From IMG/VR virus record IMGVR_UViG_3300006805_000119, positions 1 to 28,886 of that record: 28,886 bases of DNA. The stretch is one strand, 5' to 3'. The DNA comes from a virus. Positions within the stretch are counted from its first letter, which is position 1. Every line of letters starts with the position of its first letter. The notes beneath the pieces were generated by a model, which was not told the origin of the DNA, searched no databases, and was given only the letters and a program-made list of their open reading frames with translations. Made by a program: the position numbers and the translations under genes. This document shows, one piece after another, positions 1 through 28,886 of this stretch.

Positions 1-11
1 GTGTCGGGCCA
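1..11. repeat. Left copy of 11-bp terminal direct repeat (cos candidate)
   Basis: The first 11 bases, GTGTCGGGCCA, are identical to the last 11 bases of the window. Joining the ends at this repeat gives CGTGG-7 nt-CCACG, a 5-bp dyad centred within one base of the repeat centre. Staggered nicking by a lambda-type terminase, followed by fill-in of 5' overhangs, would leave exactly this kind of short repeat at both ends. The GpA/Nu1-type terminase genes next to it fit that reading. An assembly overlap is the alternative, though 11 bp is shorter than usual assembly k-mers. Confidence 0.75.
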
Positions 12-554
12 CGCGTGACGTAGGGGGGGTGGTAAGAGATTCCTTTTTTTCAACGAACGGAGGATTAGCACGCAAAAAAGGGCCAATTCCTCGTCAGTTA
101 GCGCTCCTTTGAACTGATTGGCTGCCGGTGTCAGCCATTGGAAGTTGTTGCTATGATCAGTTCCACCACGAGAGGCAGGGACTACGTGATCTGCGTGCGC
201 AGTACGGTCTAGCTTAACGTCAGTTAGGGCACACCTTCCCCTCTGCTTTATCCATTGACGCATAAGCCCAATGGCTAACTCGTTGGTAGACTCCATTGAG
301 ATGACGCCGCGCTTATGCGCCTTGATAAGCATGGCCTTGTTGTAAAAGAAGCGACGATCGGTCCATGCCTTCTTCATGACCTTATGCCTGGCTTTGTTCT
401 TGGTTCTCCACTTTGCGTTATCAGCCAACTTCTTATCAGGGTTGCTGTCGTAGTTAGCCTTGGCCCTAAGACGGTTAACCTCACGCAAGCGCTCTTTGTT
501 CCTGTAGTAATACTGCAATCCTTTGGACCTTTTATCTGTTGGGACTCTTTGCAT
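1..554 (-). CDS. HNH endonuclease, partial at the window edge
   Basis: An ATG at 554 opens a frame that stays open to base 1 (184 codons). Joined at the terminal repeat, it continues for 15 more codons in 28830-28875 and ends at TAA 28830-28832, giving 199 residues. The first 60 residues are rich in Lys and Arg. Around residues 122-149 is a classic HNH core: DH (122-123), PxSxGG, N137, Q139, N146 and K149. There is only one Cys (C108) where zinc-binding HNH proteins have paired Cys. Phage HNH proteins beside the terminase are known to stimulate terminase cleavage at cos, and the position here is right. The gene looks less GC-rich than the rest of the genome. Confidence 0.88.
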   Translation of the reverse strand, partial: MQRVPTDKRSKGLQYYYRNKERLREVNRLRAKANYDSNPDKKLADNAKWRTKNKARHKVMKKAWTDRRFFYNKAMLIKAHKRGVISMESTNELAIGLMRQWIKQRGRCALTDVKLDRTAHADHVVPASRGGTDHSNNFQWLTPAANQFKGALTDEELALFCVLILRSLKKRNLLPPPLRHAWPD

Positions 555-556
555 GG

Positions 557-1066
557 TTACTTGATAATTGGCTTATTCTTGCCGCGTCTGGCATTCACAT
601 GAGGAAACAAACCGCACGCGTCTGAGTTCACGGTGCGCTGGATCTCCTTCGCCCTGGCACGCATCCAGAAGTGGGAGCGTCCATACATCTTCCCGATCAG
701 GCGAGACGACAGACAGCCGGGCAGACTGAGCGCCCAGCGGATAAGCTCGACGTGGCGACGGAAGGCGAAGTTATCCGTGCAGGCCAGCGCATCCATGAAG
801 CCCTTGAGCATCACGCCGACATGATCGCGAGAGATGAATGCGTCGACCTCCTCGCGTCTGCCAAGGTCAGTAGGGTTGAACGCCCAGTCAGGATGATTGG
901 CGTCGATGTTGAAGACGTGCCGAGGTTGCGCCATCTCAGCGTAAGGCAGTACGCCGTTCTCGCGCATCTTCTCTTGGACCTTCTTCGGCTGCGCAAAGAA
1001 CCAAGCGTCAAACGACTTGGCCTCCTTAGCCGGAGCCGTCAGGTCGTTGAGCCTAGCGCGTGTCAC
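557..1066 (-). CDS. Hypothetical protein, possible C-terminal HTH
   Basis: This is a 169-residue protein from a GTG start, 11 nt after the preceding gene's stop. I do not recognise the family. The middle (about residues 65-110) is rich in aromatic and charged residues. Residues about 115-145 (LPGCLSSRLIGKMYGR…) read like a helix-turn-helix followed by a basic helix, and the C-terminal tail is Arg/Lys-rich, so DNA binding is possible. It sits between replication genes and the HNH gene that precedes the terminase. A late-gene or packaging regulator would suit that place, but no diagnostic motif supports it. Confidence 0.6.
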   Translation of the reverse strand: MTRARLNDLTAPAKEAKSFDAWFFAQPKKVQEKMRENGVLPYAEMAQPRHVFNIDANHPDWAFNPTDLGRREEVDAFISRDHVGVMLKGFMDALACTDNFAFRRHVELIRWALSLPGCLSSRLIGKMYGRSHFWMRARAKEIQRTVNSDACGLFPHVNARRGKNKPIIK

Positions 1067-1077
1067 GCGTCACAGCG

Positions 1078-1440
1078 TCAACTATCTTGACGGCGGGGCA
1101 AGTGGCAAAGGTTGTGCCAATATCCGTCCATGTCGAACCGTAGCATCGCCTTACGGGTGAAGCGATAGGTCAGGGAGGAATACTTGCCCGAGTAGTCCAG
1201 GGTCTGCTCGACGATGTCCTTGAGTTCCGCTGACGTCATCTTTGCCGGCCATGCGCTGATGACTTCCCTCAGCTCAATGTCTTTCCTTTCCTTGACTGCC
1301 TTGGCTGCCTCGGTGGCCTGCTGCCGGATATGCTCCATCCTCTCAGGCTGATCTCTCCAGGCTTTCTGGCGGTACCGGGTCAGAGCGAGCTTACGGAGAA
1401 CCCAACCTCTCTGCGCGGTGGTACGGTTAGGTTTGGTCAT
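1078..1440 (-). CDS. Hypothetical basic protein
   Basis: This is a 120-residue, strongly basic protein. The N-terminal third (TKPNRTTAQRGWVLRKLALT…) is Arg/Lys-rich, a charged amphipathic helix follows, and the C-terminus holds a YSSLTYRFTRKAML segment. I chose the ATG at 1440 because it overlaps the stop of a small upstream frame as ATGA. A weak GAGGAGG lies about 13 nt upstream, which is rather far. An in-frame ATG at 1497 would add 19 residues. No family is recognised. The basic character and position downstream of the helicase suggest nucleic-acid binding. Confidence 0.6.
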   Translation of the reverse strand: MTKPNRTTAQRGWVLRKLALTRYRQKAWRDQPERMEHIRQQATEAAKAVKERKDIELREVISAWPAKMTSAELKDIVEQTLDYSGKYSSLTYRFTRKAMLRFDMDGYWHNLCHLPRRQDS

Positions 1441-1574
1441 CGCGTAGAACTTGCCTCCTCGCCAGAGACTCGGTCGAACCCCGAGCGTAAGCGACAAGGG
1501 GTGAGACTAGAGTCACCCTTATCCGTAGGATATGGGACGGAAGTTGAGTTGGAAGTTGAGAAGGGATTTGACAT
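1437..1574 (-). CDS. Small Ser/Thr-rich ORF between helicase and basic protein
   Basis: This is a 45-codon frame from ATG 1574, 32 nt after the helicase stop. Its TGA overlaps the ATG of the next gene (ATGA), the same coupling used through most of this genome. The peptide starts MSNPFSTSNSTSVPYP and has no known motif. The N-terminal Ser-Thr repeat comes from a tandem DNA repeat at about 1544-1562. It may be only a leader frame, and I have no homology support. Confidence 0.35.
   Translation of the reverse strand: MSNPFSTSNSTSVPYPTDKGDSSLTPCRLRSGFDRVSGEEASSTR
1544..1562. repeat. Short tandem repeat of GAAGTTGAG
   Basis: GAAGTTGAG occurs twice, 12 bp apart (plus strand), in the gap after the helicase gene. 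The pair GTTGACC also occurs twice at 1599-1616, overlapping the helicase stop. Either could be an operator or iteron, but two copies are too few to be sure. Confidence 0.4.
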
Positions 1575-1606
1575 TGGCTTTAGGGTGGGGGTCAGGGTGT
1601 TGACCC

Positions 1607-2917
1607 TCAGTTGACCTTAAAACGCCTTGGCGACCCCTTAGAGGGGCTGGAATCGCTATGCCTTGGGGCGTTGTCGGGTGGGCTTTCGGAGGGGGGCTGG
1701 CTGTATTCCCAGCGGATGACCCCCTTCTCGGCGGCGTGGCGGATGTAAATCTCGCCCTTGAACTGGTTGGCGTGGTCCTTGAGACCAGCCCTACCTCGGC
1801 GCTTGGTCAGGCCGAACTTGTAGATCGGCTCTTCGCCCTGGCATCGGAAGAGGACGGCGACCTCGCGGAACCAGTTGGTGAACTCCGAGGAACCTAGGCC
1901 CGCATAGGCTAGGTCGGCGACGGTGTGGCCTTCCTTGTCGGAGGCGGCCTTTGGCTTCCCGGTGTGGTGCATGGCCACGAGGACGGCGCCTGTCTCGAGC
2001 AGGATGGGGGCTAGGTCATGGCGCAGGAACTTGGAAGCCTGCTCCTGATCGGAAACGTCGATGCCCGCGAAGGACAGGAGAGGGTCGACGAAGACGATGT
2101 CGGCCTTATGCTCGACGATGAGGTCACGTAGGGCCGAGGTGAAGGTGGTGCCGGTGCTCACGGTGTCGCGGAAGATGGCGAGGTGTTCGCGCAGCTGAGA
2201 GCGTTCGGCGCTGTCGAGGTATGCCCCGGCGATGACGTCCTGCAAGGCCTCGGAGATGTCGCCCGCGTCATTCTCAGCCTGGAGCACGATGGCCCGCAGG
2301 GGCTTGGCGGGCTTGATGCCGAAGAAGTCTTTGCCGATGCACCAATGGACGGCGGCCTGCATCATCAGGGAGGACTTGCCGGTGCCGGACTGTCCGACGA
2401 TCAGGAGCGAGCCGCCCTTGCACAGCCAGCGGTGGTTGCCGAGGATGCACGACGGGTCTTCCTTACGCTCGAAGGATAGCAGGGCGTCGAAGTCCATGCG
2501 CTGCGGGCCGTGCTTTGCCTTCCGACCCTTGCGGGATTCGGCGATGGTGGCATAATGGTCGAGCAGGGTGTCGGGGTCGGTGGCCTGTTCGGCGGCGACC
2601 AGGGCACGGCGGAGGATGGCCGCGTCCGCGATCATGTCGGCGTGCTCAAGGCGGAAGGCGGCTTGGCCTGCGTCACTGACCAGGAGCGAGACGGTGGCCT
2701 CGGTCACCGGGCTGTTGACCTGGCGTAGGCGCTGGCTGACCGTCAGCTCGTCGGGGGCGATGCCGTCGACGGCCAGCGAAAGCATGGCGGCGGCGATGTC
2801 TTGATGGGCGGGCTCAAAGAAGTCGGAAGGCTGGAGGTCGCCCGGTAGGTGGGCGGCTTCGCGTAGGAGGACGCCGAGCAGGTGGCGTTCCGCGGCGACG
2901 TTATTCGGCGGGATCAT
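1607..2917 (-). CDS. Replicative DNA helicase, RepA/DnaB-like
   Basis: This is a 436-residue RecA-fold hexameric helicase candidate that would unwind phage DNA at the replication fork. Residues 1-130 resemble a DnaB N-terminal domain (AERHLLGVLL, then DFF…HQDIAAAM). Residues 168-185 hold Walker A (GQSGTGKSS), followed by VLQAEND (about 211-217). Walker B is ADIVFVDPLLSFAG (272-285), and VAMHHTGKPK (about 314-323) is the usual sensor segment of RepA-type helicases. The C-terminal 40 residues are Pro/Ser-rich and look disordered. The ATG at 2917 gives the normal domain start. A longer in-frame extension to 3283 would cover the gene upstream and is rejected. No separate primase domain is visible. 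Confidence 0.88.
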   Translation of the reverse strand: MIPPNNVAAERHLLGVLLREAAHLPGDLQPSDFFEPAHQDIAAAMLSLAVDGIAPDELTVSQRLRQVNSPVTEATVSLLVSDAGQAAFRLEHADMIADAAILRRALVAAEQATDPDTLLDHYATIAESRKGRKAKHGPQRMDFDALLSFERKEDPSCILGNHRWLCKGGSLLIVGQSGTGKSSLMMQAAVHWCIGKDFFGIKPAKPLRAIVLQAENDAGDISEALQDVIAGAYLDSAERSQLREHLAIFRDTVSTGTTFTSALRDLIVEHKADIVFVDPLLSFAGIDVSDQEQASKFLRHDLAPILLETGAVLVAMHHTGKPKAASDKEGHTVADLAYAGLGSSEFTNWFREVAVLFRCQGEEPIYKFGLTKRRGRAGLKDHANQFKGEIYIRHAAEKGVIRWEYSQPPSESPPDNAPRHSDSSPSKGSPRRFKVN

Positions 2918-2957
2918 GGAAGAGAGGGTTGGGGTTTGTGGGCGTGGGTGCCCGTGG

Positions 2958-3398
2958 TCAAGATGCTTTGCGTAGGAGACGGTCGAGGTCTGACTTGCGG
3001 TAGTAAGGGACTGAGCGGGGATTGCGGAGGATGCGGAAAGGGATGGAGGTGCCGTCGATGCGGTATTGCACGCCGCGGACGGTGCGCCGGTGCTTGTGCG
3101 CATACTCGGAGAGGGTGACCCATCCGGCGGGGGCCTTGAACTTCTCGAGGGCTTCAGCTGCGGCCTTGGCGGCGGCCCAAGACTTGAACCTGGGCGACAG
3201 GCGATAGATGAAGCGGCCTCGGCGGATGGTCTTCTGCTCGGCGTAGCCCGCCTTGACGATGCGGGCGAGCGGCAGAGAGACACCGGCCCGGGTCTTGTAG
3301 CCTAGGAGGCGGACGACCTCATTCGTCTTGTGCCAGCCTTCGGGAGTGTCGTCGGCGTTGATCGCGGCGACGAGGGCGTGGGCGTCGAAGCGCTTCAT
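2958..3398 (-). CDS. Winged-helix / MerR-like DNA-binding protein
   Basis: This is a 146-residue basic protein with two likely DNA-binding modules. Residues about 20-68 (TNEVVRLLGYKTRAGVSLPLARIVKAGYAEQKTI, then RGRFIYRLS) look like a winged helix with a wing. Residues about 92-143 (GWVTLSEYAHKHRRTVRGVQYRI … YYRKSDLDRLL) look like an excisionase/MerR-type HTH. Its start overlaps the phosphoesterase stop by 4 nt and the helicase follows 40 nt later. A replication initiator or helicase loader is a reasonable guess from context, and a transcription regulator is the alternative. Confidence 0.72.
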   Translation of the reverse strand: MKRFDAHALVAAINADDTPEGWHKTNEVVRLLGYKTRAGVSLPLARIVKAGYAEQKTIRRGRFIYRLSPRFKSWAAAKAAAEALEKFKAPAGWVTLSEYAHKHRRTVRGVQYRIDGTSIPFRILRNPRSVPYYRKSDLDRLLRKAS

Positions 3399-4159
3399 CG
3401 GGCCTTCGGGGTGAAGACCTTGAGGTCGGTGGTCCAGACCCAGCGGGAGCCGACGCGGTGGACGAGCCAGACCTTCCAGTCCTTGCCGTCGACCCAGCCG
3501 GCGGCGAAGCCTGAGCCCCAGCGGGAAGTGGCTAGGCGATGCGACGCGTATGCCATGGCGTCCTTCTGGCAGAGACAGCCGGCGGAGAAAGCGGCGCCGC
3601 CTTCGGCCTTGGTCAAGTTGACCTGGGCGAGCGTGTGCGTGTGGCCGTGGATCAGAGCGCCGCCGCGGTCGGCGTAGTGCTTGCCTTGCTCGGCGGTGGC
3701 GTTCAGGCCGTGGGCGTAACCATGGATGAAGGCGACCTGACCTAGCCGGTAGACACCCTTCTCGGCGTGGTAGGGGAGGATGGTCTTGGCTCCGCAGCTC
3801 TTCGCGGTGGTCTTGATGCGGGCCTCTAGGTCGGCGCAGTAGTCGCGTACCAGGGCGGAGCCGGAGGTATGCTGGAGGGCTTGGGCGCGGTGCTCGTGAT
3901 TGCCCATCAGGTAGACGGTGGGCTTCGTGCGCTCAAGGAAGGCTTCACCGGCCTCGATGTCGGAGATGAGGGACTCAGCGCCTTCGGCATCCTGCCCGGC
4001 TCCACGGCGCAGCGATCGGAAGTCGAAGCAGTCGCCGAGGTGGACGCGGACGGTCGGCTTGTAGTCCTTGATGAACTCGACGAGGGCCTCGACGGCGTTC
4101 TCGTCGGCCATGTCGCCGTGGTTATCACCGAAGGCGACGAAGCGGGTTGGGGTGCTCAT
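3395..4159 (-). CDS. Calcineurin-like metallophosphoesterase
   Basis: This 254-residue protein carries the full metal-binding set of the calcineurin-like family: GDNHGD (11-16), LGDCFDF (41-47), GNHEH (86-90), HGYAH (146-150) and HGHTH (171-175). Such enzymes hydrolyse phosphoesters at a two-metal centre. Phage members may act on nucleotides, DNA ends or protein phosphates, and the substrate cannot be read from sequence. It overlaps both neighbours by 4 nt in the replication operon, so a role in nucleic-acid metabolism is likely. Confidence 0.9.
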   Translation of the reverse strand: MSTPTRFVAFGDNHGDMADENAVEALVEFIKDYKPTVRVHLGDCFDFRSLRRGAGQDAEGAESLISDIEAGEAFLERTKPTVYLMGNHEHRAQALQHTSGSALVRDYCADLEARIKTTAKSCGAKTILPYHAEKGVYRLGQVAFIHGYAHGLNATAEQGKHYADRGGALIHGHTHTLAQVNLTKAEGGAAFSAGCLCQKDAMAYASHRLATSRWGSGFAAGWVDGKDWKVWLVHRVGSRWVWTTDLKVFTPKAR

Positions 4160-4464
4160 TTGGAAAGGCCGAGCTGTTGCTCGATTTTGTCACGCATGAT
4201 GCGGGCTATGTGGATGTCCGGGGAGAGCCTGCGGTAAACGTTCAAAGTCGCCGTCCTGTAACGAAAGCAGTAACAGCCCTTGTTCTTGAAGATGCGCCTG
4301 TTTTGCCTGACAGACATGATGCTTCCTCCTAGCCTTCTTGCGGCTGGTGCCACGCTTGAAATACGAACCCCAAACATGATTGCGGACATTCTTGTGCTAG
4401 AGCCATGCCTTAACTGATACAGGGCCGCGTCTATGGCTTTGCCTTTTGGCGCTCGGATGCTCAT
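4156..4464 (-). CDS. Small HTH plus arm-type DNA-binding protein
   Basis: This is a 102-residue basic protein. Residues about 15-47 (…RHGSSTRMSAIMFGVRISSVAPAARRLGG) look like a helix-turn-helix. Residues about 53-98 (NRRIFKNKGCYCFRYR … RIMRDKIEQQL) align with the C-terminal half of the next gene, sharing the N…K..G.CY.FR…D…AR..RD pattern, which resembles an integrase arm-type or AP2-like three-strand domain. The DNA is visibly less GC-rich than its neighbours, suggesting later acquisition or divergence. It overlaps both flanking genes (ATGA, TAATG). No catalytic recombinase domain is present, so a regulator or accessory factor is more likely. Confidence 0.65.
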   Translation of the reverse strand: MSIRAPKGKAIDAALYQLRHGSSTRMSAIMFGVRISSVAPAARRLGGSIMSVRQNRRIFKNKGCYCFRYRTATLNVYRRLSPDIHIARIMRDKIEQQLGLSK

Positions 4465-4769
4465 TAGCGGACGTTGATGTAAGGGATGGGCTTGCCGGCG
4501 TCGAAGGCCGCGAGCATCTCGTCACGGCGCTTACGGGCGGTCTCGAGGTCGCTGGCGATGTTCTCGACGATGTCCTTGCCGCGGCGACGCAGGCGGAACC
4601 AGTAGCAGTCACCGAGTTTCTGGAGGTGGTGGTTAGGGTTCTCGGCCTTGATGTAGGCGGGCTTGTCGTTTCGCCCGGTGCGGGTATACTTCGGACAGGC
4701 CAGCAGGAAGGCCACTCGGTCGGGGGACAGGCCGACCTTGTTCGCCCAGCGCAGCGTGTCAGGGTTCAT
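4464..4769 (-). CDS. Small arm/AP2-like DNA-binding protein, paralogue of neighbour
   Basis: This is a 101-residue protein. I prefer the ATG at 4769 because it overlaps the kinase stop as ATGA. An in-frame ATG at 4778 adds three residues. The first 35 residues (LSPDRVAFLLACPKY…) are helical. The second half (NHHLQKLGDCYWFRLRRRG … ETARKRRDEML) has the beta-strand, beta-strand, basic-helix pattern of integrase arm-binding or AP2 domains. It resembles the C-terminal half of the gene just downstream. DNA binding is inferred. Confidence 0.65.
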   Translation of the reverse strand: MNPDTLRWANKVGLSPDRVAFLLACPKYTRTGRNDKPAYIKAENPNHHLQKLGDCYWFRLRRRGKDIVENIASDLETARKRRDEMLAAFDAGKPIPYINVR

Positions 4770-5338
4770 AGTTTCCATAAGCGGGCGAGGTTGCGGCCTT
4801 CGGTCATGATCGCGTTACGCGAGGACGGCCTGAAGATATACTCCTGGTCGAACAGGTGGGAGGCGCGTATCTCGGCGATGCTGTCGAGCTCTTCGTCGTT
4901 GGCCGGGCCGACTCCAGCGGTGGCGACGTAGATGGTGCGGACCTTCCAGCCCTTCTCCCAGAGGATGTCCTGGCAAACGCGCAGCTCGTTGACGTAGCGC
5001 CAATCGGAGCAGACGACCGTCTCGGGGGAGGGTTGGTCGTGGTGCTTCATGACCGGGCACCAGTTGGCGAAGTGGCGGGCGAAGACGTCCCGATCCATGC
5101 GCCTAGCGAACTTGCCCGCGTGGACGAGGAAGTCGCGGTTATCCACCTTGAAGTCCTCCTTGAAGAAGTCCCCATCAAGGCCGAGGTAATCCATGTAGTG
5201 GTTCGCGGCCTCCTTGAGGGCGTCGGCGAAGTTGATATGCTCGGCGGGCCGCTGGGACCACTCGAGGATGCCGGAGGCGAGGGAGTCCTTGCCCGCCCTG
5301 GCGTAGCCTGCGATTAGGACGAGCGTCGGGGCGGACAT
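4766..5338 (-). CDS. Deoxynucleoside monophosphate kinase
   Basis: This is a 190-residue P-loop kinase: GYARAGKDS (11-19), followed by NFADALKE and, past the middle, VVCSDWRYVNEL, which matches the SDxRxxNE motif of phage dNMP kinases. It would phosphorylate dNMPs to feed phage DNA synthesis. I took the ATG at 5338. A GTG at 5359, 4 nt after the previous stop, would add seven residues (MTEAPTP). It lies between the SSB-like gene and the small DNA-binding pair, within the replication operon. Confidence 0.85.
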   Translation of the reverse strand: MSAPTLVLIAGYARAGKDSLASGILEWSQRPAEHINFADALKEAANHYMDYLGLDGDFFKEDFKVDNRDFLVHAGKFARRMDRDVFARHFANWCPVMKHHDQPSPETVVCSDWRYVNELRVCQDILWEKGWKVRTIYVATAGVGPANDEELDSIAEIRASHLFDQEYIFRPSSRNAIMTEGRNLARLWKL

Positions 5339-5363
5339 GGGCGTGGGTGCTTCGGTCACGGGA

Positions 5364-5804
5364 TTAGAAGGGAACTCCTTCGGGGGGCAGCGGCTCTTCG
5401 GGAGCGGTCGGCTTCTGGGAACCGCGCGGGTAGGTCATCTTATATTTATACTGAGGTTTCCCCTGCCACTCGCCGTTGGCCTCGACCTCGACGCCGACGA
5501 GGATGGTCTGGCCGCAGGCGGGCTCGAGATACTGCATATATTCGGCAGGGGTCGCGTCCAAACGGATCTCGTTGGTATACTTGCCGGAGAACTTGCCGAC
5601 GAGCATAGCGAGGGCCTTGCCGTATTTGCTGGAGAAGTTCTTCGACAGGCAGAAGCCCTTGTCGTCGACGAAGAACAGGCGGCAGGACGTGGTGCCGTCC
5701 TCCCACTGTTTGACCTTCTCGAACTTGGGCTTGATGAGTTTCAGCTTGTAGGTGCCGTTCGTACTGATCGAGGTGAGCGGGACGCGGTTGTTATCGGTGG
5801 TCAT
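5364..5804 (-). CDS. Single-stranded-DNA-binding-like protein (OB-fold candidate)
   Basis: This is a 146-residue protein. The body (YKLKLIKPKFEKVKQW … CRLFFVDDKG … ILVGVEVEANGEWQG) has the alternating beta pattern expected of an OB fold. It ends with a Pro/Glu-rich linker and PPEGVPF, reminiscent of the acidic 'IPF' tip with which SSBs recruit partners. It lies between the RecE-like nuclease and the dNMP kinase, where phage SSBs often sit. The family is not certain, and the call rests on composition, tail and neighbours. Confidence 0.6.
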   Translation of the reverse strand: MTTDNNRVPLTSISTNGTYKLKLIKPKFEKVKQWEDGTTSCRLFFVDDKGFCLSKNFSSKYGKALAMLVGKFSGKYTNEIRLDATPAEYMQYLEPACGQTILVGVEVEANGEWQGKPQYKYKMTYPRGSQKPTAPEEPLPPEGVPF

Positions 5805-5808
5805 GGTA

Positions 5809-6615
5809 TTAGGCGAAGTTGATGTTAGTCGCGGCGCTGGGCTTGGCGGCGATGTCGATGGTCGTGATCTCGGTCTGGTAACCGGGCCAGTTGCCCGAGG
5901 CGGTGCATTCCTTATACAGGGTAAGCGCTCGCTCGAAGTCGAAGGCGGCGCCGGTCATCAGTTCCGGCCCCAGCTCGTAGACTGCGTGAGCGTAAGGCGG
6001 CTCCTTCTCGACGGCGATGAAGCGGAAGCCGAGGACGCGACACTTGTAGGCGGACTCGACGGCGTGCCGGTAGAAGTAAGCCTGGAGAGCATACTTGTAT
6101 TTGCGGACGGACTGCAGGAAGCCGTGCGGGCTGGCGTCTTCGCAAGTCTTCAGATCGTAGATGTAGCCGTCGTCGGAGATGCCGTCGATGGCGCACTTGA
6201 CCAGGGTATCGCCGAGGAAGGCGGTGAACATGACCTCGGTCTTGGAGAGCACGATGCCATTCTGCTTCATGCAGGCCGCAGCGGAGTTTGCGACCGCGTC
6301 GACGAGGGCACCTTCTTCGGCGGTCAGGATGGCCTTGCCTTCGTTGGCGGTGACGAACTCGGCCCACTCGGCCTTGCCTTCCTTCGTGCGCTTGTCCACG
6401 TCCGGGGCGATGGCGTGCGTGGCGTTGTAGGCGTCGAGCCCTTCAAGGGCGAGCTTGTGGACGGCGGTGCCTACGCGGAGGGCCTTGGAGTCCTCGCGGG
6501 TGCGGGCGAGGTAAGCCTGGTAGTGAGCCGGGGACTTGAGCAGTTCCTTGGCGCCGGATTGGTTGAGCGCTTGGATGCCGTCATAGATGACGCGTTCGGT
6601 GATGAGGTCGGGCAT
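5809..6615 (-). CDS. RecE/RecB-like PD-(D/E)XK exonuclease
   Basis: This is a 268-residue nuclease. The catalytic pattern is visible: H53 in RVGTAVHKL, E127 in KTEVMF, D144 in CAIDGI, D154-x-K156 in YDLKT, and Q178-Y180 in YALQAYFY. This matches the RecB/RecE (exonuclease VIII-type) superfamily. It would resect dsDNA 5' ends to give single strands for the ERF protein encoded upstream. The start is ATG 6615, after a 29-nt gap carrying a CCCAAT leader. A longer upstream frame overlaps the Cys-cluster gene and is not needed. Confidence 0.85.
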   Translation of the reverse strand: MPDLITERVIYDGIQALNQSGAKELLKSPAHYQAYLARTREDSKALRVGTAVHKLALEGLDAYNATHAIAPDVDKRTKEGKAEWAEFVTANEGKAILTAEEGALVDAVANSAAACMKQNGIVLSKTEVMFTAFLGDTLVKCAIDGISDDGYIYDLKTCEDASPHGFLQSVRKYKYALQAYFYRHAVESAYKCRVLGFRFIAVEKEPPYAHAVYELGPELMTGAAFDFERALTLYKECTASGNWPGYQTEITTIDIAAKPSAATNINFA

Positions 6616-6630
6616 GGGTGTGTTATTGGG
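6616..6630 (-). promoter_or_regulatory. CCCAAT leader before the RecE-like gene
   Basis: The leader reads CCCAATAACACACCC immediately before ATG, with no Shine-Dalgarno. It resembles the leader of the major capsid gene (CCCAATCATAACACATC). Its function is unknown. Confidence 0.35.
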
Positions 6631-6644
6631 TGTTGGTGGGAAAG

Positions 6645-6944
6645 TCAGAGAAGGGCCATGATGGCGTCGGCCTGATCGGGGCGACGGCGCTGGATGGCGG
6701 TCATGCACATGGTCGAGCCCACGGCGAAGCGGGAGCAGGCGACCGGGCGGTTGGAGTAGGTCTTGCACTTGCCGGAGCCGGACAGGTGCGGGCATCGGGA
6801 AGGCAGTTCGGCGAAGGTGCGTCCGACGATCATGAAGACCTCACCGCGGGCGGCGTAGAACTCGGTCGTGGTCGGGGACGCGTCGATGGGCAGGAGGATG
6901 CTCTCACAGCAGGCACCCTTGCAGAGTTCACAGGCTTTGCTCAC
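6645..6944 (-). CDS. YkgJ-family Cys-cluster (Fe-S or Zn) protein
   Basis: This is a 99-residue protein with the YkgJ signature: CELCKGACC (residues 5-13), then CPHL…GKCKTYSNRPVACSRF and a further Cys in STMCMTAI. The family is predicted to hold a zinc or iron-sulfur centre, and its biochemical role is poorly known. The gene overlaps its upstream neighbour by 4 nt and sits just before the RecE-like nuclease, so a link to DNA metabolism is plausible but inferred. Confidence 0.85.
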   Translation of the reverse strand: MSKACELCKGACCESILLPIDASPTTTEFYAARGEVFMIVGRTFAELPSRCPHLSGSGKCKTYSNRPVACSRFAVGSTMCMTAIQRRRPDQADAIMALL

Positions 6945-7294
6945 AGGCTGTCGTCTTCGGGGTTCACTTCCTCGACGCTGGCCGAGATGCGGCGCACGTC
7001 TTCAAGGGCGGACTCGGCGGCGTTCTCCATGGCCTCGAGGGTATTCCGCAGGACGCGCAGCTGGACGACGAGGACGTGGACACGGTCATGGAGCGGCTTG
7101 ACCTGGGCGGCTTCGTCGGCGGTCTCGATGTGATCCGTGAAGACCTGAAGTTCGGTGATGGCCGAGCGGTTCAGGTCGGAGAGCGTGATGATGTCGGCGT
7201 CGTGCTGTTCATAACGTCCGGCGATGTGCTGGACGGTGGCGAGCGAGCCCGTGATGTTCTCGACGAGGCGCTTGATGTTTTCGCGATTGGTCAT
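6941..7294 (-). CDS. Hypothetical coiled-coil protein
   Basis: This is a 117-residue, almost entirely helical protein with heptad-like spacing (IKRLVENITGSLATVQHI; VHVLVVQLRVLRNTLEAMENA) and an acidic C-terminus (VNPEDDSL). It has no catalytic motif. It overlaps both neighbours by 4 nt in the recombination operon. It could be a structural partner or an inhibitor-type protein. Confidence 0.7.
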   Translation of the reverse strand: MTNRENIKRLVENITGSLATVQHIAGRYEQHDADIITLSDLNRSAITELQVFTDHIETADEAAQVKPLHDRVHVLVVQLRVLRNTLEAMENAAESALEDVRRISASVEEVNPEDDSL

Positions 7295-7539
7295 GAGCGG
7301 ACGGGCGTGAAGGTAAGTTCCTTTATCTCCCCATTAGGGGCAAGCGTAAAGAAGCGGACGTGTGACCGGGACAGGGAGGGATAGGTCTTGCGCTTCCAGG
7401 CGTTGAGGTCGGTCAGGAAGTCGGCGTGTTTGCGGGCGGTGAACTCAACGTAGGGGAAGCCGTCCAGGAAGAGCAGCAGAGCGTACTGCTTGGGGACGGT
7501 AGCCGCGATCCGTTCGATGCCCTTGGGGACGTCTGCCAT
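7291..7539 (-). CDS. Hypothetical protein
   Basis: This is an 82-residue protein from the ATG at 7539, which overlaps the upstream stop as ATGA. That coupling favours it over a longer in-frame start at 7569. A compact alpha/beta pattern is seen (YALLLFLDGFPYVEFTARKHADFLTDLNAW, then VRFFTLAPNGEIKELTF). No family is recognised. It lies between the ERF-proximal unknown gene and the coiled-coil gene. Confidence 0.65.
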   Translation of the reverse strand: MADVPKGIERIAATVPKQYALLLFLDGFPYVEFTARKHADFLTDLNAWKRKTYPSLSRSHVRFFTLAPNGEIKELTFTPVRS

Positions 7540-7802
7540 CAGAGTTGCCCGGTCTTGGCGCGGTTCCACTTGGCGATGGTGGCGATGCAGCAGGCCTTCG
7601 AGATGGCGTCGAACTGGCAGAGCTCAGACTGCATGATGTCATCGAGGACGCGGGCGAGTTCGTTGCCAGCGTAGCGCATCTCGGAGATGGTCTTGGCCTG
7701 AGCCTCGGCGCGGGCTTCGGCAGCCGACGCGAGGTTCTGATTGTGGAGGTGCCGCATAGCGGCGGAGACCGGGTCGAAGGGGTCGAAGTCAGGCTTGCTC
7801 AT
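7539..7802 (-). CDS. Hypothetical Ala-rich helical protein
   Basis: This is an 87-residue protein with a charged, Ala-rich central helix (SAAEARAEAQAKTISEMRYAG) and three Cys near the C-terminus (ELCQF, KACCI). Its start overlaps the ERF stop by 4 nt, so it is probably co-translated with ERF. No family is recognised. Confidence 0.65.
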   Translation of the reverse strand: MSKPDFDPFDPVSAAMRHLHNQNLASAAEARAEAQAKTISEMRYAGNELARVLDDIMQSELCQFDAISKACCIATIAKWNRAKTGQL

Positions 7803-8251
7803 TTGGTCAGCGGGCGAGGGGGAAGGTTGAAGTTAGTCGCGGTGGCGGCGACCTGAGACTTGAAGGATGCAGTGGCGGCGTCGTCGTCGAGGTCGACCGA
7901 GATGCCGCACGCGGTCTGGATGGACTGGCGGCGGATGTAGGTGATGGCTCCGCCGATCTGCTGGGCGGTCAGTCCCTCAGCCTTGACGAGCAGGGTGCCG
8001 AAGTCGAAGCGTTCGCCGGAGGAGTGGAGGAAGGCGGTGGACACGCCGACCTTGCCGTCCTGGCTGACGAGCGTCTGGATCAGAGCGAGGTCGTGGTCGA
8101 GCAGCACCGGCTTGATGGCGTCGAGCAGCGCGTCGAGGGAGACGTACTTGGCCTTGAAGGCGGGGTTGATTTTGTTGGCCTTCACGTTGTCCAGGGCGGC
8201 GAGCGCTTGGACGAGGGAGGCGGTGGCGGAGGATGTGGGCTGTTTGCTCAT
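7799..8251 (-). CDS. ERF-family single-strand annealing recombinase
   Basis: This is a 150-residue ERF-type annealing protein. The characteristic segments are NPAFKAKYVSLDALLDAIKPVL (residues about 29-50), TAFLHSSGE, QQIGGAITYIRRQSI and the CGISVDLDDDAA ending. ERF proteins pair complementary single strands during phage recombination and concatemer or circle formation. With the RecE-like nuclease, SSB-like protein and RuvC-like resolvase on the same operon, it makes a complete recombination set. It is shorter than the best-known ERF (about 200 residues) and lacks a long C-terminal tail. Confidence 0.93.
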   Translation of the reverse strand: MSKQPTSSATASLVQALAALDNVKANKINPAFKAKYVSLDALLDAIKPVLLDHDLALIQTLVSQDGKVGVSTAFLHSSGERFDFGTLLVKAEGLTAQQIGGAITYIRRQSIQTACGISVDLDDDAATASFKSQVAATATNFNLPPRPLTK

Positions 8252-8259
8252 GGTGGGAA

Positions 8260-8484
8260 TTATTTGGCGGTGGCGTCGGCCTTGGTGACTTCGCCGGCCT
8301 TGATGGTGGCCTCGATGTCGGCGAGGGACATCCGGGTGTAGCCAGGGACGAAGAGGTTGTAGTAGGTCACGCCGTTGCGGACGGTGGGGGTCAGGAGGCG
8401 GGCGACCTTCTGATCAGGTAATACGATGTATGACGAGTCCGCGATGATGCGGTATTCGGCGGGGAGTTTCGGGTCTTTCTTCAT
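8260..8484 (-). CDS. Hypothetical protein
   Basis: This is a 74-residue basic protein beginning with ATG 8484 after a 48-nt AT-rich gap. The pattern EYRIIADSSYIVLPDQKVARLLTP…GVTYYNLFVPG, then an SLADIEATI helix, is reminiscent of small beta-hairpin DNA-binding modules found near homing endonucleases, but the match is weak. It lies between the RuvC-like and ERF genes. Confidence 0.65.
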   Translation of the reverse strand: MKKDPKLPAEYRIIADSSYIVLPDQKVARLLTPTVRNGVTYYNLFVPGYTRMSLADIEATIKAGEVTKADATAK

Positions 8485-8532
8485 GTGAGGTTAAAGGTTA
8501 CAAAGTAAAGGGTCTTGCCGAGTTATGTAAAC

Positions 8533-8994
8533 TCAGTTGATGGCGCCGCGGGTGGCGGAGTCGTAGATCAGGAGGGCGTCGGCGTTCCAGAGGGTGACGT
8601 CGACGGTGGGGAAGAGTTCGCAGGCCCGGGCCTTCAGCTTGTTCTTCCATTGGGTCGTTGTGAGTTCGCCCTTGGTGCCGCAGGTGTGCGTCTTCTGCCA
8701 GACGGCGGGACGGATGCGGTGAATCTTCCAGCCCATGGCGACGGCGGCGCCGTAGAGAACGCCCGTGTTCCACATCAGTTTGCCGATGGCCGAGCCGGGG
8801 ATGTTCTTGCCGGCGAACAGCGGGGGCTCTTCGAGGTAGAGGCTGACGTCCTTGGCCTTGCAGGAAAGGTCGGCGAGGAGTTGGCAGACCTCGACATCAG
8901 AGCCGGGCATCTTGGCGGTCTCGACGGGGTCTCCGTCCAATGCCCAGCAGATGCCACCTTGAACGCCTGGGTCAATCGCCACGGTTAAGTGCAT
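8533..8994 (-). CDS. RuvC-like Holliday-junction resolvase
   Basis: This is a 153-residue RNase H-fold nuclease with D8 in AIDPGVQGG, E55/E56 in LEEPP, basic IRPAVWQK (about 94-101), KLKARACELFP, and D139/D145 in NADALLIYD. These are the acidic positions of RuvC-type resolvases. It would cut branched intermediates made by ERF/RecE recombination or trim branched DNA before packaging. It starts 12 nt after the muralytic gene and opens the recombination/replication set. Confidence 0.88.
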   Translation of the reverse strand: MHLTVAIDPGVQGGICWALDGDPVETAKMPGSDVEVCQLLADLSCKAKDVSLYLEEPPLFAGKNIPGSAIGKLMWNTGVLYGAAVAMGWKIHRIRPAVWQKTHTCGTKGELTTTQWKNKLKARACELFPTVDVTLWNADALLIYDSATRGAIN

Positions 8995-9006
8995 GGGAAA
9001 GACCCT

Positions 9007-9459
9007 TTATCGTGGCTGACGAGAGGACAAGCGGAAAAGGTTGGCGACGCGGATGGCGTAGTCGTTCGGCCTGAACCTACGCTCGACGGCGCCTGACCAG
9101 CCCACGTTCCAGACCAGGGCGAGTTGTTCGGGGGTCGGGGCGGGGATGCCCACGCGGGCAAAGTTCGCCCTGATCCAGCGGAGGTGCGAGGCCGCGATCA
9201 TGTCCTGGGCGGTCGCGTCTCGCCACTTCGACCAAGGAAAGGCGTAGTGGCCCTCGGCCTTGAGGCGGGCGGAGGCGTCGTCCCATGCGGCCTTTCCGAC
9301 CTGATACATGCCACGCTCGCCGGCCTTGCCGATGGCCTTGCGGTTCATGCCGGACTCGACGTGGGCGATGGCCTCGAGGATGTCGGCGTCCGACTTAGCC
9401 TGGGCGGAGAGGCCGAGGAGCAGCAGGGCGACGACGGAGAAGCGCTGGTTGAGGGTCAT
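9007..9459 (-). CDS. Signal-peptide-bearing lytic transglycosylase (endolysin)
   Basis: This 150-residue enzyme has a Sec signal (residues 1-21, hydrophobic VVALLLLGL, cleavage after AQA). An SLT/lysozyme-like domain follows: catalytic Glu in AHVESG, RGMYQV for the family's GxMQ-like motif, and WNVGWSGAV matching the family's NxG turn. It would cleave peptidoglycan glycan strands. The signal suggests Sec export, so it may not need a holin for access. The start at 9459 overlaps the DUF551 stop (ATGA). A longer in-frame start at 9552 would hide the signal peptide. It lies more than 2 kb from the holin candidate. Confidence 0.85.
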   Translation of the reverse strand: MTLNQRFSVVALLLLGLSAQAKSDADILEAIAHVESGMNRKAIGKAGERGMYQVGKAAWDDASARLKAEGHYAFPWSKWRDATAQDMIAASHLRWIRANFARVGIPAPTPEQLALVWNVGWSGAVERRFRPNDYAIRVANLFRLSSRQPR

Positions 9460-9863
9460 ACGCTCGGCTTGCCCTCCTTGGCGGGGGGCTTGGGGAGGGG
9501 CATCCAATGGGTGGGGTCTACTTCGCTTTCTCCATCGACTGTTTCCCAGCACCCATAGTCGTGGCTAGAGTAGCTGAACCACCACATTACGACCACGCTT
9601 TCTTCGACGTAACCAAGGACTCGGGTCATGTCCTTCGGCGCCGTCTCGATGGGTTGCCATTCGCTGTTTTCGGATAGCGCACGGAGCCGCTCGACCTCGG
9701 CCTTGAGGCGGGTCACTTCATCGGCAATTTTTATTCCGACTTCTGAGGCCAATTTAAGAGCGTCTGCAAGTTCGCCGACCTCGGCCTTGAGGCGGGCGTT
9801 CTCGGCTTCAAGCAGGCTTGCCCGGACAAGGTGCGGACAGGTGTCGTCGTCGTGTTCGGTCAT
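9456..9863 (-). CDS. Coiled-coil plus DUF551 protein
   Basis: This is a 135-residue protein. Residues about 15-65 form a strong coiled coil (ENARLKAEVGELADAL, then VTRLKAEVERLRAL). The C-terminal half matches DUF551, a small domain frequent in phages: EWQPIETAPKD, VVMWWF, GCW and DPTHWMPLP. The function of DUF551 is unknown. The gene overlaps both neighbours by 4 nt. Confidence 0.82.
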   Translation of the reverse strand: MTEHDDDTCPHLVRASLLEAENARLKAEVGELADALKLASEVGIKIADEVTRLKAEVERLRALSENSEWQPIETAPKDMTRVLGYVEESVVVMWWFSYSSHDYGCWETVDGESEVDPTHWMPLPKPPAKEGKPSV

Positions 9864-10144
9864 ACGCGTCTGGGGACTTGTGATCCGGCGACCTCGAAGC
9901 CGTCGAGCTCGTAGGAGTAGGTGATGCCGACCCAGCCGCCGGCGGCGGCGTAGGCTTGCAGGCTAATCTTACAGGCGCCGTCTTCGGAGAGGGCTTCGTG
10001 GTAGTGGTTGAGCAGCTTCTCCATGCGCTTGGACTCAATGGCGGCCTTCGCGGAGCAGATGTCTCCGGTCATGATGCGCTCGTTGATGTGGTAGAGTTCG
10101 CTGAGGAGCCCGAGCATCCCGTCGAGGTGGCGGAAGGAACTCAC
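9860..10144 (-). CDS. Hypothetical protein
   Basis: This is a 94-residue protein from a GTG whose first bases overlap the upstream stop (GTGA). The first 55 residues are helical (MLGLLSELYHINERIMTGDI, KRMEKLLNHYHEAL). The rest looks beta-rich (GWVGITYSYELDGFEVAGSQ). No family is recognised. Confidence 0.65.
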   Translation of the reverse strand: MSSFRHLDGMLGLLSELYHINERIMTGDICSAKAAIESKRMEKLLNHYHEALSEDGACKISLQAYAAAGGWVGITYSYELDGFEVAGSQVPRRV

Positions 10145-10407
10145 GATTCACCTCCTTCATTGTTGGAGGTGCTGGTGCCAGCGATATAAGCGGCAACAAT
10201 AAGAGGACTCATTCTGCTACCATTGCCATCTCGAATCTGTCCGATGTTAGTCGGAATAAACTTCTTGGGTTTAGCGGGGGCTTTGTAGCGCGTGACGTGA
10301 ACAATCGCAAAAAATGCGACAGCGAAAGGCCAGCACACATCCCAGCCAAACTGGCCACCCATCATGCCAGTTCCGAGTCCACCAATAATGATGAACGCCT
10401 GTCTCAT
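10141..10407 (-). CDS. Small membrane protein
   Basis: This is an 88-residue protein from ATG 10407, overlapping the upstream stop as ATGA. Residues about 4-38 are hydrophobic (FIIIGGLGTGMMGGQFG, WPFAVAFFAIVHV) and could form two membrane segments or a hairpin. A basic KAPAKPKKF follows, then a polar tail ending SNNEGGES. The size and topology would suit a holin or antiholin accessory, but there is no family match. The DNA looks less GC-rich than the flanks. A much longer in-frame reading to 11196 crosses three other genes and is an artefact. Confidence 0.65.
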   Translation of the reverse strand: MRQAFIIIGGLGTGMMGGQFGWDVCWPFAVAFFAIVHVTRYKAPAKPKKFIPTNIGQIRDGNGSRMSPLIVAAYIAGTSTSNNEGGES

Positions 10408-10736
10408 CGGCTGCGCTCCTCCATCTCGCGGATGACCTTCTCGTTGTGCATGGCGACCTCGTAGGCCCGGTCGTGCTTCTTGATCCAGTGCTCGCGGGAC
10501 TGGGCGAGGGCCGTGACCTCCTGCTTCAGCTTCTCGGCCTCCTCGCGGTAGTTGTCGATGATGCGGATCTGCATCTCGATGGTTCGGTCGGCGCGGTCGG
10601 CGTAAGCCTTCATCGCGGACAGGGCGGTCTTGAGCGTCCGGGCGTAGGACCAGGGGACGAGCCACCAGAAGCGGGGCATGGAGTCGGGTTTGATGATGTG
10701 CATGGGTTGGTAGGGGCGGTGGGAGGGGTCGGGCAT
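10404..10736 (-). CDS. Coiled-coil protein with possible membrane-proximal segment
   Basis: This is a 110-residue protein from ATG 10736, which shares a base with the upstream TAA (TAATG). An internal ATG at 10703, preceded by CCAACCC, is a possible alternative. Residues about 20-40 (PRFWWLVPWSYARTLKTALSA) are aromatic and could associate with the membrane. Residues about 48-105 form a long charged coiled coil (EEAEKLKQEVTALAQ … EKVIREMEERS). A structural or lysis-accessory role is possible. Confidence 0.65.
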   Translation of the reverse strand: MPDPSHRPYQPMHIIKPDSMPRFWWLVPWSYARTLKTALSAMKAYADRADRTIEMQIRIIDNYREEAEKLKQEVTALAQSREHWIKKHDRAYEVAMHNEKVIREMEERSR

Positions 10737-11002
10737 TACTTCTGGCGGCGGTATGGACCACGCTTCTTGAGGTTGACCCACTGCGTCCCGGTAATTTCAA
10801 TCCACTTGCGGAGGGAGCAGACGGTCGTGCCGAGGGCGGCGGCTGCGTCGGCCTGCGTTTTGCCTGCGGCATTGAGCGCGGCGATCTGCGGGAGGATGGC
10901 CTGAAGGCGACGGGCGGCGTATTCGGCCATCGGTCGCTTGAGGGGGAGAGGTCGACCAGCGAAGGTGAGCGAGTCGACGTAGGGGTGGTTTGCGTTGGGC
11001 AT
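10736..11002 (-). CDS. Helix-turn-helix DNA-binding protein
   Basis: This is an 88-residue protein with a clear HTH: ILPQIAALNAAGKTQADAAAALGTT then VCSLRKWIEI (about residues 36-70), similar to resolvase or small-terminase-type HTHs. The basic tail is KKRGPYRRQK. It lies between lysis-region genes, so it could regulate late transcription. Confidence 0.75.
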   Translation of the reverse strand: MPNANHPYVDSLTFAGRPLPLKRPMAEYAARRLQAILPQIAALNAAGKTQADAAAALGTTVCSLRKWIEITGTQWVNLKKRGPYRRQK

Positions 11003-11015
11003 GGTGGGTGGGAGA

Positions 11016-11153
11016 TTAGCGGTGACGGCGGACAGCCTTGGCCTTGACGGGCTCGGGGCCGTTGATGGCTCGGTAGAGTTCCGGGCCGGCGAAGGTGACG
11101 ACGGCGGTCCAGCCGAGGATGATGAGGGCGGTGAGGGCGATGAGGGACTTCAT
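11016..11153 (-). CDS. Small single-span membrane protein
   Basis: This is a 45-residue protein from ATG 11153. MKSLIALTALIILGWTAVVTF is one transmembrane span, followed by GPELYRAI and a basic tail ending VRRHR. The start overlaps the stop of a small upstream frame (ATGA). The form (one span, basic C-terminus) resembles small holins or antiholins, but this is inferred from topology only. Confidence 0.6.
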   Translation of the reverse strand: MKSLIALTALIILGWTAVVTFAGPELYRAINGPEPVKAKAVRRHR

Positions 11154-11263
11154 GGTTTTGGTGGTGCGTCAATAACCTTGGCGAACTGTTCCGCATTCGT
11201 CAAGCACCTTTCCACAGGAGAAAAGGAGACCCCTAGGCCAGCCCTAGGCCAGCCACAGGACAC
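11150..11263 (-). CDS. Small ORF with DUF1778-antitoxin-like C-terminus
   Basis: This is a 37-codon frame (GTG 11263, TGA overlapping the next ATG). It ends ERCLTNAEQFAKVIDAPPKP, which resembles the C-terminal part of DUF1778 (TacA/AtaR-type) antitoxins ('…F…LDAPPxP'). The frame is open, with no stop, back to the amber TAG that ends the upstream membrane gene at 11291-11293, so it might be read through. Its first half lies on a tandem CCTAGGCCAG repeat and looks low-quality. It may be a real tiny gene, a remnant or chance. Confidence 0.35.
   Translation of the reverse strand: MSCGWPRAGLGVSFSPVERCLTNAEQFAKVIDAPPKP
11231..11252. repeat. Tandem 11-bp repeat CCCTAGGCCAG x2
   Basis: There are two perfect head-to-tail copies, with further CCTAGG sites at 11290-11295 and close by. 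The core CCTAGG is palindromic. It lies in the one gap of the lysis region that lacks a strong gene, so it may be an operator or a recombination scar. Confidence 0.6.
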
Positions 11264-11290
11264 CCCCGTAAAGGCCTCTCCCTGCCCTTC

Positions 11291-11614
11291 CTAGGCCGTT
11301 TGACGGCGGGAACGTAGGAAGACCGCCACCCCTACCCCCAAGCACCCCACGGCCAAGGCCCACCCTAGGTCGCGGACGGACTTCAGGGCCATCGTCGCCC
11401 AGGACAGGTTCCGCTCTAGGTCGGCCGAGTCGGATTTGATGCTGGAACCATCGACCACGATCAGGGCGAGCGCCTCAGTATTGTGCAACTGGTCGAGGAC
11501 AAACGAGGATGTCAGCGCGCAGCTGAGAGCGGTGACGCCTGAAACGACCGTCAGGATCAGGACGGCCAGAGTGAGGTTGGCCTCACTTGCGCTTCTTGCG
11601 GGGGGCTTTGCCAT
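11291..11614 (-). CDS. Two-span membrane protein
   Basis: This is a 107-residue protein from ATG 11614, overlapping the holin gene's end by 32 nt. There are two membrane segments: LTLAVLILTVVSGVTALSCAL (about residues 12-33) and LGWALAVGCLGVGVAVFL (about 82-99), with a polar loop between them and a basic end (RSRRQTA). It ends at an amber TAG. It could be an antiholin or spanin-like partner of the adjacent holin, from position alone. Confidence 0.7.
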   Translation of the reverse strand: MAKPPARSASEANLTLAVLILTVVSGVTALSCALTSSFVLDQLHNTEALALIVVDGSSIKSDSADLERNLSWATMALKSVRDLGWALAVGCLGVGVAVFLRSRRQTA

Positions 11615-11951
11615 TCTGCTTGGAGGGTTTGGCGACCTTCTCGACCTCACGCTCTGCCCGGGCTTTTACCCAGCGTAGTAGCGCGTCGAGGGCTTCGGGG
11701 CTGGCGTAAGAGAGCGCGCCCACCGCGGCAGTCCGCAGACTGCTTGAAGTGATATAATCCTGCGCCGCGTAATTCGTCAGGACGGCGGTGATGGAAGCGG
11801 CCGCCACGCGACGAGCCGCCCACCCCCATGTCTGCTTGTCCTGGGACAAGAGAAGACGGGCCGTCATCGCCATCGCCCCGATGATGCCGGCGACGAAACC
11901 TTCGCGGGCCTCCTTCGGGATGTCCTCGGGGTTGAAGGGGGCGGCGCTCAC
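11583..11951 (-). CDS. Holin candidate, LydA / superfamily III-like
   Basis: This is a 122-residue protein from a GTG overlapping the upstream stop (GTGA). It has hydrophobic segments GFVAGIIGAMAMTARLLL, AAASITAVLTNYAAQ and TAAVGALSYASPEALDALL, then a charged tail ending KAPRKKRK. The pattern resembles LydA-type phage holins. It would form membrane lesions that end the infection cycle. Neighbouring genes (HExxH protein, lipoprotein, small membrane proteins) support a lysis cassette. Confidence 0.68.
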   Translation of the reverse strand: MSAAPFNPEDIPKEAREGFVAGIIGAMAMTARLLLSQDKQTWGWAARRVAAASITAVLTNYAAQDYITSSSLRTAAVGALSYASPEALDALLRWVKARAEREVEKVAKPSKQNGKAPRKKRK

Positions 11952-12235
11952 GAGATGCGGGGCGGCTTAGAGTTGGGCGAGATGAGGACGCGGCGGTAGT
12001 CCTGAGCCCAGAGCAGGGCGGCGAGGTCTTTGCCGGCGCGGTCGACTTGGGGCTCACTGAGTTCGGGGAAGGTCAGGTGAATCTGCTCATGGCAGAGGAC
12101 TTCGAGCTGACGCTTGGCGCCTAGGCGGGGGTCAATTTCGATGAGGTTCTCGCCAATCGTGGCCTGTCCCCAAGCGCGCTCCTTGCCGAGTTTGCGCCAG
12201 ATGACCTTGGCTCCCTTATTCTTGCGGCGGCTCAT
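11948..12235 (-). CDS. HExxH putative metallopeptidase
   Basis: This is a 95-residue protein with HEQIH at 49-53 in LEVLCHEQIHLTFPELSEPQV, a zincin-type motif with further acidic residues (E58, E61) that could supply the third ligand, as in minimal phage SprT/IrrE-like zinc proteins. The N-terminus is basic (MSRRKNKGAK), followed by a short beta region (ATIGENLIEIDP). It overlaps the lipoprotein gene by 20 nt. Placed inside the lysis cassette, it may process a cell-wall or lysis protein, or be a reduced relative with another role. Confidence 0.7.
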   Translation of the reverse strand: MSRRKNKGAKVIWRKLGKERAWGQATIGENLIEIDPRLGAKRQLEVLCHEQIHLTFPELSEPQVDRAGKDLAALLWAQDYRRVLISPNSKPPRIS

Positions 12236-12953
12236 CGGTGGGAGAGGGCTTGTTGACCGAGTCGCGCACCTTGTCAGCCAGCCACCAGAGGCCGAGGCCG
12301 CATGAGATGACGAGGGTCGCCCCGGCGGCATATTCGAACCAGGGCGAGTCGATGATGAAGGGGACGGAACCGCAGAAGGCTCCGCAGAGTAGCAGGGGCA
12401 GACCGATACGCGGGCCGAGGAAGGCGGTCGTGAGCGCACCGATGACGGCGAGGCCAGCCCCGACTAGAGTCCACGTCTGGGCGGAGGCGTCCTTCTTCAC
12501 GCGCTCGACCTCCTTCTGAAGTTCGACGATGCGGGCGTCCTTCAGCTGCGAGACGCGGGCGGCTTCCTTCTGGTCGGCCTCGAGTTTCTCCCAAGCCTTG
12601 TTCACGGCGGTGGCGAGTTTGCGGCCGAACTCCATCTGCTTGGCGTAGTCTACGGGGTCGGCCTTGGTAGCCCGGGCCACGGCGAAGGCCACGTCCGCCT
12701 CGGGGGGCGGGGGCAAATAGGATTGGGCGAGGCGAGACTCCGCGACGACTACCTTCGGCTTGTCGGCGTTCTTCTCGATGGCCACAAGGGCGGCACCGAC
12801 CCGGTGATCCGTCTTGTCGAGATCTTTGCCTAGGGTCTGGACGGCGTCAGGCTTGGTCGGGGCCGGCGGCTGGACAGGCAGGGGAACGTCGGCGGGCTTG
12901 GCCGACTTGCACCCAGCCAGGGCCACTAGGGCGATGACTAGGAGCAAGCGCAT
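12216..12953 (-). CDS. Lipoprotein with coiled coil and C-terminal membrane spans (u-spanin-like)
   Basis: This is a 245-residue protein from ATG 12953. The N-terminus is a lipoprotein signal (MRLLLVIALVALAGC, lipobox LAGC, acylated Cys15). A Pro-rich linker follows (about 19-37), then a helical/coiled-coil region (about 105-155), and three hydrophobic spans at about 161-180, 183-201 and 208-225. Lipid anchor at one end and membrane spans at the other is the layout of unimolecular spanins, which bridge outer and inner membranes at lysis. Three spans instead of one is unusual. It is next to small membrane proteins and the holin candidate. Confidence 0.72.
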   Translation of the reverse strand: MRLLLVIALVALAGCKSAKPADVPLPVQPPAPTKPDAVQTLGKDLDKTDHRVGAALVAIEKNADKPKVVVAESRLAQSYLPPPPEADVAFAVARATKADPVDYAKQMEFGRKLATAVNKAWEKLEADQKEAARVSQLKDARIVELQKEVERVKKDASAQTWTLVGAGLAVIGALTTAFLGPRIGLPLLLCGAFCGSVPFIIDSPWFEYAAGATLVISCGLGLWWLADKVRDSVNKPSPTDEPPQE

Positions 12954-12957
12954 GGTC

Positions 12958-13089
12958 TTAGCGGTTCTTGAGGGCGTCGAGGATGGACTTGCCCTTGGCC
13001 TCAAGCGTGTCGGCCTTGGCCTTGTGCTTGCGCATGACGAGGACTCCGGCGACGAAGCCGACGAGCAGGGCGATGAGGTGGGTGATCAT
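12958..13089 (-). CDS. Small single-span membrane protein
   Basis: This is a 43-residue protein from ATG 13089. MITHLIALLVGFVAGVLVM is one span, followed by a basic amphipathic helix (RKHKAKADTLEAKGKSILDALKNR). The start overlaps the upstream stop (ATGA), and the stop lies 4 nt before the lipoprotein ATG. It is probably a lysis-cassette component. Confidence 0.6.
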   Translation of the reverse strand: MITHLIALLVGFVAGVLVMRKHKAKADTLEAKGKSILDALKNR

Positions 13090-13301
13090 GGTAGTCTAGG
13101 TTGAGAGGGGTCGTAGATTTCGACGCGCACGAGTGGGCCGAGGTCGGCGGGAGTCTGCGGGGAGTCGAAGGTGACAATGACGTAAGCGCCTCCAGACTGT
13201 GCGGGCTCGCCGTTCCACTGAGGGAAGACGGCCTTGAGAAATGCGTAGGGATCGGCGAGGGATACGCCGAGCATAGAAACTTTGTAGGAGATGTTGCTCA
13301 T
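13086..13301 (-). CDS. Hypothetical protein after the tail fibre
   Basis: This is a 71-residue protein from ATG 13301, which shares a base with the fibre's TAA (TAATG). It is a compact beta-like protein (SYKVSMLGVSLADPYAFLKAVFPQW … AYVIVTFDSP … LVRVEIYDPS). It could be a fibre-assembly chaperone or a minor tail protein from context. No family is recognised. Confidence 0.65.
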   Translation of the reverse strand: MSNISYKVSMLGVSLADPYAFLKAVFPQWNGEPAQSGGAYVIVTFDSPQTPADLGPLVRVEIYDPSQPRLP

Positions 13302-16300
13302 TAGTCTGCGAGGTAGAGCCAGCCGCCGGAGCATTCCATGACGGCACGAACCGTAGGCGTAGCGACGGCTTCGACTTGTTCGCGGTAGGTCGCTTGAAAG
13401 TTATTTGATGTTCCAGTCGGGCCAGCGGTTGTCGTAGCGGCTTGGACTCCGTCGATGTAAAGAGTGACGTTGCCAGTTCCGTCTGAGTAGATGACCCAAT
13501 TGATGACCTTGCCAGCGGTCTGCGTCACGCTGGTAGCGACGTCGGTAAGCGTCGTGCCGTTATGCACTGTCAGCGTGAAGAACGGTGAGGTTCCGCCGAC
13601 CTTTTTCCATCCGATACCCTTGACTGTCATATCTCCGCTGACGCTGTCAGAAGCATATCCACCCAGCGTGACGCGGTTACGCGTGTTTGCGTCGCCGATG
13701 TAATTAGTAGCTCCAATGGTGGTGCCGCACATGGCAACGCCAGACATCCAAATCTTCTTGCTGAAGTCTACCTTGTTCCAATCAGCGGCGCTCATGTTGA
13801 CGGAAGCGAGCTGCGTCCATCCGTAAGAGAAACCAGCAAGGCCGGTAGCAAGAGATCCAAGATACATTTCACGAATACCAAATGGAACGCTTCCAGCGGT
13901 TACCGCTCCAGAACCCGAAACCCTAGTGAAAGAGATATGAGCCAGCGAGCGAAGTCGAGGGTCGGCCTTGAGGAAGCCAGCGTTGCCCGGTGCCAGAGCG
14001 GTCGTCGTCGAGGTAGCCGCCACGACCTGAGCGTCGGTCGCAAAAGAGGTCGAGGGAGCGTTAGCCAGGACGAAGGCGGTCGTCGCGATCTGCGTGGTGT
14101 TCGTGCCGAGCGTAGCGGTCGGGGCGGTCGGCGTGCCCGTGAAGGCTGGGGAGCCTAGGGCGGCGTAGGCCGAGAGCGCCGTAAACGGGACGAGCTGCTG
14201 GGTTGCTCCGTTGATGCGGACGAAGATGCCGGTCGTCTCAGTCCAAAGGTCGCCGTTAGTCGGGGTAGTCGGCGCCGATCCGTGCGGGATGCGAAGGCTT
14301 GGGCGAGAGGTAGTAGACGCCGAAGCAATCGCTACGCCGTTGAGGGTGATGCTGCTCGTCGCACCAGAGACGGCCGAACCGATGTTCACGGCGGTCGTCG
14401 AGCCCGACACCCCTGCCGTCCCCACGTTTACGATCTTGGTAGCACCAGAGATAGTCGCACCAGAGCCGACGTTGATCGTGCCAGCCGCCGTCGAGTTGCC
14501 GAGCGTAAGGTTGGCGTTCGAGAAGGTCTTATTGCCGTTGATGGTCTGCGTGCCGGCCAAGTCCACGTATTGCTGGGTCGTTCCGTTCTGGCGCATGAAC
14601 AGGCCAGAGGTCGTTGTCCAGACGTCGCCGTTGACCGGGGTGGTCGGAGCCGTGCCGTGCGGGACGTTGAATCCAGCGGAAGCAGTGACCGAAGGGATGG
14701 TGTTAATCTTGCCGTTCTGGTCGATGGCGACGAAGGTCGTGTCGGAAGCCTGGTCGTGCAGCGTGAGGATATTGCCCGTGCCGGCCTGCTCGATGAACAA
14801 GGCCGCGCCCGTCGAGTTCGACGTGATCGTGACGTTGCCCGTCAGGGCGGGGCTGGCGAGGGGGGCGTAGGCCGACATCCCCGCGATTGTCTGGTAGGTC
14901 GATGCCGCCGTGGCAGGGCTAAGGCCCGCAGTGGTCTGAGTCGTAGCATCAAAGAACGTGACGCCAAGAGAAGACAGGTTGACCGAGCCGGTAAAGGTCG
15001 CACCCGTCAGGGCGGCATAAGTGAATGACGCGGTCGACGCAGGAAGGTATCCCTGAAGGGTAACCCAAGATTGAGTAGCAAGGCCGAGGGCCGAGTAGGT
15101 CTTGTTCTTCCAGAGGTCGGTCGAGGACTCGTAAGCCAGGAGGTCGTTGTTGGCCAGCGTGCCGATGGCCACGTCGTGCAGCTCGTTGAGCTCGTAGCCG
15201 TTCTGGACCGCCACGAGGATAGTGCCGAGGGTCGGGTGCGAACGGATGACGATGCCGACGTAGACGAGGTGCTGGGGGGCGGACGGCTTGGTGGTCGTCC
15301 AAGAGCCAGCCACCGTCGGGGACAGATACAGCTGCACGCCTTCGGTCAGGGCGGACGTGTCGATGTTCTCGAGTTCGCCGCGGATGATGACGTAGCCCGT
15401 GCCGTTGTTGGCGATGGCCGTCTTGACGAAGCCGATGGTCTGGGCGGAGTTCGCGTCGTTGTTAGCCTGGGCCAGCGTGATCAGGGGCTTGTTGCCCGTG
15501 GCGCCGGAGATGTAGACGATGGAGCCAGCCGCGATCGTCGAGCCGGACTGGTTGCGGACTTCGACCTCGAGGTTACGGGCGACAGCCGTGCCGCCTGCGA
15601 GAGCGGACTGCACGAAGGCGGTCGTCGCAAGGGAGGTATCGTTATCGCCGAAGGTCGCCGTCGGGGCGGTCGGGTTACCCGTGAAGGCAGGGGACGCCAG
15701 CGGGGCGTAGGCCGACAGGTCAATCGACAGGTTTCCGGTCGTGACCGACAGGGGCGACGAGACGCTGGTGATGTAGTCGGGGGTGGTCGTGACCACTTCC
15801 CAAGCCGCGTTCTTGCGGGCATACTGCGATCCGTCCGAAGGGGCGTCATTGACGACAGCCAGGGAGCCGAGGCCGAGGTTAGTGCGGGCCGTGCCGGTGT
15901 TGGCCAGCCCTGCCAGATTCCCGGCCTTGGCCAGATAGTCCGACATCCCCGAGAGGGTCTGGTAAGTGGTGCTGGCCGTGGCGCTGGTCAGGTAGGGGGT
16001 AAGCGCAGCGCTGGTGATGTAGCCCTGCCCTGTGACCCAAGATTCCGTAGCGTATCCTGATAGGCTGGCTGCCGTCAGGAAGCCCGATGGGTTACCCGAG
16101 AGGGGGTAGTATCCCGCCGCCGCCGCCGAGGTCGTCAGGTAGGAAGACATCCCCGCCAGAGTCTGGTAGGTCGAGGCCGCGGTGGCGCTGGTCAGGTAGG
16201 GCGTCAGCGCCGAAGCCGTGATGAACGAAGAAGGGTTACCCGTCAGGGGATAGAAGCCAGCGGTCACCCAAGACTCGGTAGCCAAGCCCGTCAGGTTGAC

Positions 16301-16540
16301 CGTCACCCAGTCGGTCGCGTAATCGACGCCCGACGTCTTCTGAAGGAACTGACCCGAGGTGCCGCCAGCAGGCAGGCCGACACCCGCAGGGCCAGCAGGG
16401 CCGGGGACGCCGACCGAACCCGTCAGGGTGCCAGGGACGATGCCCGAGATGGTTCCCGAGATGGTGGACTGGTCAGCGGAGAATACCCCCGAGATGGTCC
16501 CGAAGGTCGAAGCCGTCGAGGTGATCGTCGCGTCGGGCAT
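13301..16540 (-). CDS. Tail fibre / receptor-binding protein
   Basis: This is a 1079-residue Ser/Thr/Ala/Gly-rich fibre. Near the N-terminus is a short collagen-like PGPAGPAG. Repeated blocks follow: STYQTLAGMS / TTYQTLSGMS / STYQTIAGMS; ATESWVTAGF / ATESWVTGQG / ATQSWVTLQG; and SPAFTGNPTAPTATFG / SPAFTGTPTAPTATLG, each followed by ATTAFV. A PHGTAPTTPVNGDVW / PHGSAPTTPTNGDLW pair forms later repeats. The last about 210 residues (from SLAHISFTRV) are a different, lectin-like beta domain and probably bind the host. The DNA of that tip is less GC-rich, as expected for swapped receptor-binding ends. Confidence 0.9.
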   Translation of the reverse strand: MPDATITSTASTFGTISGVFSADQSTISGTISGIVPGTLTGSVGVPGPAGPAGVGLPAGGTSGQFLQKTSGVDYATDWVTVNLTGLATESWVTAGFYPLTGNPSSFITASALTPYLTSATAASTYQTLAGMSSYLTTSAAAAGYYPLSGNPSGFLTAASLSGYATESWVTGQGYITSAALTPYLTSATASTTYQTLSGMSDYLAKAGNLAGLANTGTARTNLGLGSLAVVNDAPSDGSQYARKNAAWEVVTTTPDYITSVSSPLSVTTGNLSIDLSAYAPLASPAFTGNPTAPTATFGDNDTSLATTAFVQSALAGGTAVARNLEVEVRNQSGSTIAAGSIVYISGATGNKPLITLAQANNDANSAQTIGFVKTAIANNGTGYVIIRGELENIDTSALTEGVQLYLSPTVAGSWTTTKPSAPQHLVYVGIVIRSHPTLGTILVAVQNGYELNELHDVAIGTLANNDLLAYESSTDLWKNKTYSALGLATQSWVTLQGYLPASTASFTYAALTGATFTGSVNLSSLGVTFFDATTQTTAGLSPATAASTYQTIAGMSAYAPLASPALTGNVTITSNSTGAALFIEQAGTGNILTLHDQASDTTFVAIDQNGKINTIPSVTASAGFNVPHGTAPTTPVNGDVWTTTSGLFMRQNGTTQQYVDLAGTQTINGNKTFSNANLTLGNSTAAGTINVGSGATISGATKIVNVGTAGVSGSTTAVNIGSAVSGATSSITLNGVAIASASTTSRPSLRIPHGSAPTTPTNGDLWTETTGIFVRINGATQQLVPFTALSAYAALGSPAFTGTPTAPTATLGTNTTQIATTAFVLANAPSTSFATDAQVVAATSTTTALAPGNAGFLKADPRLRSLAHISFTRVSGSGAVTAGSVPFGIREMYLGSLATGLAGFSYGWTQLASVNMSAADWNKVDFSKKIWMSGVAMCGTTIGATNYIGDANTRNRVTLGGYASDSVSGDMTVKGIGWKKVGGTSPFFTLTVHNGTTLTDVATSVTQTAGKVINWVIYSDGTGNVTLYIDGVQAATTTAGPTGTSNNFQATYREQVEAVATPTVRAVMECSGGWLYLAD

Positions 16541-16543
16541 GGC

Positions 16544-16864
16544 TTAGACGGTGACGGAGTCGATGACGTTGACGCGGAAGATTTCGGAGCGGCTGATGCT
16601 CGAGCCGGAGAAGGCGAACTTGATGTCCCAGCGACCGACCCCGATGGCCCAGTCCGCCGTCGAGCCGGTGTAGGCCACCGTGAAGGACAGGCCGTCACCC
16701 GCCTTGGTGATGGTCATCGCGTATTGGTTGAACTGCTTGTCCTCGAAGGTCGAGGTGATCGTGGTCGTGAGCAGGTTAGCCGGACCAGAGGCACCCGGAG
16801 TCCAGGTGAACGTGCAGGCGAAGGTGTTGCCCCTCGAGACGGTTACGGTGTTTGGGCAGCTCAT
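16544..16864 (-). CDS. Beta-sandwich tail/baseplate protein
   Basis: This is a 106-residue protein, mostly beta (VTVSRGNTFACTFTW … NQYAMTITKAGDGLSFTVAYTG … WDIKFAFSG … RVNVIDSVTV). The fold looks immunoglobulin- or baseplate-upper-protein-like. Its stop lies 3 nt before the fibre ATG, so it probably attaches or orients the fibre. It starts after a 34-nt gap holding a conserved leader. Confidence 0.65.
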   Translation of the reverse strand: MSCPNTVTVSRGNTFACTFTWTPGASGPANLLTTTITSTFEDKQFNQYAMTITKAGDGLSFTVAYTGSTADWAIGVGRWDIKFAFSGSSISRSEIFRVNVIDSVTV

Positions 16865-16889
16865 CGGGTCTTAACCTTGCCCCGATTGG
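16865..16889 (-). promoter_or_regulatory. Conserved CCAATC-GGGCAA leader before the fibre-adjacent gene
   Basis: CCAATCGGGGCAAGG, then TTAAG, directly precedes this ATG after a C-tract, with no Shine-Dalgarno. It closely resembles the leaders at 22356-22375 and 26382-26400. It could be a translation-start element or a promoter. Confidence 0.45.
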
Positions 16890-16898
16890 AAGGGGGGG

Positions 16899-17366
16899 TC
16901 AGAGGTCGAAGGAAACCACGTCCGTCGAGCTCGTGATCGTCTGGAAAGACCCGGTGACGCCGTTAAGCGCCGAGTAGGCCATCGTGTAGGTCGTCGCGTC
17001 AATGACCACGTCCCGACCTACCCAGACGTTTTGGACCTCCACGTCGTCGAGGTAGTTCGGGGCATAGGTCTCTGCCGGGTCGGTGTTATAGGCGCCGACA
17101 TAGAAGGCAGACGAGGCAGGGAAAGGTGAGCCAGGGAATGCGAGGGGGCCTTGATAGCCTGTCTGGAGGATGCCGCCCGAGTCCGTCCAACTGACAAAGT
17201 TCCACCACTGAGCGCAGCGGAAGAAGGTGTTGGCCTCTGAGGCCCAGCCGTCAGTCGCGACGTTGTTATGGGCTCCGCCAGAAATACCGAAGTAGGTGCT
17301 GAAGATGGGCGTGCGGTTGCGACCCCAAGTGGAGTTGGCTTCCGTTGCTCCGATCAGGACGCCCAT
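16899..17366 (-). CDS. Structural tail protein, unknown family
   Basis: This is a 155-residue Ser/Thr/Gly-rich, aromatic protein (AHNNVATDGWASEANTFFRC, AQWWNFVSWTD, SAFYVGAYNTD) with few charged residues, typical of phage surface or baseplate proteins. Its ATG shares a base with the upstream TGA (TGATG). No family is recognised. Confidence 0.65.
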   Translation of the reverse strand: MGVLIGATEANSTWGRNRTPIFSTYFGISGGAHNNVATDGWASEANTFFRCAQWWNFVSWTDSGGILQTGYQGPLAFPGSPFPASSAFYVGAYNTDPAETYAPNYLDDVEVQNVWVGRDVVIDATTYTMAYSALNGVTGSFQTITSSTDVVSFDL

Positions 17367-17938
17367 CAGATGCGGGCGTAGTAATATTTGGCGGTAGCCC
17401 CGTTGACCTTTACGCGGTCACCCCAGAGGGAGCCGTTGACATATTGATGCAGGGTCCAGACGGTCGGGGCCGAGACGTTATCCACGTCTACCTTGGCAAG
17501 CAGGACATACCCATTTGTGTCGGTGTCCGTCAGTTCTACATCGGACGAGATAACTTTAGGGTAGGGCGTATTAGCGATGTTCGGGTCTGGGAATGCGTAA
17601 GGCGACGCGGCCTCGGGACCGGCTCGGAGATAGACCCAAGACTCCTTGGTCGAGGTGTTGAACGTCAGGACATCCGTGGGAGGCGTAGGGACGCCGGACG
17701 TCGTGCTGTCCAGCAGCTTCTCGACGCCACCGATGACATCGTCCATCTCTGGGACTAGGTTGTTCAGCGTCCCGGTAATGACCTGAAAGCGGATGGCGCC
17801 GCTGACGACTGCGACAATCTTGACCTTAAAAGGGTGGTCGGGCGAAGAGTTGGCGGACGGGAACGGGTCGGACGTGTCCAGCGTGAAGCCGTGCGAGGAC
17901 GAGTCGAAGTTATAGCCGACTCCAGGTTGCAGTTTCAT
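17366..17938 (-). CDS. Structural tail/baseplate protein, unknown family
   Basis: This is a 190-residue, beta-rich, low-charge protein (GYNFDSSSHGFTLDTSD … FKVKIVAVVSGAIRFQVITG … NGYVLLAKVDVDN … WTLHQYVNGSLWGDR). TGATG overlaps at both ends couple it to its neighbours. It may be a baseplate or adaptor component between tail tip and fibre. Confidence 0.65.
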   Translation of the reverse strand: MKLQPGVGYNFDSSSHGFTLDTSDPFPSANSSPDHPFKVKIVAVVSGAIRFQVITGTLNNLVPEMDDVIGGVEKLLDSTTSGVPTPPTDVLTFNTSTKESWVYLRAGPEAASPYAFPDPNIANTPYPKVISSDVELTDTDTNGYVLLAKVDVDNVSAPTVWTLHQYVNGSLWGDRVKVNGATAKYYYARI

Positions 17939-18768
17939 CAGACAGGGGCGTAGACCGAGGCGTTGTAACCTACTCGGTTGAAGCGCAGCTCATATTGCAC
18001 CTTGTAGAGCAGGCCGAAGTCTTCAAACGAAACCTGAGCCAGGAGCAGTTGGTTCTTTCCGCTGATCGTGAAGGACGTGCCCATGTAGTCAGGGACGAGC
18101 TTCTTTCCGGCGAAGGTACCGTTGCCCGAGGTCTTGCCGACCGCGTTTCGGTGGTCGTTGACGATGGTCGAACTAGTCGTGTAGAAGATGCCGGACAGCG
18201 AGCACTGCGGGGCAAGGTAGTTCGTCTTGCCGTAGAAGTCGTCAAACTCCGCTTTCTTGAAACCCTTGAACGTGCGTCCCTTCGGGCTTTCAAACGTCGA
18301 ACCATTATTGCCACCGTACTCTGCCGGGTTGGTTCCCGGGATGGCTTCATAGTTCGGGTCTGCCTTCGTGCCAGGGCTTGCGCCGACTCCCGCGATGGGC
18401 GAGCCGGAGAAGCCAAGGCCAGTGGCCGTAACGAAGAAGTTCGGGTGCGTCGTGATGTGCTCGGAGGTCAGGCCCTGAGAGCCGGTGATCTGCGGGTCGG
18501 TCGAGGTCGCTCCGCCGTCGATGCCAACGTAGTCCACCGTAAGGGTTGCGACCTCCAGCGCGTCATAGGTGATGCTGTAACGATGGGCCGCGCAGTTGGC
18601 GTTGATGGGGCACGTCGAGCCACGGTTCACGACCGAGCCGAGGGCGGCAGAGTCGTCAGCCTTCCAGACCACGGTGGCCGTCAGCAGGCCGTAGCCGTCG
18701 TCGGAAATCTTAGCCCCTGGCTGCTGAACCGGGGTGGTGAGAGCGTTGCCGTTCTTTACGATAGCCAT
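17938..18768 (-). CDS. Tail structural protein
   Basis: This is a 276-residue protein with Gly/Thr-rich beta segments (SDDGYGLLTATVVWKADD, HRYSITYDALEVATLTVDYVG, LLYKVQYELRFNRVG). It is the first gene after the tape-measure candidate, where phages place a distal-tail or tip protein. No diagnostic motif is seen. Confidence 0.65.
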   Translation of the reverse strand: MAIVKNGNALTTPVQQPGAKISDDGYGLLTATVVWKADDSAALGSVVNRGSTCPINANCAAHRYSITYDALEVATLTVDYVGIDGGATSTDPQITGSQGLTSEHITTHPNFFVTATGLGFSGSPIAGVGASPGTKADPNYEAIPGTNPAEYGGNNGSTFESPKGRTFKGFKKAEFDDFYGKTNYLAPQCSLSGIFYTTSSTIVNDHRNAVGKTSGNGTFAGKKLVPDYMGTSFTISGKNQLLLAQVSFEDFGLLYKVQYELRFNRVGYNASVYAPV

Positions 18769-18771
18769 AAA

Positions 18772-19548
18772 TTATTTGCCCATGAGCAGGGCGGCTCGGG
18801 AAGGGGTGGAGTTCATCCAAGAGGTCGCGCCGGGGTCGCCTGCGATTTTCTCGAGGATGGTGTTAGTCTTTTTCTGCTCTTCGAGCTGCGCGTTCATGGC
18901 CTCCATGACCGGGTTGGCACCTACGCCGATGACGTTGCCGAAGCCTTCGGGGCCTTTGAAGTCGCCAGCCCTCTTAGGTTCGGCGCTGATCTCAGCGGCC
19001 TTCTTGCTGGCCGCGATGGCAGGAGCAAGCATCTTGGCAATGACCGACTGAACATCAGGATCCTTCGCTAGGGCCTCGGCTGAGTTTGCGTCGAGGGCGT
19101 ACTTGATTCGGAAACCTCGAAAGCCCCCGATTTCATCAGCGACCTTGTCACGCATACCTGGCTGCTCAAGGAACTTAGCGTACTCAGTAAGCTTGGCGGT
19201 CTTTGCCATCTCGCGCTCTTTTTCGTCCTGTTCTTTTGCAGCGCGTGTCTTTGCTAGGACGACCGTTTCTGAGTCTAGATACTTAGACTCTGCACGGACC
19301 GCAAAATCATAGGCCTCCTTGATGTCCTGCTTGCGCTTCTCGATGGCCGATGAGATGAAATTAATCGCCGTGTTCAGCAGGACGAGCGGGGCAACAAAAG
19401 CAAAAGCGATGTCCTTGAACGCCGTGCTGAACTTCTTCTGGATGTCCTCGACCTGTTTGCCAAAGGACACGGTGGCCGACTTGGCCTTGTCCATCGCCTG
19501 AGGGACGTCGGAGGTCGTCTTGATGTTGACTGTCAGGTCTTGGGCCAT
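18772..19548 (-). CDS. Short tape-measure protein candidate
   Basis: This is a 258-residue protein. The N-terminus (MAQDLTVNIKTTSDVPQAMDKAKSATVSFGKQVEDI) reads like the start of tape-measure proteins. A hydrophobic segment follows (DIAFAFVAPLVLLNTAINFI, about 46-65), then a long charged helix (RKQDIKEAYDFAVRAESKYL … AAKEQDEKEREMAKTAKL). It sits between the chaperone candidate and the tip genes, the standard tape-measure slot. Typical tape measures are over 600 residues. At about 0.15 nm per residue this one would set a tail of at most about 40 nm. The ATG 19548 overlaps the chaperone's TGA. Confidence 0.62.
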   Translation of the reverse strand: MAQDLTVNIKTTSDVPQAMDKAKSATVSFGKQVEDIQKKFSTAFKDIAFAFVAPLVLLNTAINFISSAIEKRKQDIKEAYDFAVRAESKYLDSETVVLAKTRAAKEQDEKEREMAKTAKLTEYAKFLEQPGMRDKVADEIGGFRGFRIKYALDANSAEALAKDPDVQSVIAKMLAPAIAASKKAAEISAEPKRAGDFKGPEGFGNVIGVGANPVMEAMNAQLEEQKKTNTILEKIAGDPGATSWMNSTPSRAALLMGK

Positions 19549-19549
19549 G

Positions 19550-20134
19550 TCAGGGGGTGCTTTCCTTTGCAGGATTGGAAGCAGCCGCGGCGGCCTCCTT
19601 GGCTTCCTCTTCGGCCATGAAGGCTTCTTCCTCTGGCGACATGATCGAGACGTCGGCACCCTTGCGGATAGCCAGGGCGGAGTTAAGCCAGATGGCCTGA
19701 CACTCCGGCATCTCCCAGGCCCGCTGCTCTGGGATGCCAGACGCGATCAGGTTGGCCACGATGGACAACGGCCAAGGCACGCCCTTGTCGCCGCCCCCTG
19801 ACTTAGTCTTGGTCTGCTCCCAGAACTTCGGCCAGTCCTGGACAAGGATATAACCGGCGAAGGCTTCTAGCAGGCGCTCGAACTTGGCGGGGTGACGATT
19901 TAAGCTAAGTATGCGAAGTTTATCCATCCAGCCGATGTCCCCTAGCTGTTCTTCGGCGCACACTTGGCAGGCGAAGATAAGGTCCGCAGGGGTGATGCCG
20001 CGGGAGCCGGTGACCAGCGGGGAGTCGAAAGCCATCAGGCGCACCCGGTACTTCAGACACCAGGGGTAAAGAGTTCGACCCAGAACCTTGAAGGGAGCCG
20101 GGTCGACGTAGGCGTTAAGGAAGCGGCGGTCCAC
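19550..20134 (-). CDS. Tail assembly chaperone candidate
   Basis: This is a 194-residue protein from GTG 20134. It is helical in the middle (WMDKLRILSLNRHPAKFERLLEAFAGYIL), with VPWPLSIVANLIASGIPEQRAWEMPE then CQAIWLNSALA resembling phage tail-chaperone segments, and an acidic Ala/Glu-rich tail. Its position between tube and tape measure is the chaperone slot. I did not find a convincing slippery site for the frameshift many such genes use. Confidence 0.55.
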   Translation of the reverse strand: MDRRFLNAYVDPAPFKVLGRTLYPWCLKYRVRLMAFDSPLVTGSRGITPADLIFACQVCAEEQLGDIGWMDKLRILSLNRHPAKFERLLEAFAGYILVQDWPKFWEQTKTKSGGGDKGVPWPLSIVANLIASGIPEQRAWEMPECQAIWLNSALAIRKGADVSIMSPEEEAFMAEEEAKEAAAAASNPAKESTP

Positions 20135-20148
20135 TATCCTCTAGACTG

Positions 20149-20163
20149 CCCCCTTTTCGGGGG
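20149..20163 (-). other. GC hairpin after the tail tube gene
   Basis: CCCCC and GGGGG pair around a 5-nt loop (GAAAA on the minus strand), 6 nt after the tube stop. There is no T-tract, so it is not a standard terminator. It may slow transcription or stabilise the mRNA end. Confidence 0.4.
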
Positions 20164-20169
20164 TGTCAA

Positions 20170-20550
20170 TTAGGCAGGCGTAATGCCTTCGTAATCTATC
20201 GCCGTGATCGTGACGGCGGTGAAGCCCTTGTTCGAGCCCTTGTCGTCAATCTTGGTGATGGTGCCGACAAAGGACACGGAAGCAGAGCCAGCCGGATAGG
20301 CGGAGGCGGTGTTCACCGTGAAGGAAAGTGCGGCGCCGAGCACCGGCATGGTCGAGGTCTTGGCGATGCCTTCGATGGTGATCTCGGACTTGCGGTCGTC
20401 GAGGCGGTGCGTCTTGGTGATGCCATTCTCGTCGACCACCGTGACGTCCGCGTTGAACGAGGACGAGAGGCTGTAGCTCTGGACGAAGAGGTTGGTGACA
20501 GTACCCGCGACTCCGTAGATACAGGTGGTTCCGTTTGAGATGGCGGCCAT
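20170..20550 (-). CDS. Major tail tube protein candidate
   Basis: This is a 126-residue protein with beta strands typical of small tube proteins (NGTTCIYGVAGTVTNLFVQSYSLS, ITKTHRLDDRKSEITIEGIAKTS, FVGTITKIDDKGSNKGFTAVTITAIDY). It has the expected order: terminator candidate, tube, chaperone, tape measure. It starts after a gap with a CCAATTC leader and no Shine-Dalgarno. Confidence 0.68.
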   Translation of the reverse strand: MAAISNGTTCIYGVAGTVTNLFVQSYSLSSSFNADVTVVDENGITKTHRLDDRKSEITIEGIAKTSTMPVLGAALSFTVNTASAYPAGSASVSFVGTITKIDDKGSNKGFTAVTITAIDYEGITPA

Positions 20551-20576
20551 TTGTAATTGCGGGCTTTGGAATTGGC

Positions 20577-21008
20577 TTAGGCAGGCAGGACCACCAGCAC
20601 GTCAAACGAGAAGGAAGTCGCCCAGGAGCGCTCGTCGATACCCTCGTCCTCGGACTGCATCGTGACGTCGTAGCAGGCCGCGTCGGTCGAGGTGACGAAG
20701 GCCGCCTTGATGCTGGTCAGGTCACGCATATTGCCGGACAGGGCGGCGCAGCGGGCGCGGTGATCCGCGAGGGTCGTGTCGTCGGCGTTCGAGAAGAGGG
20801 TGATGCGGACCGAGCAGCTGAAGTTGCCTTCGCCTTCGGGGAGGTCGTTAGGGCTACGGGCGGACTCGCAGAGGACCACGGCCTTGGGCAGGGTCTGGGT
20901 CGCGGCGCTGTCGCCCGTCAGGAAGGCCACGGAGGTCAGCCCGGTCTGGGTGGAGAGGTAGGTGGCCAAGGTGGCCTCTACGATGTGGCGGATGGATTTG
21001 GTTCCCAT
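20577..21008 (-). CDS. Tail terminator / completion protein candidate
   Basis: This is a 143-residue alpha/beta protein (SIRHIVEATLATYLSTQTGL … KAVVLCESAR … FSCSVRITLFSNADDTTLADHRARCAALSG … SFSFDVLVVLPA). The N-terminal helix followed by a strand-rich body with a dispersed helix is the usual layout of phage tail-terminator proteins. Its position just before the tube gene agrees. No unique motif is seen. Confidence 0.6.
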   Translation of the reverse strand: MGTKSIRHIVEATLATYLSTQTGLTSVAFLTGDSAATQTLPKAVVLCESARSPNDLPEGEGNFSCSVRITLFSNADDTTLADHRARCAALSGNMRDLTSIKAAFVTSTDAACYDVTMQSEDEGIDERSWATSFSFDVLVVLPA

Positions 21009-21014
21009 AAGTGG

Positions 21015-21968
21015 TTAGCGGCGGTTGGCGCGCTGGATGGTGCTGTTCATGTGGCGCTCGAAGCGGGCCTTCATCTGCTTGACGCGGTTCGCGTAGACGA
21101 GGCCGAGCACGTCGGCGTCGGTGGCGATGCCGTTCACATTGCCCTGCGTGTTGGTCACGCTGAGTTCGACGACCTTCTCGTTAGCCGTCAGGGTGTTCGT
21201 CCCGCGCACCTGGTTGTGCCGGTTAATCCAAGCCACCTTGAGCAGCTGGACGCCGAAGTCCTTGGGCACGCCGTTGATGACGGGCTTAGGCAGGGAGCGC
21301 AGGGCCGAGGCCCAGCCCGCCTTGATCATGCCGACCATGGCTTGGCGGTCGCGGATGTATTGGTCGAGGTCGGACTTGGACTCGACGAGCATCTTGAGTT
21401 TGACCGGGCGGACAGCCTTGCCGATGCGGCCTCCGAACTTGCCCTTGATGCGGTTATGCGGAGGACGCAGCTCCTGGACGAACCCTTGGCCGTAGTCGGT
21501 CATCACAGGGTTGGTCGTGTTGAAATAGTTCTTAGCCTTCTTGAACGCCCGGTCATAGTCGCGGTCGTTCGCAATCTTCCGCATGATAGGCGGGAGGTTC
21601 TTCAGCGACTGGAGCGAGCCCTTGCCGATGACCTTGTTGAATAGGCCGATGTCATTGGTCTTGGTGGCGTAGGCCAGCTGATTTGTCAGGAGGGCGGCGG
21701 CGGAGTTGGCATTACGGTCATTGGCGGCCACAAACATCTTCTTGATGTCCCCGGCTACGGCGTTGTCGCCCGCCACTTGGGCCGCCTTGGATAGGCCACG
21801 GCCTCCGCCCTTGGGCAGGGGAGGGGTGAAGGTCGCCGCGTCCTGACAGGCGAGGGCGGCCTGTTCAAGCGCTGCGTCCCGCATGGTCTGCCCGGTGTTG
21901 GCTGCGAACTGACGCAGGGCCGCGATGAACTCAGCCTGAGACTTAGGACTGATGCTGACCGACACCAC
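21015..21968 (-). CDS. Large head-tail or minor tail protein, unknown
   Basis: This is a 317-residue basic protein from GTG 21968. The N-terminus resembles phage tail-completion (HK97 gp10-type) proteins (KSQAEFIAALRQFAANTGQTMRDAALEQAALACQDAATFTPP). The rest is helical and Lys/Arg-rich. It ends in a basic tail (RFERHMNSTIQRANRR). It is longer than the usual 130-170 residues of that family, so a fusion or extra domain is likely. It lies between the connector candidate and the terminator candidate. Confidence 0.55.
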   Translation of the reverse strand: MVSVSISPKSQAEFIAALRQFAANTGQTMRDAALEQAALACQDAATFTPPLPKGGGRGLSKAAQVAGDNAVAGDIKKMFVAANDRNANSAAALLTNQLAYATKTNDIGLFNKVIGKGSLQSLKNLPPIMRKIANDRDYDRAFKKAKNYFNTTNPVMTDYGQGFVQELRPPHNRIKGKFGGRIGKAVRPVKLKMLVESKSDLDQYIRDRQAMVGMIKAGWASALRSLPKPVINGVPKDFGVQLLKVAWINRHNQVRGTNTLTANEKVVELSVTNTQGNVNGIATDADVLGLVYANRVKQMKARFERHMNSTIQRANRR

Positions 21969-21974
21969 GGTGGA

Positions 21975-22355
21975 TTACTGGTTATCGTCTATGACGACGA
22001 GCGTGATCCATGCCGACCCGGGCTTGTAGGTCTGGGTCGTGATGCGGACGGTTTTGCCGCCGGCCACGATTTTCTTGCCCTGGGCAAGGGAGGCGATGGG
22101 GACGCCTGCCGACAGTAGGGCCGCCGATGCCCCAATAGACCCGTCTGGCTGGCTCCAGGAGGCCGTTACAGCGGGGAGGCGGACAGAGTATTGGGTCCGC
22201 TCCATATACCCCCCTGCTTCGAGCACGGTCTGGACAGCGGGGTCGGAGATGAGGCAGGAGAAGGTGATGGCGCCAGAGTTGGCCGACCCGGCCACGCCGA
22301 AGTCCGCCACCATCTCTTTGGCGTCGTTGAGAAACTCGGTTCCGTAGAGGCTCAT
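21975..22355 (-). CDS. Head-tail connector candidate
   Basis: This is a 126-residue protein from ATG 22355. A longer frame begins at 22400 inside the terminator hairpin and is rejected. It is strand-rich (AITFSCLISDP, QYSVRLPAVTASW, KKIVAGGKTVRITTQTYKPGSAWITLVVIDD) and could be a lambda FII-like joiner. It is the first gene after the capsid terminator and has a conserved leader. Confidence 0.6.
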   Translation of the reverse strand: MSLYGTEFLNDAKEMVADFGVAGSANSGAITFSCLISDPAVQTVLEAGGYMERTQYSVRLPAVTASWSQPDGSIGASAALLSAGVPIASLAQGKKIVAGGKTVRITTQTYKPGSAWITLVVIDDNQ

Positions 22356-22375
22356 CCTATACTTGCCCGGATTGG
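22356..22375 (-). promoter_or_regulatory. Conserved CCAATC-GGGCAA leader after the capsid terminator
   Basis: CCAATCCGGGCAAG followed by TATAGG precedes ATG, after a C-tract. The match to 16865-16889 and 26382-26400 is close. Because it follows an intrinsic terminator, it may include a promoter for the connector and tail genes. Alternatively it may only set translation. Confidence 0.45.
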
Positions 22376-22385
22376 TAGGGGGCAC

Positions 22386-22411
22386 AAAAAAGGCCCCCAT
22401 TGCTGGGAGCC
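22386..22411 (-). terminator. Intrinsic terminator after the major capsid gene
   Basis: On the minus strand GGCTCCC pairs with GGGGGCC (7 bp, one G-T) around AGCAAT, followed directly by TTTTTT. It lies 23 nt beyond the capsid stop. It would end most capsid transcripts here and lower expression of the connector and tail genes, a common way to make the capsid mRNA most abundant. Confidence 0.85.
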
Positions 22412-22434
22412 TCGTTTGAAGCCTTGGACCGCTA

Positions 22435-23307
22435 TTAGGCGGCGGTCTTCAGGCGGTGGAGCGAGGACGACCGTCCGACGGCAGCCCCGAACAACAGCGT
22501 GGCGGTGACGTTGTAGTAGCCGCTCTGTTCCTGGCCCATGAGGACCTGGACGCCGAGGCCGGTGTCGGCGTCGACAGCGTTGGCCACTTCGAAGCCCGGG
22601 ATTTCGGACATCGGGAGAGCCGAGGCGACGGCGATAGCGTCAGCGCCGCAGGCGAAGCCAGCGAGGTTTTCGGCGTTCGCCGGGAGGCTGTTCCACTGGT
22701 AGACAGCGGCGCCAGCGAGGGTGCCGATCTGGCCGGAGGTCAGGATGCCAGCACCGAGGACGGAGTTGCCGATGATGGTAGCGTCGCCCAGGAGGCCGTT
22801 GGCGTAGGTGCTGTTCAGGATGAACGCGCGGGGCTCGGCGGCCTTGGCGGCATCGAGCACGCCCTTGGCGGTCACGACTTCAGCGTAGGTCAGGGCGGCA
22901 CCGGTGTCGACGGACGAAGCGTAGTTGGCGTTCGTGATGAGCGCGCCGATTTCGGCCAGGCACTTTTCAGCGAGGGCGTTGGCGGCGGTCGGGACGAAGG
23001 CGTTCGAGAGGAACTGGGCGCCATACATCTTCACGTCGAGGGGCGAGAAGCGGGACGAGACCTTGAAGTGCTTCAGGGTGACGTTGGCGGCCGTGATGGT
23101 CGCGTCGTCCTGGGTGAGGTAGCCGCCGGTGGAGAACTCGGTAGCGGTGGAGGTGCCGATCAGCGGAACCTGGACCGTCTTGCCGGCGCCGGATTCGGCA
23201 GCGGTGAAGACGGACGAGAAGGCGCGGAGGGCCGGGAGCTTGCCCTTGAGGGAAGCGATGACGCTTTCAGCGAGGATGCTGGGAGCGGCGACGATGGAGT
23301 TAGCCAT
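22435..23307 (-). CDS. Major capsid protein, HK97-fold candidate
   Basis: This is a 290-residue protein with small, Ala/Gly/Thr-rich composition and few Cys. It contains KTVQVPLIGTSTATEFSTGG (about 44-63), TAANVTLKHFKVSSRFSPLD (about 72-91) and a long central helix region before PRAFILNSTYANGLLGD (about 159-175), consistent with N-arm, E-loop and P-domain of HK97-fold coats. It follows the protease and scaffold candidates and has its own terminator. The exact coat subfamily cannot be named. Confidence 0.8.
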   Translation of the reverse strand: MANSIVAAPSILAESVIASLKGKLPALRAFSSVFTAAESGAGKTVQVPLIGTSTATEFSTGGYLTQDDATITAANVTLKHFKVSSRFSPLDVKMYGAQFLSNAFVPTAANALAEKCLAEIGALITNANYASSVDTGAALTYAEVVTAKGVLDAAKAAEPRAFILNSTYANGLLGDATIIGNSVLGAGILTSGQIGTLAGAAVYQWNSLPANAENLAGFACGADAIAVASALPMSEIPGFEVANAVDADTGLGVQVLMGQEQSGYYNVTATLLFGAAVGRSSSLHRLKTAA

Positions 23308-23324
23308 GATGTGTTATGATTGGG
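23308..23324 (-). promoter_or_regulatory. CCCAAT leader before the major capsid gene
   Basis: CCCAATCATAACACATC lies directly before ATG, with no Shine-Dalgarno. It resembles the leader before the RecE-like gene at 6616-6630. AT-rich bases next to the start may keep the capsid start unstructured. Confidence 0.4.
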
Positions 23325-23341
23325 TGAGGGTTAAGGGGAAA

Positions 23342-23782
23342 TTAGATGCAAGCCTTGATGATGGCGTTGCGGTGAGCGGCGAAGTATTCGTTGCGCTCTT
23401 TGGAGCCGACCGGGAGGGACATGAAGGTGGCGAGGTGGTCGACGGCTTCGGCGGTGGGCTTGCCATCCGCGGGGCTGAGTTCGACCGGGGAGACGCCGAC
23501 GGAGGCCACGATCTTGGCGGCTTCCTTGGAGGCGCTGACCTTGCTGGCTTCGTGCTCGGCGACGAGGGCCTTGAAGGATTCGGACTCCTTGACGGCCACC
23601 TCGAGGGCGACGGTCAGTTCGGCGAGCTTGGCGTCCTTGGACGCGGCTTCGACCTTGAGGCTTTCGAGTTCGGCAGAGACGCCGACCGTCATCTTCTCGA
23701 CAGTGGTGCGGAGGTCGTCGCGTTCGGCGGTAAGGCCAGAAACGGCGGCGGTGGCGGCGAGCAGCTGTTCTTCGATGGTCAT
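23342..23782 (-). CDS. Capsid scaffold candidate
   Basis: This is a 146-residue, acidic, mainly coiled-coil protein (MTIEEQLLAATAAVSGLTAE … ELESLKVEAASKDAKLAELTV … EHEASKVSASKEAAKIV), with a C-terminal domain ending AAHRNAIIKACI. It lies between protease and coat, where scaffold genes are found (as Nu3 near C in lambda). The basic C-terminal end is where scaffolds contact coat. It is a separate gene, not nested in the protease frame. Confidence 0.7.
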   Translation of the reverse strand: MTIEEQLLAATAAVSGLTAERDDLRTTVEKMTVGVSAELESLKVEAASKDAKLAELTVALEVAVKESESFKALVAEHEASKVSASKEAAKIVASVGVSPVELSPADGKPTAEAVDHLATFMSLPVGSKERNEYFAAHRNAIIKACI

Positions 23783-23802
23783 CTTATGTTTGCTGGGAAT
23801 GG
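23783..23802 (-). promoter_or_regulatory. CCATTC leader before the scaffold gene
   Basis: CCATTCCCAGCAAACATAAG directly precedes ATG. It closely resembles the gpW-like gene's leader (CCATTCTCGGCAAGTTTAA). No Shine-Dalgarno is seen. Confidence 0.45.
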
Positions 23803-23804
23803 AA

Positions 23805-24590
23805 TTAGAACGAACGCAGGGCGTCGTTGAAAGAGTCGGCCAAGCCTGTGACCAAGCCCTGGGCGGCGGCCTGCTTGCCAGAGAAGACCTGGCCTTCCAT
23901 GGCCTCGGCCTTCACCATCTTGCGCTTCATGTTCACGGCTTCCTTGAACTCGGCGTGGATCGTGTCGACGCCCTCCTGGAGGTTGCCGAGTTGGCCTTCG
24001 TCGAGGGACGTGCCTTCGATGCCAGCGCCCTTGAACTTGCCGGACTTGATGACGACCATTTTGATTCCAGCCATCTTGGCGGCTTCGGAGTAGTCAGGGA
24101 TGGCCATGTAGACGCCGATGCTTCCGACCGTGGAGGACGGGCTGGCGACGACGCGGTCGGCAGCGGAGCCAATCCAATAGGCGGCGGAGGCCATCTCGGA
24201 GTCAGTGTAAGCGAGGGTAGGCTTGCCGAAGGAGCGGACCTTGTTGGCGAGTTCCTCGACGCCGGTGACCGTGCCGCCAGGGGAAGAGATTTGCAGGGCG
24301 ACCTTCTCGACCTCGGGGTTCGCGGCGAACGCATCGAGGGCCTCGGAGACTTCGTTCACGTCCACGGCGCCCATCATCTTCTCGAGCGGCGACAGGCCCT
24401 TGCCGATCACGCCGACGACCGGGATGATGCCCACGCCGTCCACGACGTAGGGCTTGGGAGCCACGCCGAAGAGCTGCGCGAGCATATCGGTGAAGCCGAA
24501 CTTCTCGGCGAGGACAGCGTGGTCTTTCGCCTTGGTCGGGTCGATGAGGAGGGGCTCGCGGCCCGACAGTCCGTTGGTAAGGAAACGCAT
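23805..24590 (-). CDS. S49-family prohead maturation protease
   Basis: This is a 261-residue SppA/lambda-C-like serine protease. Substrate-binding ISSPGGTVTG lies at about 101-110, the nucleophile is S135 in EMASAAYW, and the partner K187 is in SGKFKGAG. The 52-residue spacing between them matches bacterial SppA. It would cleave scaffold and portal or coat termini during head maturation. The ATG 24590 follows the portal stop by 4 nt. A longer frame into the portal gene is an overlap artefact. Confidence 0.9.
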   Translation of the reverse strand: MRFLTNGLSGREPLLIDPTKAKDHAVLAEKFGFTDMLAQLFGVAPKPYVVDGVGIIPVVGVIGKGLSPLEKMMGAVDVNEVSEALDAFAANPEVEKVALQISSPGGTVTGVEELANKVRSFGKPTLAYTDSEMASAAYWIGSAADRVVASPSSTVGSIGVYMAIPDYSEAAKMAGIKMVVIKSGKFKGAGIEGTSLDEGQLGNLQEGVDTIHAEFKEAVNMKRKMVKAEAMEGQVFSGKQAAAQGLVTGLADSFNDALRSF

Positions 24591-24594
24591 GGTC

Positions 24595-26121
24595 TTAGGA
24601 ATTGGGTTGGTCGAGCTCTTCGGGCTCTTCCTGGTCGGCGGGTTCGTCCTCCATCTCGGGGGACTCGGGGCCTTCCTCGACGTCTCCGCTGATCGTGCCG
24701 ACCGGAGTGTTGGACGGACGGAACAGGAGTTCAAACGGGATGCCGTATTGTTCGGCCAAGTCCTTGATGTGGACCATATCGGAGGCCCGCTTGGCCATCT
24801 CGGTGCGGAAGTCTAGGCCGCGCTGGGCGTAGAGTTCGGACATGGACAGCAGGCCCATCTCGACGTCGGCACGGTCGTTCGCGGCTTCGCGGCCAGCGTC
24901 GACGGTGACGGACTTCGGGGTCGTCCAGGAGACGCGGTTCCAATCCGGGTCGTCGGGCAGTTCGCCGGCGGCGATGCCTTGGCCGATGATGTAACCCCAC
25001 GTCGGGACGCAGAAGTTCTCGATCATGATGGTCTGATACTTCGAGAAGACGCGGCCAGCCTTGGCTGTGATAAGGCGGACGGTGGCGCCGCCGAGCTTGG
25101 AGGAGTCGCCGACGAACTCGTAAGGGAGCACGCCCTGTGAGATGTCGCGTTCCAGCGCCGCGAGGAAGCCGGTGAAGGTGGCGTTGGGGCGGTTGCTCTG
25201 GAAGGACGTCATGTCCTCCCCGGGCTCAAGGGCGATGAGTTTGCCGCCCATCGTGTTGGCGAGGTTGGCGTAGGAGCCGTTGACGACCGCGCCAAGTTCG
25301 CCGGCCATGTCGCCATCCAAGACTCCGCCGTTCTTCTTGATGATGCGGGTCACGTCGCCGTTGTCCTTCACGGCCTGCTTCTCGAGGGCGAGGATTTCCA
25401 TCTCGTCCTGGATGGAGTTGATAGAGTGCTGGAGAAGGGGGACGCCACGGGCGCCGGATGCGTACTCCTGGTCGACGACCATCATCATGGACTGAGCCAG
25501 AATCTGGCGGGACGAGCCGTCCGAGCGGTAGATGTTTACGGCGATGTATTCGCCATAGGGACCGAACTGGATGCCGTCGTGCATACCTTCGGGCACCTTG
25601 CCCTCCAGAGGGTCGCCGACGCGGTGGGCTTCCATCAGCTGGAGTTTGGCTTCCCCGGCGCCGTTACGCACCTTGGCGGCGAAGGAGTCACCGTCGCGGA
25701 TCATGCCGCGGAGAAGGATGGACTGAGCCTGGTAGAACGAGAAGCGGTTCGTGATGTCGATGCGCTTGGCCTTCTCGGCGAAGTAAGCCTCGTAGCGTTC
25801 CTGCATTTCAGGGGTCGACGCGTGGCTCTGGGGCTTGATGCCGTCGCCCACGGTGTAGAGGCAGATGTCCGCAAGGATTTGCTTGAACAGGCCGGAGTTA
25901 CGCTCGGCCCAGCGGCACTTGCGCACCATCGTCAGGCGGTCGTAAGGGGTCAGGTCACGGCGGAGGTCGCGCGGTTCGGCGCCGTAGGCCGCTCGGCGGG
26001 CACGCGTCACGCCGATGCTCTGCCAATCGCCGTAGGAAGCCTGCGGCTGCGGGGCGGAGGGCGTAGCCTTGGGCGTCTTAGGACGCAGGCTGACGGTCTT
26101 AATCTTCTTGCGGATGGCCAT
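24595..26121 (-). CDS. Portal protein, lambda-B-like
   Basis: This is a 508-residue portal of the lambda gpB family. It would form the dodecameric DNA gate. Characteristic stretches are AERNSGLFKQILADI (about 89-103), MIRDGDSFAAKV, VPLLQHSINSIQDEMEI and PGEDMTSFQSNRP then GFLAALERDISQGVLPYEFVGDSSKL (about 311-345). The C-terminus is very acidic and Pro/Glu-rich. Order TerS-TerL-gpW-portal-protease is that of lambda. Confidence 0.92.
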   Translation of the reverse strand: MAIRKKIKTVSLRPKTPKATPSAPQPQASYGDWQSIGVTRARRAAYGAEPRDLRRDLTPYDRLTMVRKCRWAERNSGLFKQILADICLYTVGDGIKPQSHASTPEMQERYEAYFAEKAKRIDITNRFSFYQAQSILLRGMIRDGDSFAAKVRNGAGEAKLQLMEAHRVGDPLEGKVPEGMHDGIQFGPYGEYIAVNIYRSDGSSRQILAQSMMMVVDQEYASGARGVPLLQHSINSIQDEMEILALEKQAVKDNGDVTRIIKKNGGVLDGDMAGELGAVVNGSYANLANTMGGKLIALEPGEDMTSFQSNRPNATFTGFLAALERDISQGVLPYEFVGDSSKLGGATVRLITAKAGRVFSKYQTIMIENFCVPTWGYIIGQGIAAGELPDDPDWNRVSWTTPKSVTVDAGREAANDRADVEMGLLSMSELYAQRGLDFRTEMAKRASDMVHIKDLAEQYGIPFELLFRPSNTPVGTISGDVEEGPESPEMEDEPADQEEPEELDQPNS

Positions 26122-26126
26122 GGAAA

Positions 26127-26381
26127 TTAGTCCTGACGGTTCTGCCAGTCGGTCGAGATGATCGTGCGACGAGCGCCGTAGGTCGAAGGGTCGAGGCGGC
26201 TCAGGGCAAACATGGCCTCGGCGAGCATCTCCTTCGGGGGCATGGCGAACTGCTTGGACGCGGACGAGCCGGAGTCGGAGTAGGACATCAGGGTCTTACC
26301 TTCGGTGATCATGGCGACCGCCTTGGCTTTGATGTCTAGGAGTTCGCACTCCGTAAGTCCGATAAAGAGTCCAGAGGCCAT
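26127..26381 (-). CDS. gpW-like head-tail joining protein
   Basis: This is an 84-residue protein with TECELLDIKAKAVAMITEGKTLMSYS, a short hairpin (SGSSASKQFAMPP) and EMLAEAMFALSRLDPS. Size, helix-hairpin-helix outline and position between large terminase and portal match lambda gpW, which joins portal and tail after packaging. Confidence 0.8.
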   Translation of the reverse strand: MASGLFIGLTECELLDIKAKAVAMITEGKTLMSYSDSGSSASKQFAMPPKEMLAEAMFALSRLDPSTYGARRTIISTDWQNRQD

Positions 26382-26400
26382 TTAAACTTGCCGAGAATGG
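26382..26400 (-). promoter_or_regulatory. CCATTC-GGCAA leader before the gpW-like gene
   Basis: CCATTCTCGGCAAGTTTAA directly precedes ATG, itself preceded by a C-tract and TTTT. It is one of the closest members of the leader set (compare 22356-22375, 16865-16889, 23783-23802). Confidence 0.45.
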
Positions 26401-26495
26401 AAGTTAAAAGGGGGGTGCGCCGCCCAGCCCACGCCATGAGTCTCTTCCTCCCACGACACTAAACGACGCACCCTTGCATATAGCGTGCCAAGGGT
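26401..26495 (-). promoter_or_regulatory. Structured gap between large terminase and gpW-like gene
   Basis: This gap holds two possible structures and no convincing gene. The first is a 7-bp hairpin ACCCTTG/CAAGGGT (26470-26495) over the terminase stop. The second is a longer-range GGGTGCG/CGCACCC pairing of its downstream arm with bases near 26415. The latter is followed by CCC and TTTT on the minus strand and could act as a weak terminator. A GGAGGAAG-preceded ATG at 26437 opens a 33-codon frame over the gpW-like gene, probably by chance. Confidence 0.4.
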
Positions 26496-28282
26496 CATGA
26501 CGGTTGCAAGTCGGTTTCGGCAGTTTCCCGCCCGGCGATACCCCAGCGGACGGCGGCCAAAAGCGCTAAGATTTCAGTATCGAGAGCATGGTTATCGCGC
26601 TTGCCCTGGGGAAGTATCCACATGGGCTTGCCCGTCCGCTTGTCCTTTACGCGGACTTCGGCGCTCAGCTGCTCGACGTACTCAGGGGTGGCGTCCAGCG
26701 CATAGGTCCAGACGCGGCGAGCCCGCAGGCCGTGCAGGAGGTCTTTGCCGGCGGTGGCCGAGTGGACGATCAGGATGGCGCGCTGCGGGATGCCAGGGAC
26801 GACGATAGACTGCTTCTCGGAGTAGAAGCGGCGGGTCGTGTTGCCAGACTTGTCGGTGACCGCGAAGTCGTCAGACCCTGAGCCCTTGGCCGTCTTCCAA
26901 TTGCGCTTGGCTGTCTCGCGATAGACCTCGGTCGTATTGTCGCCGGAGTCGACGAGGACAAGCGCATGATGGACGCCGTGCTGTTTGGCGAACGCTTCGA
27001 CGTTGCCCCATGAGTCGATGCGGGCGAAGGCCATCAGACGGCTATGCCCGGTCTTGGCCCATCGGCGGACAGTCACCCAGAAGTGGCCACGCTGGACGTC
27101 GACCCCCATCGTGCGGAAAGGGATGCTCCCGGGCACGGCGTCCTTCTGCTCGACTACGCGGGCCTTCGGGGTGATCGCGGCCTCGGCGTCCCAAGGGTCG
27201 GCCATCTTGTAGTTCGCGGCCTCGGCTAGGGCGGTAATCTCGCCGCCCTCTTCGCTCCAGGGCATGGCCAGCCGCTTCTGCTTAAAGATGCGCCGCGGCT
27301 CTTCGTCTCCGTATTGGTCGACGGACTCCTTGGCCTTGAGCATCAGCACGCCCAACTCGCCCCAGCTCATCGTCGCAAGGCTGTTCCAGTGCAGGCCGAT
27401 GTGCCCGGAGTTGGCGGCGACCGACGTAGCGACGAAGGTTCCGCGAGCGTTAGCCTCTAGTCGGCTTGCGTTCGTGTCAGGCAGCAGCGTGCGGCAGGCC
27501 GCGCACTCGTAGGTCGTGCCGACGCTGACCTTGTGCAAGTCCCATGTGCCGGTGGCCTTCGCGTCGAGAGGCAGCCTGACCTGCTCCCAGACCCATGGCT
27601 GGAGCGTGTCGCATTTGGGGCAACGCATATTCCAGTCCCGTTGGTCGGTCGTCTCGTGCAGCTGATGGAACTCCTGACCAGCCCGTCCGCCCTGGGATAG
27701 GAAGATGCGTTTGCCCATCCATCCGAACGCCGTCACGCGCGCGCTCAGTTCGGCCAAGTGTCCGGGCGGCGCCATCCAGCACTCGTCGGCGATGGTGTAA
27801 CGCAGGGACAGGCGCTGAAGGTTAGCCTCGTTCCAGATGCCGCGGCAGTAAAGCGTCATGCGGTCGAAGTCCGCCGTCGTCGAGCGGTCGAGGTCGTCGC
27901 CCGAGAGACGCGCCTTCACCGGCGGGCAGTTGTTCCAGACTGGGCGGAGGTAACGCAGGGCGAAGTCCTTGGCCTCGGGGTCGGTGGCCTGAAGCACCAT
28001 CGTCGGCCCAGGAGCGTTGGCGATGATGTGACAGGTGAGCAGGCGCGCAAAGAGGGACTTGCCCGATTGGATGCTGGCGAGGACGGTAAGGAGTTTCGTC
28101 TCTAGATCGGCGGCGATGCGTAGGGCTTCGGCCACCCAAGGCGTGCGCTCGGAGCGGAACGGCCCGGGCATCGGCGAGTCAGGGATGGCGTGGACGTTGG
28201 ACTCGAGCCACTCGACGACGTCGCCCGAGTCTGACGGACGCAGGACGTCACGGCCTACGCGGAGTAGGTCGGCCTTATTCAT
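26495..28282 (-). CDS. Terminase large subunit, GpA-like
   Basis: This is a 595-residue packaging motor/nuclease of the lambda gpA family. ATPase: Walker A-like ASIQSGKS (69-76), Walker B and Glu in TIADEC (163-168). A zinc ribbon follows: C221/C224 and C260/C263. The RNase-H nuclease half begins with GVDVQRG (393-399, D395) and carries a late acidic motif in DNHALDTEIL. GpA-type enzymes cut at cos sites, which agrees with the terminal repeat. The start overlaps the small-terminase end by 8 nt. Confidence 0.95.
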   Translation of the reverse strand: MNKADLLRVGRDVLRPSDSGDVVEWLESNVHAIPDSPMPGPFRSERTPWVAEALRIAADLETKLLTVLASIQSGKSLFARLLTCHIIANAPGPTMVLQATDPEAKDFALRYLRPVWNNCPPVKARLSGDDLDRSTTADFDRMTLYCRGIWNEANLQRLSLRYTIADECWMAPPGHLAELSARVTAFGWMGKRIFLSQGGRAGQEFHQLHETTDQRDWNMRCPKCDTLQPWVWEQVRLPLDAKATGTWDLHKVSVGTTYECAACRTLLPDTNASRLEANARGTFVATSVAANSGHIGLHWNSLATMSWGELGVLMLKAKESVDQYGDEEPRRIFKQKRLAMPWSEEGGEITALAEAANYKMADPWDAEAAITPKARVVEQKDAVPGSIPFRTMGVDVQRGHFWVTVRRWAKTGHSRLMAFARIDSWGNVEAFAKQHGVHHALVLVDSGDNTTEVYRETAKRNWKTAKGSGSDDFAVTDKSGNTTRRFYSEKQSIVVPGIPQRAILIVHSATAGKDLLHGLRARRVWTYALDATPEYVEQLSAEVRVKDKRTGKPMWILPQGKRDNHALDTEILALLAAVRWGIAGRETAETDLQPS

Positions 28283-28823
28283 CGGTGGAGAGGTCGGCCT
28301 TCACGCGGCGCACCCAAGCCTCGAGCACCTTCACGGCCTTCGCGGGGTTCTCGGGGTTGCACCCTTCGGCCACGTCGAGGGCCAGCTTGTCGAGGCGGTT
28401 GACGATGCCGGCGGTCATGTCGCGCATGGCCTCGGTCGCTTCCTTTGCGGAGATGTAATCCTTCGTCAGGATGAGCCGACGCTCCTGCTCTTCCTCGAGG
28501 GCGACGAGCGTCTTCAGGGAGGCGTTATAACTCGACTGGTACTTCCCCTGGTTCGGGTCGCCCCCTTCCATCGCGGCCTGCCAGACGCCACGCGCCCGAC
28601 TGACCAAGGTCCGATGTTCGCTGATCGTGTCAGCCAGGGAGCCGTCGTCGAGCTGCGCCGGTGCGGCCTTGGGTGCCGCGGCACGCTGCACGTTCGCCCG
28701 GGCTTCTCGCCACGCCCGAGCCGCGTCGATGCTGTCGGTCGGCATGCCTTCGCGTCGAAGGACTGAGATGCGTTGCGCGGTGACGCCGAGCGCCAAACCC
28801 AGTTCTGAGTTGGTTAGAGCCAT
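28275..28823 (-). CDS. Terminase small subunit, Nu1-like
   Basis: This is a 182-residue protein. The N-terminal HTH (TNSELGLALGVTAQRISVLRR, residues 4-24, then EGMPTD and a helix) matches Nu1-type small terminases that bind cosB. A linker rich in Ala/Pro follows, then long helices (SEHRTLVSRARGVWQAAME … SLKTLVALEEEQERRLIL) for oligomerisation. The C-terminal part (KVLEAWVRRVKADLSTDE) may contact the large subunit. It lies 6 nt after the HNH stop in the joined genome. Confidence 0.88.
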   Translation of the reverse strand: MALTNSELGLALGVTAQRISVLRREGMPTDSIDAARAWREARANVQRAAAPKAAPAQLDDGSLADTISEHRTLVSRARGVWQAAMEGGDPNQGKYQSSYNASLKTLVALEEEQERRLILTKDYISAKEATEAMRDMTAGIVNRLDKLALDVAEGCNPENPAKAVKVLEAWVRRVKADLSTDE

Positions 28824-28829
28824 GGTTTG

Positions 28830-28875
28830 TTAAACGGCCTGTTTTCTCTCTGTGACCCCACGAAAAACCTTCGTG
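28830..28875 (-). CDS. 3' end of the HNH endonuclease gene (wraps the ends)
   Basis: When position 1 is equated with 28876, the HNH frame reads on through here (…DTTKVFRGVTERKQAV) to TAA at 28830-28832. That leaves 6 nt before the small-terminase ATG at 28823. The clean stop and operon-like spacing are the best internal evidence that the two ends join. This stretch also holds most of a hairpin at 28854-28880. Confidence 0.7.
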
Positions 28876-28880
28876 GTGTC
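28854..28880. promoter_or_regulatory. Imperfect 11-bp hairpin beside the terminal repeat
   Basis: GACCCCACGAA pairs with TTCGTGGTGTC around a 5-nt loop, with one mismatch (7 uninterrupted pairs, then a mismatch, then 3 pairs). The outer arm enters the terminal repeat. It has no T-tract, so a terminator is unlikely. Its location next to the putative cos and TerS suggests a terminase-binding element or a packaging landmark, which is inference. Confidence 0.45.
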
Positions 28881-28886
28881 GGGCCA
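28876..28886. repeat. Right copy of 11-bp terminal direct repeat (cos candidate)
   Basis: This is an exact copy of bases 1-11. It lies 53 bp from the small-terminase start codon. In the joined molecule it falls inside the last codons of the HNH endonuclease gene. Its left edge runs into an imperfect hairpin at 28854-28880. This is the expected place for a cos site in phages with an HNH-TerS-TerL order. Confidence 0.75.

Follow-up and report, generated by a model that had tools for sequence, protein, structure and literature searches.

The window analysed here, the whole 28,886-nt stretch of record IMGVR_UViG_3300006805_000119, makes up a complete genome. An 11-bp terminal repeat, GTGTCGGGCCA, lies at positions 1-11 and 28876-28886, with no third copy in the 28,886-nt window. 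The genes and the cos-region elements listed in this paragraph, and AGGAATCTCTT below, are annotated on the minus strand. The right virion end carries codons 1 to ~185 of an HNH endonuclease gene (1..554; PF14279 HNH_5, 1.7e-5; PHROG 1035/6050), with its catalytic region at 105..242 (residues 105-150, QRGRC...DH..P...GG...N..W....N..K, from the invariant columns of A1 and A2). The neighbouring gene, g557 (557..1066), has no Pfam or PHROG match. At the other end lie the remainder of the HNH frame including its TAA, which is also the leader of the small terminase subunit (28830..28875), the small subunit TerS itself (28275..28823; PHROG 57, 1e-6) and a large subunit, TerL, of the lambda gpA type (26495..28282; PF05876 1.3e-28, PF20454 6e-19). 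The two repeat copies form the right cohesive end (1..11, TGGCCCGACAC on the coding strand) and the left cohesive end (28876..28886), flanked by a cos left flank (12..47, positions -36 to -1 from cos) and, just right of cos, by an inverted repeat, CCACGAAGGTTTTTCGTGG (28858..28876; folded, z -1.9). Verrucomicrobiota-like bacteria are suggested as the host group by matching MAG contigs of Opitutales, Opitutae and Verrucomicrobiota.

With one repeat copy removed, the minus-strand ORF running from 554 to 1 continues from 28875 to 28830 as a frame of 199 codons plus TAA, stopping 6 nt before the TerS ATG (28823). An open joined frame is by itself weak evidence, since every possible join yields some ORF; the decisive evidence came from junction-spanning contigs of relatives, which encode the same uninterrupted protein (identity 98% in L001, 91% in L004 and 67% in L006). 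On the coding strand the cut separates codon 181 (GCG) exactly from codon 182 (TGG) and leaves 18 codons; the opposite-strand cut falls 11 nt further along the frame and leaves ~14. The sequence-only reading had described an HNH gene split by the genome ends, with cos ~17 codons from its end, in the order HNH-cos-TerS-TerL, interrupted in virion DNA and made whole again when the genome circularises, and this description is supported.

Relatives were gathered from IMG/VR, with TerL identities of up to 98-99%. Contigs terminated exactly at TGGCCCGACAC or a near variant with 17 ends and ~26 starts (the latter counted after manual removal of duplicates), and further contigs spanned the 11-mer. Two complete genomes, G001 (29,554 bp, HNH-less) and G005 (28,976 bp, HNH-positive), have the same 11-bp ends as the window. 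Because >40 related contigs stop exactly at the 11-mer, on both sides, the genome ends are physical, and the 11-bp repeat is a real cos. The 11-mer is retained at both ends and was therefore read as an 11-nt 5' overhang, which fill-in would keep, where a 3' overhang would be trimmed. Fixed ends on both sides, the overhang polarity deduced from fill-in and a gpA-family TerL with ATPase and nuclease domains (PF05876, PF20454) agree with lambda-type cos packaging.

The window record is classed in IMG/VR as linear without end repeats, apparently because an 11-bp repeat is short, and further genomes of the same phage group are likely to have been overlooked by this classing. In distant relatives the 11-mer varies while its context stays the same, and contigs terminate at TGGCGGAGCAC in L231 and at TGGCCTGCCAC in L228; across L225-L240 the cohesive-end variants comprised TGGCGGAGCAC, TGGCCTGCCAC, TGGCTGGACAC, TGGCGCAGCAC and perhaps a 12-nt TGGCTCCGACAC. 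The TerS leader (28830-28875 in the window, and its counterparts in relatives) came in several unrelated types, GAAGGTTTTTC (hairpin), GGCTCTTTTTT, ACCTTTTCTTACG and AAAGAAAAGTGC, which precede similar TerS genes as if cassette-swapped. One record, IMGVR 3300042514_000940 (32,851 bp; L108 and L123), holds two cos copies ~28.2 kb apart with differing TerS-leader alleles, and is either an assembled mixed-origin concatemer or a chimera.

The cut leaves the whole coding sequence of the HNH nuclease domain on its upstream side, and the catalytic motif of this domain is intact (PF14279; invariant D122 H123, N137 and N146). A structure model built from the alignment reached pLDDT 76, and a single-sequence model pLDDT 50. 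The alignment model matched only generic HNH domains (Gme HNH 4h9d, Cas9 HNH), and such predicted matches do not discriminate between homing and packaging enzymes.

Among 69 distinct cos flanks, not randomly sampled, the HNH gene was present in 20 and absent in 49. In the HNH-less flanks g557 is the last gene before cos and usually ends 56 nt before it. Most relatives with 95-98% identical TerL were HNH-less at the cos site, and occupied and empty versions of one site thus occur in near-identical genomes. A search of the complete genome G001 with PF14279, PF01844 and a profile of the window HNH family detected no HNH gene, and no compensating HNH genes were found elsewhere in HNH-less genomes. 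With the gene absent from a complete genome and from most close relatives, packaging at a window-type cos does not need it, and the view of the HNH protein as a needed terminase helper was not supported. In every comparison made, the 5' insertion boundary fell at the same g557 codon, after ...GGCAAGAATAAG; the 3' boundary, common to the loci, lies about -36 from cos, at the left flank that is found with or without the HNH gene. For example, the 3' flank of L117 matched HNH-less L190 at 30/30 nt, and at 97% over 36 nt. Alignment of these flanks showed one fixed site with common boundaries, at which the gene is present or absent.

The history of the HNH gene was independent of that of the flanking genes. 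Between the window and L223, g557 was 99% and TerS 98% identical, and HNH 54%; L234 was 96% identical to the window in TerL and 43% in HNH, and L004 had 84% identity in g557 and 95% in HNH. Across 12 loci, identity rank correlations between HNH and its neighbours were 0.08-0.18 (Mantel p 0.07-0.21 for the values of 0.08-0.17), against 0.8-0.9 for the neighbours among themselves (g557-TerL 0.89, Mantel p 0.0002). These identities showed HNH alleles to be swapped, as far as the compared loci indicate, independently of both neighbours. In L238 the HNH gene (723-1163) is a decayed copy, with one nonsense change (GAG to TAG) relative to L237 across 572 nt. A metallophosphoesterase gene, g3395 (3395-4159 in the window), was a second exchanged gene, at ~92-100% or ~37% identity between close relatives.

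Within the cos left flank, AGGAATCTCTT (34..44) is the altered counterpart of a perfect palindrome, AGGAGTCTCCT, of HNH-less phages, and is a candidate homing target. The palindrome was found in 38/49 HNH-less flanks vs. 1/20 HNH-positive flanks; counted by distinct segments, the figures were 17/27 vs. 1/17 (Fisher p 1.6e-4, with shared descent ignored). In two HNH-positive types (L117/L141 and L007) the site was essentially unaltered.

Presence or absence at one site and independent alleles are marks of homing endonuclease genes, the palindrome difference may be another, and cutting and biased transfer are putative. The HNH gene is probably homing-endonuclease-like, free-standing and optional, lodged at a cos hot spot, between g557 and the cos site of a lambda-type phage with a gpA terminase. 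In a mixed infection, its enzyme would nick or cut the DNA of an HNH-less relative beside cos, probably at or near AGGAGTCTCCT, and repair of the cut genome would copy the HNH gene in; carriers would escape cutting through their changed site. Because the insertion abuts cos and, in the window lineage, carries no stop of its own before cos, its frame goes on past 36 bp of cos flank and the 11-nt cohesive end into the TerS leader, where it meets a stop that HNH-less phages have as well. In the virion, the gene is cut 14-18 codons from its end, and annealing of the cohesive ends restores it; the interruption is probably a harmless by-product.

The distribution and composition of the cos-crossing tail were examined across the family. 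The frame crosses cos in the window clade (14 HNH rows in one clade, support 100/100) and separately in L225 and L228; L229, L236 and L240 resemble cos-crossing alleles, with less certain cos positions. Other alleles stop before cos (L007/L234, L171, L192, L226, L227, L231, L232 and L239). Relatives whose HNH gene ends before the junction, which the sequence-only reading had named as evidence against a split gene, thus make up part of the family, and the split itself stands for the window clade, L225 and L228. Changes of this sort between crossing and non-crossing alleles fit neutrality.

HNH residues 171-199 matched HNH-less relatives at up to 93%, because the bases that encode them are those of the cos region. 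The last ~29 codons are cos-region DNA, carried by HNH-less phages too, and the bases at 28830..28875 are likewise the same in HNH-less relatives. The same frame was open for at least 12 codons before cos in 41/49 HNH-less flanks, and it stopped 18-27 codons past cos in the 35 HNH-less flanks that reach far enough. Pairwise differences on codon positions 1/2/3 were 29/19/52% in the HNH body and 27/45/29% in the 12 codons before cos of HNH carriers, and 34/40/26% in the non-coding HNH-less counterpart of this pre-cos tail; the post-cos part of the frame gave 32/24/45%, from six sequences and too short to decide. Conservation of the last codons as protein, which the earlier reading had proposed to check for the last ~17, was rejected: the same DNA occurs without the gene, and before cos the changes look non-coding, with no third-position excess. 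Frame-keeping was uninformative as a sign of selection, since HNH-less phages also maintain the spacing of elements. The final 14 residues of the structure model (171-184) were predicted to be disordered. The passage of the frame through the cohesive end is probably a by-product of the insertion place. The literature searches, which covered few subscription journals, yielded no gene that spans cos, so that absence is no proof. A coding frame can pass through a cohesive end, in several lineages, with no visible cost.

The main rival to homing, unlikely on balance though compatible with it, is a role of the HNH protein as a terminase accessory that helps to cut cos, like HK97 gp74, and sits at cos as its workplace, perhaps as a (partly) domesticated homing enzyme. 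In all HNH-positive loci examined the gene lies beside cos and TerS, at TerL identities of 50 to 99%, its catalytic residues are conserved, and gp74 promotes cos cutting in vitro (PMC9410871). A cos-related function would also explain why the gene is always at cos, even where TerL is only 50% identical, and the phage population exchanges other genes too, g3395 among them. However, the gene is missing from G001 and from most close relatives whose TerS, TerL and cos are almost identical, HNH alleles do not track TerS or TerL, and TerL has a nuclease domain of its own. Homology to gp74 was undetectable beyond the DH motif (hhalign probability 5.7%, 12 columns). More doubtful is a cos-specialised homing enzyme, one that would disable HNH-less competitors by cutting beside the packaging site and whose frame would have become fused to the cohesive end, the gene being complete only on joined genomes and having no clean loss without touching cos.

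A device in which the split itself matters, with full-length HNH protein made only after circularisation or from concatemers, is highly improbable. It draws on the crossing of the cut by the window lineage, by L225 and L228, and, less certainly, by L229, L236 and L240, but sister alleles stop before cos, the pre-cos tail has no protein-level constraint and varies with the leader type, and its modelled part is predicted to be disordered. The frame is, moreover, equally open in most HNH-less phages, with its spacing held without the gene. The codons for the catalytic domain all precede the cut, and no evidence supported the delayed or limited expression that had been proposed for the split gene. 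An assembly accident, with the HNH frame joined by chance, has next to no probability and was ruled out: the record's listing as linear and the shortness of the repeat would fit it, but >40 contigs, drawn from many metagenomes, terminate precisely at the window's 11-mer, two complete genomes share these ends, other contigs span the 11-mer with the same protein, and the chance expectation of the window's terminal repeat is ~2e-7.

Whether HNH genes adjacent to cos serve packaging or are mobile has been debated. One population here contains near-identical phages with and without the HNH gene; a single site has several unrelated alleles, the sequence of its empty form is known, and the homing and packaging views are therefore separable by simple experiments. 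The HNH-cos arrangement is real and well supported, and its main worth is as a test system for these two views.

Like the genes for HK97 gp74 and other terminase-associated HNH proteins, the window HNH gene occupies the right end of a cos phage genome, with cos and the terminase genes immediately downstream. However, the gp74 gene of HK97 stops 319 bp short of the right end and stays intact in the virion, whereas the window HNH gene overlaps cos. Unlike gp74, it is optional, and the packaging modules of close relatives do not regularly include it (absent from 49/69 flanks and one complete genome); it occurs together with a terminase of the lambda gpA type and with a 5' overhang, the latter deduced. 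HEG-like nucleases have been described at boundaries of genetic exchange, with a proposed HEG hot spot in the region upstream of HK97-type terminase genes and with likely targets at phage termini; for HK97, terminase help and homing need not be exclusive (Barth et al., 2023; PMC10448857). The window resembles the free-standing HNH genes near terminase genes or genome ends of that work in having a nuclease gene at an exchange boundary, and differs in the frame that runs through the cohesive end and in the empty site, several alleles and site difference found in one population. The interference endonuclease gp210 of phiPA3 (PMC11620839) is likewise an HNH homing enzyme of a phage, directed against a relative that infects the same cell, but it is intron-encoded, with an intragenic target, and laboratory-tested, whereas the target and effect proposed for the window enzyme are putative. 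In Skunavirus (PMC12724721), variable HNH genes were read as homing enzymes beside an invariant HrdP read as a packaging factor; every genome has HrdP, located between TerL and portal, whereas the cos-side HNH gene of the window is variable.
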